Source of the DNA: Caulobacter sp. BP25
GTDB lineage: Bacteria > Pseudomonadota > Alphaproteobacteria > Caulobacterales > Caulobacteraceae
Reading direction: 5' to 3'
Assembly (NCBI RefSeq): GCF_002737755.1
Contig: NZ_PEGH01000008.1
Coordinates: 124,001 to 188,000 of the forward strand
DNA length: 64,000 nucleotides
A program made the position numbers and the translations under genes. Positions 1 through 64,000 of this stretch are shown piece by piece; positions within the stretch are counted from its first letter, which is position 1, and the number at the start of each line of letters is the position of its first letter. The notes under the pieces are model-generated. The model ran no database searches. It was given only the letters and a program-made list of their open reading frames with translations, and was not told the DNA's origin.

Positions 1-53
1 TCGCGGGCGCTTTCGTCGTCGTCGACCACATGCACGACGGGGGCGTCACTCAT
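1..53 (-). CDS. fixJ: FixJ response regulator, N-terminal fragment
   Basis: Only the first 17 codons are inside the window; the gene runs off the left edge. They read [17 protein letters not shown], which is a receiver-domain start with the beta-1 strand followed by the acidic DDD cluster. The ATG (51-53) lies inside the end of the upstream fixL-like gene and overlaps its TGA by 8 bases, so translational coupling is likely. FixJ is the DNA-binding partner phosphorylated by FixL in oxygen control. The name rests on this pairing because the effector domain is not visible. Confidence 0.85.
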
Positions 54-1545
54 TAACGGTCTCCTTGGCAGCGTCCGGCTGCTCTACGGGCGGTAGGGTG
101 AAACAGAAGCGGGCGCCGCCGGCCGGATTGGCCTCGGCCCAGATGCGGCCCCCGTGCGCCTCGATGATCGAGCGCGAGATCGACAGGCCCACCCCCATGC
201 CCTGCGGCTTGGTGGTCATGAACGGCTGGAATAGGCGCTCAAGCACCTCGGGGGCGATGCCTGGGCCGGTGTCGTCGACAATGACGCGCGACCAGCCGTC
301 CTCGGTCAGATCGCTGCTGATCAGCAGGGCGCGCTTCTTGGGGTCCTGCACCTGCATGGCGTCGATGCCGTTGCGGATCAGGTTCAGCAGCACCTGCTGC
401 ACCTGAACCCGGTCAGCGAACACCGCGTCGGCCTTGGGGTCGAGGTTCAGGCGCACGTCGACCTGGCGCTCCTTCTCGCCGATCAGAGCAAGAGCGCTGG
501 CCTCCTCGATCAGCTTGGACAGGCTCTCGGCCTCGCGCTGGCTGGCGCCGCGGCGGACGAAGTCGCGCATGCGGTGGATCACCTCGCCGGCCCGCAGGGC
601 CTGGGCGGCGGCGCGGTCGATGGCGTCGCGGATCTTGGCCTGGTCGGCCTCGCGGCCCCGGTCCATCAGGCGGCGCGAGCCGGTCAAGAGGTTGGCGATG
701 GCCGACAGCGGCTGGTTCAGCTCGTGGGCCAGGGTCGAGGCCATCTCGCCCATGGCCGTCAGGCGCGAGACGTGGACCAGTTCGTTCTGCAGCTCCTGCA
801 GGCGGGTCTCGGTCTCCTGGCTTTCCGTCAAATCACGGATGAAGCCGGTGAACGAGGGCGTCGGACCCTTGGTCTCGCCGACCGCCAGCTCCATCGGAAA
901 GGTCGAGCCGTCCTTGCGGCTGCCCACCACGACGCGGCCAGAGCCGATGATCCGCCGCTCGCCGGTGCGGCCGTAGCGCTCCAGATAGCCGTCGTGCTGG
1001 GCCTTGTAGGGCTCGGGCATCAAGAGGCTGACGTTCTTGCCCAGAACTTCGGCCTCCTTCCAGCCGAACATCCGCTCGGCGGCGGGGCTGAACGAGGTCA
1101 TCAGGCCCTGTCGGTCGATGACGACCACGGCGTCGGGCACGGTGTCGAGGATCGAGCGCAGGTGGTCGTTGACGGCGGCGGCGCGGCGGCGCGTGGCGTG
1201 GAACCAGCCGCCCCCGACCGCCATGCCAAAGCCCGTCGACAGGAAGACGCCCGCGCAGATGCCGCTGACCAGGTTGAACGGGATGTCGCGCGTCATCCAC
1301 CAGACTGCGGCCCAGGCCAGGGTGGTGGCGAAGACGCCCGGACCCACCCCGCCCAGGGCGGCGCTGATCAGCACCGCCGGCACGAACAGCAGAAAGGATG
1401 ACGGCGCGGTGAAGGCCTCGGGCAGGTACAGGCGCAGGACCGCCGTCGCCATCACGGACACCAGGGCCGTGACATAGGCGGTGGGGCGGGGGTCGCTGAA
1501 CAGGGGCGAGGGCAGGCCTCGGGCGGGCTTCATCCGCGCAAGCAC
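46..1545 (-). CDS. fixL: Oxygen-sensing histidine kinase FixL
   Basis: This 499-residue membrane-anchored kinase should autophosphorylate when oxygen is low and pass phosphate to FixJ. Hydrophobic segments fill about residues 22-115. A PAS domain follows (about 128-245), with the HDGYL sequence at H184 that holds the haem ligand in rhizobial FixL and a conserved IIGSGR stretch after it. The HisKA motif AHELNQPL puts the phosphorylated His at 274, and the C-terminus carries an HATPase with DTGPGIA and GVGLSIS boxes. Length and domain order fit FixL. It overlaps fixJ by 8 bases. A FixK-type box at 1624-1637 lies about 80 bases upstream, which could allow feedback control. Confidence 0.93.
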
Positions 1546-1623
1546 TCCGACGGAAACGCGGCCCTTATAGGCGACGCGGTTTGAGGCAGGTCAAGGCGGG
1601 GGAGCCTGGCCAAGCCCAACCTC

Positions 1624-1637
1624 TTGTCTTCGATCAA
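1624..1637. promoter_or_regulatory. FixK/FNR-type box between fixL and a micro-ORF
   Basis: The sequence TTGTC-TTCG-ATCAA matches the TTGAT-N4-ATCAA consensus with one half-site imperfect. If used as an activator site at about -41.5 it would place a minus-strand start near 1589, suiting fixL. For the plus-strand micro-ORF at 1650 it is too close and would more likely repress. A second, better box sits at 5224-5237. Confidence 0.55.
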
Positions 1638-1649
1638 GGGAGACACTCC

Positions 1650-1751
1650 ATGTCCGACGGACAAACGGCATATATCGGTCTGGTGATCGCGGCGTTCGCG
1701 GCCTTCGCCGTGGCGCTTTTCGCGACTCATATCCGGGTGAACCTGAAATAG
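1650..1751 (+). CDS. 33-residue single-pass membrane micro-protein
   Basis: ATG at 1650 and TAG at 1749-1751 give 33 residues beginning M-S-D-G-Q-T-A-Y and ending R-V-N-L-K. Residues about 8-27 form one Ala/Val/Phe/Leu-rich transmembrane helix with a basic C-terminal end. A Shine-Dalgarno AGGGAG lies 8 bases before the ATG and a strong intrinsic terminator follows at 1778-1807, so it looks like a complete small transcription unit. Its place between fixLJ and the cyd genes suggests a role in microaerobic respiration, for example as an oxidase accessory peptide, but that is inference. I do not recognise the family. Confidence 0.7.
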   Translation: MSDGQTAYIGLVIAAFAAFAVALFATHIRVNLK

Positions 1752-1760
1752 ACGTCGCGT

Positions 1761-3365
1761 TCAGGGCGTGACGACAAGGCCTGGCGGCGCGACCGCCGGG
1801 CCTTTTTCCTGCGCGGTCTCGTCCAGCCGCAGAATGCGGTCGCAAAGGCGGACGGGCGCGGGACGATGACTGATCAGCAAAAGGCCCTGGCCGGTGCGGG
1901 TCAGCCGCTGCTCAAGGCCCTCGATCACGCGGGCCTCTGTCGTCGGATCAAGGCCTTCGGTCGGCTCATCCAGAAGCAGCCAGGGCGCGGTGCGCAGATA
2001 GGCGCGAGCCAAGGCCAGGCGACGCCGCTCGCCGCCCGATAGCCGCTCGCCGTCGTCGCCGAGATAGGCCGACAAACCGCCCGGCGCGGCGCGCACGCGG
2101 TCGGCCAGGGCGGCGTCCTCCAGGACTTCCCACAGCGCCGCATCGCTGGCTTGCGGCGCGGCCAGACGCAGGTTCTCGCGCACCGTCCCGGCGATCAGGC
2201 CCGCGTCTTGAGGCAGCCAGGCGAAGGCGCCGCGAGGCGGCTGAGCGGCCTCGCCGCGCAGGCCCAGAAGCGTCTCGATCAGGGTGGTCTTGCCACAGCC
2301 GGACGGGCCGACGATCGCCAGGCGTTCTCCGGGCTGGAGGGTCTGGTCCAGCAGGGTCAGGGCGGGCGCTTCCACTAAGGGCGCGGAGGCTGGACGCGGC
2401 TGATGACGCAGCAGGGCGTTCAGGCGATCGCGCGCCTCGCGGGCGGCGCCGTCCTGGTCGAAGGCGTGGGCCAGGCCCGACAGCGCCTCGACGCTCATGG
2501 CGGCGGCCAGGGCCGAGAGCGCGGCCAGCGGCGCGCCGGTCGGGGCGGCGGCGGCCATGGCGGCGGCGACGGCCGCGCCAAGGATCGCCGCCTGGCTCGC
2601 CAGGACCAGGCCTTGAGCCCGCGCGGCGGCCAGGCGCGCGGCCTCCAGGTCGGCGGCGCGCTGGTTCAGGGTCTGGCCGGCCCAGTCTTCCAGGCCATAG
2701 GCGCGGAGTTCGGCGGCGGCCGAGACCAGGGCGGCGGCGCTGTCCTTCAGGGCGCCCACCTTGGTCTGGACGGCGATGCGGGCTGGGGCCGAGTAGCGGC
2801 GGGCCAGGGCGCGGGCTGACAGGATCGCCGCGCCGGCGGCGGTCAGGATCACCAGGCTGGGCGCCCAGCCGGCGAAGGCGGCCAGGAATAGGCCAGCGCC
2901 CAGGCCGGCGGCCGCGCTCCAGGGGGCCGACAGGCGCACGAAGCGGGTCTCGACGGCGTCGACGTCCTGCACCAGGCGGGCCGAGGCCTCGCCGCGCGAC
3001 AGAGCCAGCGACTCCGCCGGCGGGGCGGCGGCGAGGCTGGCGAAGACGGCCGGGCGGATCGCCGCTAGCGCCCGCAGAGCGGCGGCATGGCCGGCCAGCC
3101 GCTCGCCATAGCGCGATGCGGTGCGCAGAATGGCCAGCAGGCGGATCGCGGCGCCCGGCAGCAGCACGTTGAACGCGTGGGCGGCGGCCAGTCCCGCGGC
3201 GCCGGCCGCGGCGCTGGCGACAATGAACCAGCCCGACAGGCCCAGAAGCAGGGTCGAGGCCGCGCCGACCACGACGGCGCTCAAGATGGCCAGGCGCAGA
3301 TTGCCCGCGTGGACGCGCTTCTGGTCGCGGATCAGGGCGTCGACGGGGGAGGGCTGGGAGCTCAT
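1761..3365 (-). CDS. cydC: CydC, thiol-exporter ABC subunit for cytochrome bd assembly
   Basis: This is an ABC half-transporter with fused membrane and ATPase domains, 534 residues from the chosen ATG. CydDC exports glutathione or cysteine to the periplasm and is needed for bd oxidase assembly. Six hydrophobic segments come first. Walker A (GPSGCGKTT, near residue 360), signature LSGGERRRLALARA and Walker B LLLDEPTEGLD follow. The reading frame extends upstream to 3386, but the ATG at 3363-3365 (MSSQPSP) has a G-rich ribosome site and fits better. It lies downstream of cydD, separated by an inverted-repeat element. Confidence 0.9.
   Translation of the reverse strand: MSSQPSPVDALIRDQKRVHAGNLRLAILSAVVVGAASTLLLGLSGWFIVASAAAGAAGLAAAHAFNVLLPGAAIRLLAILRTASRYGERLAGHAAALRALAAIRPAVFASLAAAPPAESLALSRGEASARLVQDVDAVETRFVRLSAPWSAAAGLGAGLFLAAFAGWAPSLVILTAAGAAILSARALARRYSAPARIAVQTKVGALKDSAAALVSAAAELRAYGLEDWAGQTLNQRAADLEAARLAAARAQGLVLASQAAILGAAVAAAMAAAAPTGAPLAALSALAAAMSVEALSGLAHAFDQDGAAREARDRLNALLRHQPRPASAPLVEAPALTLLDQTLQPGERLAIVGPSGCGKTTLIETLLGLRGEAAQPPRGAFAWLPQDAGLIAGTVRENLRLAAPQASDAALWEVLEDAALADRVRAAPGGLSAYLGDDGERLSGGERRRLALARAYLRTAPWLLLDEPTEGLDPTTEARVIEGLEQRLTRTGQGLLLISHRPAPVRLCDRILRLDETAQEKGPAVAPPGLVVTP
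1778..1807 (+). terminator. Intrinsic terminator of the micro-ORF, inside the cydC 3' end
   Basis: A 10-bp stem (GGCCTGGCGG with CCGCCGGGCC, one G-T wobble) has a 5-base loop and is followed by five T on the plus strand. It lies within the last codons of the convergent cydC gene, so the same bases encode the CydC C-terminus and stop plus-strand transcription. Confidence 0.75.
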
Positions 3366-3387
3366 TGCGCTTGACCCCCAACCCATG

Positions 3388-3520
3388 CCGTCATTCCCGC
3401 CCTTGTGGCGGGAACCCCTGGTTCAGCCCGCATTTGCGGCGCAAGCGGACCGCCAGCGGTCCGCCCCATCTTCACTTGCGGCGGATAGAGGGGTTCCCGC
3501 CACAAGGGCGGGAATGACGG
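3388..3520. repeat. Intergenic palindromic element, family A (copy 1)
   Basis: A 32-base arm (3388-3419, containing ATTCCCGCCCTTGTGGCGGG) has its exact reverse complement at 3489-3520. The 69-base spacer has a smaller inverted repeat, GCGGACCGC with GCGGTCCGC. The element fills the cydD-cydC gap and would form a long hairpin in the shared transcript. A diverged copy lies near 19463-19595. Confidence 0.85.
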
Positions 3521-3549
3521 GTGCTTTTTAGGTGCGAGCCGAGCCAACC

Positions 3550-5211
3550 TCACAACCGCACCACCTTGTCCGCCAGGGCCGCAACGGCCTCGGAGTGGGT
3601 GGCGATCAGGGTCGTGCGGCTCTGGGCGGCGCGGCGCAGGGCCGTCAGCATCTGGGTCTCGGCCACGGCGTCGAGATTGGCGGTCGGCTCGTCCAGCAGC
3701 AGGATCGGCGCGGGCTTCAGGAGGGCGCGGGCCAGGGACAGGCGTCGACGCTCGCCGCCGGAGAGGCCGCTGCCGCGCTCGTCGAGCACGAAGTCCAGGC
3801 CGCCGGGGCGATGGGCGAGGGCCGCTTCGAGACCCGCGTCGCGGGCGGCCGCCTCGATCTCGGCGCGGGGAGCGTCACGGCGCGACAGGGCGATGTTGTC
3901 GGCGATCGAGGCCGGCAGGATCAGCGGTGACTGGCCCGCCCAGGCGATATCGGCCGCCGTGACCGGACGCTCGGCGCCGTCGATCAGGATTCGTCCCTCG
4001 GTAAGCGGAGAAAGGCCCAGCAAGAGGTTCAGGATCGAGCTCTTGCCCGCGCCGCTGGCCCCGACCAGGGCCACCATCGCGCCAGCCGGGATGTCGAGAT
4101 CAAAGCCCGCCACGGCTGGAGTGTCGGCCTCGGGATAGCGCACCGTGACGCCCTCGAAGCGGATCGCCGGGGCGGCGGGCAGCGGCGCGACGGTCGGCGC
4201 GGGGGCGGGCTCCTCGAAGGTGCAAAGGCGCGCGGCGGCGGCCTCGGCGGCCTGGCGGTCGTGATAGGCGGCGGCCAGGCGGCGCATGGGCGCGTAAACC
4301 TCGGGCGCCAGGGCCAGGACGAAGAAGGCGCGCTTCAGGTCCAGCTGTTCGGGGACCGGGAAGGGCAGCAGGCGCAGCAGGTTGAAGCCGCAATAGACCG
4401 CCACCAGCGCCACCGAGAGAGCGGCGAAGAACTCCAGCGCCGCCGATGACACGAACGCCACCCGCAGCACCTTAAGGGTTCGTTCGGCGAGCGCCGAGGC
4501 CGAGCGGCCGAGCGCGGCCGTGGTCGTCCCCTCGGCCTCGAAGGCCAGCACCACGGGCAGGGCGCGGACGCGGTCGAGGAACAGACCCGAAAGTCGTTCA
4601 AGGGCTTGGAACTGGGCGCGGGATTCGGCCGCCGCGGCGGTCCCGGCCAGGATCATCGCGGCGATGAACGGGATCAGGGTGGCCAGCATGATCGCCGCGC
4701 AGATCGGGCTGGCGATCGCCGCGGCGGCGATCATCAACAGCGGCAGAACAGCCGCCGACAGGCGCGTGGGCAGGAAGCGGGCGAAATAGCCGTCCATGGC
4801 CTCGACGCCCTCGACCAGGGCGGTGGTCGCCTCGCCGGCCGGGCGCCGGGGACCGCCGAACACGGCCCGCGCCAGCTCGGCGCGCAGGTTCACCTTGGCG
4901 CCGGCGGCCGCCTCGGCGCCCATCCGGGCGCTGGCGTAGGCGAGCAGCGCGCGCAGCAGCATGGCGGCCAGGACGCCGGCCAGGCAGAGCGAAAAGATCC
5001 AAGGTTCCCGTCGGTTGGCGATGGCGTCGGCCCCAAAGGCCAGCCCGGCCGCGAAGCCGATCGCGGCCAGGCCGTCCAGCAGCCCGACGGCTTGAGCGCG
5101 CCGCACGACGGGTCCCGCGACGCGGTCGCGCCGTTTCAACCAGGCCTTGGAATCGAGGGGGTGGACAATCTGCGCTATGCGGGAACCCATCGCTTGAGTG
5201 TAGGCTGACAC
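3550..5211 (-). CDS. cydD: CydD, thiol-exporter ABC subunit for cytochrome bd assembly
   Basis: This 553-residue ABC half-transporter is the CydC partner. An N-terminal membrane domain (about residues 40-300) precedes an ATPase with Walker A GASGAGKSS near residue 385, signature LSGGERRRLSLARA and Walker B LLLDEPTANLD. The GTG start at 5211 has an AAGGA ribosome site 9 bases away; an internal ATG at 5190 is the alternative. It is divergent from cydABX and shares the intergenic FixK-type box, so both the oxidase and its assembly exporter are likely induced when oxygen falls. Confidence 0.9.
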   Translation of the reverse strand: MSAYTQAMGSRIAQIVHPLDSKAWLKRRDRVAGPVVRRAQAVGLLDGLAAIGFAAGLAFGADAIANRREPWIFSLCLAGVLAAMLLRALLAYASARMGAEAAAGAKVNLRAELARAVFGGPRRPAGEATTALVEGVEAMDGYFARFLPTRLSAAVLPLLMIAAAAIASPICAAIMLATLIPFIAAMILAGTAAAAESRAQFQALERLSGLFLDRVRALPVVLAFEAEGTTTAALGRSASALAERTLKVLRVAFVSSAALEFFAALSVALVAVYCGFNLLRLLPFPVPEQLDLKRAFFVLALAPEVYAPMRRLAAAYHDRQAAEAAAARLCTFEEPAPAPTVAPLPAAPAIRFEGVTVRYPEADTPAVAGFDLDIPAGAMVALVGASGAGKSSILNLLLGLSPLTEGRILIDGAERPVTAADIAWAGQSPLILPASIADNIALSRRDAPRAEIEAAARDAGLEAALAHRPGGLDFVLDERGSGLSGGERRRLSLARALLKPAPILLLDEPTANLDAVAETQMLTALRRAAQSRTTLIATHSEAVAALADKVVRL

Positions 5212-5223
5212 CGGTCGCTATCC

Positions 5224-5237
5224 TTGACCGTGATCAA
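5224..5237. promoter_or_regulatory. FixK/FNR box between cydD and cydA
   Basis: TTGAC-CGTG-ATCAA is a near-perfect TTGAY-N4-RTCAA site. Its centre is about 83 bases before the cydA ATG, so an activator at -41.5 would give a transcript start near 5272 and a ~42-base leader. For cydD the site is immediately upstream of the start codon. Confidence 0.75.
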
Positions 5238-5313
5238 GGACTGCGGCCACAGGCCGATCTAGGGGAGGGCTCTCGGTCGGTATGCACATTGGCCGTCTGT
5301 CTGGGAGTAGTCC

Positions 5314-6876
5314 ATGGACCCCGCGGTTATAGACCTATCGCGATTGCAGTTCGCGCTTACGGCTCTTTACCACTTTTTGTTCGTGCCCCTGACGCTGGGG
5401 CTCTCCTTCATGCTGGTCATCATGGAGAGCATCTACGTCATGACCAAGCGCCCGATCTGGCGCACCATCACGCGGTTCTGGGGGACCCTGTTTGGCATCA
5501 ATTTCGTGCTGGGCGTGGCGACCGGGATCACGATGGAATTCCAGTTCGGCATGAACTGGTCCTACTACTCGCACTATGTCGGCGACATCTTCGGCGCGCC
5601 CCTGGCGATCGAGGGCCTGATGGCCTTCTTCCTTGAAGCCACGTTCGTCGGTCTGATGTTCTTCGGCTGGGACAAGCTGTCTCGCGTGGGGCACCTGTTC
5701 GTCACCTTCATGGTGGCGCTGGGCACCAACCTGTCGGCCCTGTGGATTCTGGTCGCCAACGGCTGGATGCAGAACCCGATCGGCGCGGTCTTCAATCCCG
5801 ACACCATGCGGATGGAGGTCTCCAACTTCCGGGACGTGATCTTCAACCCAGTGGCCCAGGCCAAGTTCGTCCACACCGTCAGCGCCGGCTATGTGATCGC
5901 CGCCGTGTTCGTGCTGGGGGTCTCGGCCTGGTACCTGCTGAAGGGCAAGCATGTGGGCGTGGCCAAGCGGTCGATGACCGTCGCGGCCGCCTTTGGTCTG
6001 GCCTCGTCGCTGTCGGTGGTCGTGCTTGGCGACGAGAGCGGCTACGCCCTGACCGACAACCAAAAAATGAAACTCGCGGCGCTGGAGGCCATGTGGGAGA
6101 CGGAAGCCGCGCCGGCCGGCCTGACGGCCTTCGGCATTCCCAGCATGGCCGACCGCACGACCCACCACGAGGTCAAGATTCCCTACGTGCTGGGCCTGAT
6201 CGCCACCCGCAGCTTCGACAAGCCGGTCGAGGGCATCTTCCAGCTGGTCGCCAAGGCTCAGGATCGCATCGAGTCCGGCGTTGTCGCCTATGGCGCGGTC
6301 GAGACGCTGAAGGTCAATCCCAACGACCTGGCCGCCCGCGCGACCTTCGAGCAGCACCGCCGCGACCTGGGCTACGCCCTGCTGCTCAAGCGCTATGTCG
6401 CCGATCCGCGTCAGGCCTCGCCCGAGCTGATCCAGAAGGCGGCGTGGGACACCGTGCCGCCGGTGCCGGTGATGTTCTGGGCGTTCCGGATCATGGCCGG
6501 GATCGGCTTCCTGATGATCGCCCTGTTCGCCACGGCCTTCATCCTGGTCACCCTGCGCAAGCATGACACCAAGTGGTTCCTGGTCCTGGCCATAGCGGCC
6601 ATCCCGCTGCCCTGGCTGTCGGCGGAGCTGGGCTGGGTTCTGGCCGAGGTCGGCCGCCAGCCCTGGGCCGTGGAGGGCGTACTGCCCACCTTCCTGGGCG
6701 CGTCCAGCCTGACTGTCCCGCAGCTGCTGATCAGCATCGCGGCCTTCACCCTGTTGTATGGCGCCCTGGCGGTGGTCGAGGTCGGCCTGATCCTCAAGAC
6801 CATCAAGAAGGGGCCTTTCGCCCAGCACGAACCGGCGCTCGACGATTCCGTCGAAGCCGAACCGGCCGTGGCCTAA
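5314..6876 (+). CDS. cydA: Cytochrome bd ubiquinol oxidase subunit I
   Basis: CydA (520 residues) is the haem-carrying, quinol-oxidising subunit of the bd oxidase, which reduces O2 with high affinity at the inner membrane. The haem ligands of the E. coli protein (H19, H186, M393) correspond to H20 in ALYHFLF, H187 in KFVHTVSAG and M394 in FRIMAG. The GWxLAEVGRQPW motif is present. A long region between them, including the stretch HRRDLGYALLLKRY, indicates the long Q-loop type. cydB starts 14 bases downstream, followed by cydX. Confidence 0.97.
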   Translation: MDPAVIDLSRLQFALTALYHFLFVPLTLGLSFMLVIMESIYVMTKRPIWRTITRFWGTLFGINFVLGVATGITMEFQFGMNWSYYSHYVGDIFGAPLAIEGLMAFFLEATFVGLMFFGWDKLSRVGHLFVTFMVALGTNLSALWILVANGWMQNPIGAVFNPDTMRMEVSNFRDVIFNPVAQAKFVHTVSAGYVIAAVFVLGVSAWYLLKGKHVGVAKRSMTVAAAFGLASSLSVVVLGDESGYALTDNQKMKLAALEAMWETEAAPAGLTAFGIPSMADRTTHHEVKIPYVLGLIATRSFDKPVEGIFQLVAKAQDRIESGVVAYGAVETLKVNPNDLAARATFEQHRRDLGYALLLKRYVADPRQASPELIQKAAWDTVPPVPVMFWAFRIMAGIGFLMIALFATAFILVTLRKHDTKWFLVLAIAAIPLPWLSAELGWVLAEVGRQPWAVEGVLPTFLGASSLTVPQLLISIAAFTLLYGALAVVEVGLILKTIKKGPFAQHEPALDDSVEAEPAVA

Positions 6877-6890
6877 GAGGAGCGAACCTT

Positions 6891-8042
6891 ATGGAAATCC
6901 CCGTCGATTTCGCCACGCTTCGCGTGATCTGGTGGGCCTTGGTCGGGATCCTCCTGATCGGCTTTGCCCTGACTGATGGCTTTGACATGGGCGTCGGGGC
7001 GCTGCTGCCCTTCGTCGCCAAGACCGACAAGGAGCGCCGGATGGTGATCAACACCATCGGCGCGACCTGGGAGGGCAACCAGGTGTGGTTCATCCTGGGG
7101 GGCGGCGCGATCTTCGCCGCCTGGCCCTTCGTCTACGCCATCAGCTTCTCGGGCTTCTATCTGGCCATGTTCGTGGTTCTGGCGGCCATGATCCTGCGGC
7201 CGGTGGGCTTCAAGTACCGCTCCAAGCGGGCCGATCCGCGCTGGCGGTCGTTCTGGGACTGGGCGCTGTTCGTCGGGGGCTTCGTGCCGGTGCTGTGCTT
7301 TGGCGTGGCCCTGGGCAACGTCCTGCAAGGCGCGCCCTTCCGTCTGGATAGCGACCTGCGGGCCTTCTATGAGGGCTCGTTCCTGGGTCTGTTCTCGCCG
7401 TTCGCCCTGCTGTGCGGCCTTCTGTCGGTCGCCATGTTGGTGCTGCACGGCGCGGCCTGGATCACGGTCAAGGGCGAGGAAGGTCCCGTCGCCGAGCGGG
7501 CCCGCCGCATCGGCGAGATCGCCGGCCTGGCCAGCATCGTGCTGTTCGCGGCCGGGGGCTTCTGGGTCGCCTTCGGCGGCATGGGCTTCCGCATCGAGGG
7601 CCTGGCCGACGCGGCCGGTCCGTCCAACCCGCTGCGCGGCGCGGCCGCCGTCCACGCTCCGGGGGCCTGGCTCGACAACTACAGCCGCCACGGCTGGATG
7701 ATCGTTGCGCCGGTCCTGGGCTTCGTCGGCGCCGCCCTGGCGATCGCCGGCCTCTACTGGAAGAAAGCCTGGCTGGCCTTTACCGGTTCCTCGGCCTCGG
7801 CCACCGGGATCATCGGGACCGTCGGCCTGTCGATGTTCCCGTTCATCCTGCCCAGCAGCTTCGATCCCCGGTCGAGCCTGACGGTGTGGAACGCCTCGTC
7901 CAGCCACATGACCTTGTTCATCATGCTGATCGTCACGGTGATCTTTCTGCCGCTGGTGCTGCTCTACACCGCCTGGGTCTACAAGGTCCTGTGGGGCAAA
8001 AGCACCACGGCCGCCCTGGCCGTCAATCCCGACCTCTACTGA
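6891..8042 (+). CDS. cydB: Cytochrome bd ubiquinol oxidase subunit II
   Basis: This is the 383-residue CydB partner of CydA, a multi-pass protein without haem ligands of its own in most family members. The typical N-terminal sequence TDGFDMGVGALLP is seen near residue 25 and GNQVWFILGGGA near 63. The ATG at 6891 is preceded by AAGAGGAG, a good ribosome site. The frame stays open upstream into cydA, but that extension overlaps cydA and has shadow composition, so it is rejected. Confidence 0.97.
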   Translation: MEIPVDFATLRVIWWALVGILLIGFALTDGFDMGVGALLPFVAKTDKERRMVINTIGATWEGNQVWFILGGGAIFAAWPFVYAISFSGFYLAMFVVLAAMILRPVGFKYRSKRADPRWRSFWDWALFVGGFVPVLCFGVALGNVLQGAPFRLDSDLRAFYEGSFLGLFSPFALLCGLLSVAMLVLHGAAWITVKGEEGPVAERARRIGEIAGLASIVLFAAGGFWVAFGGMGFRIEGLADAAGPSNPLRGAAAVHAPGAWLDNYSRHGWMIVAPVLGFVGAALAIAGLYWKKAWLAFTGSSASATGIIGTVGLSMFPFILPSSFDPRSSLTVWNASSSHMTLFIMLIVTVIFLPLVLLYTAWVYKVLWGKSTTAALAVNPDLY

Positions 8043-8060
8043 TCCGAAGGAAACGAACCG

Positions 8061-8180
8061 ATGTGGTATTTCACCTGGATCCTGGGCCTGGGCCTGGCCG
8101 TCGCCTTCGGCGTGCTGAATGGCGTCTGGTACGAATTCAACCTGGCCGACGACGGCGACGAGGGGCTGTCGGAGCCTTAG
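8061..8180 (+). CDS. cydX: CydX small subunit of cytochrome bd oxidase
   Basis: A 39-residue single-helix protein starts 18 bases after cydB with an AAGGAAA ribosome site. The N-terminus M-W-Y-F-T-W-I-L-G-L-G-L-A is the CydX/YbgT signature, followed by VLNGVWYE and an acidic tail. In E. coli CydX stabilises the haem b558/b595 site. Its position completes the cydABX operon. Confidence 0.92.
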   Translation: MWYFTWILGLGLAVAFGVLNGVWYEFNLADDGDEGLSEP

Positions 8181-8184
8181 ACGC

Positions 8185-8284
8185 TGTCATCCCGGCCAAG
8201 CGCGCAGCGCGCCGAGCCGGGACCGCCTGAAGCTCCGAGCTCGCCGCGGTCCCGGCTCTTCGCTACGCTTCGGCCGGGATGACA
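8185..8284. repeat. Intergenic palindromic element, family B (copy 1)
   Basis: Ends TGTCATCCCGGCC (8185-8197) and GGCCGGGATGACA (8272-8284) are exact inverted repeats. The interior holds further inverted repeats, GCCGGGACCG with CGGTCCCGGC. It follows the cydX stop by four bases and could form a hairpin ending the operon. A second copy lies at 9602-9702. Confidence 0.85.
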
Positions 8285-8331
8285 GTTTTCAGGCCGCCGC
8301 GACATTTGGGCGCGCTTGGGGCGGCGTTGGC

Positions 8332-8346
8332 TTAACGCTTGCTAAA
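8332..8346. promoter_or_regulatory. Possible CtrA-type site before cheW
   Basis: TTAA-N7-TAAA resembles the Caulobacter CtrA consensus TTAA-N7-TTAA, with an extra GGTTAAC half-site near 8358-8364. It lies about 85 bases before the cheW-like ATG. A motility gene would be a logical CtrA target, but the match is imperfect and this is a guess. Confidence 0.3.
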
Positions 8347-8429
8347 GGCGGCGTAGGGTTAACTGGCAAGGTGTTCCGGAGCGCGTCGATCGCCGCTCCG
8401 GCCGAGCTCTTTGTTCCCGGGGACCGCTT

Positions 8430-8882
8430 ATGACCGACAACACCGCGCCTGCTCTGGAGCTGATCTCGTTCTGCATCGGCGAGCAGGAGTTCTGCATCGA
8501 CGTGAAGACCGTCCGCGAAATCCGCGGCTGGACCCCGGCCACCCCGATTCCTCATGCCCCGACCTATCTGCGCGGCGTCATCAACCTGCGCGGCGCGATC
8601 ATGCCGGTCATCGACCTGCGCAACCGCCTGGGCCTGGGCGTCACCATCCCCGAGACTCGCCACGTGATCGTCGTCGTCGAGTGCCAGGACCGCCTGGCTG
8701 GCATCCTGGTGGACGCCGTGTCGGAGACCTTCACCGTGCCGCGCGACAGCCTGCAGCCGGCCCCGGACGTCGGCGTCGATGAGCTGCGCTACATCCAGGC
8801 CATCATCTCGATGGAAAACCGCCTGATCACCTACCTGCGCATGGACGACGTGTTCCCGGCCGTGGTTCACGAAGCGGCTTGA
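8430..8882 (+). CDS. cheW: CheW-like chemotaxis coupling protein
   Basis: This 150-residue single-domain CheW protein would link chemoreceptors to CheA at the cytoplasmic face. Family hallmarks are visible in order: FCIGEQEFCIDV near residue 15, VREIRGW, LRGVINLRGAIMPVIDLR near 48-65, and the end of the fold with SMENRLITYLRMDD. It stands alone between two palindromic elements with no other chemotaxis gene beside it, so it may serve a complex encoded elsewhere. The family call is firm; its specific receptor is unknown. Confidence 0.9.
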   Translation: MTDNTAPALELISFCIGEQEFCIDVKTVREIRGWTPATPIPHAPTYLRGVINLRGAIMPVIDLRNRLGLGVTIPETRHVIVVVECQDRLAGILVDAVSETFTVPRDSLQPAPDVGVDELRYIQAIISMENRLITYLRMDDVFPAVVHEAA

Positions 8883-8890
8883 TCTCAAGA

Positions 8891-9006
8891 TGCTCCCCCG
8901 TGACACGGGGGAGCTGTCACGGAGTGACTGAGGGGCGAACGCGGCGAGCGTCCAGCTAGCCCCCTCCGGCCCTCTGGGCCACCTCCCCCGCATCGCGGGG
9001 GAGGAT
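8891..9006. repeat. Intergenic GC-rich palindromic element, family E
   Basis: Two hairpins, GCTCCCCCGTG-ACACGGGGGAG (8892-8914) and CTCCCCCGCATCGCGGGGGAG (8983-9003), flank a 68-base spacer holding GCCCCCTCCGGCCC and CTGTCACGGAGTGACTGAG. It separates the convergent cheW-like and DUF3850-like genes and may act as a two-way terminator. It resembles family D in its CCCCCTCCG motifs. Confidence 0.7.
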
Positions 9007-9017
9007 CTAAAGAGCCA

Positions 9018-9497
9018 TCACCCCTTGCGAACGATCCGCGCCGCGGCGGCGTGGAAGCCGGCTTCGGCGTCGGCGGCGTCGGCGACGGCCGCGTGGCGGT
9101 CGCGGGCCACGCCCATATTGCTCTTGGCGTAGCTGTCCGAGACCTTGCGGGCTTCCTGAGCGCGCAGGGCGGCCTGCGAGGCGGCGGCCTCGTGCCAGTC
9201 GCCCAGGGCCTCAGGCGTCAGATCGTCGGCCGCGTCCGGATGCGGGGCCACATCGCCAAAGCCGATGGCCACGAAGCCGTGGATGACGCCGCCATAGTCC
9301 TCTTCCGACAGCAGGAAGGTGATCTGCCGCTCTTCGAACTGGCCGGTGAAGGTATCGGTGGCCGGATCGAACTCGCGCAGCACCAGTATGTCGCCGACCT
9401 TGAATTCGCGGTCGTTGCGGCGAATCTCGAAGCGCTTCTGGCCGGAGCGGACGGCGGCGAAGTACTTGGGCCAAGTCTTCAGTTCGTGGCGGTGCAT
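9018..9497 (-). CDS. DUF3850/ASCH-like domain protein
   Basis: The first ~75 residues (HELKTWPKYFAAVRSGQKRFE, RRNDREFKVGDIL, LREFDP) match the DUF3850 family, an ASCH/PUA-like fold thought to bind RNA. The second half (about 85-159) is Ala-rich and helical, unlike the usual short family members. The total is 159 residues. It is followed by a family B repeat and then engB on the same strand. Function is unknown; an RNA-related role is inferred from the fold only. Confidence 0.7.
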   Translation of the reverse strand: MHRHELKTWPKYFAAVRSGQKRFEIRRNDREFKVGDILVLREFDPATDTFTGQFEERQITFLLSEEDYGGVIHGFVAIGFGDVAPHPDAADDLTPEALGDWHEAAASQAALRAQEARKVSDSYAKSNMGVARDRHAAVADAADAEAGFHAAAARIVRKG

Positions 9498-9601
9498 GGC
9501 GGGGAGACTTTTCTGGAAAACGGGGAGGCGGGGTTCTGGCGGTTGAACCCTAGCGCAAGGTTAACGGGAAGCGGTAGGGCTGTGGAAGGCTATCAATGTC
9601 G

Positions 9602-9702
9602 TGTCATCCCGGCCGTAGCGTAGCGGAGAGCCGGGACCGCCGGAAACGGCGACGCTTGCCGTGGTCCCGGCTCGTCGCGCTTCGCGCTAGGCCGGGATGA
9701 CA
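9602..9702. repeat. Intergenic palindromic element, family B (copy 2)
   Basis: TGTCATCCCGGCC (9602-9614) is inverted as GGCCGGGATGACA (9690-9702), with internal GCCGGGACCG and GGTCCCGGC. Length and termini match the copy at 8185-8284 while the loop differs. It ends 11 bases before the engB stop codon. Confidence 0.85.
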
Positions 9703-9713
9703 GGCTTAATAGC

Positions 9714-10361
9714 TCACTCGTCGATGCAGACCCGGACGATCTCGGCGCGAAGCTCTGGCAGCCCCAGGCCCTTCTCGGACGAGGTGGCCAGCACGCGCGG
9801 GAAAGCCGCGGGACGCTTGGCGATGGCCTTCAAGGTGTCAGCCACGACCTTGTCGACCTCGGCCGGCTTGATCTTGTCGGCCTTGGTCAGGACGATCTGG
9901 TAGGAGACCGCGGCCTCGTCCAGGGCGTCCAGCGCCTCGAGGTCGACCGTCTTGAGCCCATGGCGGGCGTCGATCAGCACGTAGACGCGTTTCAGGTTCG
10001 CCCGGCCGCGCAGATAGGCGCGGCCCAGGTCCTGGAACTTGTCGGCGATCGAGCGCGAGACGCGGGCGAAGCCGTAGCCGGGCAGGTCGACCAGCCGTAC
10101 CTGTTCGGCCAGCAGGAAGAAGTTGATCTCCCGCGTGCGGCCCGGCTCGTTCGAGGCGCGGGCCAGGTACTTCTGGTTCACCAGGCCGTTGATCAGGCTG
10201 GACTTGCCGACGTTGGAGCGGCCGGCGAAGGCCACTTCGGGCAGGTCGGGCGCGGGCATGGCGTCCATGCGCACCGCGCCCATGATGAACGAGACGGGCT
10301 GGGCGAAGAAAACCCGCGCCGTCTCGATCTCTTCATCCGTGAACAGGACCTCGTCGCTCAT
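9714..10361 (-). CDS. engB: Ribosome-biogenesis GTPase EngB (YihA/YsxC)
   Basis: A 215-residue TRAFAC GTPase involved in large ribosomal subunit assembly. G1 is GRSNVGKSS near residue 47, G3 is DLPGYG near 95, and G4 is TKAD near 160. Its ATG overlaps the yidC TGA by one base (TGATG), so the two are translationally coupled. The rpmH-rnpA-yidC-engB order is a common alphaproteobacterial arrangement tying ribosome and membrane-protein biogenesis together. Confidence 0.95.
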
Positions 10362-12205
10362 CAGGTCGCGCTAACCGGCTTGCCTTGCAGGCGCGCGATG
10401 ATGCGGTCGATCGGGTTCTCGACCTTGTAGCGGCGCATCATCACGTACTGCTGGACGATGGTCAGGACGTTGCTCCAGCACCAGTAGATCACCAGGCCCA
10501 CGGCGAAACCCGACAGGGTGAAGGTGAAGATCACCGGGAACCACTGGAAGATCTTCTGCTGGATGGGGTCGCCGGCCGGCGGGTTCATCGCCGTGGTCAG
10601 CCACATGGTGAAGCCGTACAGCAGAGGCCACACGCCCAGGTGGGCGATCAGACCGCCGACCAGAGGCAGCATGCCCGGGTCCCAGGGGATCAGGCCAAAC
10701 AGGTTGAACATCGTCGTCGGATCCGGCGCCGAGAGGTCTTGGATCCAGCCGAAGAACGGCGCGTGGCGCATTTCGATGGTGACGGTCAGAACCTTGTACA
10801 GGGCGTAGAAGACCGGGATCTGCACCAGCATCGGAAGACAGCCCATCATCGGGTTGATCTTCTCCTTTTGATACAGCGCCATCATCTCCTGCTGCTGCTT
10901 GGCCGGATCGTCCTTGTGCTTGGTCTTCAGCTTCTCGACCTCGGGGGCGATCTTCTTCATCTTGGCCATGGACTCGTAGCTCTTGTCCGCCATCGGATAG
11001 AGGACGAGCTTGAGCACGACGGTCAGCAGCAGGATGGCCAGGCCGAAGTTGCCGACCAGCTTGAAGAAGATCTCCAGCACGTTGAAGATCGGGCGGGTGA
11101 ACATGGAGAACATGCCCCAGTCCACGGCCCAGTCGAAGCGCGGGATCTCGGCCTTGCGGTTGTCCCAGAACTTCCACCAGTCGGGCGCCTGGCCGGCGTA
11201 CTGATAGGTGCGCAGCAGCGGCACGGTCTTGGCGCCGGCGAACAGGCGCGTGGTCTGGGTCAGGGTCGCGCCGGGGTTCAGCGCTTGGGTCGGGCCCACG
11301 AAATTGACGTCGTAGACGTCGACGCCGGCCACGTTGGTCACGCGGTACTGGGCCTTGATGGTTTCGGTCTGGCCGGGGATCAGGGCCGCCAGCCAGTACT
11401 TGTCGGTGATGCCCGCCCAGCCGCCGACCGAGTCGAAGGTCGTGAGCGGCTTGTCCTTCTTCCACTTCTGGTACTTGGACAGCTCCAGCTTCTGGTCCTT
11501 GCCCGAGCCCAGCACGCCGATGGCGCCTTCGTGGACGATCTGGTTGGTCCCCAGGTGCTGGCCGATGCCCTGACGCTGCACGGTGGCGTAGGGGGCAAGC
11601 TGCAGGCCGTTGGTCCCGTTGTTCTTGACGCTGTCGGTGACCGAGAACATCGCCTGGTCGTCCACCGCGATCACGCGGGTGAAGGTAAGGCCCAGGCCGT
11701 TGTCATAGGTCAGGGTCACTGGCGAATTGGGGCGCAGCACCTGGCCCGGCGCGGCGGTCCAGACGGTGCGGCTGTCGGGCAGGCCCGGCAGATTGGCGCC
11801 GGCCCAGCCGAAATCAGCGAACCAGGCGTGCTCGGCGCCCTCGGGGCGGAACAGCTCGACCGGCGGCGAGGCCTTGGCCGTCGTCTCGGCGTACTTGCGC
11901 AGGAACAGGTCGTCGATGCGGCCGCCCTTAAGCGCGATCGAGCCCTTCAGCGCGGGCGTGTCGACCACGATGCGCGGGCTCTGGCTCAGGGCCGCCTCGC
12001 GCGACAGGCGCAGCGGCGCGGGATTGCCGTTGGCGTCCAGCTGAACGCCGGCCTGGGCGGCGACCTGGCTCTGCGCTGCCTTCTTGGCGCGCGCCTCGGC
12101 TTCGGCCTGCTTCTGCTGCGGACCCAGGATGAAGAACTGGTACCCGATCAGGATCGCGAACGCGCTGACGATGAACATCAGCGTGTTTTTGTTGTCGTTC
12201 TGCAT
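10361..12205 (-). CDS. yidC: Membrane protein insertase YidC
   Basis: This 614-residue Oxa1/YidC insertase puts membrane proteins into the inner membrane, alone or with SecYEG. An N-terminal helix (about 7-25) is followed by a large periplasmic P1 domain (about 45-350) and a C-terminal five-helix core holding [19 protein letters not shown] and [19 protein letters not shown]. The ATG at 12203-12205 (MQNDNKNT) is chosen because the 31 extra upstream codons are basic/Pro-rich and overlap rnpA. rnpA ends 7 bases upstream and no yidD lies between. Confidence 0.96.
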
Positions 12206-12212
12206 GGAGCGC

Positions 12213-12662
12213 TTAACCGGAAACTGTGGGATCGGGTTGTTGGGAAGAGACGGCTTTGGACGATGCGCCGGCCGATGACCGCGAGACCCTCGCGCCATCG
12301 TGCTCGGCGGCGAGGCTTATCAGCGCGCTTTTGACATCGTCAAGCAAACGTCCCCATTCGCGCGAGCCCGTACCGCCACGCGCGATGAACACATAGTCAT
12401 GCGAAGGGCGCGCATGAAGGGGCAGGACCAGCCTGGCGGCCTCGCGCAGGCGGCGCTTGGCGCGGTTGCGCTCGACGGCGCCGCCGATCTTCTTGGTGGC
12501 GGTGAAGCCGACCCGGACCACCGGATCCTCGTCGGCGCGCTTGCGCATCTGGATGAAGACGGCGCCGCGCGACAGGGCCGGGGCCTTGGCCGCCAGCAGG
12601 AAGTCAGGCCGCTTGCGAAGCCGCTCGAAGCGGAGCGGGGCTTCATGCATGGCTTCAGGCAT
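12213..12662 (-). CDS. rnpA: Ribonuclease P protein component
   Basis: RnpA (149 residues) is the protein cofactor of RNase P. The RNR signature is clear in [14 protein letters not shown] near residue 65, after [11 protein letters not shown] and [14 protein letters not shown] long C-terminal extension (about 120-149) is low complexity. Two starts are possible, ATG at 12662 and ATG at 12650; the first sits directly after the T-run of a terminator-like hairpin, so 12650 may be the true start. It lies between rpmH and yidC. Confidence 0.92.
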
Positions 12663-12663
12663 G

Positions 12664-12720
12664 AAAAAAGCCGCCTTTCCGGCGAGAACCTGAAATCAGG
12701 TCTGTGGAAAAGGCGGCTTT
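12664..12720 (-). terminator. Terminator or attenuator between rpmH and rnpA
   Basis: On the minus strand AAAGCCGCCTTTTCC pairs with GGAAAGGCGGCTTT across a 25-base loop and runs into six T (12669-12664). It sits between rpmH and rnpA, so L34 mRNA could end here while only a fraction of transcripts continue into rnpA-yidC-engB. Confidence 0.7.
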
Positions 12721-12755
12721 GATCATGATCTAGCCTCCCGAGGGAGGAAGAGCAA

Positions 12756-12890
12756 TTAGGCGGTCAGGCGCTTGCGGCCCTTGGCGCGGCGACGCGCGAC
12801 GACCTTTTGGCCATTCTTGGTGGCCATACGCGCGCGGTAGCCGTGACGGCGGGCACGCACGAGCTTCGACGGCTGGAAGGTGCGCTTCAC
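12756..12890 (-). CDS. rpmH: 50S ribosomal protein L34
   Basis: A GTG start at 12888-12890 and TAA at 12756 give 44 residues: [19 protein letters not shown], then R-M-A-T-K-N-G-Q, ending K-R-L-T-A. This is the standard L34 length and sequence, rich in Arg and Lys for rRNA binding. An ATG start would leave only the C-terminal half, so GTG is required. It is the first gene of rpmH-rnpA-yidC-engB. Confidence 0.95.
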
Positions 12891-13010
12891 GACGTGGCTC
12901 CGAAATGCAAAACGTTGGACGCGAAGCCTGGGGCCCCGCGAGTGAGGGGCGGTGGATAAAAGAACGGACGCGGGATGTCAACCTGAGTCGGTTCAGGGAC
13001 TTACCCTACT

Positions 13011-13114
13011 CGCCCCCTCCGGGCCTTCGGCCCTCCTCCCCCATAGGGGGAAGAAGGATCACCGCCCACCTTCTTCCCCCTCTGGGGGAGGAGCGCGAAG
13101 CGCGGAGGGGGCCA
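13011..13114. repeat. Intergenic palindromic element, family D (copy 1)
   Basis: The arms GCCCCCTCCGGGCC (near 13012) and CGCGGAGGGGGCC (near 13101) are inverted, as are CTCCTCCCCC and GGGGGAGGAG. The centre holds AGGGGGAAGAAGG and CCTTCTTCCCCCT. The element ends a few bases from the oxidoreductase stop. Related copies are at 16342-16453 and 26802-26904. Confidence 0.75.
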
Positions 13115-13117
13115 GGA

Positions 13118-14116
13118 TCACGGCGTGATCACCGCCTTGCCCACCACCTTGCGCTGGGCCAGCAGGTCGAACGCCTCGCGCCAGCGGTCCAGCGGAACCT
13201 GCGCGTGCACATGCGGGCGAATCCGCCCCTCGTCCGCCATCCGCCAGACCGCCTGGCTGTTCTCGCGGCCCTTGTCTGGAAACTGCCGCCCGTATTCGCC
13301 GGCCCGCACGCCCATCACCGAGAAGCCCTTGATCAGCGGCATATTGGCCGAGACCGTCGGGATCCGTCCCGAGGTGAAACCGATCACCAGGAGCCGTCCG
13401 TCAAAGGCGACGCAGCGGACGCTCTCGTCGAAGACGTCGCCGCCGACGGGGTCATAGATCACGTCCGCGCCGTGGCCGCCGGTGATCTCTTTCACCCGGT
13501 CGCGGAAGCCGCCGGTCACATTGACCACGGCGTCGGGGGCGTAGAGCGCCTGAACCGCTTCCAGCTTGTCGTCGGAGGCCGAGGTGGCGATGACCCGCGC
13601 GCCCAGGGCCTTGGCCAGGTCCACCGCCGCCAGGCCCACCCCGCCGGCCGCGCCGTGGACCAGCACGCATTCGCCGGGCTCCAGCCGCGCGCGGCGGACG
13701 AGGGCGACGTAGGCCGTCAGGTACGCCGCGCCATAGGCCGCCGCTTCGGCGAAGGACAGCCGCGCGGGCTTGGGCTTGAGGGCTTCGGCGGGCAGCACCG
13801 CGTACTCCGCGAAACCGCCCAGCCGCGCCCCGCCGACCACGGCGTCGCCGACGGCCAGGCTCGAGACGCCCTCGCCCAGCGCGACGACCTCGCCGGACAG
13901 GTCCAGGCCGGGGGTGAAGGGCAGGGGCGGTTTGAACTGGTACTCCCCGCGCGTCATCAACAGGTCGGGGAAGTTCACGCTGGCTGCGCGGACGCGCACC
14001 AGGACCTCGCCGGGGCCGGGCGTCGGGGTTGCGACCTCACGGACCGCGCAGCCGCCGAAGTCGGCCGCTAGGGCCTCGACGACCAGGGCGCGCATGGCGG
14101 GGGGGATTGAACTCAC
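13118..14116 (-). CDS. Zinc-independent MDR oxidoreductase (NADPH:quinone reductase type)
   Basis: A 332-residue medium-chain dehydrogenase/reductase. The N-terminal GroES-like domain has TPTPGPGEVLVRVRAASVNFPDL and GLDLSGEV. The Rossmann domain carries VLVHGAAGGVGLAAV near residue 145 for NADPH. The zinc-ligand pattern of alcohol dehydrogenases is absent, pointing to a quinone or enoyl reductase. The neighbours suggest it reduces an intermediate in a catabolic route with the HSL-type hydrolase and monooxygenase; the substrate is unknown. Confidence 0.85.
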   Translation of the reverse strand: MSSIPPAMRALVVEALAADFGGCAVREVATPTPGPGEVLVRVRAASVNFPDLLMTRGEYQFKPPLPFTPGLDLSGEVVALGEGVSSLAVGDAVVGGARLGGFAEYAVLPAEALKPKPARLSFAEAAAYGAAYLTAYVALVRRARLEPGECVLVHGAAGGVGLAAVDLAKALGARVIATSASDDKLEAVQALYAPDAVVNVTGGFRDRVKEITGGHGADVIYDPVGGDVFDESVRCVAFDGRLLVIGFTSGRIPTVSANMPLIKGFSVMGVRAGEYGRQFPDKGRENSQAVWRMADEGRIRPHVHAQVPLDRWREAFDLLAQRKVVGKAVITP

Positions 14117-14132
14117 GCTCTCTCCTTTAGAT

Positions 14133-14262
14133 CCGACCTCCCCGGCGAATGCCGGGGCCCAGATTCAGCCTGAGCGGTTTGAGATGATCCGAGATACGCC
14201 TCGTCCCAACATCGGGCGCTTGTGGGTTCGATCTGGGCCCCGGCATTCGCCGGGGAGATCGG
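14133..14262. repeat. Intergenic palindromic element, family C (copy 1)
   Basis: The 32-base left arm (14133-14164, containing CCCCGGCGAATGCCGGGG) is the reverse complement of the right arm (14231-14262) with one mismatch. Each arm is itself a small hairpin. It separates the MDR and hydrolase genes. The second copy is at 21723-21852. Confidence 0.85.
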
Positions 14263-14272
14263 GTGTTTGGCC

Positions 14273-15316
14273 CTAAACCCCCGCCTCGAACGTCTCGCGC
14301 ACCAGGCTGGCGATCTCGCGGCAGGCCGCGTCCGCCGCCGGGATCGCGCCCGTGAAGGCGGTAAAGGCGTGGGCCAGGCTGTCGTAGCGGCGATAGCGCA
14401 CCCGCACGCCGGCGGCCTGCAAGCGTTTGGCGTAGGCTTCGCCCTGGTCGGTCAGGGGATCAAAGCCCGCGGTGGCGATCACGGCCGGCGCCAGGCCCGA
14501 GAGGTCCTCGGTCCGGTCCGGTGACAGGCGCGGATCGGCCGGGTCGGCGTCGGGGCCCATATAGTGGCCCATGAACCAGTCCATGGTCTGGCGCGTCAGC
14601 GGATAGGCGTCGCCGAAGGTGGTCATGGACGGCGTCTCGCTGGCGACGTCCACGGCCGGATAGATCAGGATCTGGACCGCCGGCTGGGGCTCGCCCGTGC
14701 GCTTCATCTCCTGGGCGATGATGGCCGAGAAGTTGCCGCCCATGCTGTCGCCGCCGATGGCGGGCGGCGTCGGCGCGGCGCCGAAGCGGGCGGTGTTGTC
14801 ACGCGCCCAGCGATAGACGGCCAGCACGTCCTCCAGCCCCGCCGGGAACTTGTGGTCGGGCGCCAGGCGGTAGTCGACCGAGATCACCGCCGTACGCACC
14901 ATCTTGGCCAGGATGGAGCAGAAGGCGTGGCAGGTCTCCAGATCGCCGATCACCCCGCCGCCCATGTGGGCGTAGACGATCAGCGGGGCGTGGATGTCCT
15001 GGTTTTCCGGCCGATAGGCGCGGCAGGGGATCGGGCCGCCCGGCCCCTCCACCGACAGGCTCTCGGTGCGCACGCCGGGCTCCAACGGCCCCTGCACGGC
15101 CGCCAGGCCCTTGGCGCTGCCGGCCACGGCCTCGGCGGGCGACAGGCTGGACATCGGGGGCAGCTTCTTGGCCGCGTGGGCGAAGAACTGGAAGCGCGGG
15201 TCCAGCGTCCGCCCGCCCTTATAGACGACGCCCCCGCCCGACATCGCCCGCAGGATCGGGCTGGGCAGCGACAGGATCAGCTTCAGTATGGCTTTCTGCG
15301 TGGCGTCCGAGGCCAT
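14273..15316 (-). CDS. Alpha/beta hydrolase, hormone-sensitive lipase family
   Basis: A 347-residue esterase of the HSL (bacterial type IV) family. The oxyanion motif reads HMGGG instead of the usual HGGG (YAHMGGGVIGD, near 127-137). The nucleophile is in GGDSMGGN, the acid in GFDPLTDQG and the His in LAHAF. There is no signal peptide, so it is probably cytoplasmic. It is downstream of a TetR gene with a 20-base gap and is probably controlled by it. The extra Met in the oxyanion box is unusual and may shift substrate preference. Confidence 0.87.
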   Translation of the reverse strand: MASDATQKAILKLILSLPSPILRAMSGGGVVYKGGRTLDPRFQFFAHAAKKLPPMSSLSPAEAVAGSAKGLAAVQGPLEPGVRTESLSVEGPGGPIPCRAYRPENQDIHAPLIVYAHMGGGVIGDLETCHAFCSILAKMVRTAVISVDYRLAPDHKFPAGLEDVLAVYRWARDNTARFGAAPTPPAIGGDSMGGNFSAIIAQEMKRTGEPQPAVQILIYPAVDVASETPSMTTFGDAYPLTRQTMDWFMGHYMGPDADPADPRLSPDRTEDLSGLAPAVIATAGFDPLTDQGEAYAKRLQAAGVRVRYRRYDSLAHAFTAFTGAIPAADAACREIASLVRETFEAGV

Positions 15317-15336
15317 CTTTCCCCCTCCTGTTGTTT

Positions 15337-15972
15337 TTATAGTTTCGGCAGGGCGGGCACGCCGCCCAGGATCAGCCTGACGGCGAAGTCCGCAGCGCCG
15401 GCCGTATCGACCGGCCGTCGCTCCAGCATCTTGTCGCCCAGCTCGCGGGCGATCGCGATGCAGGCCGAGGTCAGGTAGTCCAGATCGACGGGCGGGGCGT
15501 TGTCGTGGGCCAGCACCCGGGCGAAGGCTTCGCGGACCTCGTCGAACACGGCGGCCAGCTCTGGACTGGACCGAGCGTGCGGGATCGGTTCGCTGGAGGG
15601 GCGGTCGATCCGCCAGCTTTCCTGCTCCTTCGCCAGGAAGTCGAAATAGGCCAGCATCGCCCCACGCAGGAACGACGGGAAGTCGACGGCCTTCTCGGAC
15701 TCGGCGCGCAGCAGCGGGCGGAAGCGGCGGGCGCCGTCGTCGGCCAGGGCCTCGAACACCTCCTCCTTGGACTTGTAGTAGTTGTAGAACGTGCCCGAGG
15801 CCAAACCCGTGCGGCGGATGATGTCGCGCACCGTGGCGGCGTCATAGCCCAGCTCCCCGAACACCTCGCGGGCGGCGTCCAGTATGGCCTGGCGATTGGC
15901 GGTCTTGGTCCGCTCGCGCTTGCCCGGCCGCTGGTCGATATGGGGCTTGGGAAAGTAGGCGATGTTCGACAT
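15337..15972 (-). CDS. TetR-family transcriptional regulator
   Basis: This 211-residue regulator has an N-terminal HTH (about 25-70: AILDAAREVFGELGY, VRDIIRRTGLASGTFYNYYKSKEEVF) and a variable ligand domain. ATG at 15970-15972 is chosen because family members start just before the HTH. A longer form from the ATG at 16059 overlaps the DUF2164 stop as ATGA and cannot be excluded, but would add 29 atypical residues. It probably controls the adjacent hydrolase and redox genes. Confidence 0.88.
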   Translation of the reverse strand: MSNIAYFPKPHIDQRPGKRERTKTANRQAILDAAREVFGELGYDAATVRDIIRRTGLASGTFYNYYKSKEEVFEALADDGARRFRPLLRAESEKAVDFPSFLRGAMLAYFDFLAKEQESWRIDRPSSEPIPHARSSPELAAVFDEVREAFARVLAHDNAPPVDLDYLTSACIAIARELGDKMLERRPVDTAGAADFAVRLILGGVPALPKL

Positions 15973-16000
15973 GGGCCCCGACTCGGAGATGGAGCGATCG

Positions 16001-16013
16001 TGACGCTCCGTCA
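16001..16013. promoter_or_regulatory. Candidate TetR operator
   Basis: TGACG-CTC-CGTCA is an inverted repeat 29 bases before the preferred TetR start codon, and a further GTGAC half-site follows at about 16019. A TetR protein repressing itself from such a site would be normal. The match is by symmetry alone. Confidence 0.35.
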
Positions 16014-16055
16014 GGAACGTGACCTCATTCCGCTCCGCCCGGCAAGCCCCCGCGC

Positions 16056-16307
16056 TCATAAGGGTTTGACCGGCTGTTCGATGTCGTAGACCGCCTCGCT
16101 GATCGCCTCCAGCTTCTCGCGGTACAGGGCCTGGGCGTCGTGGAGGCCCTGGTTGTACCAGTAGGGGCCCAGCCGCTCGGTCACGAAGTCCAGCAGGAAC
16201 TCGGCGTCGAAGCCCTTCACCTCCAGATCCAGCTCGTCCTTCAGATAGTGTGACAGGCCGGCGACCAGCTTGGCGCGGGTGTCCTTGTCGAAGGTGATCT
16301 TGGGCAT
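16056..16307 (-). CDS. DUF2164 family protein
   Basis: An 83-residue protein with the family pattern ITFDKDTRAKLVAGLSHYLKDE, FDAEFLLDF and GPYWYNQGLHDAQ. Members are small cytoplasmic proteins of unknown function. Its TGA overlaps the longer possible TetR start, so it may be co-transcribed with the regulator. A family D repeat follows upstream of its start, separating it from the monooxygenase gene. Confidence 0.8.
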   Translation of the reverse strand: MPKITFDKDTRAKLVAGLSHYLKDELDLEVKGFDAEFLLDFVTERLGPYWYNQGLHDAQALYREKLEAISEAVYDIEQPVKPL

Positions 16308-16341
16308 GGGGGCTCCTCTTTCGCGGAGAGGCGTAGCTTAC

Positions 16342-16453
16342 TTGCCCCCTCCGCGCCTACGGCGCTCCTCCCCCGGAGGGGGAAGAAGGACGCGGCGTCA
16401 CCTTCCGCCCCCTCCGGGGGCGGACGACCACGCAAAGCGTGGTCAGGTGGGGG
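16342..16453. repeat. Intergenic palindromic element, family D (copy 2)
   Basis: GCCCCCTCCGCGCC and CCTCCCCCGGAGGGGGAAGAAGG lead in, then CCTTCCGCCCCCTCCGGGGGCGGA and a CCACGCAAAGCGTGG hairpin. The element runs about 10 bases into the 3' end of the monooxygenase gene, whose stop codon (16443) it supplies. Confidence 0.7.
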
Positions 16454-17843
16454 CCAGCAGCGGTTCCGACTTGCCCTCGGCCCGCGCCGCCACCGGCAAC
16501 GTCCCGCCCTGGCTCCGCGCCCGCGCCTCGCCCTTGGCGATCTCCTTCTTCAGGTCGGCGCAATAGACGTTGAAGTCGACCTGGATCGTGTGGCGGGCGG
16601 ACTCGTAGAAGTGACCAGTGTGGCGCTGCTCGTCCTTGGCGATGATCTTCTCCATCTCCGCGCGTAGCGGCGGCGCGTAGCGGCCGGCCAGGTAGGCGGC
16701 CGCCAGCTTGGCCTGCTGCTCGGCGAAGTTCACCAGGGTCGGCAGGGGCTGGGCCAGGCCCATGAAGAAGAGGTTCGGGACCCCCGGCTTCATCATCCGC
16801 TTGAACAGTGGCAGGCGGTGGTCGGCGTCGGGCAGCAGCGCCGGATCGTCAAAGAACGGGAAGCTGATCTTGTAGCCGGTTGCGAAGACGATCGCGTCCA
16901 CGTCCTCGACGCTGTCGTCGGTAAAGCGGACGCGCTTGCCCTCCAGCGCCTTGATCGCCGGCTTGAACTTGATGTCGCCGCAGCCCGCGCGCGTCAGGAA
17001 CTCGCCCGAGACCGACGGGTGAGCCTCCAGCGGCTCGTGGTCGGGCTTGGGCAGGCCGTAGTCCTCCATCCGGCCGATGGTCTTCTTCAGCACCGAGCGC
17101 GACAGGGCCAGGCCCAGCTTGCGCGGCACCCAGGCGGGCAGGGCGGATTTGTCGGCGGGCTTGCCGTTCAGATACTTCGGGAACACCCACACGCCCCGCC
17201 GGGCCGAGACCCAGAGGGTCTTGGCGATCGGGCGCTGGGAGAGCTCGCTGGCGATGTCCATGGCCGAGTTGCCCATGCCGACGACCACGACGTTCTTGCC
17301 GCGCATGTCGACCGGATCGAACGGGTCGCAATAGGCGTGGGCGTGGAAGGCGGGGCCATCGAACTCGCCGGGATACTCCGGAACGCGCGGGTCCCAATGG
17401 TGGCCGTTGCAGACGAACAGCACATCATAGAGCCGCGTCTCGCCGCTCGACAGCGTCACTGACCACAGACCGTCGCTGGTGCGACGGGCGCTCTGGACCC
17501 GGGTGTTAAAGGTGATGGTCGGGCGCAGGCCGAAGTGGTCGACATAGTCCTTGAAGTACTGAAAGAGCTGCGCGTGGTGGGGAAAGTCGGGCCAGTCCCT
17601 CGGCACGGGAAAGTCCTCGAACGCCAGCCGCCACTTGCTGGTGTCGATGTGCAGGCTGTCGTAGCAGGCCGACATTCCGTTGGGGTTCTTGTAGTACCAG
17701 TTGCCCCCGATCTCGTCGGACATCTCGAAGCAGTCGTGGGGGACGCCGTAGTCCTTCAGCCGCTTGATCGTGGTGAAGCCGCTGCAGCCGGCGCCGATCA
17801 CGCAGGCCTTGGGCAGCCGCGCTTGGGGGTTCCCGGTCGCCAT
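16443..17843 (-). CDS. Flavin-containing monooxygenase
   Basis: A 466-residue class B flavoprotein monooxygenase. The FAD site is VIGAGCSGFTT near residue 16, the FMO/BVMO-type fingerprint is FDGPAFHAHAY near residue 155, and the NADPH site is VVVGMGNSAMD near 178. The sequence ELGGNWYY-like EIGGNWYYKNPNG supports the FMO group. It inserts one oxygen atom into a ketone or heteroatom substrate. The carotenoid-oxygenase gene lies 88 bases upstream on the same strand, suggesting joint breakdown of an apocarotenoid, terpenoid or stilbene. Confidence 0.9.
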   Translation of the reverse strand: MATGNPQARLPKACVIGAGCSGFTTIKRLKDYGVPHDCFEMSDEIGGNWYYKNPNGMSACYDSLHIDTSKWRLAFEDFPVPRDWPDFPHHAQLFQYFKDYVDHFGLRPTITFNTRVQSARRTSDGLWSVTLSSGETRLYDVLFVCNGHHWDPRVPEYPGEFDGPAFHAHAYCDPFDPVDMRGKNVVVVGMGNSAMDIASELSQRPIAKTLWVSARRGVWVFPKYLNGKPADKSALPAWVPRKLGLALSRSVLKKTIGRMEDYGLPKPDHEPLEAHPSVSGEFLTRAGCGDIKFKPAIKALEGKRVRFTDDSVEDVDAIVFATGYKISFPFFDDPALLPDADHRLPLFKRMMKPGVPNLFFMGLAQPLPTLVNFAEQQAKLAAAYLAGRYAPPLRAEMEKIIAKDEQRHTGHFYESARHTIQVDFNVYCADLKKEIAKGEARARSQGGTLPVAARAEGKSEPLLAPT

Positions 17844-17930
17844 TCCACCCTCCCGACTTATCGTTGTTCAGGTGAGTGTACCGACGTTATCCGACGCGGC
17901 AAGCGGACCTTGCGGAAGGGGCGCGGGCCG

Positions 17931-19382
17931 CTACCCCCGCAGCATCTCCCGCCCGGCCCAGACGCTGTGGGTGCCGCTGCTCAGCTTGTGCGGCAGGGCC
18001 ACCCGGCAGACGACTTCGAAGCGCTTGGCGTCGACGATCGCGCACTCCGAGGTTCCCCGGTTCTCGTCGATGATGAAGCTGACCAGGTAGCCGTCGTCCT
18101 CGTCCTTGGCGCCGACCTTGGGCGCGAAAGGCGCCTCGCTGGCGTAGCGGCCCTCGGGCAGGGTGATCGACCAGCTCTCGCCGGTCTCAAGGTCGTGCTT
18201 GACGAAGCCGTTGAACAGGAACCAGCCCGGCTTGGCGGTGGTCGAATAGGCGTAGCGATAGGGCTTGCCGGCATATTTCTGATTGAACATGCCGAACTCC
18301 AGCACCCGGTCGTCCAGGTGGCGTTCGGTCGTCTCGCCGGTCTTCAGGTTGAAGCGCCAGCGGTGAAGCTTCGGCAGGAAGCTGTGCTCGTCCAGATAGG
18401 CCATCAGGTGGCCGTGGCCCTCAGGCGCGCCTTCCATCGGACGGGGGATCGGCTTTTCCTGGAAGTAGCCATCCAGGACCACCTCGTCACCGTCCTCGTA
18501 TGCGTTCAGCCAGTGCAGCACATAGGTCGGCTCGGCCTCGAACCAGCGCGGCTCGCCGCCGTGGCGGGGGACGAGTGCAAAGCGGCTGGGCAGGCCCTTG
18601 TGCAGGCGCACGGCGTGGATGTCGCGGGCCATCAGCTCCTGGTCCCAGAACACCGGCAGGTCGTTGAGAATCGCCCAGTTCGCCGAAAAGCACATGTCGT
18701 GCGGCAGGCGCGGACCGGGCAGGGGCACGCCCTGATAGAGGCTGCGCTTCCCGTCGGGACCGACCACGCCATAGTGCATGTAGGGCCAGGCCTTGGAGTA
18801 GTTGAAGAACAACAGCTCGCCGGTGCTCTCGTCGACCTTGGGGTGGGCCGAGACGCCATCCAGCGGCGCCCAGGCTGCCACGCCGAGCGTCTCCAAGGTC
18901 AGGGGATCTAGCCGATAGGCTTCGCCGCACTGGTAGAAGGTGGCGATCGCCTCGCCATTGTGGACGACGATGTCGGTGCTGGCGCTGTCCTTCAAGGACC
19001 CATGAGCGCCGAAGCCGGGACGCTTGGAGGTTCCCGGACCGTCCATCAGACCGCCCCACAGGCTCTCATTGACCTCCTGCTCGGCCTCGAAGCAGCGGGT
19101 GCGGACGAAGCGGTTGCGATAGGTCGCCTGGCCGTCCTTGAACTCGATCTGGTGGATCATCCCGTCGCCGTCGAACGGGTGATAGCGGCCCAGCGGGTCA
19201 TGGACGGGGTTCTCGGTATTGCGCAGATAGACGCCGTCCAGGTCGGCCGGGATCGCGCCCTCCAGCACCTCGAGGTCCCAGGCGTTGACCTCCTCGTGCT
19301 GCGGCGTCCACGGGCCGGTCATGTACGGGTGGTTGGTCGGCGACAGCGACGTCCGCACCGGCGGCAGGCGTTCAAGCTTCAT
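17931..19382 (-). CDS. Carotenoid/lignostilbene-type oxygenase
   Basis: A 483-residue iron(II) cleavage dioxygenase of the RPE65/CCD family. Likely metal-binding His residues lie in SAHPKVD, PRLPHDMCFS, YVLHWLNAYEDGDEV and near the C-terminus in GTHSVW. The motif GVYLRNTENP and the HPFDGDGMIH block are typical. The ATG at 19380-19382 has a GGGAGG ribosome site; the 58 extra upstream codons come from a repeat element. It cleaves a C=C bond, but carotenoid, stilbene or another substrate cannot be told apart here. Confidence 0.9.
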   Translation of the reverse strand: MKLERLPPVRTSLSPTNHPYMTGPWTPQHEEVNAWDLEVLEGAIPADLDGVYLRNTENPVHDPLGRYHPFDGDGMIHQIEFKDGQATYRNRFVRTRCFEAEQEVNESLWGGLMDGPGTSKRPGFGAHGSLKDSASTDIVVHNGEAIATFYQCGEAYRLDPLTLETLGVAAWAPLDGVSAHPKVDESTGELLFFNYSKAWPYMHYGVVGPDGKRSLYQGVPLPGPRLPHDMCFSANWAILNDLPVFWDQELMARDIHAVRLHKGLPSRFALVPRHGGEPRWFEAEPTYVLHWLNAYEDGDEVVLDGYFQEKPIPRPMEGAPEGHGHLMAYLDEHSFLPKLHRWRFNLKTGETTERHLDDRVLEFGMFNQKYAGKPYRYAYSTTAKPGWFLFNGFVKHDLETGESWSITLPEGRYASEAPFAPKVGAKDEDDGYLVSFIIDENRGTSECAIVDAKRFEVVCRVALPHKLSSGTHSVWAGREMLRG

Positions 19383-19462
19383 GGCGGTCCTCCCGTATTT
19401 TGCGAGGAGGGTAAGGCTAGTTAGTCTCGTTGTGCAAGTTTCTAGTCGCTTCCCATAACCAT

Positions 19463-19595
19463 CCGTCATTGCCGCCCTTGTGGCGGGAACCCCTCTGTCC
19501 GCCGCAGGCGCCGGAGGGGCGGACCGCTGGCGGTCCGCTTGCGTCTCACGTGTCAACTGAACCAGGGGTTCTCGCCACTTGGCTTGCCCTCGGGC
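19463..19595. repeat. Intergenic palindromic element, family A (copy 2, diverged)
   Basis: The left arm (19463-19494) matches the 3388 element with one change (ATTGCCGCCCTTGTGGCGGG). The right arm AGGGGTTCTCGCCACTTGG is diverged. The GCGGACCGCTGGCGGTCCGC core hairpin is kept. It lies upstream of the carotenoid-oxygenase gene, and the remaining 19596-19656 stretch holds nothing I recognise. Confidence 0.7.
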
Positions 19596-19656
19596 CGGCG
19601 AAGCCGGTCCCGTGGGGCGAGAAAGACGAAAATAAAGGCGACGGAGGGGGCGTCCT

Positions 19657-20982
19657 TTACCGCGCCGCGCTCACCCGCCAGACCGCGTCGCCCACATCAT
19701 CCGCCACCAGCAGCGCGCCGGACCCATCGACCGTGACGCCCACCGGACGCCCCTGGGCCTTGCCCTTGGCGTCGAGGAAGCCCGTCAGGAAGTCCTCCAC
19801 CGGACCCGCCGGCTTGCCGCCCGTGAACGGGACGAAGATCACCTTGTAGCCGGCCTGGGGCTTGCGGTTCCACGAACCGTGCTGGCCGACGAAGACGCCG
19901 TTCTTGTAGCGCGCGGGAAAGCTGGCCCCCTCATAGAAGGTCAGGCCCAGCGAGGCGGTGTGGGCGCCCAGGGCGTAGTCGGGGACGATGGCGCGCTCGA
20001 CGAGGTCGGGGCGGCGGTCGGAGTCGGGGACGCGCTTGTCGACGTGGCGGCCGAAATAGCTGTAGGGCCAGCCATAGAAACCGCCGTCGCGCACCGAGGT
20101 CATGTAGTCGGGGACCAGATCGTTGCCGAGCTCGTCGCGCTCGTTGACCGCGGTCCACAGCTCGCCATTGGCCGGGTTCCAGGACAGACCGACGGGGTTG
20201 CGCAGGCCTGAGGCGAAGACGCGCTTGGCCCCCGTGGCCAGGTCGACCTCGAGGATCGCCGCGCGATTGACCTCGTTCTGCATGCCGTTCTCGCCGACAT
20301 TGCTGTTCGAGCCGACGGTTGCGTAGAGCTTGGAGCCGTCCGCGCTGGCGATGATGGTCTTGGTCCAGTGGTGGTTGATCGGCCCGCCGGGCAGGTCGGC
20401 CACCTTGCGTGCGGGCGCGGTGATCTTTGTCTCGCCGGCCTTGTACGGGAAGGCGACGATGGCGTCGGCGTTGGCGACGTAGAGGGTGTCGCCGACCAGG
20501 GCCATGCCGAACGGTGAATAGAGGCCCGTCAGGAACGGCGTCTTCAGCTCGGCCACGCCGTCGCCGTTGGCGTCGCGCAGCAGGGTGATGCGGTTGGCGC
20601 TGGGGGTGACCGCGCCGGCCTTCTTCATCAGCATCTTCTCGAAGAAGCCGCGCAGGCCGGGCGTGGGCTTCGCCTTGGGCGGGGCGGCGCTCTCGGCGAC
20701 CAGCACGTCGCCGTTGGGCAGCACCAGCAGCCAGCGCGGATGGTCCAGGCCCGTGGCGAACGGCTGCACGCGGAAGCCCGCCGGCGCGGTCGGCGTCACG
20801 CCCGACGGCCAGCCGACCACCTCGGAAACCTTGACGGTCGGGATCAGGGTCTTGCACGGCTTGGGCAGGGCGGGGTTGGGGCCGTAGCCCACGGGACCGG
20901 TCTGAGACTGGCTCTGGCCGCAGGCCGACAGCGCCGCCGCCGCCACGCCGGCGATCAAGATTTCGCGAACCCTGCGACGCAT
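19657..20982 (-). CDS. PQQ-type sorbosone/glucose dehydrogenase-like lipoprotein
   Basis: A 441-residue beta-propeller protein with a lipoprotein signal (AAALSACGQ, Cys at about 21). Family features are GLDHPRWLLVLPNGDVLVAES, RNPVGLSWNPANGELWTAVNERDELG and VGQHGSWNRKPQAGY, as in L-sorbosone dehydrogenases of the glucose/sorbosone family. It would oxidise sugars in the periplasm with PQQ, but PQQ use is family-based. It is divergent from the SGNH esterase with a 76-base gap. Confidence 0.85.
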   Translation of the reverse strand: MRRRVREILIAGVAAAALSACGQSQSQTGPVGYGPNPALPKPCKTLIPTVKVSEVVGWPSGVTPTAPAGFRVQPFATGLDHPRWLLVLPNGDVLVAESAAPPKAKPTPGLRGFFEKMLMKKAGAVTPSANRITLLRDANGDGVAELKTPFLTGLYSPFGMALVGDTLYVANADAIVAFPYKAGETKITAPARKVADLPGGPINHHWTKTIIASADGSKLYATVGSNSNVGENGMQNEVNRAAILEVDLATGAKRVFASGLRNPVGLSWNPANGELWTAVNERDELGNDLVPDYMTSVRDGGFYGWPYSYFGRHVDKRVPDSDRRPDLVERAIVPDYALGAHTASLGLTFYEGASFPARYKNGVFVGQHGSWNRKPQAGYKVIFVPFTGGKPAGPVEDFLTGFLDAKGKAQGRPVGVTVDGSGALLVADDVGDAVWRVSAAR

Positions 20983-21058
20983 AGCCGCCTCTCCCCTTCA
21001 TCCCGCGTTCAAAGCCAAGCGCGTTTCATGATGACAGGCAACTCATACGGTTCGATCC

Positions 21059-21712
21059 ATGGAGAAGTTCCACAGCCCTCTCGCCGCCCGCCGGGCTTTT
21101 CTAGGCGGCCTGCTGGCCCTTGGCGTTCCGGGCGCGGTCCACGCCGCCGCGCGCCACAAGGCGTCCCCGCCGCTAGTCACGGTGCTGGGCGACTCCATCA
21201 CCGCCGGTCTTGGCCTGACGCAGGACCGCGCGCTGCCCGCCTGGCTGCAGCGCACCCTGGACGGCATGAAGATTCAGGCTCGGGTCTTCGGCTTCGGGGT
21301 GATCGGCGCCACCACCCAGGCTGGCCTGTCGCGCGTGGAGCGCATCCCCGCCGAGACCGCTGTCTGCGTGGTCGCCCTGGGGGGCAATGATCTGCTGCAG
21401 GGCGCCGAGCCGGCCTGGACCCGCGAGAACCTGCGCGCCATCGTCACGCGGTTGAAGGCGAAAGGCGTCCGCGTGGTGCTGGCCGGGATGCGAGCGCCGG
21501 CCCTGCTAGGCGTCGACTACGCCCGCCGCTTCACCGACATCTATCCGGCCCTGGCGCGTGAGCTCGGGGTCTTTTACGCGCCCGACTTCTTCACCGGCGT
21601 GATCGGCGTCTCGCGCTACATGCAGAGCGACGGCATCCACCCCAACGCCGAGGGCGCGCGGATCATCGCCGAACGCCTGGCGCCGGTCGTGGCGAAGGCG
21701 TTGAAGGGGTAG
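21059..21712 (+). CDS. SGNH-family arylesterase/lysophospholipase, exported
   Basis: A 217-residue TesA-like GDSL hydrolase. An N-terminal signal (residues 1-30) contains RR at 11-12 and ends at VHAAA, so Tat export is possible. Catalytic blocks are VLGDSITAGLG (block I, Ser), ALGGNDLLQG (block III) and SDGIHPNAEGA (block V, Asp and His). It hydrolyses short acyl or aryl esters in the periplasm. It is divergent from the sugar dehydrogenase and convergent with the RND pump across a family C repeat. Confidence 0.9.
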   Translation: MEKFHSPLAARRAFLGGLLALGVPGAVHAAARHKASPPLVTVLGDSITAGLGLTQDRALPAWLQRTLDGMKIQARVFGFGVIGATTQAGLSRVERIPAETAVCVVALGGNDLLQGAEPAWTRENLRAIVTRLKAKGVRVVLAGMRAPALLGVDYARRFTDIYPALARELGVFYAPDFFTGVIGVSRYMQSDGIHPNAEGARIIAERLAPVVAKALKG

Positions 21713-21722
21713 GCCCAACACA

Positions 21723-21852
21723 CCGACCTTCCCGGCGAATGCCGGGACCCAGATTCATCCCGTGAGCCTGAAATTAAAGCGCCCTCCGCCGTGGTTCGAC
21801 GAAGGGCGCTCGTGGGTTCGATCTGGGCCCCGGCATTCGCCGGGGAGGTCGG
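21723..21852. repeat. Intergenic palindromic element, family C (copy 2), extends into an RND gene
   Basis: The left arm (21723-21754, CCCGGCGAATGCCGGG) and right arm (21821-21852, CCCCGGCATTCGCCGGGG) match the 14133 copy. Between them is a third hairpin, AGCGCCCTC with GAAGGGCGCT. The pump gene reads about 31 codons into this element before its stop at 21755-21757. Confidence 0.85.
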
Positions 21853-24800
21853 ACGATGTTGCTACTCCACCACCTTCGGCGGCCGCGTGGTGCTGGTGGC
21901 CGAACATGCGGCGCATCAGGCGCTCGGCGCGGGTCCGCAGCCCGTCCATCAGGATGAACACCACCGGGATGTAGAGCAGGGACAGCAGGGTCGAGGTGAT
22001 CAGGCCGCCAATGACGGCGATCGCCATCGGGGCCCGGAACTCGACCTCGGCGCCCAGGCCGATGGCGGTGGGCAGCATGCCCGCGCCCATGGCCACGGTG
22101 GTCATCAGGATCGGCCGAGCCCGCTTGTGGGCGGCGTCCACGATGGCCGTGCGCTTGTCCATGCCGTGTTCCTTCATGGCCATGATCGCGTACTCGACCA
22201 GGAGGATCGAGTTCTTGGCCGCGATGCCCATCAGCATCAGGATCCCGATCAGGGTCGAGATCGAGAAGCTGGACTTGGCCAGCACCAAGAGGCCGAAGGC
22301 GCCGCCGATGGCCAGCGGCAGGGCGACCATGATGGTGACCGGGTGGGCGAAGCTGCGGAACAGCAGCACCAGCACGACGTACATCAGAAGGATGCCGGTG
22401 ATCAGCGCGCCCAGGAAGCCGCTGACCATCTCGGCGATGAACTCCGCGTCGCCGGCGGCCACTTCCTTGACGCCAGGCGGCAGGTTCTTGACCGAGGGCA
22501 AGGCGTGGACGCGGGTGGCGGCCTCGCCGACGACGATGCCGTCCAGCTCGGCGGTGATCGTGGCCACCCGCGAGCGGTCGCGGCGGTCGATCTGCGAGGG
22601 ACCCGCGCCAAAGCGCACGTCGGCCACGGCGTTCAGCGGCACGGCGCCGTTGGCGGAGGGCACCTGCAGGGTCTGCAGCACGGCGATATCCTCGCGCGCG
22701 CTCTCGTCCAGGCGCAGCCGGATCGGAACCTGGCGGTCGCCCAGATTGTACTTGGGCAGGTTCTGGTCGACGTCGCCGATCGTGGCCACACGCACGGCCT
22801 GCGAGATGGCCCCAGCCGAGACGCCCGCGCGGGCGGCCTGGTCGGGACGCGGCGTCACGACGATCTCGGGACGCGCGATCGCGGCGGTGTTGACCACGTG
22901 GGCCAGGCCCGGGACCGTACGCATCTCGGCCTCGACCTTGCGGGCGGCGGCTTCGAGGGCTGGGCCGTTGTCGCTGACCAGGCTCAGCGTGTAGCTGCCG
23001 CCGCTCGACGGGCCGCCGCCGTTGTTGCTGCCCGCGCCGATCCGCGCGCCGGGGATGGCGGCGAACTGGTCGACCATCTGGCGGCTGAACTGCTGCTGGC
23101 TGATCCGCTGGCCCTTGTCGGTCAGGTCGGCGGTCACCTGGCCCCTGTTGACCGCGTTGTTGCGGCCGACCGAAGCGAAGACGCTGACCACTTCGGGGCG
23201 CGCGCGCAGTTCGTGCGTCACGCGCTGCACGATGGCGTCGGTCTCGTCCAGCGTCGCGCCCGGCGGCAGCTCGATCGCGAACTCCGAGCGTCCCCGGTCG
23301 ACCTGGGGCTGGAACTCGAACGGCAGGCGGGTGGCCAGGAAGATCGAGACCAGAAACAGCGGAACGCCCATCAACAGGACCTTCCAGCGGTTGTTCAGGC
23401 TCCAGTTCAGGCTCTTGAGGTACGGGCCCATCCAGGACGGGTCCTTGTCCTCATGCTTGTGGTCGGCCTTCAGCATGTAGGCGCCCATCAGCGGCGTCAG
23501 CAGGCGGGCCACGACCAGCGAGAACAGCACCGAGATACAGGCGGCCAGGGCGAAGGCCTTGAAGAACTGGCCGATGATCCCCGGCATGAAGCCCACCGGC
23601 GCGAACACCGCCACGATGGTGAAGGTGGTGGCCACGACCGCCAGGCCGATCTCGTCAGCCGCCTCCATGGCCGCCGCATAGGGGCTTTTGCCGCCGCGCA
23701 TGTGGCGGACGATGTTCTCGATCTCGACGATGGCGTCGTCCACGAGGATGCCGACGGTCAGCGACAGGGCCAGCAGGGTGACGCCGTTCAGCGATTGCCC
23801 CATCGGCCCCAGCACCGCGAAGGTCGGGATCAGCGAGGTCGGGATGGCCACGGCCGCCAGCAGGGTGGCGCGCCAGTCGCGCAGGAACAGCAGCACCACC
23901 AGAACGGCCAGGATCGCCCCGATGATCAGGGCCTCCATCGAGGCCAGATAGCTCTCCTCGATATACTTCACGGTCGAGGTGATCTCCTCGATCTCGACCT
24001 CGGGGTGCTCCTTGTCGAGCGTCTCGACGGCCTTGCGGACCTTCTCGGCGGTCTGCACCTCCGAGGCGCCGCGCGAGCGGATCATCGAGAAGGTCACGAC
24101 CTCCTGGCCGTTGAAGCGAGCGCGCGAGCGCGGCTCGGCCCAGTGGTCGGTCACGGTCCCCAGGTCGGCCAGGCGCACGAAGCCGCCGCCCGACAGCGGC
24201 ACGCGGGTCTCGCGAAGCTGCTCGATCGAGCCGGCCGCGCCCAGGGTGCGGATGGCCCGCTCGGCGCCGGAGATGGTCACGCGGCCGCCGGGCAGGTCGG
24301 CGTTGGACGACACCAGGGCCTGGCTGACGGCGGCGGCGGTGACGCCGCGCGCGGCCAGCCGATCAGGGGCGAGGGCGACCTCGATCTCGCGATTGACGCC
24401 GCCCCGGCGATTGACCTCGCCGACGCCGCGGATGGCCAGCAGGGCGCGGCTGACGTCGTTGTCGACGAACCAGCTGCGTTGCTCGGGCGTCAGGGTCGGG
24501 GCCTTGACCACATAGGTGATCAGGTCGTCGCCAGAGATGTCGACCCGAGTGACGGTCGGTTCCTGCATGTCCTGGGGCAGGTCGCTGCGCAGGTTGGACA
24601 TGGCGTTGCGCACGTCGTTGGTGACCCGCTCGTGGTCCACGCCCAGCTCGAATTCGATCACGGTGGTCGAGGCGCCGTCGACGATGGTGGATCGCGAGTG
24701 TCGGACCTGGCCCAGGCCCGCGATCGAGTCCTCGATCAGGCGGGTGACCTGGGTCTCCAGCTCGCTGGGCGCGGCGCCGGGGCGCACGGCCGTGACGACG

Positions 24801-24937
24801 ACGATCGGCAGGTCGACGTCGGGATCGTTGTTGATCCGCATGGATCGGAAGCTCGCGATCCCGGCGATCATCAACAGCAGGAACAGCAGGATGACGGGGA
24901 TCGGGTTCTTGATCGCCCAGGATGAGATGTTGCGCAT
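21755..24937 (-). CDS. RND multidrug efflux permease (HAE1/AcrB type)
   Basis: A 1060-residue inner-membrane RND proton/drug antiporter. TM4 carries the paired Asp for proton relay in [13 protein letters not shown] near residue 408, and the second half repeats the fold ([21 protein letters not shown]). It starts [18 protein letters not shown]. The adaptor gene lies 11 bases upstream, so both are one operon; no outer-membrane partner is beside them. The last ~31 residues, rich in Gly, Arg and Pro, are encoded by a family C repeat and are unlike normal RND C-termini. Confidence 0.93.
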
Positions 24938-24948
24938 CGGACCGGGCC

Positions 24949-26064
24949 CTAGCGAGCGGCGACGATGGCGCTGACGCGCACCAGGTCGCCTTCGCCCAGG
25001 AAGCCGGCGCCTTCGACCACCACCTGCTCGCCGGCCGTGAGGCCGGTGGCGGCGACACGGTCGCCGGTGCTCGTCAGGATCTGGATGCGGCGGAAATGGA
25101 CCTTCTTGGCGTTGTCGACGACAAACACGCCCGGACGGTTCTCGCGGTACAGCACCGAGGCGCTGGGCACGACGAGCGCGGGCTGGTCGCCGGCGTCGAT
25201 ACGCACGCGCGCGAACATCCCCGGACGGAAGCCGCCCATCGACGACAGGGCGACCCGGGCCACGCCCAGGCGGCTGGTCGCGTTGACCTCGGAGGTGACG
25301 ATGCGGACGCTGCCGCTGGTCTCACCGACCTTGTCGGAATAGATCGTGGCCGGCATCCCCGCCTTCACCGCGCCAAGCTCGGTCTCGGGGATCTCGGCGT
25401 CGACCTCCAGGCGGCTGTCGCGGACGATGCGGAAGAGCTCCGAGCCGGCGCTGACGATCTGTCCCTTGGTGACGCTGCGACGGCTGATCAGGCCGCCGAC
25501 CGGGGCGCGGATCGAGGTCTGGGCCAGGCGCGCCGTGGTCTCGCCGCGCGCGGCCTCGGCGGCGGCCAGGTTGGCGGCGGCCGTGCCCTGGCGGGCTGTG
25601 GCGGTGTCCAGCGAGGCTTGGGACAGATAGCCCTTGGCCTGCAGCTCGCGGGCGCGGCCCAGGGCGGCTTGCGCTTCGGCCAAGGTGGCGCGGGCGCTGG
25701 CGACGGCGGCCTCCTGCTGGCGCAGTTGGGCGCTGATCAGGGCGTCGTTCAGCTTGACCAGAACCTGGCCGGCCTGGACCACCTGGCCTTCCTCGGCGTT
25801 GACCGATAGGGCCGTCAGGCCGCCGGTTTCGGCGCCGACCGGCACCTCTTCCCAGGGCGAGATCGTGCCGGTGGCGTTGATCAGGCGGGCGATCGGCTGG
25901 CTGGCGACCGTGGCCACGCTGACGGTGGCCGCCGGAGCGGGAGCCTTGGCTTTTTGGGGCTTCTTGTCGCCGCATCCCGAAAGGGCGATCGCGCTCACCC
26001 CCAGGACCAAGACCAGCGCGCTCAAAGCCGGGCGGCGCCCAGTGATCCGGTAAAGCACGTTCAT
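24949..26064 (-). CDS. RND efflux periplasmic adaptor, lipoprotein
   Basis: A 371-residue membrane fusion protein. The lipobox IALSGCGDK sets the lipid-bearing Cys near residue 31. A biotinyl-lipoyl half (VPVGAETGGL, VNAEEGQVVQAGQVL) flanks an Ala-rich hairpin (about 105-160), and IRAPVGGLISRRSVTKGQIV gives the second half. It connects the RND permease to an outer-membrane channel. It is first in the two-gene operon, and no regulator is adjacent. Confidence 0.92.
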   Translation of the reverse strand: MNVLYRITGRRPALSALVLVLGVSAIALSGCGDKKPQKAKAPAPAATVSVATVASQPIARLINATGTISPWEEVPVGAETGGLTALSVNAEEGQVVQAGQVLVKLNDALISAQLRQQEAAVASARATLAEAQAALGRARELQAKGYLSQASLDTATARQGTAAANLAAAEAARGETTARLAQTSIRAPVGGLISRRSVTKGQIVSAGSELFRIVRDSRLEVDAEIPETELGAVKAGMPATIYSDKVGETSGSVRIVTSEVNATSRLGVARVALSSMGGFRPGMFARVRIDAGDQPALVVPSASVLYRENRPGVFVVDNAKKVHFRRIQILTSTGDRVAATGLTAGEQVVVEGAGFLGEGDLVRVSAIVAAR

Positions 26065-26150
26065 CCCCAGCGACAGTTACTACCCCGTCGGCCTTCTAGC
26101 CGACAAACCCACGGTCGCTCAGTTAATTTGCCGTAAGACGATAAATCCGT

Positions 26151-26783
26151 TCAAACGCTGGCTGGAGCTGAGCTTTGCGCGGCCTTGGCGCGGGCGAAGG
26201 CGGGGCGGTCGCTCATGCGTGTCCAGTAGTCGGCGACCGCTGGTGAGAACTCGCCCTCCAGCTTCAGGGCGCGGGCCAGCAACAGGGCGTAGGCCACCGA
26301 GATGTCGGCGCCGGTAAAGCGGCCGGCGGCGACGAAGGCCGAGGTCTCCAGGATCGTCTCCAGCCCCTTCAGCCGGGCCAAGAACCAGCGGGCGTAGTCC
26401 TCGGCCACCTGCGGCTGGCGGCGTTCCTCGGGCTCAAGGCGCGCGTAGCGCAGCACCAGGGTCTGGGGGAAGGTCAGGGTCGCCTCGCCATAAACGAGGC
26501 CGTTCAGATAGGCGCCGTAGCCCGGCTCTTCAGGCCGCACCGACAGTCGCCCCTCGCCGTGGCGCGTCGACAGGTACTCGATCATCGCCGCGGACTCGGT
26601 CATCCGCGTTTCGCCGTCGACCAGCAGCGGGATGGTGCCCAGCGGGTTCTCGTCGAGATAGTCCCGCGCGTGGAAGCGCGGCGGGAAGGGCAGGAGCTTG
26701 AGGTCGTACGGGACCTCCAGCTCCTCCAGCGCCCACAGCGGACGGAACGAGCGTGCGTCGCGGCAGTGCCAGAGGGTGATCAT
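26151..26783 (-). CDS. Glutathione S-transferase family protein
   Basis: A 210-residue GST. The thioredoxin-like N-domain begins ITLWHCRDARSFRPLWALEEL with the cis-Pro/ESAA site in GTIPLLVDGETRMTESAAMIEYL near 45-66. The alpha-helical C-domain follows, including the FTGADISVAYALLLAR motif near residue 160. The ATG at 26781-26783 is chosen because the 65 upstream codons come from a family D repeat. It shares a strand with the upstream thiolase gene; the substrate is unknown. Confidence 0.88.
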   Translation of the reverse strand: MITLWHCRDARSFRPLWALEELEVPYDLKLLPFPPRFHARDYLDENPLGTIPLLVDGETRMTESAAMIEYLSTRHGEGRLSVRPEEPGYGAYLNGLVYGEATLTFPQTLVLRYARLEPEERRQPQVAEDYARWFLARLKGLETILETSAFVAAGRFTGADISVAYALLLARALKLEGEFSPAVADYWTRMSDRPAFARAKAAQSSAPASV

Positions 26784-26801
26784 GGGGGCTCCTTTTGCGA
26801 C

Positions 26802-26904
26802 TTGCCCCCTCCGCGCTGCGCGCTCCTCCCCCATGGGGGGAAGAAGGCTCGCACCCTCTTCTTCCCCCTGTGGGGGAGGAGGGCCGAAGGCCCGGAGGGG
26901 GCCA
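26802..26904. repeat. Intergenic palindromic element, family D (copy 3)
   Basis: GCCCCCTCCGCGC with the GCGCTGCGCGC hairpin, then CTCCTCCCCCATGGGGGGAAG, CTTCTTCCCCCTGTGGGGGAG and GGGCCGAAGGCCCGGAGGGGGCC. It lies between the thiolase stop (26914) and the GST start (26783), so it would form a strong structure in any shared transcript. Confidence 0.75.
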
Positions 26905-26913
26905 GTGACCCAG

Positions 26914-28086
26914 CTACAGCCGCTCGACGATCGTGACGTTGGCCAGGCCGCCGCCTTCGCACATGGTCTGCAGACCATAGCGCGCGCCGCGGTCCTTCAA
27001 GGCGTGGACCAGCGTGGTCATCAGCTTGGCGCCCGAGCCGCCCAGCGGGTGCCCAAGGGCGATGGCGCCGCCATTGACGTTCAGCCTGGCCGGATCGCCG
27101 CCGGTGACCTTCAGCCAAGCGGTCGGCACCGAAGCGAAGGCCTCGTTGACCTCGTAGAGGTCGATGTCGCCGATCTTCATGCCGGCCCGCTCCAGCGCCT
27201 TCAGGGTGGCCGGGATGGGGGCTTCCAGCATGATCACCGGGTCGTGGCCGATCACGGTCATGTGGTGGATGCGGGCCAGCGGCTCGACGCCCAGGGCCTT
27301 GAGCCCGCGTTCGTTGACGATCATCACCCCGGCCGCGCCGTCGCAGATCTGGCTGGAGGTGGCGGCGGTGATGCGGCCGTCTTCCGCCAGCAGTTTCACC
27401 GAGCCGATCGACTCCATCGAGGCGTCCCAACGGATGCCCTCATCGACCTCGTGGCGCTCGGTCTTGCCGTCTTCCAGCTTGATCTCGATCGGCACGATCT
27501 CGGCGGCGAACTTGCCGCCCTTGGTGGCGGCCATGGCGCGCTGGTGGCTCTCAAGCGCGAAGGCGTCGAGGTCGGCCCGCGACAGGTCGTACTTCTTGGC
27601 CATCATCTCGGCGCCCATGAACTGGCTGAATTGGATGCCGGGATATTTGTCCTCGATGCGCGGGCTCTTGTAGGTGCCAAAGCCGTTCTTGAACGGCAGC
27701 TGCGAGGACAGGCCCATCGGCACGCGGCTCATGCTCTCGACGCCAGCGGCGATGACGATGTCCATGGCCCCCGACATCACGGTGGCGGCGGCGAAATGGA
27801 TGGCCTGCTGCGACGAGCCGCACTGGCGGTCGACCGAGGTCCCCGGCACGCTCTCGGGCAGCTTGGAGGCGAGGATGGCGTTGCGGGCCACGTTCAGGCC
27901 CTGCTCGCCGACCTGGCCGACGCAGCCCATGATCACGTCCTCGACCAGGGCCGGATCAGCGCCGGTCCGATCGACCAGGGCGTCGAGGATGACGCCGCCC
28001 AGATCGGCCGGGTGCCAGCCCGAGACCTTGCCGCCCTTGCGCCCTCCGGCCGTGCGCGCGGCCGCCACGATATAGGCTTCGCCCAT
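26914..28086 (-). CDS. Acetyl-CoA acetyltransferase (thiolase)
   Basis: A 390-residue thiolase. The nucleophile is C89 in DRQCGSSQQAI, and the C-terminal motifs are NGGAIALGHPLGGSGAKL (His) and CEGGGLAN (Cys). It either cleaves 3-ketoacyl-CoA or joins two acetyl-CoA; sequence alone does not decide, although steroid or fatty-acid breakdown is common for this subgroup (GWHPADLGG N-terminus). No other beta-oxidation gene is next to it. Confidence 0.92.
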   Translation of the reverse strand: MGEAYIVAAARTAGGRKGGKVSGWHPADLGGVILDALVDRTGADPALVEDVIMGCVGQVGEQGLNVARNAILASKLPESVPGTSVDRQCGSSQQAIHFAAATVMSGAMDIVIAAGVESMSRVPMGLSSQLPFKNGFGTYKSPRIEDKYPGIQFSQFMGAEMMAKKYDLSRADLDAFALESHQRAMAATKGGKFAAEIVPIEIKLEDGKTERHEVDEGIRWDASMESIGSVKLLAEDGRITAATSSQICDGAAGVMIVNERGLKALGVEPLARIHHMTVIGHDPVIMLEAPIPATLKALERAGMKIGDIDLYEVNEAFASVPTAWLKVTGGDPARLNVNGGAIALGHPLGGSGAKLMTTLVHALKDRGARYGLQTMCEGGGLANVTIVERL

Positions 28087-28185
28087 GAGTTCTCTCCCTT
28101 TTGCCTTGGCGCGCGTCCGGGCGGCGAACCGCTCACACTTCGCCTGACGCGCTTTCGTTGCGGGGAGTGAAACAGGCGTCCGAGG

Positions 28186-28629
28186 CTATGTCAGCGGTGA
28201 CGCGGCGTCAGGGGAAGGCGGGCTTTGGCGACGTATCGCGCCGAGAAACAACGCGGCCATGGTCAGGTAGCTGAACATGCCTCCGCCGGCGACCAGGCTG
28301 GCGCGGTTGGGAATTCTGGGATCGGCCAGGGTGGCCAGCATCAGGATCAGGCTGAGGGCGTGAAAGCCGCAAGCCCACATGGGCCACCACCGGTTCGATC
28401 GCAGAGCGATGAACAGCAGCACCATCATCAGGGCGGCGTCGACGAAGAATGCGCCGGTCTGAGGGCCGAACCGCTGCTCGCTGTCGTACAGCCACCCGGT
28501 GGAGAACCACGCCACGATCATGGCCGAGGCGGCCAGCCGTTCGGGCCAGCCGCCGCGCCATAGCGCGACACCGGTCGAAATCAGCAACGCCGCGAGGCTG
28601 GCCCATTGATATAGATAGTTGAGCGCCAT
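28186..28629 (-). CDS. Four-helix membrane protein, unknown
   Basis: A 147-residue protein with hydrophobic segments at about 8-24, 32-48, 60-78 and 85-105, plus a weaker one near 115-135. It begins M-A-L-N-Y-L-Y-Q-W and has Trp-rich loops (RGGWPERL, SNRWWPMW). I do not recognise the family. It is on the same strand as the 120-residue and LuxR-like genes, with an 80-base gap, and could belong to their cluster. Confidence 0.6.
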   Translation of the reverse strand: MALNYLYQWASLAALLISTGVALWRGGWPERLAASAMIVAWFSTGWLYDSEQRFGPQTGAFFVDAALMMVLLFIALRSNRWWPMWACGFHALSLILMLATLADPRIPNRASLVAGGGMFSYLTMAALFLGAIRRQSPPSPDAASPLT

Positions 28630-28710
28630 CGGATCAGGTTGGCAGATTGCAGAGATCCTCGCCAGCCGAGGCCGACGAGGATCACGCGTTCAGTCGAACC
28701 CCAGGGGGTT

Positions 28711-29073
28711 TTAGGCGGCGACGGTCAGGCGGCGGTGGCTCTTGGCCATGCCCTTCGGCTTTTCGGGGGCCTGGCCGAAACCGTCGGTGTCGTCAAAGGT
28801 CAAGGCCGAGAGGCCGATGTCGTGCTGGGCCACCGTCAGGTGCTTGTGGGTCGTGACGATGCCTTCGCGCGCCGTGGCCAGAGCCTGCATCGTGTTGACG
28901 GCCGACATCAGGGCGTCCTGTCCGATCAGGGCCGAGAGGTTCGCGGCCTGGCGGCTGGCGGGCATCAGGGCGGCGAGGGTGGCCGTGGAGGCGATGGCGG
29001 CGTCGATGGCCTTCTCTGCGGCGAATAGGGCTTCGGCCACGGTCTCGGCGGCTTGGCGGCGTTCCTTGAGCAT
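28711..29073 (-). CDS. Small helical protein, unknown
   Basis: A 120-residue Ala-rich protein (about 25% Ala) predicted to be almost all alpha-helix, with a basic C-terminus (PKGMAKSHRRLTVAA). AAGGAG stands 7 bases before the ATG, a strong ribosome site, and the reading frame has strong third-position GC bias, so it is probably real. It follows the LuxR-type gene and the 114-residue gene on the same strand, suggesting an operon. I do not recognise it. Confidence 0.65.
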   Translation of the reverse strand: MLKERRQAAETVAEALFAAEKAIDAAIASTATLAALMPASRQAANLSALIGQDALMSAVNTMQALATAREGIVTTHKHLTVAQHDIGLSALTFDDTDGFGQAPEKPKGMAKSHRRLTVAA

Positions 29074-29158
29074 GAGCGGTCTCCTTCACGCCGGCGAGAC
29101 CGGCGCGTTGCCAATGTTGATGGTTGGAGTAGGGGCCCGGCTCCTCGGGCGAGGTCTC

Positions 29159-29974
29159 TTAGGGCAGCAGGCTTTCGAGCGCGTGGAGCCCCGCCAGGAT
29201 CGAACCGAACGCGAACGCGGTTACGATCATCACGGCCGCGATGAAGGCCAGTCGAAGCGGAATGCTTAGATTGTTAGGTCGTCCGCCTCTGAGTCCGGAG
29301 ACGAGGAGTCCAATGGGAACGTCTCGTCCATCACCGCGCTGGCGATGCAGAGAATCTCCCGCATCACCAGTTCGCTCGGCTTGAAGGAAGCCTGCTTGCG
29401 TGTCGCCGCCACCAGATCGTGGACCATGGCCGCGCCATCCGGCGTCGCCGACAGGCTCATCAGCTGGCGCTCGAGTTCGCTCCAGGTGATGGGCGGCAGG
29501 ATCTCGGCCGAATTGAGGGCCGGCCAAGTGTTCCGGAAGCTCATGATATCCTGGCGCATATAGGTCGCCCGGCCAATCGCTTCCTTCTGGTAGGGGGTCA
29601 GTTCGGTCACAGAAAGCTCCTTCCTCAGCCAGGTCAGGTGACCGGAAAGAAGGATGCTCGCCTAGCCGCGTCGGATCGGACCCCGACGCGATCGGAGGGG
29701 GGGTGACAGGGGGCGTGACAGGGGGGGCGGCGGCGTCCGTCGGGCGGCCGCGGTCGAAGACCCGCCGCGCCGCGTCGTAGCGATCGGCCGCGCCGAGACG
29801 ACGCCGGGCCTTGTCCAGATGCCAGTCGACGGTGTGCTTGGAGAGGCCCAACTCACGGGCGATTTCCTTGGAGCTCATGTGCCGATCAACCAGACGCAAG
29901 CACTCACGCTCACGCTCGGTGAGACGATCGAGGCCCTCGACCTGATCCGTCACAGAGGGATCGCCCTTGTCCAT
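29159..29974 (-). CDS. LuxR-type regulator with C-terminal membrane helix (frame integrity doubtful)
   Basis: Residues about 12-70 form a LuxR HTH (LTERERECLRLVDRHMSSKEIARELGLSKHTVDWHLDKARRRLG). The C-terminal 35 residues form one transmembrane helix after GRPNNLS, a layout seen in sphingomonad and caulobacter HTH proteins. The middle, about residues 120-235, is unlike a protein and overlaps a better ORF (29266-29610) in another frame. A C-rich tract near 29695-29735 (repeat units encoding TPPV) precedes the switch, so a frameshift, sequence error or true overlap is possible. Start ATG 29974 is chosen; GTG/ATG at 30022 is an alternative. Confidence 0.55.
   Translation of the reverse strand: MDKGDPSVTDQVEGLDRLTERERECLRLVDRHMSSKEIARELGLSKHTVDWHLDKARRRLGAADRYDAARRVFDRGRPTDAAAPPVTPPVTPPPIASGSDPTRLGEHPSFRSPDLAEEGAFCDRTDPLPEGSDWPGDLYAPGYHELPEHLAGPQFGRDPAAHHLERTRAPADEPVGDAGWRGHGPRSGGGDTQAGFLQAERTGDAGDSLHRQRGDGRDVPIGLLVSGLRGGRPNNLSIPLRLAFIAAVMIVTAFAFGSILAGLHALESLLP
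29266..29610 (-). CDS. 114-residue protein nested in the LuxR-type gene, unknown
   Basis: GTG start at 29608-29610 with a strong GGAAGGAG ribosome site 7 bases upstream. It begins M-T-E-L-T-P-Y-Q-K-E-A-I and ends with an acidic Ser/Asp tail. Most codons end in G or C, as in true genes here, while the overlapping LuxR frame does not. It is soluble, with helices and no recognised domain. Its TAA precedes the LuxR-frame membrane helix. It may be an operon partner of the regulator. Confidence 0.7.
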   Translation of the reverse strand: MTELTPYQKEAIGRATYMRQDIMSFRNTWPALNSAEILPPITWSELERQLMSLSATPDGAAMVHDLVAATRKQASFKPSELVMREILCIASAVMDETFPLDSSSPDSEADDLTI

Positions 29975-30063
29975 GGCAAGAACTTTAAGGGTCCGCCGCC
30001 TTTCGGCCAAGCGCTCCCACATTAAACCTTAGCCATAAGACCGGCGAGTCGTTTTCGAGCAGC

Positions 30064-30792
30064 TCATGCCTCGCGGCGGGCGGCCTCGGATTCCGTGCTG
30101 GGCGAGGCCGCGCGGATCAACTCCAGAACATCGACGATGATCGCGCGCATGGCCGAGGAGGCCTTGTCGGCGTCGCGAGCGATGATCGCTTCGGCCACGT
30201 CCTCGTGCGATGGGATCGAGGCGGTGCGGCCCTTGATGCGGTTGGTGAACCGGATCGAGATGCGCAGGGCCGTGTTCACCAGCTCATGCAGCTCGCGATA
30301 GAACGGGTTCTTGGTCGCGTCCAGGATGGCGATATGGAAGGCGATGTCGGCCGACAGCGGGTCATCCTCGCCCTCGGCGGCGGCCTTCATCCGGCGCAGG
30401 CCCTTGCGGATCTCCTCCAGCCCGGCCTCGTCGGCGTTGCGCGCCGCCAGGGCCGCCGCAGCGGGCTCGATGCCCAGCCGCATCTCGGTGAAGTCGGCCA
30501 GCAGGCGCAAGCTGAACTTGCGCTCCAGCAGCCAGCGCAGCACGTCGGGGTCGAGCATGTTCCACTCGGCCTCGGGCTCCACGACGGTGCCGTGGCGGGG
30601 GCGTGCGCTGAGCAGGCCCTTGGCGGTCAGCATCTTGACCGCCTCGCGCGTGACGGTGCGGCTGGCGCCGAATTGTTTGGAAAGCTCGCCCTCGGTCGGA
30701 AAGCCGATCGCGACGTATTCACCGGTGACGATCGCTTGGCCCAGCTGCTCCACCAGGCCGTAGGTCAAGCTCAGGCCAGGCTGGGTGCGCAT
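30064..30792 (-). CDS. FadR/GntR-family regulator (DgoR-like)
   Basis: A 242-residue regulator with a winged HTH (about 10-75: LGQAIVTGEYVAIGFPTEGELSKQFGASRTVTREAVKML) and an FCD all-helical domain with the metal-binding pattern (DLRLGIEP-like EMRLGIEP, DIAFHIAILDAT). DgoR-type proteins control D-galactonate use by binding its derivatives. It is downstream of the symporter, aldolase and kinase genes on the same strand, fitting control of that operon. The inducer is inferred from context. Confidence 0.85.
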   Translation of the reverse strand: MRTQPGLSLTYGLVEQLGQAIVTGEYVAIGFPTEGELSKQFGASRTVTREAVKMLTAKGLLSARPRHGTVVEPEAEWNMLDPDVLRWLLERKFSLRLLADFTEMRLGIEPAAAALAARNADEAGLEEIRKGLRRMKAAAEGEDDPLSADIAFHIAILDATKNPFYRELHELVNTALRISIRFTNRIKGRTASIPSHEDVAEAIIARDADKASSAMRAIIVDVLELIRAASPSTESEAARREA

Positions 30793-30994
30793 GGACGGAT
30801 CTTCTTTCCTGTGGCGGCGACCTTGAGACGGCCGCCGCTCCCTATGGTGTTCGGGTCCGCCGAACGGCGGAATCTCTCGGGGCGAATACAGCCGCGCCGC
30901 CCGCTTTCGGCAAGTGTGTTCGCACGGACGGCGCGGTCAAAGTGCGTCAGGATCGGCATTCGCTATCCCTTTGCGCGCTTGGCTTTCCGCTGCG

Positions 30995-32566
30995 TCACCA
31001 CCAGGTGGCGTAGAGCGCGATCAGGATCAGGACCACGCCGACGCCGGCGATGTTGAAGCCGGTCGAGGTCTTGTAGCTGACGCCTTCCAGGGTCACGACG
31101 CTGACGGGCGTCTTCTGCGGCGCGACCAGCGAGACTAGCACGGCGCCGGCCAGCGACAGCAGGAAGACCACGCCGACGCGGTTCATGAACGGCATGGCGT
31201 AGATTCCCTTCTCCTGCAGATACCAGAACAGGCCCGAGAGGACGGCCGAGCCGATCGCGGCGGTCAGGGCGCCGGCGGTGGTGGCCTTCTTCCAGAACAT
31301 GCCCAGGATGAAGATCACCACGATCCCTGGGGTGAAGAAGCCGGTGAACTCCTGGATGAACTGGAAGGCCTGCTCGGCGCCGCCCAGCAGCGGCTTGGCG
31401 GTCAGAATCCCGATGACGACCGCGACGACGGCGGTGATCCGCCCGACGGCCACCAGCCGTCCCTCGCTCTGGTTCGGACGCGCCTTGGCATAGATGTCCA
31501 GCGTGAAGATGGTGGCGATCGAGTTGATCTTGGCCGCCAGCGAGGCGACGATCGCCGCCACCAGCGCCGCGAACACCAGGCCCAGCAGGCCGGGCGGCAG
31601 CAGCTTCATCATCTCGGGATAGGCCTGGTCGGGCTTGATGCCCTGCGGCGCCAGCACCAGGGCGGCGATGCCCGGCAGCACCACGATCATCGGCATCAGC
31701 AGCTTCAGATAGGCGGCCATGGCGATGCCCTTCTGGGCCTCGGCCAGGTCCTTGGCGCCCAGAGCGCGCTGGATGATGTACTGGTTGAAGCCCCAGTAGC
31801 TGATGTTCATGATCCACAGGCCGCCGACCAGGACCGCGATCCCGGGCAGGTCCTTGTAGTGCGGGCTGTCCTTCGAGAGGATCATGTCGAACTTCTCGGG
31901 GAACTGGGTGGTCAAGTGGTGGAAGCCGGCCAAGACGTCGCCGCCGCCGATCTTGGACAGCGACAGCCAGGCGATGATCAGGCCGCCGGTGACCAGCAGG
32001 GCCACCTGGACGATGTCGGTCAGGGCCACGGCCTTCAGTCCGCCCCACAGCTGATAGGCCAGGGCGAAGACGCCGATCGCGGCCAGGGCCCACATCTGGT
32101 CCATACCCGTGACGGTGTGAACGGCGATCGAGCCCAGCCACAGGATCGAGGTCAGGTTCACGAAGACATACAGACCCAGCCAGAACACGGCCATCAGGGT
32201 CCGCACGCTGGGACCGTACCGCTGCTCCAGGAACTGCGGCATGGTGTAGACGCCGTTCTTCAGGAACACCGGCAGGAAGTACTTGCCGACGATAAGCAAG
32301 GTGAGGGCCGCCATCCACTCATAGGAGGCGATGGCCAGGCCGATGGCGTAGCCCGAACCGCTCATGCCGATGATCTGTTCGGCCGAGATGTTGGCGGCGA
32401 TCAGCGACGCGCCGATCGCCCACCAGGGCAGGGCCTTGCCGGCCAGGAAGTAGTCGGTCGAGTCTTTCTGGTGGCCGCCCTTGTCCCGGCTGACCCATTG
32501 GGCCAGGCCGAAGATGGCGACCGCGTAGATCGCCAGAACCGCGATGTCGATCGTGGCCAGGTTCAT
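30995..32566 (-). CDS. Sodium/galactose symporter (vSGLT-like SSS family)
   Basis: A 523-residue SSS transporter with about 14 helices. The segment SLIAANISAEQIIGMSGSGY near 55-75 and IASYEWMAALTLLIVGKYFLP near 80-100 strongly recall Vibrio vSGLT, a Na+/galactose symporter. The start ATG has GGGGAGA upstream. It lies between dgoA-like and regulator genes, so galactose import is the likely role. The aldolase gene ends 33 bases upstream. Confidence 0.9.
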   Translation of the reverse strand: MNLATIDIAVLAIYAVAIFGLAQWVSRDKGGHQKDSTDYFLAGKALPWWAIGASLIAANISAEQIIGMSGSGYAIGLAIASYEWMAALTLLIVGKYFLPVFLKNGVYTMPQFLEQRYGPSVRTLMAVFWLGLYVFVNLTSILWLGSIAVHTVTGMDQMWALAAIGVFALAYQLWGGLKAVALTDIVQVALLVTGGLIIAWLSLSKIGGGDVLAGFHHLTTQFPEKFDMILSKDSPHYKDLPGIAVLVGGLWIMNISYWGFNQYIIQRALGAKDLAEAQKGIAMAAYLKLLMPMIVVLPGIAALVLAPQGIKPDQAYPEMMKLLPPGLLGLVFAALVAAIVASLAAKINSIATIFTLDIYAKARPNQSEGRLVAVGRITAVVAVVIGILTAKPLLGGAEQAFQFIQEFTGFFTPGIVVIFILGMFWKKATTAGALTAAIGSAVLSGLFWYLQEKGIYAMPFMNRVGVVFLLSLAGAVLVSLVAPQKTPVSVVTLEGVSYKTSTGFNIAGVGVVLILIALYATWW

Positions 32567-32599
32567 GATGTCTCCCCCCTCTTGTTATTCTTGTCGGTG

Positions 32600-33208
32600 T
32601 TAGGCGCCCCAGGCCGCGACCAGGGCGGCGGCCCGTTCGCCCACCTCCTGGGCCGTGTAGCCCGGCCGGTAGAGCTCGCCCCCGACCCCGATGCCGGCGA
32701 CGCCCGCCGCCCGCCAGGGCTCGAGATTGGCCGCGCCCACGCCGCCGACGGCATAGACGAGAATGTCCTTGGGCAGCACGTCCTTGACCGCCTTGATGTG
32801 GCTGGGGCCAAACGAGCTGGCCGGATAGAGCTTCAGCGCCTTGGCGCCGGCCTTGACGGCCACGAAAGCCTCCGACGGCGTGGCGAAGCCCGGCATGGCG
32901 GTCAGGCCCAGCTCGACGGCGCGCGCGATCACGGCGGCGTCGGTATTGGGCGTGACGATCAGCTTGCCGCCGACGCCGGCGACCTGGTCGACGACCTGCG
33001 GCGACAGCACGGTGCCGGCGCCGCACAGGGCCTGGTCGCCGAAGGCGTCGCACAGCTTGCCGATGCTCTCCAGCGGATCGGGCGAGTTCATCGGCACCTC
33101 GATCGCCTTGATCCCGGCGGCGACCAGGGCGGCGGCGATGTCGACGATCTCGGTCGGCTTGACGCCGCGCAGGATGGCCACGATGGGGGGCGGAGCGGCG
33201 TTGGTCAT
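32600..33208 (-). CDS. dgoA: 2-dehydro-3-deoxy-6-phosphogalactonate aldolase
   Basis: A 202-residue KDPG/KDPGal aldolase. The catalytic Lys is in AKALKLYPASSFGP near residue 125, the Glu in IKAIEVPMNSP near 40, and the phosphate site at VGGVGAANLEPW. The WPxx/ASSFGP form favours the KDPGal branch. It cleaves KDPGal to pyruvate and glyceraldehyde 3-phosphate. A GTG start at 33217 would overlap the kinase stop; the ATG at 33208 with GAGAAG upstream is preferred. Confidence 0.88.
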   Translation of the reverse strand: MTNAAPPPIVAILRGVKPTEIVDIAAALVAAGIKAIEVPMNSPDPLESIGKLCDAFGDQALCGAGTVLSPQVVDQVAGVGGKLIVTPNTDAAVIARAVELGLTAMPGFATPSEAFVAVKAGAKALKLYPASSFGPSHIKAVKDVLPKDILVYAVGGVGAANLEPWRAAGVAGIGVGGELYRPGYTAQEVGERAAALVAAWGA

Positions 33209-33213
33209 AAGCT

Positions 33214-34128
33214 TCACTTCTCTTGAGATCTGGAAATCGCTGAAAGGCCAGCGAGGACGGCCGCGTCGCCATCGACGACGGTCGCGCCGACCTCGACCTT
33301 GGCCAGGGCCTGGACATAGAGGTCGCTAAGCGCGCCGGCGCCGATCACGATCACGGCGTCCATCGGTCCGAACCAGTCGCGGGCGGCGGCGACGTCGGCG
33401 CCGATCAACAGGCCCGACAGATAGCCCATGGCGTCGGCCGGGCTCATGCCGTCCAGCAGCTGGCGGGCGCGGGTCTCGAACATCAGGTGCGTCAGACGCG
33501 CGGCGCCATGCTCGGCGATGCGCGACAGGCCAAGCGCGAAGCCCTCGGCCGAGCCGTCGGCTTGCGATCCGCCGCCGGCGGCCAGGGTCGAGTGCTTCTT
33601 CAGAAGCGCGAAGGTCTCGCCGACTGGGGCGGTGACGAAGCCCGTGACCTTGCCGTCCTCGACCACGGTCCACTTGTTGTGGGTGCCGGGCAAAACGAGC
33701 AGGTGGCGGCCGGTTTGCAGAGCGGGGTCCAGCGCCAGGGCGCCGAAGACCTGGGTCTCCTCGCCGCGCATCACGTCGGGACCGCCCAGCGGGTTCACGC
33801 ACGAGAGGCCCGGAACCAGGGTCACGGGCAGGCCGTCGGCCTCGATGCGGATCGTGCGTTGGGCGATCGCCGCCGGATCGGCCGGGCAGGGGGCGTAGGG
33901 GGCCAGGGTCCAGCCGATGCTGGAGCCGACCATGCCGCACAGGATCGCGCCAGCGGGCCCCGCCTCGCGCCAGTCGCCGACCAGGTCGAGGAAGGTCTTT
34001 TCGGGGGTGTCGGTCAGGGCCGAGACGCCGGGGCCGTCGCGGCGATGGATGACGCTCTTGCCCTGGCGCAGCCACAGCCGCAGGCGTGAGGTGCCCCAGT
34101 CGCCGACGATCACGATATCCTGGTCCAT
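33214..34128 (-). CDS. dgoK: 2-dehydro-3-deoxygalactonokinase
   Basis: A 304-residue sugar-acid kinase of the DgoK family, phosphorylating KDGal at C6 before the aldolase. Features: VIVGDWGTSRLRLWL at the N-terminus, ALCGMVGSSIGW-like GAILCGMVGSSIGW near 70, VLPGTHNKWTVVEDGKV near 140. The ATG at 34126-34128 is used instead of the in-frame start at 34236, whose extra residues are basic and atypical. It is the first gene of kinase-aldolase-symporter-regulator. Confidence 0.9.
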   Translation of the reverse strand: MDQDIVIVGDWGTSRLRLWLRQGKSVIHRRDGPGVSALTDTPEKTFLDLVGDWREAGPAGAILCGMVGSSIGWTLAPYAPCPADPAAIAQRTIRIEADGLPVTLVPGLSCVNPLGGPDVMRGEETQVFGALALDPALQTGRHLLVLPGTHNKWTVVEDGKVTGFVTAPVGETFALLKKHSTLAAGGGSQADGSAEGFALGLSRIAEHGAARLTHLMFETRARQLLDGMSPADAMGYLSGLLIGADVAAARDWFGPMDAVIVIGAGALSDLYVQALAKVEVGATVVDGDAAVLAGLSAISRSQEK

Positions 34129-34365
34129 CAGGCTCGGCCCTTCGCTGTCGCGTTTCGCCGTGCCGTGCCGCCGTCGCTCATGATCGTCCCTAACGCTGGC
34201 GACAGAGCTTGTCTCCATGGCCATTTCGAGCATCATTTATAATACAATATTCCCGCGAGCAATCCGTTACCCAGTCAGCTCGCGGATGATGATCTTCACG
34301 CCAATTTCGCCTTTGCCATCGGTGTCATCCGTCTGGGCGTGCCCGAGGGCAACGCTGCCTCGTAA

Positions 34366-34387
34366 AAATTGATAGCGCTATCAATTT
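34366..34387. promoter_or_regulatory. LacI-type operator, perfect 22-bp palindrome
   Basis: The core TGATAGCGCTATCA is flanked by AAAT and ATTT arms, giving 22 bases of perfect dyad symmetry with the central CG step typical of LacI-family sites. It lies immediately before the -35 of the TonB receptor promoter. The same core recurs at 49790-49803 and, degenerate, at 39063-39076 and 39306-39321. Confidence 0.85.
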
Positions 34388-34391
34388 CGGC

Positions 34392-34413
34392 TTGAAGGTC
34401 TAACTTATACGAT
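34392..34413 (+). promoter_or_regulatory. Probable promoter of the TonB receptor gene
   Basis: TTGAAG (34392-34397) and TACGAT (34408-34413) are 10 bases apart, in the range of the Caulobacter housekeeping spacing (N10-14). The pattern TTGnnGGTCTnAnTTnTACGATTAnAG is shared with 39084-39105, before the GH35 gene, each just downstream of an operator-like sequence. Confidence 0.55.
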
Positions 34414-34513
34414 TAAAGCTCTTCAGACCGAGCGAGCGGCGCCGAACCGCCGCCCGTCACCGACGCCTAGAACGTTTCGGGACGGACAGTTTTTTGGGGG
34501 AAGGAAACAGGCC

Positions 34514-37435
34514 ATGCAGCGCCAAGTTCAGTCACGCCGCAACTTCATGCTCGCTGGGGCTTCGGCCCTCGTATTTTGCGCGATCGCGCCCAGCGCCGCC
34601 ATGGCCCAAGCCAAAGATGAAGCGGTCGTCGACGAGATCGTCGTCACCGGTCAGCGCGCCGCCATCCAGTCGGCGCAGAAGATCAAGCAGAACGCCGAGC
34701 AACTGGTCGACTCGATCACCTCGACCGACATCGGCGCCCTGCCAGACCGTTCGGTGACCGAAGCGCTGCAGCGGGTCGCCGGCGTGACCATCGCCCGCAC
34801 CTCGTATGGACGCGACGTCGACCGCATCTCGGTCGAGGGCTCGGGCGTGCAGGTGCGTGGTCTGTCGTGGGTGCGCGGCGAGCTGAACGGCCGCGATAGC
34901 TTCTCGGCCAAGAGCGGCCGCACCCTGAGCTTCGAGGATGTCCCACCCGAGCTGATGGCCGGCGTGGACGTCTACAAAAACCCGTCGGCCGATCTGGTCG
35001 AAGGGGGCGTGGGCGGCACCGTCAACCTGCGCACCCGTCTGCCGTTCGACAGCGCCAAGCGCATCATGGCTTTCTCCGCCGACATGAGCATCGGCGACAT
35101 GTCCAAGACTTGGAAGCCGAGCGGCTCGGTCCTGTACAGCGACCGTTGGGACACCAACATCGGCGAGCTGGGCTTCCTGGTCAGCTTGTCGGACTCGCAG
35201 CTGGCCAGCCGCACCGACACCATCTCGGTCGATCCGTATAATGCCCGCACCGATCTGGTGGCCGGCAAGAAGGTCTATGTGCCCGGCGGCTTCGGCTACC
35301 GCAGCCTGGACTTCGAACGCGAGCGCAAGGGTATTGCCGCCGCCGTGCAATGGCGCCCGAACGATCAGTGGGAAGCCAGTCTCCAGTTCCTGCGCTCATC
35401 CGCGTCGCAAGCCTCGACCGAGCGCGCCATCGGCTTCAATCCGGGGTCGGGCAACGGTCCGGCCGCAGGCACCACCTTCACTTACGACGATACGGGCCAC
35501 TTCGTGAAAGGCACGCTGGCCCAGACGCCGGGCGGCGCTAGCCTCGGGTCGTCGACCCTGGACACGCGTTTCGCCGACCGCAGCTCGGTGACGTCCGACT
35601 ACGCCCTGAAGATCAACTATAATCCGAACGACAAGTGGGCGTTCTCGGCGGACATCCAGTACATCTACGCCAAGACCAAGACCGTCGACTTCACGGTGTT
35701 CAACGCCCTGGGCTCGGACGCCGCTCCGGCGTCGCTGGACCTGACCGGCGACCTGCCGGTCATCACCATGAACAACAACACGGCCTATACGTCGAACCCG
35801 GCCAGCTACTATCTGAGCGCGGCCATGGACCACCATGACCGTAACGACGCCAGCGAGTGGGCCCAGCGTTTCGACGGCTCCTACACCTTTGACGACGGCG
35901 GCTGGCTGCGGTCGTTCCGCTTCGGCGTTCGCAACACCTATCGCGAGTCCACCACGCGCGAGACGACGTACAACTGGGGCGCCGTGGCCCCCAGCTGGTC
36001 GGCGCCGTCGATCAACAACTTGGCGACCTATCAGGGCTATTACGAGCTCTATCCGTTCAAGAACTACTTCCGCGGCGCGGCCAACCTTCCGGCCACCTTC
36101 ATCCTGCCGACCGCTTCGCTGGTCCAGAACTACGCCACAGGCGGCGCCCTGGTCGCTCAGCTCGCCGCCGCCAACGGCGGTTGGTGGACGACCTTCAATG
36201 GCGATTACGACAATCTGACCGCCGGCGGCAGCAGTGGCGGTGTCAACCGCCAGAAGGAGAAAACCCTGGCAGCCTACGCCTTGCTGCGCTTCGGCAATGA
36301 CGTGTCGCTGTGGGGCGAGCAGCGCGAGGTCGATGGCAATATCGGCCTGCGCGTGGTCAAGACCGAGACCGAGGCCAAGGGCATCCAGCTCTTCTCGCAG
36401 AACAATACGACCACCGTGCCGGCGGCTGATCTCGCCTTCAGCAATGGCGCCAAGAGCGATCTGACGGGTGGTCGCGACTACGTCAGCATCCTGCCCAGCC
36501 TGAACGCCCGACTGAAGATCACGTCGGAGATGTTCCTCCGCTTCGCGGCAGCCAAGTCGATCGTCCGTCCGGACCTTGGCCAACTGCAACCGTTCTTCAC
36601 CATCAGCCCGACGAATGGCTATCTGAGCGGCTCGACCTGCGTGAACTCCATACCGAGCGGCCAGCAGGGCAATTGCGTCTACCAGTATACGGCTACCGGT
36701 GGGAATGCGGACCTGAAGCCGATCCGCTCGACCCAGTACGACCTGGCCTATGAATGGTATTTCGCGCCGACCGGCAGCCTGACGGCGACCGTGTTCTACA
36801 AGGACGTCTACAACTTCATCACCAACGGTGTGAACACGGTGAAGTTCACCAACAACGGCGTGACCCGCGACGTTCTGGTGACCCAGCCGTACAACGGCGG
36901 CCATGGCAAGATCAAAGGCTTCGAAGTCGCCTACCAGCAGTACTTCGAATTCCTGCCGGGCGCGCTGAAGGGCTTCGGCGTCCAGGCCAACTTCACCTAT
37001 GTCGACAGCAAGGGCGCGCGTAACGCCGCCTCGAACCCCTATGACACCAGCCAAGTCTCGAACCTGGTTGGCGGGGCGCGAGACGACCTGCCGCTCGAAG
37101 GCCTGTCGAAGAAGAGCTACAACGTCGCGGCCCTGTACGACCTGGGCAAGGTCTCGGCCCGTCTGGCCTACAACTGGCGTGAGCGCTTCCTGCAGACGAC
37201 CTCAGCCGCCAATATCAACATCCCGGCGTGGTTTGACGACTACGGCCAGCTGGATGGCTCGGTCTTCTACACCATCGACGACAACCTGAAGGTCGGCTTC
37301 CAGGCCGTGAACCTGACCAACACCAAGACCAAGGTGCTGGTCAGCTATCCGGGCGATAGCGCTGCGGGCCTGACGGCTCACAATTGGGTCGTCGCCGATC
37401 GTCGCTACTCGATCGTGCTGCGCGGGACGTTCTAA
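34514..37435 (+). CDS. TonB-dependent receptor
   Basis: A 973-residue outer-membrane receptor. The signal peptide ends about residue 32 (AMAQA), and the TonB box is DEIVVTG near 39-46. A plug domain follows (about 55-165: DSITSTDIGALPDRSVTEALQRVAGV, VQVRGLSWVRG), then a 22-strand barrel ending with aromatic F (YSIVLRGTF). It probably imports oligosaccharides made available by GH35/GH31-type enzymes. A LacI-type operator lies upstream and the halogenase-like gene downstream. Confidence 0.95.
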   Translation: MQRQVQSRRNFMLAGASALVFCAIAPSAAMAQAKDEAVVDEIVVTGQRAAIQSAQKIKQNAEQLVDSITSTDIGALPDRSVTEALQRVAGVTIARTSYGRDVDRISVEGSGVQVRGLSWVRGELNGRDSFSAKSGRTLSFEDVPPELMAGVDVYKNPSADLVEGGVGGTVNLRTRLPFDSAKRIMAFSADMSIGDMSKTWKPSGSVLYSDRWDTNIGELGFLVSLSDSQLASRTDTISVDPYNARTDLVAGKKVYVPGGFGYRSLDFERERKGIAAAVQWRPNDQWEASLQFLRSSASQASTERAIGFNPGSGNGPAAGTTFTYDDTGHFVKGTLAQTPGGASLGSSTLDTRFADRSSVTSDYALKINYNPNDKWAFSADIQYIYAKTKTVDFTVFNALGSDAAPASLDLTGDLPVITMNNNTAYTSNPASYYLSAAMDHHDRNDASEWAQRFDGSYTFDDGGWLRSFRFGVRNTYRESTTRETTYNWGAVAPSWSAPSINNLATYQGYYELYPFKNYFRGAANLPATFILPTASLVQNYATGGALVAQLAAANGGWWTTFNGDYDNLTAGGSSGGVNRQKEKTLAAYALLRFGNDVSLWGEQREVDGNIGLRVVKTETEAKGIQLFSQNNTTTVPAADLAFSNGAKSDLTGGRDYVSILPSLNARLKITSEMFLRFAAAKSIVRPDLGQLQPFFTISPTNGYLSGSTCVNSIPSGQQGNCVYQYTATGGNADLKPIRSTQYDLAYEWYFAPTGSLTATVFYKDVYNFITNGVNTVKFTNNGVTRDVLVTQPYNGGHGKIKGFEVAYQQYFEFLPGALKGFGVQANFTYVDSKGARNAASNPYDTSQVSNLVGGARDDLPLEGLSKKSYNVAALYDLGKVSARLAYNWRERFLQTTSAANINIPAWFDDYGQLDGSVFYTIDDNLKVGFQAVNLTNTKTKVLVSYPGDSAAGLTAHNWVVADRRYSIVLRGTF

Positions 37436-37470
37436 GGCCGTTCGGCCCAGACTGAAGTCGGCCCTCGTCG

Positions 37471-37512
37471 CCCCGTCCTTCCGGATGGACGCGGCGGGGG
37501 CTTTCTTTCTTC
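37471..37512 (+). terminator. Probable terminator after the TonB receptor
   Basis: CCCCGTCC and GGACGCGGCGGGG pair with a TTCCGGAT loop and are followed by CTTTCTTTCTT. The stem is interrupted by a bulge, so termination may be partial and allow readthrough to the next gene. Confidence 0.55.
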
Positions 37513-37561
37513 CGAGGCCTGGGCCTAGCCTTGCGGCCTCATGAACGCTCGAGGCGGTCCC

Positions 37562-39048
37562 ATGGACACAAAGCCCTATCGCAAGTTCGTCATCGTTGGC
37601 GGCGGCACGTCCGGCTGGATCGCCGCCGCCACCCTCATCCAGGCCCTGAAGGGCCGGGTGGGCGAGGTCGAGCTGATCGAGTCCGACGAGATCGGTACGG
37701 TCGGCGTCGGCGAGGCGACCATCCCGCCGATCCAGTTCCTGAACGGGCTGCTGGGGATCGACGAGTACGACTTTGTTCGCAAGACCCAGGCGACGTTCAA
37801 GCTGGGCATCCAGTTTCGCAACTGGGGCCGCCTGGGGCACGAGTACTTCCACCCGTTCGGCGTCTATGGCGAGCCGATCGACGGCGTCAGCTTTCACCAC
37901 TACTGGCTGCGCCTGCGGGCCAATGGCGAGGGCGGGAGCCTGGACAGCTACGCGCTGTCGACGGTGGCGGCCAAGGCCGGAAAGTTCGCCGCCCCGCCCA
38001 AGGACCTGCCGCCGGGCGTGCCCGGGCTAGGCTACGCCTATCACTTCGACGCCGGGCTCTATGCGCGCTACCTCCGCGACTACGCCGAGACGCGCGGGGT
38101 CAAGCGCACCGAGGGCAAGATCGCTAAGGTCGAGCAGCGGCCGGAAGACGGCTTCGTCTCGGGGCTCGTTCTGGCCGATGGTCGCCGGATCGAGGGCGAC
38201 TTCTTCATCGACTGCTCGGGCTTCCGCGGTCTGCTGATCGAGGAGGCGCTGGAGGCCGGCTTCGAGGACTGGTCGCACTGGCTGCCCTGTGATCGCGCCC
38301 TGGCCGTTCCGTGCGAGAACGCCTATCCGCTGACGCCCTACACCCGCTCGACCGCGCGCGAGGCCGGCTGGCAATGGCGCATCCCGCTGCAGCACCGCAC
38401 CGGCAACGGCTATGTCTATTGCAGCGACTTCATCAGCGATGATGAGGCCGCTGGGACCCTGCTGGCCAATCTGGACGGCAAGGCCCTCGCCGACCCGCGT
38501 CCGCTACGCTTCAAGGCCGGGCGGCGCCGCAAGGCCTGGAGCAAGAACGTCGTGGCGCTGGGCCTGGCGGGCGGTTTCATGGAGCCGCTGGAATCGACCA
38601 GCATCCACCTGGTGCAGACGGGCGCGATGCGCCTGCTGGCTCTGCTGCCGCTGAGCGGCTACGACCCGGCCGCCGAGCAGGAGTACAATCGCCTGACGCA
38701 GATCGAATACGAGCAGATCCGCGACTTCATTATCCTGCACTATTGCGCCACCGAGCGGGATGACACGCCTCTTTGGAACTACTGCCGGACCATGGCGATC
38801 CCCGACAGCCTGGCGCACAAGATCGAGCTGTTCCGCAGCCGCGCGCCGAGCCCAGCTGGCTGGCGGTGTTCCTGGGGCAGGGGATCGAGCCGCGCGACTA
38901 CGACCGGTTGGCCGATGTGCCATCCTATGACGAGGCCGCCGCCAAGGTCTGGAAGGTCGGCCAGGCCAACGCCAATCTGGTCTCGCGCCTGCCGACGCAC
39001 GACGCCTTCATCGCCGCCGCCTGCAAGGCCGACCCCCTCGCCGCCTGA
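37562..39048 (+). pseudogene. Tryptophan-halogenase-family flavoprotein, frameshifted near 38845
   Basis: The N-terminal frame shows the FAD site [11 protein letters not shown] (residues 12-22), the [11 protein letters not shown] Lys-region motif of the family and [20 protein letters not shown] near 260. The reading then derails after ELFRSR. The expected C-terminus ([23 protein letters not shown] to DPLAA) sits in another frame and ends at 39048. The total is 1487 bases, one short of whole codons. The usual ~9-residue loop after FRSR is also missing, so a small deletion is possible. Family members beside TonB receptors may modify ligands; the role is unproven. Confidence 0.8.
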
Positions 39049-39062
39049 GGGGCGAAAACGCA

Positions 39063-39076
39063 TGACAACGCTATCA
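39063..39076. promoter_or_regulatory. Degenerate LacI-type operator before the GH35 promoter
   Basis: TGACAACGCTATCA matches the 34366 operator at 11 of 14 core positions, with one half-site intact (GCTATCA). It sits about 8 bases upstream of the conserved -35, as at the TonB promoter. Confidence 0.55.
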
Positions 39077-39083
39077 AAGTCGG

Positions 39084-39105
39084 TTGCCGGTCTGAATTGT
39101 ACGAT
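39084..39105 (+). promoter_or_regulatory. Probable promoter of the GH35-GH31 operon
   Basis: TTGCCG and TACGAT are 10 bases apart. The whole TTGccGGTCTgAaTTgTACGATTAtAG block is a near copy of the TonB promoter at 34392-34413. It implies a ~240-base leader before the GH35 start, with a second operator near the start codon. Confidence 0.5.
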
Positions 39106-39305
39106 TATAGTCGGCTGTGTTCAGCCAAGCCGGGGCCTCCCGGCGCGTCGGCGCGAAGAGGATGCGGTCCGCCGCCTCCATCATCGCGCGGCGTTCTTCC
39201 CGCGCACCGCCACCCGCGGCGGCGCGCGCATGTCTTGAGACGCGGGGAATACGAGACCGGGACTCGCCATGGCGCGCTCGCGCGGCGACGATCCCGTCCA
39301 CAAAG

Positions 39306-39321
39306 TTGGTAGCGCTAACAA
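39306..39321. promoter_or_regulatory. LacI-type operator just before the GH35 gene
   Basis: TTGGTAGCGCTAACAA is a near-perfect palindrome with the AGCGCT core, 25 bases before the ATG. With the operator-like site at 39063-39076 about 240 bases upstream, a looped repressor arrangement is possible. Confidence 0.7.
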
Positions 39322-39345
39322 AGGCGCTCGATTGGGAGGAGGCGT

Positions 39346-40977
39346 ATGAGGGCTTCACGGTTCGTGGCGGCAGGGCTGGCGGCGGCGCTTGTCCTCGGCG
39401 TTCTGGCGCCCGTGTCGGCGGCCGAACGGGACATGCCCCGGCTGGTCTCCAAGGACGGTCGCCACGCCCTGATGGTGGACGGCGCGCCGTGGCTTATGCT
39501 GGGCGCCCAGGTCAACAACTCCAGCGCCTGGCCCTCGCAGATGAACAAGGTCTGGCCGGCGATCGACCGTCTGGGCGCCAACACGGTCCAGGTCCCGATC
39601 GCCTGGGAGCAGATCGAGCCGGTCGAGGGTAAGTTCGACTTCTCCTATCTAGACCTGCTGCTGGCCCAGGCCCGCGAGCGTAAGGTGCGCCTGGTCCTGC
39701 TGTGGTTTGGAACCTGGAAGAACTCCTCGCCGTCCTATGCGCCCGAATGGGTCAAGCTGGACGACAAGCGCTTTCCGCGCCTGAGGACCGAGACCGGCGG
39801 ACGGTCCTATTCGATGTCGCCGCTGGCCCAGACGACGCTCGATGCGGACCGCAAGGCGTTCGTGGCCCTGATGCGCCACCTGAAGGCGGCTGATAGCGAC
39901 CAGAAGACGGTCATCATGGTTCAGGTCGAAAACGAGACCGGGACCTACGGCACGGTCCGGGACTTCGGCCCCGCCGCCCAGAAGGTGTTTGACGGCCCCG
40001 CGCCCGCCGCCCTGGTCAAGGCGCTCGGCGCCAAGCCGGGGACCTGGACCCAGGCCTTCGGCAAGGACGCCGACGAGTTCTTCCACGCCTGGCATATCGG
40101 CCGCTTCGTCGACCAGGTCGCCGCCGCCGGCAAGGCGGTCTATCCGCTGCCGATGTACGTCAACGCCGCTCTGCGTGACCCGATCGCGCCGGGCGATCCC
40201 AAAAGCTACTCGGCGGGCGGGCCCACCGACAATGTCATCGGCGTTTGGCAGGCGGCCGCGCCCTCGATCGACCTGATCGCGCCCGACATCTACATGAAAG
40301 AGTCGGTCAAGTACGAGGCGGTCCTCAAACACTACGGGCGCCCCGACAACGCCCTGTTCGTCGCCGAGACCGGCAATGATCCGGCCTATGCCCGCTACGT
40401 GTTCTCCACCCTGGGCAAGCAGGGGATCGGCTGGTCGCCGTTCGGCATGGACTATACCGGCTACGCAAACTACCCGCTGGGCGCAGCCAGGGTCGACGAG
40501 GCCCTGATCGACGTCTTCGCCGCCAACTACCGCCTGCTGGCGCCGATGGCCCGCGAATGGGCCAAGCTGTCCTTCGAGGGCAAGGTCTGGGGCGGCGCCG
40601 AGCCCGATGACCGGGCCGCGCAATCGACGACGATGGGCGACTGGACCGTCAGCCTCCGCTACGGCAAGTGGCAGTTCGGCGCTTGGGACTGGACCTGGCT
40701 CAAGGACCGTCCGGCGGGCCCGCAAGGCCCCGATGGCGGCGGTCTGATCGCTCAGCTCTCTCCCAACGAGTTCCTTGTCACGGGCCGCAACGTCCGCGTC
40801 GAGTTCGGCCGCGCCAAGACCGACGGCAAGCCGATGATGCTGGCGCGGGTCGAGGAAGGCCATTTCGAAAACGGTCAGTGGATCTTTGATCGCCTGTGGA
40901 ACGGCGACCAGACGGACTACGGCCTCAACTTCACCAGCGGCTCGCAGGTTCTGCGGGTCAAGCTCGCGACCTACTGA
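39346..40977 (+). CDS. GH35 beta-galactosidase with C-terminal DUF5597-like domain
   Basis: A 543-residue exported enzyme with a signal peptide cleaved near residue 26 (VSAAE). The (beta/alpha)8 core has [13 protein letters not shown] near 51, the acid/base Glu in [12 protein letters not shown] near 200 and the nucleophile Glu in FVAETGND near 345. The C-terminal ~150 residues match the DUF5597 region of GH35 enzymes. It removes terminal beta-galactose. GH31 follows 14 bases downstream in the same operon. Confidence 0.93.
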
Positions 40978-40991
40978 CGGAGACTGCCGAC

Positions 40992-43826
40992 ATGCGTATC
41001 CTTGCCCTCTCCGCCTTCGGCCTGGCCCTGATGGCCTCGTCATCGGCCCTCGCGCTTGACGGCGCCTTTACGACGACAGCCGATGGCGTGGTCGTCACCC
41101 CCGCCTCGGGCCCGGCCAAGAAGGTCCGGCTCCAGGTGATGAGTGATCGCGCGATCCGGGTCACCGCCTCGCCCACCGACGAGATCAAGGTCCCGCCCAG
41201 TCTGCAGGTGATCGCGGCCCCCAAGACCAGCGGGTTCACCGTCGAGCAGGTCGGCGGCAAGGTCGTGCTGAAGGCCGGCAAGGCCACGGCCGAGGTCGCG
41301 CTCTCGACCGGCGCGGTGTCGTTCAAGGACGCGGCCGGCAAGACCGTGTTGACCGAGCAGGCGCGATCGAACTTCAAGCCGCTGACCATCGACGGCAAGG
41401 GCTTCTACGCCATCAGCCAGCGATTTAATCCGAATACGGACGAAGGCTTTTACGGCCTGGGCCAGCACCAGAACGGCCAGATGAACTACAACGGCCAGGA
41501 CGTCGAGCTGGCCCAGTACAATCGCGCCATCGCGATCCCGTTCGTGCTGTCTACGCGCAACTACGGTGTGCTGTGGGACAATAACGGCATCAGCCGGTTC
41601 GGCGATCCCACGCCCTACGCCCTGGCCTCGCGCGACCTGAAGGTCTTCGACGCCGACGGCAAGCCGGGCGGCTTCACCGCCAAGTACTACATCAACGGCG
41701 AGCTGAAGCTGACGCGCGTCGAGCAGGACATCGACTACCAGTACCTGGATGATCTGCCTAAGTGGCCGGCCGAACTGACCGGTCCCGACAAGAAGCCGCT
41801 CAAGGGCGCCAAGGTCGTCTGGGAGGGCTCGGTCGAGGGTCAGGTCGGCGGCCTGCAGAAGTTCAAGCTGTACTCGTCCAGCTACGCCAAGCTGTGGATC
41901 GACGGCCAGCTAAAGATCGACCGTTGGCGGCAGAACTGGAACCCGTGGTTCCATAACTTCACCGCCCCGATGAAGGCCGGAAGCCGCCACAAGGTGCGGG
42001 TCGAGTGGGAGCCCAACGACGGCTACATCGCCCTCCTGCACAACAACCCGATTCCGGCGGCCGAGCAGAAGTCGCTGACCCTGACCTCGGACGTCGCCCA
42101 TGCGGTCGACTACTATTTCGTGGCGGGCGAGAACCTGGATCAGGTGGTTAGCGGCTATCGCGACCTGACGGGCAAGGCCCAGGCCCTGCCGCGCTGGGCC
42201 TATGGCTTCTGGCAGAGCCGCCAGCGCTACGAGACGCAGGAACAGCTGGTCGGCGTCGTGAAGGAGTACCGCAAGCGCAACGTGCCGCTCGACAACATCG
42301 TGCTCGACTGGCGCTACTGGAAAGACGACAGCTGGGGCACCCACAAGTTCGACGAAACCCGCTTCCCCGACCCGAAGAAGATGCTGCAGGACGTTCATGG
42401 CATGAACGCCCGCTTCATGATCTCGATCTGGCCGAAGTTCTATCCGACCACCGACAACTACAAGGAGCTGGACGCCAAGGGGTTCATATACCGCCGCAAT
42501 GTCGAGCAGGGCGCTTTGGACTGGGTTGGGCCGGGTTATCTGAACGCGTTCTACGACCCGTACGCGAAGGAAGCGCGCAGCATCTACTGGCGCCAGGTCA
42601 AGGACAACCTGAAGGGGCTTGGCGTCGACGCCTGGTGGATGGACGCCGACGAGCCTGACATGCACTCCAACCTCGATGTCGCCGAGCGCACCCTGCGCAT
42701 GGGGCCGACCGCGATGGGGCCGGGCGCGGAGTTCTTCAATTCCTACCCCCTGATCCACACGACTGGCGTGTTCGAGGGCGAGCGGGAGCTCGATCCGAAC
42801 AAGCGCAGCTTCATCCTTTCGCGCTCGGGTTTCGGCGGCATCCAGCGCAATGGCGTGGCGCTATGGAGCGGTGACGTCGTGTCCCGCTGGGACGACTTCC
42901 GCGATCAGATCTCGGCCGGCGTGAACCTGTCGATGACCGGCGTGCCCAACTGGACCACCGACATTGGCGGGTTCTCGGTCGAGGATCGCTATATCCGCAA
43001 GGAGGCCCAGCACTGGCCCGAGTGGCAGGAGCTGAACCTGCGTTGGTACCAGTTCGGCGCCTTCAGCCCGCTGTTCCGCAGCCATGGCGAGGAGCCGTTC
43101 CGCGAGATCTGGAACCTCGCCGACGAGGGGAGCGAGGTCTACGACTCGCTCGTTTGGTACAACAAGCTCCGCTATCGGCTGACGCCCTACACCCTGACCC
43201 TGGCGGGCGAGACCTATCACCGCGACGGCAGCATTATGCGCGGCCTGGTCATGGACTTCCCGCAGGACCTGAAGGCGCGGAACATCGACGACCAGTACCT
43301 GTATGGCCCGTCGTTCCTGGTGGCGCCCGTCACCCAGTTCAAGGCGCGCTCGCGCTCGGTCTATCTGCCCGCCGGAACCACCTGGTACGACTTCGAGACT
43401 GGCAAGGCCCACGTGGGCGGCCAGACGATCCAGGCCGCCGCGCCGCTGAACCGCATGCCGCTGTTCGTTAAGGCCGGCGCCATCGTGCCCACGACCGAGG
43501 TCCAGCAGTATATCGGCGAGAAGCCGAACGCGCCGATCACCCTGCTGGTCTATACGGGCCAGGATGGCCGGTTCGAGCTCTACGAGGACGATGGCCTGTC
43601 GATGGCCTATCAGCGCGGGGCCTACAGCCGTATCCCGATCAGCTATGACGACGCCAGTGGTCGGCTGACCATCGGCCCGCGATCCGGCCGTTTCGATGGC
43701 ATGGTCGACAAGCGGGTGTTCAAGGTCCGCTTCGTCCGCCCGGGCGTCAGATCGACGGACTTCGACGCCGCCGACGCCTCGGTCGACTATGCCGGCGGGC
43801 CCGTGACGGTGATGCGCCGGAAATAG
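40992..43826 (+). CDS. GH31 alpha-xylosidase/alpha-glucosidase with PA14 insert
   Basis: A 944-residue exported GH31 enzyme; the ATG at 40992 gives a signal peptide ending SSALALD. A beta-sandwich N-domain is interrupted by a PA14-like insert (about 255-355: KLYSSSYAKLWIDGQLKIDRW). The nucleophile is Asp in WWMDADEPD and the acid/base Asp in LWSGDVVSRWDDF. PA14-containing GH31 enzymes include bacterial xyloglucan alpha-xylosidases. With GH35 it would strip Gal-beta-1,2-Xyl-alpha-1,6 side chains. Exact specificity is unknown. Confidence 0.92.
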   Translation: MRILALSAFGLALMASSSALALDGAFTTTADGVVVTPASGPAKKVRLQVMSDRAIRVTASPTDEIKVPPSLQVIAAPKTSGFTVEQVGGKVVLKAGKATAEVALSTGAVSFKDAAGKTVLTEQARSNFKPLTIDGKGFYAISQRFNPNTDEGFYGLGQHQNGQMNYNGQDVELAQYNRAIAIPFVLSTRNYGVLWDNNGISRFGDPTPYALASRDLKVFDADGKPGGFTAKYYINGELKLTRVEQDIDYQYLDDLPKWPAELTGPDKKPLKGAKVVWEGSVEGQVGGLQKFKLYSSSYAKLWIDGQLKIDRWRQNWNPWFHNFTAPMKAGSRHKVRVEWEPNDGYIALLHNNPIPAAEQKSLTLTSDVAHAVDYYFVAGENLDQVVSGYRDLTGKAQALPRWAYGFWQSRQRYETQEQLVGVVKEYRKRNVPLDNIVLDWRYWKDDSWGTHKFDETRFPDPKKMLQDVHGMNARFMISIWPKFYPTTDNYKELDAKGFIYRRNVEQGALDWVGPGYLNAFYDPYAKEARSIYWRQVKDNLKGLGVDAWWMDADEPDMHSNLDVAERTLRMGPTAMGPGAEFFNSYPLIHTTGVFEGERELDPNKRSFILSRSGFGGIQRNGVALWSGDVVSRWDDFRDQISAGVNLSMTGVPNWTTDIGGFSVEDRYIRKEAQHWPEWQELNLRWYQFGAFSPLFRSHGEEPFREIWNLADEGSEVYDSLVWYNKLRYRLTPYTLTLAGETYHRDGSIMRGLVMDFPQDLKARNIDDQYLYGPSFLVAPVTQFKARSRSVYLPAGTTWYDFETGKAHVGGQTIQAAAPLNRMPLFVKAGAIVPTTEVQQYIGEKPNAPITLLVYTGQDGRFELYEDDGLSMAYQRGAYSRIPISYDDASGRLTIGPRSGRFDGMVDKRVFKVRFVRPGVRSTDFDAADASVDYAGGPVTVMRRK

Positions 43827-43843
43827 ACTTTGGCCGCCTGAGC

Positions 43844-43895
43844 GCGGGAGCCTCCTTGCCTTTTCCTCGTTGGAAGGGGGCAGGGAGGCTCCCGC
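43844..43895 (+). terminator. Strong hairpin after the GH35-GH31 operon
   Basis: GCGGGAGCCTCC (43844-43855) is the exact complement of GGAGGCTCCCGC (43884-43895), and the stem extends inward through CTTGCC/GGCAG to about 17 bp. A TTTTCC run is in the loop side. It is probably the operon terminator. Its 3' arm contains the GGGAGG ribosome site of the 46-residue ORF that starts at 43897. Confidence 0.7.
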
Positions 43896-43896
43896 G

Positions 43897-44037
43897 ATGC
43901 GTCTTCATTTCCTCTTCGACGCCTGGAAGGCGTTTGTCTTCCTCATGGCCGTCCGCGCGGCGGCCAAGCCCTATCGCTTGCGTCGCGCGCCGCCGGCTAA
44001 CGAGGCGGCGCAGGCCTCTGTCATGCTGAATCGGTGA
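43897..44037 (+). CDS. 46-residue basic small protein, putative
   Basis: ATG 43897 to TGA 44037 reads M-R-L-H-F-L-F-D-A-W-K-A-F-V-F-L-M-A-V-R, then a basic K-P-Y-R-L-R-R stretch and a small Ala-rich end. The first 25 residues are amphipathic or membrane-associating. GGGAGG lies 8 bases upstream but is buried in the terminator stem. I do not recognise it, and expression is uncertain because the gene sits right after a terminator. Confidence 0.4.
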   Translation: MRLHFLFDAWKAFVFLMAVRAAAKPYRLRRAPPANEAAQASVMLNR

Positions 44038-44277
44038 TTAATATAGAGCTGGATGTCGCTGTTGATGTGTTTCAAAATGAAACATTGATTATGTAAAATA
44101 CCTATCTGTTCTAGGTAAATTCGATGTTCATGATTAATAAAATAGTGCAATAATTTAATTGAATATCTATCCGTTCTAAACGAAATAGAAATGACACATT
44201 CGGATACTGTTCGAGGGTAAAACGCCCACCGGTCGTCAAAAGGACACCGGGACACCTCGAATAGGAGTTGTTTCGTT
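44038..44277. promoter_or_regulatory. AT-rich flagellin upstream region
   Basis: 240 bases, strongly AT-rich compared with flanking DNA. Two copies of a TATCyGTTCTA motif (near 44104 and 44167) are 63 bases apart. I found no convincing sigma54 -24/-12 element. The last 60 bases are GC-normal and hold TAGGAG, the ribosome site, 10 bases before the flagellin ATG. Confidence 0.4.
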
Positions 44278-45101
44278 ATGGCGCTGAACAGCATCAATAC
44301 GAACGCCGGGGCCCTGATCGCCCTGCAAAATCTGAACTCGACCAACGCCGAACTCGGCACCGTCCAGCAGCGTATCAACACCGGTAAGAAGGTGGGCAGC
44401 GCCAAGGACAACGGCGCTATCTGGGCCACGGCCAAGACGCAGTCGGCCAACGCTCAATCGCTGAACGCCGTGAAGGACTCGCTGCAACGCGGTCAGTCCA
44501 CCATCGACGTGGCCCTGGCGGCCGGCGACACCATCACCGACCTGCTTGGCAAGATGAAGGAAAAGGCCCTGGCCGCTTCCGACACTTCGCTGAACTCGGC
44601 CGCGTTTAAGGCGCTGAACGCCGACTTCGTGTCGCTGCGCGACCAGATCACCAAGGCCGCCACCAACTCGAAATTCAACGGTGTTAGCCTGGCCGACGGC
44701 AAGACCAACACCATGACGTTCTTGGCCAACTCGGATGGCTCGGGCGTCACGGTGAACGCTCAAAACCTGTCTCTGGGGGGCTGGGCATCTCCACTGCGGC
44801 TGTCGGCTTCGCGACGGCCTCCGCTGCTAAGACGATGATCGCGACCCTCGACGCCGCCATCGGCACCGCCACCAACAAGCTGGCCGCCCTGGGCACCAGC
44901 TCGGTCGGCCTCGACACCCACCTGACCTTCATCGGCAAGCTGCAAGACAGCCTGGACGCCGGTGTCGGCAACCTGGTGGACGCCGACCTGGCCAAGGAAA
45001 GCGCCAAGCTGCAGTCGCTGCAAACCAAGCAGCAACTGGGTATCCAAGCGCTGTCGATCGCGAACTCTTCGAGCTCGTCGATCCTGAGCCTGTTCCGCTA
45101 A
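44278..45101 (+). pseudogene. Flagellin, frameshifted by one missing base near 44775
   Basis: The N-terminal 167 residues have flagellin D0/D1 features ([38 protein letters not shown]). The frame then breaks at LSLGG within a run of six G. The rest continues in another frame from [23 protein letters not shown] to the D0 end [14 protein letters not shown] at 45101. Total 824 bases, one short; restored length would be 274 residues, normal for Caulobacter flagellins. It is a single gene, whereas flagellin clusters in the genus usually hold several. Confidence 0.85.
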
Positions 45102-45138
45102 GAGAACGAAGCGTCGGCGTTCGCGCCGGCCGCTTTCT

Positions 45139-45170
45139 AGGGCGAGCCTTCGGGCTCGCCCTTTTTCTTT
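45139..45170 (+). terminator. Intrinsic terminator of the flagellin gene
   Basis: AGGGCGAGCC and GGCTCGCCCT form a perfect 10-bp stem with a TTCG tetraloop, followed by TTTTTCTTT. It ends just before the convergent carboxylesterase stop codon at 45180. Confidence 0.92.
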
Positions 45171-45179
45171 GCTCGGATG

Positions 45180-46795
45180 TCAGGTTCCGAACTGGGTGAA
45201 CGGCACGCGGTTGAAGAACGCTCGCTCGGCCCCCCGCGGGTCGTCTTCCAAGCGCGAGACGTTGTCGAACACCATCGTCTGGCGGCGGTCCAGCGTGTAG
45301 GGCTCCCAGCGGGGCAGGCTTGCGCCATTTGGATCGCCGGTGCGGGCAAACGCGATGAAGGCGTCGCTCATCGTGTTCGACATGGCGACCGACTCCGGCC
45401 CCGTCCCGATGATCGAGCCCTTGGCATCCAGCGTGCCGAACACCAGGCCGATGTCGATCGTATGCGGCGCGCCGAAGATCCCGCCCTGGATCGGCGACTT
45501 CCAGTTGACCTGATAGACATAGGCCGGCGCGCCGGCGCGGGCCCGCTCCTCGGCCTGGATGATCGCCGCCTTCCACGAGCGCCCGGCGGTCGAGGCGGCG
45601 AAATAGACGTCGGCCGGCGAATAGGTCGGATAGGTCTGGCGATAGAAGGCGACCACCGTCTCGGGGGCGATGTCGATGCGGGCGTTGAACTGGCCCGGCA
45701 GCCTGGCGATCACCTCGTCCCAGGTCTGGGGGAAGGCCTTGGCGTCCCAGCCGATGAAGCCCTTGGTCTCGTCGTGGGTGTTGCCGACCATCATCGGGAT
45801 CGACAGGCTCTGGGGCGCGGCGTCGGGGAAGAACGGGTGGCGGGTCAGCGACCGCTGGTCCAGCACAGGACCCACATAGACCCCGCCCGATCCGGCGATC
45901 GGATCGACCGCCTTCAGCCCCGCCAGCATCTCGGCGGCGGGCAGGGCGCGCAGGGCGGCCAGGTCCTTGATCCCCAGCTTGTCGAGGAAGGCTTTCGCGC
46001 GCTTGGTCGCGTTGAACGGACCGCCCACGGTGACCTGCTGGCCGCTCATGGTGGCGGCGCGGTGGAACAGGCCCTTGGCGGCGGGCATGGCCATCAGGGT
46101 GGCGATCTTGGCCCCGCCGCCGGACTGGCCAAACAGCATGACGCAATCGGGATCGCCGCCGAATCTGGCGATATTGTCGCGCACCCACTGCAGGGCCAGC
46201 ACCAGATCCAACTGGCCGGCATTGCCGCTGTCGGCCACCGAGGGGTCGTTGAACAGGCGCGCCAGGTACAGATAGCCGAAGGCGTTGAGGCGGTGATTGA
46301 CGGTCACCACCACGACGTCGCCGCGCTTGGCCAGCTTTGTCCCCTCATACCAGGGGCTGCCCCCGAACCGCCGTTATAGGCGCCGCCGTGGATGTAGAAC
46401 ATCACCGGCCGCTTGACCCCATCGGCGAGGCCGTCCTTGCGCGAGGCCTTGGCCGGGGTCCAGACATTGAGGAACAGGCAGTCTTCCGAGAGGGTCTCGC
46501 CCTCCTCGCCCTTGCCGGTCTGCATCGAGGCCGGACCATAGGCCAGGGCGTCCTTCACCTCGGTCCAGGGCTCGGGTTTGACCGGCGGCATGAACCGCCG
46601 CGCGCCGCCTGTGTCGGCCCCGTAGCGCAGACCCTTGAAGACGCTGACCCCGTCCTGGACGTAGCCGCGCACCTTGCCGTTGGTGGTCGCCACCACCGGC
46701 GAGCGCGCCTCTGCAGCGACGCCCGCACGGGGCAGGGCGGCGTAGGCCGTCAGCGCGGCGGCGCCGGTGATCAGGGTGCGGCGGGTGGCGGGCAT
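45180..46795 (-). pseudogene. Type B carboxylesterase, frameshifted by one missing base near 46364
   Basis: The N-terminal part (46304-46795) has a Tat/Sec-type signal (RRTLITGAAALTAYAALPRAGVAA) and the oxyanion segment YIHGGAYNGGSG, then derails after a run of five G. The other frame (45180-46313) continues VVVTVNHRLNAFGY, LFGQSGGGAK (catalytic Ser), GNTHDETKGF (Glu) and GAPHTIDIG (His). Total 1616 bases, one short of whole codons. A restored ~538-residue secreted esterase of the para-nitrobenzyl-esterase family is expected. Confidence 0.85.
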
Positions 46796-46876
46796 CGGGT
46801 TTCCTCCGGCGCTTTCTGACGAGCGTACCCGTCAGAGGTAGCATGTAGCGTGACACCGGTAGCAACCCTTTCCTGC

Positions 46877-47404
46877 CTATCCCAGCTTCGAAAGCGGCGT
46901 CTGGCGGCGGGCGATGTCGGCGAGGCCGTCGAGCCATGCCTGGTGGGCGTTGAGCATAGGGTTGGGGCTAGTGGCCGCCAGGTCGCGCGCCGGCGCTCCG
47001 ATCTGAGTTTCCTGGGTCAGTATCCGCACGCGGTCGCCGGATAGATCCTCGATCAGCCAGGCGTGGTGGACGTCCAGGCGCTGATCGCCTTCGCCTTCCA
47101 CCCAACCGTGCCAGGCGATCCGGGCCGGAGCGCCATCACGCGGCGGCACATGCTCGACAACCTCGCCTTCGACGAGAAAGCCGAAGGTGGTGAACCGAAA
47201 GCGGGCGCCGGCCGACAGGTCTGGTCCCGATTGATTATGAAGGATCACATCCGAAGCATTGGCATAGTAGTCGGGCCAGGCGGTCGCCGTGTTCAGGTAT
47301 GGCCACACCTGAGCCGTTGAAAGTTGGGGGACGATGATCTCGTTGGAGACGAAGTTATCGGTGGTCCCGGGGAGATAGCCCTCGGGCCAGATGATCGCGT
47401 TCAT
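46877..47404 (-). CDS. SRPBCC-like (polyketide cyclase/START-fold) protein
   Basis: A 175-residue protein with the pattern VPQLSTAQVWPYLNTATAWPDYYANAS and GARFRFTTFGFLVEGEVVEHVPP, typical of SRPBCC hydrophobic-ligand-binding domains. The ATG at 47404 has AAGG 8 bases upstream; a TTG at 47410 is less likely. It is divergent from the LysR gene, whose candidate operator lies between them, so LysR probably controls it. The ligand is unknown. Confidence 0.75.
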   Translation of the reverse strand: MNAIIWPEGYLPGTTDNFVSNEIIVPQLSTAQVWPYLNTATAWPDYYANASDVILHNQSGPDLSAGARFRFTTFGFLVEGEVVEHVPPRDGAPARIAWHGWVEGEGDQRLDVHHAWLIEDLSGDRVRILTQETQIGAPARDLAATSPNPMLNAHQAWLDGLADIARRQTPLSKLG

Positions 47405-47475
47405 GGGCAAGACCTTTTTGGGCTTGGAAACCGTCCGGAGTGGACAGGAGGACCCATGCGCTCTATTCGTTCATA

Positions 47476-47486
47476 ACGATAATCGT
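47476..47486. promoter_or_regulatory. Candidate LysR-type operator
   Basis: ACGAT-A-ATCGT is a perfect dyad in a 105-base gap between the divergent SRPBCC and LysR genes, within an AT-rich stretch. LysR regulators commonly bind a T-N11-A dyad near a divergent promoter. Confidence 0.5.
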
Positions 47487-47509
47487 AATATTTTATTGGA
47501 TCCATCACG

Positions 47510-48415
47510 CTGCGCGATATCAGAACGCTGGACCTGAATTTGCTGAAGACGCTGGACGCTTTGCTGGACGAGTGCAGCGTTACGCGGGCGGCCGAGCGGC
47601 TGGCCCTGACACAGCCGGCGGTCAGCGGAATGCTGGCGCGACTACGGGACAGTTTCGATGATCCCTTGTTCGTCCGCGCTCAACGGGGCGTGGCGCCCAC
47701 GCCGCGCGCATTGGAGTTGGCGGGGCCGATCAAACAGATTCTGAGCCAGGCCGAGGCTTTGCTACGGCCGCCGATCTTTGATCCGGCGAAGGCCTCCTTC
47801 ACCCTGGGCTTGGCCGCCACCGACTATGCATTGCAGGCCATTGTCGCACCTTTCATCGCGGCGTTGCGCCGACGTGCGCCGGGGATCACGGTGGCCGTGC
47901 GGCCGATGGAGGATGACCGCGTCTTGACGCAACTGGAACGCGGCGAGGTCGATATCGCGTTCATGACGCCGGATACCGCGCCGCCCGACTTATACGGCCG
48001 CCGGCTGTTTGATGAGCGCTATGTTTGCGCCATGAGGTCCGATCACCCCGATGCGGCGGACCTGTCTCTGGATCGCTTCTGCGCGCTGGACCATGCGCTG
48101 GTGTCTTATTCCGGCGGGGCCTTCTTCGGGGTGACCGACGCGGCGCTGGACAAGATCGGCCGGCGGCGGCGTGTCGCCGTGTCGGTCACCAGCTTCCTCG
48201 TCTTGCTGGAGGTGCTGCGCACCACCGACCTCATTGCGGTGGCCCCGCGCCGACTACTTTCCGAGGTCGACGGCCTTATCTTCCAGACGCCGCCGATCGA
48301 GATTCCAGGCTTTGCCAAGCTGGCTGTCTGGCATGAGCGGACCCACCGCGATCCAGCCCGCGCCTGGGTCCGAGACCTTCTGTTCCAGGTCGGCGCCGAT
48401 CCGATGACCCCCTAA
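47510..48415 (+). CDS. LysR-family regulator with non-canonical start
   Basis: About 301 residues: wHTH (TLDLNLLKTLDALLDECSVTRAAERLALTQPAVSGMLARLR) and a substrate-binding domain. No ATG or GTG precedes the HTH in frame; the first TTG (47540) would cut into helix 1. A CTG at 47510, giving L-R-D-I-R-T-L-D-L-N, with GGA 9 bases upstream, fits family N-termini best. Either an unusual CTG start or a lost start codon is implied. It is divergent from the SRPBCC gene and convergent with the GH5 gene by 4 bases. Confidence 0.75.
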   Translation: MRDIRTLDLNLLKTLDALLDECSVTRAAERLALTQPAVSGMLARLRDSFDDPLFVRAQRGVAPTPRALELAGPIKQILSQAEALLRPPIFDPAKASFTLGLAATDYALQAIVAPFIAALRRRAPGITVAVRPMEDDRVLTQLERGEVDIAFMTPDTAPPDLYGRRLFDERYVCAMRSDHPDAADLSLDRFCALDHALVSYSGGAFFGVTDAALDKIGRRRRVAVSVTSFLVLLEVLRTTDLIAVAPRRLLSEVDGLIFQTPPIEIPGFAKLAVWHERTHRDPARAWVRDLLFQVGADPMTP

Positions 48416-49737
48416 AGCCCCTTCACCGCAGCGGCATGCTCGGCGATCACCGCCAGGGTCGAGGCGTCGGCGTCGAACACGCCAAACAGGCCCTGCTCTT
48501 CCTGCGGAGGATCGCCAACATAGCTCTTGTCGCCCTTCTTGAACCAGGCGTCTGGTTGCTGAGCGCGGCCCTCGCCGTTCCAGGCCCAGAAGTTGACGCC
48601 CGCCACCGGCCCACCGGCCTTCATGTCGGCCAGGGCCAGGTCCAGCATCGTCTTGTAGAAGCGGTCGCGATAGGTGGTTGGCGAGCCCGGCGCGAACTGC
48701 CGACCATCCCGGATCAGGCCGAATTCCTCGATGGTCAGAGGCTTGTTCAGGCGCTTGGCCAGGGCGATGTGCTGGGCGACATAGTCGCGGCACTTCTGTT
48801 CGCCCGCCGCGTAGGTCGAGGGCTGGTCGGTCATGCTGATCCAGCCCCAGTTGTTGGGCCAGATGTGGATGGTCATGTAGTCGATCACCGGCGGGGCGTG
48901 GGCGTCGACGACGCAGGACTCAAGGCCCATGCAGCCCATGGTTCCTTCGCTGCCTGTGCTGACCAGGTGCTGGTTGTCCAGGCGCTTGATCAGGCTGGCC
49001 GTGTCGCGGATCCAGGCCTGGTAAGCGGGCATGTTGCTTTGGCCAAAAGCGTCCGAGCCGCCGGGCCGCGGCTCGTTGGCCAGCTGCCAGGCCATGATGG
49101 TCGGATCGTCGCGATAGGGCTTGCCGGTCACGGTGCTGACCCGGCCGACCAGGCTCGTCACATAGTGGCGGAAGAGCGCGTTGGCCTTCTGGTTAGCGTA
49201 GAACCGGGCCGAATAGTCCGCATACTGAGGCCAGGGATAGGCCGGGTCGCCCTGCTGGAACCACGGGCCGTCGCCCACCCAGTTCAGATAGGCCGGCATG
49301 CCGCCCGACCAGTCCCAGAAATTGTTGACGTAGATGACCGCCTTCATGTCGCGCTTGGCCATCTCGGCCAGGGCGACGTCCAGGCCTTTCAGCAGGTCGG
49401 CGTTATAGTCCTCGCCCGGCCCCCGGAAAGTGGGGTCCATAGCCACCTTAGCGGGAGACTGCTCGCCCGCGCCGAGGATGCGCAGGTTGGTCACCCCCAT
49501 GGCCTTCAGGCGATCCAGCTCCCGGCGCAGGCGCCCCAGGTCGCCATAGCCGGCCGGCGCGCCCAGCCAGGCGGCGTACCAGACATTGGTCCCGGCGAAG
49601 CGATAGGGCTTGCCATCGAGCATCAGCCGGCCGTCCTTGACGGTCACGAACCCTTTGGGCGGCGCCGGCGCCTTGGCCGCTCCGATCGCGGGCAGGGCCG
49701 CTGCGGCGGCGATCAGGTGGCGGCGGGAAAGTGTCAT
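48412..49737 (-). CDS. GH5 beta-mannanase-like glycosidase, exported
   Basis: A 441-residue enzyme with a Tat-type signal (SRRHLIAAAAALPAIGAAKA). The (beta/alpha)8 fold has the acid/base Glu in WQLANEPRPGG near residue 195 and the nucleophile Glu in LTIEEFGL near 325. FAGTNVWYAAWLGAP and YVNNFWDWSGG match endo-beta-1,4-mannanases (GH5_7-like). The ATG at 49737 precedes the signal; 14 extra upstream codons are rejected. A LacI-type operator lies 52 bases upstream, matching those of the TonB/GH35 locus. Confidence 0.88.
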   Translation of the reverse strand: MTLSRRHLIAAAAALPAIGAAKAPAPPKGFVTVKDGRLMLDGKPYRFAGTNVWYAAWLGAPAGYGDLGRLRRELDRLKAMGVTNLRILGAGEQSPAKVAMDPTFRGPGEDYNADLLKGLDVALAEMAKRDMKAVIYVNNFWDWSGGMPAYLNWVGDGPWFQQGDPAYPWPQYADYSARFYANQKANALFRHYVTSLVGRVSTVTGKPYRDDPTIMAWQLANEPRPGGSDAFGQSNMPAYQAWIRDTASLIKRLDNQHLVSTGSEGTMGCMGLESCVVDAHAPPVIDYMTIHIWPNNWGWISMTDQPSTYAAGEQKCRDYVAQHIALAKRLNKPLTIEEFGLIRDGRQFAPGSPTTYRDRFYKTMLDLALADMKAGGPVAGVNFWAWNGEGRAQQPDAWFKKGDKSYVGDPPQEEQGLFGVFDADASTLAVIAEHAAAVKGL

Positions 49738-49789
49738 GGCGTCCTCCGACGAACCTCTCAGGGCTCTCGGCGCGCACAATGCCGTGAGC

Positions 49790-49803
49790 TGATAGCGCTA
49801 TCA
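49790..49803. promoter_or_regulatory. LacI-type operator before the GH5 mannanase
   Basis: TGATAGCGCTATCA is a perfect 14-bp palindrome, identical to the core at 34366-34387, located 53-66 bases before the ATG of the divergent GH5 gene. Confidence 0.85.
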
Positions 49804-49865
49804 ACAGCGTGGTGCTCGATCTTTTCCGAGGTGGGGCTATGCCGGTGGAAAGAGGACGCTTGCCT

Positions 49866-50147
49866 CTACCTCTGCTCTAGGCCGTGCCAAACGCGCGAGA
49901 CAAAGACGCCCCGTGCGTCCGTTTCGTAACGGACGACATAGCGCGATCCTCCGAACGGCACGATCAGCTCCCTGACCCCGCCGCCGACCAACCGGTCGCG
50001 CTCGGAGTATTCAGCCAACCGCTCGAAGTTCGCCTGCAATTGAGCGATCAACCGCCTCGCGGCGTCGGAGTTCTTCTCGAACAGGAAATCGTGGAGCCGC
50101 TCAATATCGAGGCGTGCAGCATTGGTGAGATAGACCGCGCGGCGCAG
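49866..50147 (-). CDS. ParE/RelE-family toxin-like protein
   Basis: About 93 residues from the likely start. VYLTNAARLDIERLHDFLF near the N-terminus and ERLAEYSERDRLVGGGVRELIVPFGGSRYVVRYETDARGVFVSRVWH are typical of ParE (gyrase-targeting) or RelE folds. No ATG, GTG or TTG lies near the right place; the CTG at 50147 or coupling to the antitoxin stop is assumed. It follows the antitoxin with a 4-base gap. Confidence 0.75.
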   Translation of the reverse strand: MRRAVYLTNAARLDIERLHDFLFEKNSDAARRLIAQLQANFERLAEYSERDRLVGGGVRELIVPFGGSRYVVRYETDARGVFVSRVWHGLEQR

Positions 50148-50151
50148 GGGG

Positions 50152-50406
50152 CTAACGACGATGGCGGGCCAAAAGACTATCGCGGACGTCAGCCCAGGGG
50201 GTGAGCGCGCCCTTGCTGTGCGCTGCGTCGAGGATAGCGCGATCAAGAGCGGGATCGGGGTCGACCGCCACACGCGTCGCGTCTTCCGCCTCGCGGTCTA
50301 TCAGCAGGGCGGCGTAGTCTTCGGGCGACATGCCGAGCCGATCAGCCAAGGCCTTCAGCTTCTCGGCGTGTTGCGCGCCTAGATGAATGTCGAAGCCATC
50401 GGCCAT
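50152..50406 (-). CDS. ParD-like antitoxin
   Basis: An 84-residue protein. The N-terminus (FDIHLGAQHAEKLKALADRLGMSPEDYAALLI) fits a ribbon-helix-helix DNA-binding start, and the acidic/basic C-terminus (WADVRDSLLARHRR) would bind the toxin. The toxin gene follows immediately, forming a type II toxin-antitoxin pair. Stability of the region and autoregulation are expected from the family. Confidence 0.75.
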   Translation of the reverse strand: MADGFDIHLGAQHAEKLKALADRLGMSPEDYAALLIDREAEDATRVAVDPDPALDRAILDAAHSKGALTPWADVRDSLLARHRR

Positions 50407-50444
50407 GGGCGGAGAATCCCGCCGATGGCCGATGGCGTCAAGGC

Positions 50445-53400
50445 TTACAGGTTCAGCAGGGCCGGGTCGCCGCCCTGGGCGGTGATGTTGACGCTGAGCG
50501 CCCGCTCCACAGCGAAACGCAGTAGGGCGTGGGGGCCGCCGGCCTTGGGGCCGGTGCCCGACAGGCCCTCGCCGCCGAACGGCTGGACGCCGACGACCGC
50601 GCCGGTCATCGAGCGGTTGACGTAGGCGTTGCCGGCCGGGACCAGGCGCTGGACGTCGGCCGCGAAGCTCTCGATCCGCGAGTGGATGCCCAGGGTCAGG
50701 CCATAGCGGCGTGCCGCCAGGGCGCCGGCGACCTTGTCCAGATCCTCCGGCTTGTAGCGGACCACGTGCAGGATCGGGCCGAAAACCTCGCGCTCCAGGA
50801 AGTCGGCGGAGGGAATCTCGGCCAGGACCGGCGGGAAGAAGGTCCCGCCTGCCGGGGCTGACAGGGCGTGCAGCACCTTGGCCTCGCGCTTGAGGCGTTC
50901 CAGGTGCGTCTCGAGCGTGGCCTTGGCCTCGGCGTCGATGACCGGGCCGACGTCGGTGACGGCCAGGGCCGGATCGCCCAAAACGAGCGCGTCCATCGCG
51001 CCCTTCAGGCCCTCGATGATGTGGTCGGCGGTGTCGTGCGGCAGGAACAGCAGACGCAGGGCCGAGCAGCGCTGACCGGCCGAGCCGAAGGCCGAGACGA
51101 TCACGTCGTCGATCACCTGCTCGCGCTGCGCCGTCGTGTCGACGAACATGCCGTTGAGGCCGCCGGTCTCGGCGATGAACGGCACGATCGGACCTTGGCG
51201 CTGAGCGAGAGTCTGGTTGATCCGCCAGGCGGTGTCGGTGCCGCCGGTGAAGGCGACGCCGTCCAGGCCCTCGTGGGCGACCAGGGCCGCGCCGACGGTC
51301 TCGCCGCGACCGGGCAGCAGGGCCAGCAGGCGCGGGTCAAGGCCAGCGGCGTGATAGAGCTTCACGGCCTCATAGGCGATCAGCGGGGTCTGCTCGGCGG
51401 GCTTGGCCAGCACGGCGTTGCCGGCCGCCAGGGCGGCGGCGATCTGGCCGGTGAAGATTGCCAGCGGGAAGTTCCACGGGCTGATGCAGACGAAGACCCC
51501 GCGCCCGGCCAGGCGCAGGCTGTTGGTCTCGCCGACCGGGCCCTTCAGAATCTCGCCGGCGCCGAACTGGTCCTCGGCGAGCACGGCGTAGTAGCGGCAG
51601 AAGTCGACCGCCTCGCGGACCTCGGCGATGCCGTCCGACAGGGTCTTGCCGGCCTCGCGCGAGAGGATGGCGATCAGGCGCTCTATATTGGCTTCCAGCG
51701 CATCGGCCATGGCGCGCAGCACCTGGGCGCGGGCGGCGCCGCCGACGCGATCCCAGGAGACTTGCGCGACGCGAGCCAGGCGGAAGGCCTCGTCGATCTG
51801 CGCCGGCTGGGCCTCGGAGACGGCGCCGACCACGCGAGCGTCGTCGGCGGGGGCGACCACCGGCAGGGGCGGGGTTCCGACGGCTAGCTTACCGCCGACC
51901 AGCGGACCGGCCGATAGGGTCTCGGCGTCGATCGCCGCGACGGCGGCGGCCAGGCGCTCGCGATCGGCTTTCACCGACAGATCGAGGCCAGCGCTGTTGC
52001 GGCGGCGCGGGCCGTAGACCTGGATCGGCGTCGGGATCTTGGCGTGGCGGTCGGGGTGGGCCTCGACGGTGTCGATCGGGTCGGTGACGACCTTCTCGAC
52101 CGGCACGCGCTCGTCCAGCAGAGCATGGACGAACGAGGTGTTGGCGCCGTTCTCCAGCAGGCGGCGGACCAGGTAGGGCAGCAGGTCCTCGTGACCGCCC
52201 ACGGGGGCGTAGGCCCGTAGCGTGATGCCGTCATAGAGGTCGTCGGCGGCCTTGTAGAGCGCCTCGCCCATGCCGTGCAGGCGCTGGTGCTCGATGCGTA
52301 CGCCGGCGTTCTTGGCCATGCGGACCACTGCGGCCAGGGTGTGGGCGTTGTGGGTGGCGAACTGGGCGTAGAGGCCCGGCGCGGCGTCGATCAGCGCCTT
52401 GGCGTTGACCAGGTAAGACAGGTCCGTGGCCGGCTTGGTCGTATAGACCGGATAGTCGAGGCGGCCGGCGACCTGGGCGCGCTTGACCTCGCTGTCCCAG
52501 TAGGCGCCCTTGACCAGGCGCACCATCAGGCGGCGGCCGGTCGCTTCCGACAGGGCGCGCAGGCGGGCGATCACCTCGCCGCAGCGCTTCTGGTAGGCCT
52601 GGACGGCCAGGCCCAGGCCCTTCCATTCGCCCAGCTCCGGCTCGCGGCACAGCTTGTCCAGCAGCTTCAGCGACAGGGCCAGACGATCGGCCTCCTCGGC
52701 GTCGATCGTGAAGTTGATGTCGTAGCGGGCGGCGATCTTGGCCAGGCGCAGGGTGCGGGGATAGAGCTCCTCCCACACGCGGTCCTCGTGGGTGGCCTCG
52801 TAGCGCGGGCACAGGGCCGACAGCTTGACCGAGACGCCGTGGCCCTTCTCGGGACCGGCGCGGTTCGACAGCTTGCCCACCGTTTCGATCGCGTCGGCAT
52901 AGGCCTTTTCATAGCGGGCGGCGTCGGCGGCGGTGCGGGCGCCCTCGCCCAGCATGTCGAACGAGCACATGGTGTCCTCGTTCGCCGCGCGCTTGATGGC
53001 GGCCTCGATCGTGCGGCCCAGGACGAACTGCTCGCCCATGATGCGGATGGCTTGGCCGACGGCGGCGCGGATCACCGGCTCGCCCAGACGCCCGGCCAGC
53101 TTCTTGATGAAGCCGGGCATGTTGTTGCGGGCCTCATCGTCGGGCTCGACGATCTTGCCGGTCAGCATCAGGCCCCAGGTCGAGGCGTTGACGAACAGGC
53201 TGTCGCTGCCGCCCAGGTGGCTGGCCCAGTCGGCCGAGCCGATCTTCTCGGCGATCAGCTTGTCGCGGGTGTCGTCGTCGGGCGTGCGCAGCAGGGCCTC
53301 GGCCAGACACATCAGGGCCAGACCCTCGCGGGTGCCCAGGCTGAACTCCTGCAGGAAGCTTTCGACCACGCCCTGCTTGCGGACGCTGCGGCGAGCGCCG

Positions 53401-53540
53401 CGCACCAGCGCTTCGGCTTCGGCGCGGACGGCGGCGCGGTCCTCGCTGGAGAGCGGCGCCTTGGCCAGCAGGTCGGCGATCACGGCGGCTTCGTCGCGAT
53501 ACTTGCCGTCGTCGAGGCTATCCCAGTTCATCACGGGCAT
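50445..53540 (-). CDS. putA: Bifunctional proline dehydrogenase / P5C dehydrogenase PutA
   Basis: A 1031-residue enzyme oxidising proline to glutamate. The PRODH barrel (about 160-470) shows SVKLSALCPRYEA, LMVRLVKGAYWDSEVKRAQ and YVNAKALIDA-like YLVNAKALIDA. The ALDH domain (about 520-1000) has NFPLAIFTGQIAAALAAGNAVLAKPAEQTPL and the catalytic Cys in GSAGQRCSALRLLFLP. It lacks the N-terminal RHH DNA-binding domain of E. coli PutA, so the divergent Lrp-type gene probably regulates it. Confidence 0.95.
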   Translation of the reverse strand: MPVMNWDSLDDGKYRDEAAVIADLLAKAPLSSEDRAAVRAEAEALVRGARRSVRKQGVVESFLQEFSLGTREGLALMCLAEALLRTPDDDTRDKLIAEKIGSADWASHLGGSDSLFVNASTWGLMLTGKIVEPDDEARNNMPGFIKKLAGRLGEPVIRAAVGQAIRIMGEQFVLGRTIEAAIKRAANEDTMCSFDMLGEGARTAADAARYEKAYADAIETVGKLSNRAGPEKGHGVSVKLSALCPRYEATHEDRVWEELYPRTLRLAKIAARYDINFTIDAEEADRLALSLKLLDKLCREPELGEWKGLGLAVQAYQKRCGEVIARLRALSEATGRRLMVRLVKGAYWDSEVKRAQVAGRLDYPVYTTKPATDLSYLVNAKALIDAAPGLYAQFATHNAHTLAAVVRMAKNAGVRIEHQRLHGMGEALYKAADDLYDGITLRAYAPVGGHEDLLPYLVRRLLENGANTSFVHALLDERVPVEKVVTDPIDTVEAHPDRHAKIPTPIQVYGPRRRNSAGLDLSVKADRERLAAAVAAIDAETLSAGPLVGGKLAVGTPPLPVVAPADDARVVGAVSEAQPAQIDEAFRLARVAQVSWDRVGGAARAQVLRAMADALEANIERLIAILSREAGKTLSDGIAEVREAVDFCRYYAVLAEDQFGAGEILKGPVGETNSLRLAGRGVFVCISPWNFPLAIFTGQIAAALAAGNAVLAKPAEQTPLIAYEAVKLYHAAGLDPRLLALLPGRGETVGAALVAHEGLDGVAFTGGTDTAWRINQTLAQRQGPIVPFIAETGGLNGMFVDTTAQREQVIDDVIVSAFGSAGQRCSALRLLFLPHDTADHIIEGLKGAMDALVLGDPALAVTDVGPVIDAEAKATLETHLERLKREAKVLHALSAPAGGTFFPPVLAEIPSADFLEREVFGPILHVVRYKPEDLDKVAGALAARRYGLTLGIHSRIESFAADVQRLVPAGNAYVNRSMTGAVVGVQPFGGEGLSGTGPKAGGPHALLRFAVERALSVNITAQGGDPALLNL

Positions 53541-54059
53541 GGTGTTCCCTGAAGTTAGAATATCATCGGTCTAACGCGACTTTCACCAAAGGTGCTTCGT
53601 TTGTTGAGCGCTGATCCCGTCAGGTCTTCGGTGTGGGCGCGAAAAGCGCACGTCCGCTCCAGCGCGTCGAGGCGCTCGGATACGAAGGATGCTGTGAAAA
53701 TGGGGAGGGAGGAAGGGGCGCTGTCGGGGAGACATGGAGCGCCCCTTCCTCTCTAGAGCCTGTCCGTTTCTGATGGGACATCAGAAACGGATAAACAGGC
53801 TCGCTCGCTTTGAGCGAAAGCGTGGCAGGCGCCGAAACCGGTAGCCACTTTCGGCTGCCACGCTTTTGTTGCGACGCCCGGTTAGGGGGGAGAGAGCGAG
53901 CGTCGCGACGTTCCGAACGGCAAAGCCGCCCCACCGACGCCCTGAGGAGGAGGGGTTGGCGCGGGTGGGCTGGAACGATCGGAGGTGTAACGCTAAGCTT
54001 GTCGAAGGTGCTCTGTTTGTGGGCGCTATTTTTCGAAGCTTCTTCGGCAGAAACGCACG
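53541..54059. promoter_or_regulatory. putA-lrp divergent region with three hairpins
   Basis: 519 bases without a convincing gene. Hairpins: GGAAGGGGCGCT (53711-53722) with AGCGCCCCTTCC (53738-53749); CCGTTTCTGATG (53764-53775) with CATCAGAAACGG (53779-53790) inside GAGCCTGT/ACAGGCTC arms (53756-53802); CGTGGCAG near 53820 with CTGCCACG near 53857. Their positions may set or end transcripts on either side; I see no known operator. Confidence 0.5.
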
Positions 54060-54527
54060 ATGGCCAGTTCCGCTCTAGATGACACCGATCGCCGACTACT
54101 CAAGGTTCTGCAGGCCGACGGCCGCATCACCAACGCCGAGCTGGCCAAGCGCTGCAACCTGTCGCCGGCGGCCACGTTCGATCGCGTCCGGCGTCTGAAG
54201 GAGCGCGGCTTCATCACCGGCTACGCGGCGCTGCTGGACCCGGCCAAGGTCGACCGGGCGCTGTTGATCTTCGTGGAGGTGGTGCTGGAGCGGACCACGG
54301 GCGAGACCTTCGAGGACTTCGCCGCCGCCGTGCGCCGCGCGCCCGAGGTGCTGGAGTGCCACATGGTGGCCGGCGGCTTTGACTATCTGATCAAGGCCCG
54401 TGTGAAGGATATGGAGGCCTATCGCGGCTTCCTGGGCGACATCCTGGTCAAGATGCCCGGCGTGCGGGAGACCCGCACCTACGCCGTGCTCGAGGAGGTC
54501 AAGAGCACAGTCCAGCTGCCGCTTTAG
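54060..54527 (+). CDS. Lrp/AsnC-family regulator, probable PutR
   Basis: A 155-residue protein. HTH: LDDTDRRLLKVLQADGRITNAELAKRCNLSPAATFDRVRRL (residues 6-45). The C-terminal RAM/AsnC domain ends with RETRTYAVLEEVKS. Lrp-type PutR proteins activate putA in response to proline in several alphaproteobacteria. Its position divergent from putA supports that, but the inducer is inferred. Confidence 0.9.
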   Translation: MASSALDDTDRRLLKVLQADGRITNAELAKRCNLSPAATFDRVRRLKERGFITGYAALLDPAKVDRALLIFVEVVLERTTGETFEDFAAAVRRAPEVLECHMVAGGFDYLIKARVKDMEAYRGFLGDILVKMPGVRETRTYAVLEEVKSTVQLPL

Positions 54528-54691
54528 TTAGAAGCGCCGATCACCGGGTTCGACAGGGGGCGACCGGAAAGATCGGTCGGCGCGATGATGGCGGAGGCGA
54601 TGGCCATCAGGGCCAGCAGGCTGGCGACCACGATGCCGGCCACTTGGGCTGCCTGTTTCGCGGTCTGATCGTTCTTCGCTCTCGTCGTCAT
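54524..54691 (-). CDS. 55-residue single-pass membrane protein
   Basis: ATG 54691 to TAA 54524. It begins M-T-T-R-A-K-N-D-Q-T-A-K-Q, has one hydrophobic helix (about 17-38, rich in Val, Ala, Leu and Ile) and ends P-V-I-G-A-S-N. GGAAGAGGA lies upstream as ribosome site. It overlaps the Lrp stop by 4 bases, convergent. I do not recognise it. Confidence 0.6.
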   Translation of the reverse strand: MTTRAKNDQTAKQAAQVAGIVVASLLALMAIASAIIAPTDLSGRPLSNPVIGASN

Positions 54692-54808
54692 GGGTATCCT
54701 CTTCCGGCCTTAGCTTCTGCACGCGCGGAAACACCGTTCACATGCAAACGTTTACCTAAAAGGATTACCGAACGGTAAGAATTGACTTACCCCGTCCCCG
54801 GATCGGGT

Positions 54809-55354
54809 TCATGCGGACGAAAGCGGCTCTCCCCAGCGGTTGAGCGTAGGGTCCTGCGGCGAGGGCGCCGGACAGGTCTCGGTAGGCAGCCGCGCCTTCT
54901 TGTCGATGGCGCAACTGCAAAGCCCGCAGACGACGCTGGATCCCGCGCCAATCAGATGGTGCATGATGTGTTGGCCCGGGGGGCGGAGTTCAGGGCACGC
55001 CGCGCACGCCGCTTTTCGCGCGGCGACGCGCGCCTCGGACACCTCGCGGAAGCCGTGCGCACCCCAGCGGGCGAGAGCTTTGGCGGCCGCGAGGATCAGC
55101 GGGAGAGTGGGCGCGGGAGCCCATTTGGGTAATCCCGCGCCCGCCGCCCTTGACGCCACCTCGGAGTCCGCGATGGACGTGGGGCGCTCCGCGACTAGTT
55201 CATGCAGGAACATCGGATCGACGGCCGCGCGCTCGGCCAGCTTCGGTGGCAGCGGTTCGCTGAGACCGAGCGCTTGCGCCAGAGCGTCCGAGAGCGATGC
55301 GAGCGCTTCGGCTTTCGCATCGACACGAACCCGTCTTTCGAGTTCCAGAGACAT
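54809..55354 (-). CDS. Zinc-ribbon protein, unknown
   Basis: About 181 residues from ATG 55354. The helical N-terminal two thirds end in VSEARVAARKAACAACPEL. The C-terminus carries a six-Cys pattern: CAACP, then CGLCSC and a final CP, resembling a zinc ribbon seen in some phage and bacterial proteins. It follows the small Cys-containing gene with an 8-base gap, and the pair looks like one operon. Function is unknown. Confidence 0.65.
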   Translation of the reverse strand: MSLELERRVRVDAKAEALASLSDALAQALGLSEPLPPKLAERAAVDPMFLHELVAERPTSIADSEVASRAAGAGLPKWAPAPTLPLILAAAKALARWGAHGFREVSEARVAARKAACAACPELRPPGQHIMHHLIGAGSSVVCGLCSCAIDKKARLPTETCPAPSPQDPTLNRWGEPLSSA

Positions 55355-55362
55355 TCCCCGCC

Positions 55363-55653
55363 TCAGGCGAAAGATTTGAGCGATGCGCCCGTGGAGGCGT
55401 AGCAGCTCGAGATCGCGCTCTCCAGGACGGCATTGATCGCGAAGCACGGCACTAAGGTCGGGCTATCGGTGCACTGGACCCAGGCGGTCTGGGCGGGGGG
55501 ATTGTAAGACCAGGCTAAAGTGTAGCCCTGCGCGGAGAAGCTACCGGTATTCGGCAGCGGGTCGGGGCCGCCACGACTACCGGAGAGTTCCGAAAGACAC
55601 GCCCATACAGCTGGCGTGACGTTGTTGTAGTTGAGCTGGGCGCAAGCAGACAT
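55363..55653 (-). CDS. 96-residue Cys-containing small protein, unknown
   Basis: The ATG at 55653 has GGGAGA 6 bases upstream. Cys at about 4, 19, 61, 70 and 84. It has a compact beta-type pattern, SAQGYTLAWSYNPPAQTAWVQ then a Cys pair and a helix, SAISSCYASTG. No signal peptide. Its partner downstream is a zinc-ribbon protein. I recall small proteins with GVT(A)xY and CxxxNxxI patterns in similar two-gene units, but I cannot name the family. Confidence 0.65.
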   Translation of the reverse strand: MSACAQLNYNNVTPAVWACLSELSGSRGGPDPLPNTGSFSAQGYTLAWSYNPPAQTAWVQCTDSPTLVPCFAINAVLESAISSCYASTGASLKSFA

Positions 55654-56221
55654 CGTTATCTCCCTAGATGTGCTCTCTATGAGCGATTTATGTTGCGAGA
55701 CTATCGCTATAAGGGTGCGGCGAGGGAGTCAATCATAGATAATAGCTTTATAATAGATACACCTTAAGTTGTACTCTCCAGCGAACGCCTGCGTCTTACG
55801 GGTGATGTGAAACTGGGAAATGCGCCGCGCTTTTCTGGCGGCGTGACGGCTAGGCGAGCAGAAATGCAAAGGGGCCGCCTGACGCATCAGACGACCCCAT
55901 CAAGTCAGGCGCTCAACATGAGAAGGGCGTCTCTGCCCGAGCGCTATGGCAAGTGGCGCACGGTGCGTCGACGGTTCAGCCGCTGGTGTCTCGGCGGGTC
56001 TGGGAGCGGGTGTTCGGGCCTCTCGCCGCTGACCGGGACAACAAATAGCTGCTCGACGGCGCCATTGTCCGCGCCCACCAGCAGGCGGCGGGCGGAAAAA
56101 GGGGGGGAAGGGGCGGCTCCCGGGAATGGGGGAGAGGAGCGCGCCCCTTCCGTTCGTGACCATCGGGGGGGATGATGGCCGACGAACTTCCCCGGGGCTG
56201 ACCGGGGAAGTCTGTAAAGGC
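55654..56221. other. Intergenic region with inverted repeats, no gene supported
   Basis: 568 bases. The first 150 are AT-rich and probably hold the promoter of the small Cys-containing gene. 55870-55912 has CCTGAC and GTCAGG. 56107-56151 contains GGAAGGGGCG and CGCCCCTTCC, related to a hairpin in the putA region. 56187-56210 is a CTTCCCCGG/CCGGGGAAG hairpin with a 6-base loop, probably ending the nodT operon. Open frames here have shadow composition. Confidence 0.5.
56187..56210 (-). terminator. Hairpin after nodT
   Basis: CTTCCCCGG (56187-56195) pairs with CCGGGGAAG (56202-56210), loop GGCTGA, 12 bases after the nodT stop. It lacks a clear T-run on the minus strand, so Rho-independent termination is only possible. 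Confidence 0.5.
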
Positions 56222-57625
56222 TCAGCGGGCGGGGGCGCCGCCGCCGAGCGTCTTGTAGAGCGTCACCAGGTTGGTCGCGCGATCCAGGCGCGCGCTGATC
56301 AGGCCCTGCTGGGCCGAATACAGCGTGCGCTGGGAGTCGAGCAGGGTCAGGGCGCTGTCGACGCCCGCGTCGCGACGCTGACGCGACAGCCGCTCGCTGT
56401 CGGCGGCCGCCGCGACCAGACGCTCCTGGGCGGCCAGGCGGTCCGAAACCGTCTGACGAACCGATAGGGCGTCCGAGACCTCGCGGAAGGCCGTCTGCAC
56501 GGTCTTCTCGTAGGTCGCCACGGCGATGTCGCGGCTGGCCTTGGCGCTGTCCAGGCCGGCGACATTGGCCCCGCCCGCGAAGATCGGCAGGCTGATCTGG
56601 GGCGTGAAGCTCCAGCTGCCGGTGCCGTTCTTGAACAGATCGCCCAGGTCGCCGCTGGCCGCGCCGGTCGAGCCGGTCAGGCTGATGCGCGGGAAGAAGG
56701 CCGCGCGGGCCGCGCCGATATTGGCGTTGGCGCCCTGCAGGCTGTGCTCGGCCGACAGCACGTCGGGACGACGCGCCAAGACGTCGGACGGCAGGCCCGC
56801 CGGCAGATCCGCCAGGATCTTGGCCGACGAAACGTCGCCGGAGGGCAGCAGCTCGGCCGGCACGTCGCCGCCCGCCAGCAGCACCAGGGCGTTGCGGTCC
56901 TGGGCCACTTGGGCGGTGTAGGTGGCGACGTCCGAGCGGGCGGTCTCGGCCAGGGTCTCGGCGTTGCGCAGATCGAGCAGCGAGCCGACCCCGCCATCGA
57001 CCTGGCGACGGGTCAGAGCCAGGGACTCCTCGCGGGCGGCCAGGGTGTTCTTGGCCAGGGCCAGGCGGTCCTGGTCAGCCGCCAGCGTCAGCCAAGCGTT
57101 GGCTGTCTCGGCAATCAGACTGATCCGGGTCGAGCGCGCGGTCTCTCCGGTGGCGAAGAAGCTTTGCAGCGCCTGCTGGTTCAGGCTGCGCACGCGGCCG
57201 AACAGGTCCAGCTCATAGGCCGTGAAGCCGATGGTGGCGCTGTAGGTGTCCACTTCGATGGCCTGGCCCGTTCCGGACGTCGCCGCCGGGGTGCGGCTGC
57301 GGGTTTCGCCGAGCGCGCCGTTGATGGCCGGGAACAGGTTGGCGCGCTGGACGCCATAGGTGGCCCGGGCCTTCTCGATGTTCAGCACCGCCACGCGCAG
57401 GTCGCGGTTCTGCTTGAGGGCCAGGTCGACCACGCCTTGCAGGCGCGGATCGACCAGCACCTGGCGCCAGTCGAGGTCGGCGGCCGTGACCGAGCTGGTG
57501 GGCTCGGCCGTCGGGGTGGACCAGGTCTGGGTTACCGGCAGGGTCGGGCGCTCGTACTTGGGCGCCAGGGTGCAGGCGCTGACCGCCGTGGAGGCGAGCA
57601 GGATCAGGGTGAGATTACGGAACAT
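56222..57625 (-). CDS. nodT: Outer-membrane efflux lipoprotein NodT
   Basis: A 467-residue OprM/NodT-type trimeric channel. Lipobox [10 protein letters not shown] sets the lipid Cys near residue 18, then the usual [12 protein letters not shown] start. Two repeated helical hairpins follow ([59 protein letters not shown]). It completes the acrA-acrB-nodT tripartite pump, 2 bases after acrB. Confidence 0.92.
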
Positions 57626-57627
57626 GG

Positions 57628-60600
57628 TCAGTGGGCCTCCGTCGACGGGGCGTCGCCTTGAGGGGCGGCGGCCGCGTCATGACCGGCGTGCTTGGGTTTG
57701 AAGATCTTCTCGACCACCACGAAGAATAGCGGGACGAAGAAGATCGCCAGGAGGGTGGCCGAGATCATGCCGCCGATCACGCCGGTGCCGATCGCGTGCT
57801 GGGCGCCGGAGCCGGCCCCGTTGGAGATCGCCAGCGGCAGAACGCCGAACACGAAGGCCAGCGAGGTCATGATGATCGGGCGCAGGCGAAGGCGGACAGC
57901 CTCCAGCGTCGCTTCGATCAGGCCCATGCCCTTCTCGTAGAGGTCCTTGGCGAACTCGACGATCAGGATGGCGTTCTTGGCCGCCAGGCCCATGGTCGTC
58001 AGCAGGCCCACCTGGAAGTAGATGTCGTTGCTGAGGCCGCGAGCAAAGGTCGCCAGCAGAGCGCCGATGACGCCTAGCGGGATGACCATGATAACGGCCA
58101 GCGGGATCGACCAGCTCTCATAGAGAGCGGCCAGCAGCAGGAACACGACCAGGATCGAGATGGCGTACAGGGCGGGAGCCTGGTTGCCAGCCTCCAGTTC
58201 CTGGGCCGACAGGCCGGTCCACTCGTAGCCGACGCCCGGGGGCAGCTTGGCCGCGATCTTCTCCATCGCCGCGATCGCGTCGCCCGAGCTCTTGCCCGGA
58301 GCGGGCGAGCCCTGGAGGTTCACCGAAGACAGGCCGTTGTAGCGTTCCAGACGCGGCGAGCCGTAGGTCCAGGAGGCGCTGGCGAAGGCCGGGAAGGGGA
58401 CCATCTGGCCGCTGTCGTTACGCACGTACCAGCGGTTCAGGTCCTCCGGCGTCATGCGGTAGGGCGCGTCGGCCTGGATGTAGACCTTCTTGACCCGGCC
58501 GCGGTCGATGAAGTCGTTGACGTACGACCCGCCCCACGCGGCGCTGAGGGCGCTGTTGATGTCGGCGGTGGTCAGGCCCAGCGCGCCGGCCTTGGCCTGG
58601 TCGACCTCGATCTTCAGCTGCGGGGTGTCGTCCTGGCCGTTCGGGCGCACGCCCACGAGGTTGGGATCCTGGGCGGCCATGCCCAGCATCATGTTGCGGG
58701 CGTTCATCAGCGTCTCGTGGCCGACGCCGCCGGTGTCCTGCAGCTGGAAGTCGAAGCCGGACGAGTTGCCCAGTTCCGACACGGCCGGCGGGACGATCGC
58801 GAACACCATGGCGTCGCGGATCTGGCTGAAGGCGCCCATGGCGCGACCCGCCACGGCCTGGGCCTTTAGATTGGCCGATTTGCGGACGTCGAAGTCCTTC
58901 AGGCGGATGAAGGCGAGGCCCGCGTTCTGGCCCGCGCCGGCGAAGCTGAAGCCCGAGACGGTGAACACCGACTGGACCGCGTCCTTCTCGCCGACCAGGA
59001 AGTGGTCGCGCACCTTGTCGAGCACGGCCAGGGTCTTCTCCTCGGTCGCGCCGGCAGGCAGCTGGACCAGGGTGAACATGGTGCCCTGGTCTTCTTCCGG
59101 CAGGAAGGCGCTGGGCAGGCGGACGAACAGCAGGCCCATGGCCACGATGATCGCGGCGTAGACGGCCATCCAGCGGCCGCTCTTGCCGAGGATCTTGCGC
59201 ACGCTGCCTTGGTAGCGGCCGCTCATGTCGTTGAAGCTGCGGTTGAACCAGCCGAAGAAGCCGGTCTTCTCGTCGTGGTGGCCAGCCTGGACCGGCTTCA
59301 GCATCGTGGCGCAGAGGGCCGGGGTCAGGATCAGGGCGACGATCACCGACAGGCCCATGGCCGAGACGATGGTGATCGAGAACTGACGGTAGATCACGCC
59401 TTGCGAGCCGCCGAAGAAGGCCATCGGCACGAACACCGCCGCCAGCACGAGAGCGATGCCGATCAGGGCGCCGGTGATCTCGTTCATGGACTTGCGGGTG
59501 GCTTCCTTGGGCGACAGGCCCTCCTCGCTCATCACGCGCTCGACGTTCTCGACCACCACGATGGCGTCGTCGACCAGAAGGCCGATGGCCAGCACCAGGC
59601 CGAACATGGTGAGCGTGTTGATCGAGTAGCCGAAGGCCGCCAGCACGCCGAAGGTGCCCAAGAGGACGACCGGCACGGCGATGGTCGGGATCAGGGTCGC
59701 GCGCCAGTTCTGCAGGAACAGGAACATGACGATGAAGACGAGAATGACGGCCTCGATCAGCGTCTTGACCACCTCGTGGATCGACAGCTCTACGAACGGC
59801 GTCGAGTCATAGGGGATGACGTACTTGTAGCTGGCCGGGAAGTTCTTCTGCAGCTGGGCCATCTTGGTCTTCACGGCCGCGGCGGTGTCCAGCGCGTTGG
59901 CGCCGGGAGCCAGCCTGATGGCCATGCCGGCGGCGGGTTTGCCGTCGAACTTGGCGGTCGAAAGATAGCTTTCCGAGCCCAGTTCGACGCGGGCGACGTC
60001 GCCCAGGCGCACGGTGGCGCCGCCGGTGGAGTTCTTCAGGATGATCTGACGGAACTGATCGGGCGTCTGCAGACGCGACTGGGCGGTGATGGTGGCGTTC
60101 AGGCCCGTGCCCGGCAGGTTCGGGGTCCCGCCGATCTGGCCGGCCGAAACCTGGGCGTTCTGGGCCTGGATCGCGGCCGAAACGTCGGCCGGGGTCAGGC
60201 TGAAGCTGGCCAGTTTCTGCGGGTCCAGCCAGATGCGCATGGCGTACTGAGAGCCGAACAGTTGGATGTCGCCGACGCCGTCGACGCGGCTCAGCGGGTC
60301 CTGGATATTCGAGGCCAGATAGTCGGCCAGATCGGTGCCGGTGGTCTTGGGGTCCTCGGAATAGAGGCCTACGACCATCATGAAGTTCCGCGCCGACTTG
60401 GCGACCGTCAGGCCTTGCTGCTGCACTTCCTGCGGCAGCAGGGCGGTGGCGGTCTGCAGCTTGTTCTGGACCTGGACCTGGGCGATGTCGATGTCGGTGC
60501 CGGCCTTGAAGGTCAGGGTGATCGTGGCCGAGCCCGAGCTGTCGCTGGTCGACGACATGTAATCCAGGCCGTCCAGGCCCTTCATCTTCTGTTCGATGAC

Positions 60601-60792
60601 CTGGGTGACGCTGTCCTCGACCGTCTTGGCCGAGGCGCCGGGATAGATGGCCGAGATGGACACCTGCGGCAGGGCGATTTCAGGATATTGCGCGATCGGC
60701 AGGGTCCGGATGGCGAGCGCCCCGGCCAGCATGATCACGATGGCGATGACCCATGCGAAGATGGGCCTGTCGATGAAGAAACGGGAAAGCAT
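57628..60792 (-). CDS. acrB: RND efflux permease AcrB
   Basis: A 1054-residue HAE1-type RND pump. The TM4 paired Asp is in [19 protein letters not shown] near residue 408; [13 protein letters not shown] and [10 protein letters not shown]-like [11 protein letters not shown] mark the family. The end has [22 protein letters not shown]. It exports hydrophobic drugs using the proton gradient. acrA lies 12 bases upstream and nodT 2 bases downstream. Confidence 0.95.
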
Positions 60793-60804
60793 CGGGAGCT
60801 GGCC

Positions 60805-61968
60805 TTAGCGCTGAGCTTGGGCGGCGGGGGCCGCGCCGGCGGGGACGGCCTTGATCGGCGCGCCCGGACGGACCTTCATCAGGCCCTCGACGATGACCTT
60901 GTCGCCGGCGTTGAGGCCGCTGGTGACCAGCCACTTGTCGCCGACCGTCCGGCCCAGGGTGATCGGGCGCGGTTCGGGGCCCTTGGCGCCGACCAGCATC
61001 ACGGTCGCGCCGCCCTTCGGGTCGCGGTTGACGGCGGTCTGCGGGATCAGGATGCCGCCCGAGGCCACGCCCTGGCTGAGGGTCGCGCGAACATACATAC
61101 CAGGCAGCAGCACGCCGTTCGGGTTGGGGAACACCGCGCGCAGCGTCACCGAACCGGTGCCGGCGTCGACGGTGACGTCCGAGAATTCCAGCGTGCCCGG
61201 AGTCGGATAGGTCGAGCCGTCCTCGAGCGTCAGGGTCACCTGGGCCGAGTTGGTCTTACCCAGCTTGCCGCTGGCGAACTGCTGCTTCAGCTTCAGGAGC
61301 TCGGCCGAGGTCTGGGTCAGGTCGACATAGATCTTCGACAGGTCCTGCACCGTGGCCAAGGCCGTGGCCTGGCTGGCGGTGACCAGGGCGCCGGGGGTCA
61401 CGGCGCTCTTGCCGATGCGGCCAGTGATCGGCGAGGCGACCTTGGTGTAGTTGAGGTTGATGCGGGCGGTGTCCAGCGCCGCCTTCTGAACCGCGACGGC
61501 GGCGGCGGTCTGGGCGGCGGTCGCCTGGGCGTCGTCATTGTCCTGCTTGGAGACCGCGCCGCTCTCGACCAGGGTCTTGTAGCGGTCGGCCTTCAGCTTG
61601 GCGGCCAGGGCCGTGGCCTGGGCCTGGGCCAGCGAGGCGGCGGCGCTGTTGTAGGTGGCCTGATAGGTGGCCGGGTCGATCTGATAGAGCGACTGACCGG
61701 CTTGGACGATCGCGCCCTCTTCGAACAGGCGCGACTTGATGACGCCCCCCACCTGCGGGCGCACTTCCGAGACCAGGAAGGCCGAGGTGCGGCCCGAAAG
61801 CTCGGTGGTCAGGCCCACCGCTTGCGGTTGGACGGAGATGTAGGCGACCTCGGTCGGACCGCCCATGCCCGCGCCGGCGCCGGCGCCTTTCTGGCCGCAG
61901 GCCGAAAGGGTGAGCGCGATGGCGGCGAGTCCCACGGCCGTGACGGCGGCGGTGTGTTTGGCGTGCAT
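60805..61968 (-). CDS. acrA: RND efflux periplasmic adaptor AcrA, lipoprotein
   Basis: A 387-residue membrane fusion protein. Lipobox LTLSACGQKG sets the lipid Cys near residue 24. VRPQVGGVIKSRLFEEGAIVQAGQSLYQIDP is the first lipoyl half, a long hairpin follows (residues ~100-165), then SPITGRIGKSAVTPGALV. It is first in acrA-acrB-nodT. A perfect palindrome at 62035-62056 lies upstream, before the divergent TetR gene. Confidence 0.94.
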   Translation of the reverse strand: MHAKHTAAVTAVGLAAIALTLSACGQKGAGAGAGMGGPTEVAYISVQPQAVGLTTELSGRTSAFLVSEVRPQVGGVIKSRLFEEGAIVQAGQSLYQIDPATYQATYNSAAASLAQAQATALAAKLKADRYKTLVESGAVSKQDNDDAQATAAQTAAAVAVQKAALDTARINLNYTKVASPITGRIGKSAVTPGALVTASQATALATVQDLSKIYVDLTQTSAELLKLKQQFASGKLGKTNSAQVTLTLEDGSTYPTPGTLEFSDVTVDAGTGSVTLRAVFPNPNGVLLPGMYVRATLSQGVASGGILIPQTAVNRDPKGGATVMLVGAKGPEPRPITLGRTVGDKWLVTSGLNAGDKVIVEGLMKVRPGAPIKAVPAGAAPAAQAQR

Positions 61969-62034
61969 ATGTGACCCCGGATGCGTTGGGCTAGCGAGCT
62001 ATTGCACTTGACTAGACCGGCATGATGAACAATC

Positions 62035-62056
62035 TGAGAATGAACGTTCATTCTCA
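62035..62056. promoter_or_regulatory. TetR/TipR-type operator, perfect 22-bp palindrome
   Basis: TGAGAATGAAC joined to its complement GTTCATTCTCA is a perfect dyad of 22 bases, 67 bases before the acrA ATG and 98 before the tetR-like ATG. It is a normal architecture for a TetR repressor controlling a divergent efflux operon and itself. Confidence 0.85.
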
Positions 62057-62154
62057 ATTGGGCTGGACATAGGAGTGTGACTATCGCATGTCAACCTCCA
62101 AGCCTGGCCACTGAGGCTGACCTAACGGAAATGTAATGTCGCTTAGGATCTTCA

Positions 62155-62751
62155 ATGATTGATGACGCCCAGTCGGGCCGCCCATCGCCGGAATCGCGCC
62201 GTCAGCAGATCCTTGACGCGGCCTGCGAGCGCGTGCGCCATTCGGGTTTCCACGGCGCCAGCATGGCCGACATCGCCAAGGCCGCAGGCCTCAGCGTGGG
62301 TCAGATCTATCGCTACTTCGAGAACAAGGAAGCGATCATCGCCGCCATTGTCGAGCAGGACCTGGCCGAGATGCGCGACAAGTTCGCCGAACTCGAGAGC
62401 CAGCCGGGCACACTGGTCGACGCGATCGACGAGCACTTGCCCGAAAGCATCGATAAGTGTTTCGAGCCTGGCCGGGCCGCTCTGGCGCTGGAAGTCATCG
62501 CCGAGGCCGCGCGCAATCCCAAGGTCGCCGCCATCGTCCGTTCGGCGGACGACCAGGAGCGGCAGATGGCCAAGTCCCTGATGGAACGCAGCCGCAAGCC
62601 CGAATGGAGCGAGGCCGAGTTCCTGGCGCGCTGCGAGGTCATCGGCCTGATCTTCGACGGCCTGCTGATCCGGGGTGTGAACCATCCCGATCTGGATCGC
62701 GAGGCCCTGGGCCAGGCGCTACGCTCGACCGTGCGGCATCTGCTGAGCTGA
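62155..62751 (+). CDS. tipR: TetR-family repressor of the efflux operon (TipR/AcrR-like)
   Basis: A 198-residue TetR protein. The HTH (about 15-60) reads ILDAACERVRHSGFHGASMADIAKAAGLSVGQIYRYFENKEAII. A ligand-binding domain follows. It is divergent from acrA, with a perfect palindrome in the gap. The name tipR follows the Caulobacter acrAB-nodT locus from memory of its organisation and is an inference. Confidence 0.85.
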   Translation: MIDDAQSGRPSPESRRQQILDAACERVRHSGFHGASMADIAKAAGLSVGQIYRYFENKEAIIAAIVEQDLAEMRDKFAELESQPGTLVDAIDEHLPESIDKCFEPGRAALALEVIAEAARNPKVAAIVRSADDQERQMAKSLMERSRKPEWSEAEFLARCEVIGLIFDGLLIRGVNHPDLDREALGQALRSTVRHLLS

Positions 62752-62792
62752 TGGCCTAGGAAGGATCGACCTTCAAGCCAGAGAATATTTCC

Positions 62793-62823
62793 CGCCTTCC
62801 TGGGCACAAGGCCCAGGAAGGCG
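62793..62823. terminator. Bidirectional terminator hairpin between tetR and LOG gene
   Basis: CGCCTTCCTGGGC and GCCCAGGAAGGCG form a perfect 13-bp stem with loop ACAAG. It lies between convergent genes ending at 62751 and 62864. The T-run is weak. Confidence 0.75.
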
Positions 62824-62863
62824 AGCTATAGTCTTTAGGGCCGCGTCGGATGTCGATCCGGCC

Positions 62864-63652
62864 TTAGGTCTTGCTCTCAGGCAGCTTCAGCCCGCACGTG
62901 ACCAATTCGGTCCAGACGGCCTCGGCGTCGTCGGCGAAGTGCAGCAAATCAAGATCGCTCGCCGCGATCATGCCGTGCTCGACGAGCGCCTCGAAGTTGA
63001 TGATCGAGCGCCAATAGGCCTCGTCGAACAGCACGATGGGGATCGGCGGCGCCTTGTCGGTCTGGCGTAGGGTCAGGATCTCGAACAGCTCGTCGAAGGT
63101 GCCAAAGCCGCCGGGGAACACCACCAGCGCGTTGGCCCGCATCGCCAGGTGCATCTTGCGCATGGCGAAGTAGTGGAAGCGGAAGGTCAGGTCCGGGGTG
63201 CAGTAGGGATTGGGCGCCTGCTCATGGGGCAGGGTGATATTGAAGCCCACCGTCGGCGCGCCGGCTTCAAAGGCCCCGCGATTGGCCGCCTCCATCACGC
63301 CCGGGCCGCCGCCGGTGGCGATGACATTGTCGCGGACGTGCTCGCCATTCTCCAGCTTGGCCCCGCCGCGCTCGGAGACGATGCGGCCGAGGTTGCGGGC
63401 CTCCTCGTACCAGCGCGCCTGATCGGGCGGGCCGTCCTGGCGCACCCGGGCGCTGCCGAACACCACCACGGTCGAGCGCACGCCCCAGCGGCGCAGGGCC
63501 TCGTCGGCCTTGGCGAACTCCAGCAGGAACCGCACGCCCCGCATGGAGTCGCCCAGCAGGAAATCCTGGTCCAGGGCCGCCAGCCGGTAGGACGGCGAGG
63601 TCAGTTGGGCTTGGCTGTCAGGGGCGGCGGTCGGCGGGAGGACTTCGGTCAC
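62864..63652 (-). CDS. LOG-family (TIGR00730) Rossmann protein
   Basis: About 262 residues from GTG 63652; a GTG at 63712 is an alternative. The LOG motifs are GGGPGVMEAANRGAFEAGAPTVGFNI and PGGFGTFDELFE. Related enzymes are cytokinin-activating phosphoribohydrolases or purine-nucleotide hydrolases. The N-terminal ~45 residues are variable. Function here is unknown beyond a nucleotide-monophosphate hydrolase fold. Confidence 0.88.
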   Translation of the reverse strand: MTEVLPPTAAPDSQAQLTSPSYRLAALDQDFLLGDSMRGVRFLLEFAKADEALRRWGVRSTVVVFGSARVRQDGPPDQARWYEEARNLGRIVSERGGAKLENGEHVRDNVIATGGGPGVMEAANRGAFEAGAPTVGFNITLPHEQAPNPYCTPDLTFRFHYFAMRKMHLAMRANALVVFPGGFGTFDELFEILTLRQTDKAPPIPIVLFDEAYWRSIINFEALVEHGMIAASDLDLLHFADDAEAVWTELVTCGLKLPESKT

Positions 63653-63725
63653 GGAGGATGGCTCTTTCGGAGGCGGACGCTCGCATATAGGCCCGATCCG
63701 CCTGTGAGCCACCTCCGGACGCCCC

Positions 63726-64000
63726 CTAGTCCAGCGCCCGATACTTGAAGCTCCGGAACCGCGCCGAGCCCTTGCCGGCCGCGTAGAGACCCGGCTTCAG
63801 CATCAGGAAGCCGCCGCGGACATTGTGGTGGTAGCCGCTGACTTCCATGCCGCGGTCGAAGCGCTTCCACGTTTTGCCGCCGTCGCCGCTGGTGTGGAAG
63901 GCGACGATGTGGCGGTTGTTGCGCAGTCGCATCAGCATCTTGGCGCCGTGCGGATTGGCGGGACGGCCGCGCTCGATGCCGTACTGGTGGGTGACGAAGT
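63726..64000 (-). CDS. C-terminal fragment, DUF1349/GH43-like sandwich domain
   Basis: The gene runs off the right edge. The visible 91 residues read FVTHQYGIERGRPANPHGAKMLMRLRNNRHIVAFHTSGDGGKTW in part, then GGFLMLKPGLYAAGKG and FRSFKYRALD. It resembles the concanavalin-like DUF1349 domain at the end of some sugar-acting enzymes. No catalytic part is in view. Confidence 0.55.
   Translation of the reverse strand, partial: FVTHQYGIERGRPANPHGAKMLMRLRNNRHIVAFHTSGDGGKTWKRFDRGMEVSGYHHNVRGGFLMLKPGLYAAGKGSARFRSFKYRALD

Follow-up and report, generated by a model that had tools for sequence, protein, structure and literature searches.

Several small respiratory subunits and one low-oxygen regulon resemble the gene described here. 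CydX/YbgT proteins comprise about 30-40 residues with one helix and belong to a respiratory context. CydH/CydY (YnhF) of E. coli cytochrome bd-I sits in the cleft formed by helices 1 and 9 of CydA. It is likewise a one-helix subunit, encoded by an orphan gene outside the cyd operon, and the available text of PMC8951039 states that its homologues occur together with bd oxidases of the L-subfamily. CcoM of the Pseudomonas stutzeri cbb3 oxidase is a 36-residue subunit that is important in low oxygen (available text of PMC10433244). In low oxygen, FixLJ raises FixK, as is established (PMC7078487), and reconstructions of the FixK/FnrN regulon of Alphaproteobacteria match our locus in operator type, spacing and target theme (PMC4999443, PMC2908626). 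No such microprotein is named in the available text of these two reconstructions; however, the core regulons that PMC2908626 predicts for FixK and FNR include four hypothetical proteins left unidentified, one of which could be the gene reported here. The family was also not found in the open-licence literature, which is a weak negative.

We analyzed a 64,000-nucleotide stretch of DNA from Caulobacter sp. BP25 (hereafter, the window), in which a 33-residue reading frame lies between fixL and cydC. Our main reading is that this frame is a self-contained, FixK-activated gene encoding a one-helix accessory protein of a shared respiratory complex rather than of cytochrome bd or cbb3 alone; we give this statement as a whole, with its inferred partner, a probability of about 0.5. 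The part of it that concerns a translated, FixK-activated gene holds in all likelihood. In contrast with CydX, which follows cydB in this window, the micro-gene stands alone with its own FixK box. While CydH/CydY homologues coincide with L-subfamily bd, 14 of the 26 genomes that carry the micro-gene family lack cydA, and a search with a 33-column family profile matched no PDB chain at E≤10 in a set whose inclusion of the bd-I chain was unchecked. The micro-gene likewise differs from CcoM in that 8 of the 26 carriers lack ccoN and no PDB match is found at this threshold. In its way of working, the micro-protein would come closest to CydH/CydY and CcoM, although the tests made place it in neither of these families; its own family is a new one of a known kind, the small respiratory subunits.

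The micro-gene between fixL and cydC

The genes surrounding the micro-ORF, the elements of its transcription unit and the neighboring cyd operons are as follows.

46-1533, minus strand: fixL, PAS histidine kinase (best NCBIfam model FixL, below cut-off)
1637-1642, plus strand: Shine-Dalgarno sequence AGGGAG of the micro-ORF, 7 nt 5' of the ATG
1650-1751, plus strand: micro-ORF, single-TM microprotein gene, MSDGQTAYIGLVIAAFAAFAVALFATHIRVNLK (open reading frame, homologues, purifying selection, one helix)
1761-3386, minus strand: cydC (best family CydC, below the family cut-off)
1778-1807, plus strand: intrinsic terminator inside the last codons of cydC (10-bp stem followed by TTTTT, -21.3 kcal/mol)
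3550-5211, minus strand: cydD (CydD over cut-off)
5224-5237, no strand: FixK box TTGACCGTGATCAA between cydD and cydA (strict match)
5314-6876, plus strand: cydA (PF01654, 1.7e-170)
8061-8180, plus strand: canonical CydX, the bd small subunit, separate from the micro-gene (PF08173, 1e-14; TIGR02106, 2.2e-14)

By eye, fixJ, fixT and fixK lie at and beyond the left edge of the window, and cydB lies on the plus strand between cydA and cydX. Since CydX at 8061-8180 follows cydB, the micro-ORF is not needed to supply the standard small subunit of bd. The micro-protein itself was rejected as a CydX: neither it nor any of 45 members of its family matched PF08173 or TIGR02106 at E≤1. In the cydD/cydC gap (3380-3540), there is, judging by eye, an apparent long inverted repeat (TCATTCCCGCC...GGCGGGAATGA), and similar letters are found 5' of the micro-gene in three other loci (L010, L012 and L013).

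The initial annotation of this DNA had placed an open reading frame with a ribosome site and one transmembrane helix between fixL and cydC, and all of these elements were borne out. The frame runs from an ATG to a TAG and encodes 33 residues, preceded by AGGGAG. Its product has a single hydrophobic stretch (residues 7-25, maximum Kyte-Doolittle value 2.43), and an AlphaFold2 model built from the single sequence consists of one helix spanning residues 3-32 with a mean pLDDT of 92; by these predictions, the micro-protein has the one membrane helix that defines single-TM respiratory accessory proteins.

In an alignment of 10 close-clade sequences, the window included, the in-frame pN/pS of the micro-ORF was 0.37, compared with 0.66-1.45 for the other five frames, each of which is interrupted by a stop somewhere in the alignment (in 9, 1, 1, 10 and 5 of the 10 sequences, respectively). 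Variable columns at codon positions 1, 2 and 3 numbered 15, 11 and 24, of 33 columns each. Because the frame is conserved under purifying selection and has homologues in other genomes, the micro-ORF is real beyond chance, and 1650-1751 is very probably a real gene. Loss of the frame in close relatives had been named at the outset as grounds for abandoning the gene; the frame is kept. Ribosome profiling of Caulobacter in mid-log PYE and M2G cultures recorded 94 CDSs shorter than 50 residues, according to the available text of PMC4117421.

The terminator that had been noted within the 3' end of cydC was also confirmed. A consensus terminator scan of 1400-2000 returned one site, a shorter form of the same stem, against 0.4 in shuffles, which is not above chance alone. 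By a rule-based criterion, a hairpin terminator occurs within 150 nt in 14 of the 64 located members of the family compared with 3 of 256 random places, and six of these 14 belong to the 10-sequence close clade. The terminated unit therefore holds for the window and some of its close clade, and most family members have no recognizable terminator. A search of 1400-2100 against Rfam gave nothing at E≤1.

A conserved FixK/FNR box and the predicted promoter

The following elements lie between fixL and the micro-ORF.

1564-1569, minus strand: possible fixL -10 element, TATAAG (constant spacing to the FixK/FNR box in 9/10 sequences; function inferred)
1581-1594, no strand: FixK/FNR box TTGAGGCAGGTCAA, conserved operator of the micro-gene, common to the fixL promoter region (centre 1587.5, 62 nt 5' of the ATG)
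1617-1622, plus strand: predicted -10 element CAACCT of the micro-gene (A-11 at 1618, T-7 at 1622; putative class II spacing)
1624-1637, no strand: box of the initial annotation, TTGTCTTCGATCAA (imperfect, deviating in its left half, overlapping the predicted start)

Three strict TTGA-N6-TCAA matches occur in the window (at 1581, 5224 and 44062), compared with 0.26 expected, and the first of them, at 1581-1594, stands upstream of the micro-gene, as the operator of a FixK/FnrN target does. The box at 5224-5237 lies between the divergent cydD and cydA, a position that could serve both operons, while the match at 44062-44075 (TTGATGTGTTTCAA) may be due to chance.

Across the family, a strict box was found at -50 to -75 from the start codon (median 62) in 47 of the 64 located members, a set of our own choosing that includes many close relatives and whose entries are not independent; the expectation is 0.0039 per locus, based on the density of strict boxes on both strands of the long loci fetched (1.08 Mb). 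Freeing the outermost base of each half raised the count to 51/64. Strict boxes were present in 17/24 members from other orders and in four of the six members absent from the build of the second profile described below, the other two showing a near match (L155) and one half site (L162). Three of the 17 members with no strict box at this distance have one at -79 to -81. A member found later (L179) has no strict box within 150 nt, making the count 47/65 when it is included, and contig edges kept 2 of the 66 members on the list out of this count; both carry the box. The link to low-oxygen control that had been suggested for the micro-gene is thus supported by an operator that recurs through most of its family.

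When the 47 members were aligned on their boxes, the strongest columns outside the box and its immediate GGCG-like flank were an A at +30.5 from the box centre (35/47) and a T at +34.5 (40/47). If the box is placed at -41.5, a putative class II placement, these two columns would fall on positions -11 (A) and -7 (T) of a -10 hexamer. In the window, the hexamer would be CAACCT, and the transcription start is predicted at 1629 with a 21-nt leader. A consensus promoter scan of both strands of 1400-2000 listed no promoter-like site, CAACCT included. Most mapped operons of Sphingopyxis granuli have their Fnr box centred at -41.5 or close to it (available text of PMC7713065). Because the A(-11)/T(-7) pair stands at putative class II spacing, FixK would be likelier to activate the micro-gene than to repress it.

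The initial annotation had instead taken TTGTCTTCGATCAA, just upstream of the ATG, as the FixK box and had reasoned that its position was too close for normal activation, so that repression of the micro-ORF came into question. This candidate was rejected as an operator: it is not a TTGA-N6-TCAA match, it is present in 3/10 aligned close sequences (window included) and it straddles the predicted start, so TTGTCTTCGATCAA is probably not an operator. Since the conserved box is the one at 1581-1594, at an ordinary activating distance and with putative class II activator geometry, the argument from proximity falls, and repression of the micro-ORF rested on the wrong site.

The same box faces fixL on its other side. 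The TATAAG at 1569-1564 would put the fixL start near 1557 and the box near -30, on the -35 region. Because of this overlap with the -35 region of the TATAAG promoter, repression of fixL by FixK would be the better fit, and the alignment suggests that the box may damp fixL rather than raise it. Activation of fixL, which had also been considered, is therefore doubtful. FixK control of fixLJ or fixJ has been predicted in C. crescentus, C. segnis and strain K31 in a 2016 reconstruction (available text of PMC4999443), and the FixK site credited to fixLJ there may be box 1581-1594 seen from the other side.

An unnamed family and its genomic settings

With the window protein as query, 7 other same-genus genomes of 61 searched matched at E<1e-5, and the window's own genome held a single copy at E≤10. 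A DNA pattern spanning the box and the C-terminus retrieved 7 records, including Caulobacter vibrioides DSM 9893, OR37 and Caulobacter sp. 602-1. Two profiles were then used: A1 (17 rows) was run on two samples, 249 genomes from the order and 289 from the class, while A2 (45 rows, 33 columns) was run on the same 289-genome class sample. A carrier was defined by an A2 match at E<5e-4 whose motif has a start codon in place, a rule that marked 26 of the 289 class genomes, spanning 21 genera; presence calls with a 33-column profile are incomplete. One further match at this threshold, which sits in a 336-residue frame of genome G460, was dropped. At E≤1 or 0.5, A1 and A2 gave matches in 144/249, 111/289 and 111/289 genomes, but these were mostly weak, many lay in long frames, and the bulk of them are probably due to chance.

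Rows were also dropped from the same-genus search (L016, L019-L021, L023, L024 and L026-L030; long frames or unlike motif), from a further set of loci (L091, L093, L098, L099, L102 and L103; long frames, no start or unlike motif) and from the class-level A2 set (L166, with no start nearby, and L168-L170). The six rows of this further set (L091 to L103) were judged after the box result was visible, and all of them lack the box. Outside the member set stand L100, L101, L104 and L105, together with ten further A1 matches at E<0.01 that have no locus, and L151 (G399), whose protein is identical to that of G502 in A2, was excluded from the count of new members.

Measured from the chosen start, 62 of the 64 located members are 29-62 residues long, the other two having 67 and 116. 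Their majority pattern is Y-L-x-x-V-x-x-A-F-x-x-F-A-x-x-L, in which F19 is invariant. Pfam and NCBIfam searches of the 45 A2 members returned no family, with each entry listed matching one or two of the 45 and a best E-value of 0.0031, and the A2 profile, whose 33 columns have limited reach, matched no PDB chain at E≤10. A phylum sample of 249 genomes, whose non-class share is not shown, gave three matches at E≤0.01, all within the class, and one family member used as a query against plasmid records gave no match. Judged from these searches, the micro-protein belongs to an unnamed one-helix family in Alphaproteobacteria with no convincing match in Pfam, NCBIfam or the PDB.

Lysine and arginine residues are more numerous on the C-terminal than on the N-terminal side in 62 of the 64 members and equal in two, a charge distribution that suggests an N-out, C-in topology. 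For residues 6-25, the conservation moment has its maximum at 99 degrees per residue; its value at 100 degrees was reached by none of 20000 shuffles. One conserved helix face therefore fits a helix packed on a partner, and this pattern suggests docking.

We fetched 54 loci at length and called neighbors within 6 kb by BLAST thresholds of our own choosing. The initial annotation had proposed looking for homologues beside fixLJ or cyd in related genomes. In the window's own taxonomic family, the Caulobacteraceae, 23/35 long loci have fix, cyd or cco genes within 6 kb, the settings being fixL-cydC, cydC beside an OmpW-like gene (by eye), fixKLJ, ccoNOQP or none of these. Only 2/19 long loci from other families lie near such oxygen-response genes, and the neighbors therefore do not name the partner. 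In two loci (L036, 4493-5119; L037, 4503-5189), an extra ORF that is membrane-like by eye lies between the micro-gene and cydC, so that the micro-gene can stand apart from the end of cydC. In two loci of one other family (L106, 3742-4305; L121, 3633-4256), the micro-gene adjoins an Hsp20-like gene (by eye), and Hsp20 is an entry of the predicted FixK core regulon in the available text of PMC2908626. The micro-gene moves about alone, mostly keeping its FixK/FNR switch.

Candidate partners of the micro-protein

Using Fisher tests that ignore relatedness, ccoN was enriched among carriers (18/26 compared with 100/263 other class genomes, p 0.003), while cydA was not clearly so (12/26 compared with 99/263, p 0.41). 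Six of the eight carriers without ccoN are at least 97% complete. Five carriers (G403, G356, G290, G490 and G308) lack both cydA and ccoN; G290 is only 77% complete, and the other four are near-complete. Each of the five has exactly one heme-copper oxidase subunit I, with scores in the top-match range, and judging from the score level this single oxidase is probably of the aa3 type. Strict boxes accompany the micro-gene in G490 and G308 and a near match in G290, while none was found in G403 or G356. Since these five carriers have neither bd nor cbb3 and one heme-copper oxidase each, the micro-protein cannot be, family-wide, a subunit on which bd or cbb3 depends as an obligate partner, and this candidate was ruled out. 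The initial proposal of a new small subunit of bd or cbb3 is accordingly unsupported as an obligate role.

We therefore favor an accessory of a more widely shared complex, which could act as follows. At low oxygen, FixK would bind the conserved box at 1581-1594 and induce a short transcript beginning near 1629 and predicted to end at the 1778-1807 terminator. The microprotein would insert into the inner membrane with its short acidic or neutral N-terminus outside and its basic C-terminus inside, as its charges suggest, and the conserved face around Y8, I9, V12, F16, F19 and L23, with Q5 at its head, would dock on a partner membrane protein. The partner would most likely be a widely shared respiratory complex, such as aa3-type cytochrome c oxidase, bc1 or their supercomplex. 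A heme-copper oxidase subunit I is present in 26/26 carriers, but this count covers carriers alone and is little evidence for a shared-oxidase partner. Most aerobes have such a shared oxidase, so the clue is weak.

The enrichment of ccoN would be just as compatible with a role tied to cbb3 in the majority of lineages, with the micro-protein acting as an accessory helix of cbb3 oxidase in the manner of CcoM, and ccoN lies no more than 6 kb from the micro-gene in six loci (L045, L046, L047, L127, L130 and L135). However, the eight carriers without ccoN, most of them near-complete genomes, speak against it, no PDB chain was matched at E≤10, and FNR/FixK control and cbb3 co-occur anyway, so that the enrichment may be indirect. 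On balance, we consider a cbb3 accessory unlikely.

A small subunit of cytochrome bd, whether CydH-like or a second CydX-like helix, would explain why the micro-gene stands between fixLJ and cydDC in the window and its close relatives, and beside cydDC or cydA in L044, L048, L049, L124 and L137; the orphan one-helix CydH/CydY of E. coli bd-I offers a precedent (PMC8951039). This placement has to be set against the 14/26 carriers without cydA, the canonical CydX already encoded at 8061-8180 and the missing match to CydX models or, at E≤10, to any PDB chain, which together make a bd subunit quite unlikely.

A conserved face on the helix is also what one would expect if the micro-protein regulated another low-oxygen membrane protein, such as FixL or a transporter. 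Tuning of transporters or kinases is the role of several known bacterial microproteins, and fixL or fixJ lies close by in many loci of the window's taxonomic family; however, with fix, cyd and cco genes all missing from the 6-kb surroundings of 17/19 long loci from other families, the link to FixL is not general, and we give a regulatory role little credence. Finally, a FixK-induced small RNA with the peptide as a secondary product would suit the window, where the unit is short and ends in a hairpin terminator of its own, and the empty Rfam search is compatible with a new RNA, but the in-frame purifying selection, the residue pattern kept across the class, the conserved helix face and the opposite strand of the next gene 3', cydC, for which the unit is therefore no leader, render this highly improbable.

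Returning to the shared-complex accessory, its furthest extension is that a widespread, unnamed family controlled by FNR/FixK reshapes the main respiratory chain when oxygen is low, acting on aa3, bc1 or their supercomplex, also in genomes where no high-affinity oxidase is found, and that one Caulobacter FixK box switches the micro-gene on while damping fixL; we put this forward tentatively, as an idea that is unlikely to be right. The family would then be to these bacteria what hypoxia-induced small subunits are to mitochondria. For Caulobacter, the feedback loop would need to be reread, in that the FixK site assigned to fixLJ is arranged like an activator site relative to the micro-gene and could be part of the core promoter of fixL. 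Genes of about 29-62 residues are easily missed by annotation, and if this one is made into protein and has a part in respiration, its family, spread over 21 genera of the class sample, would provide a new handle on how the respiratory chain is tuned as oxygen falls.
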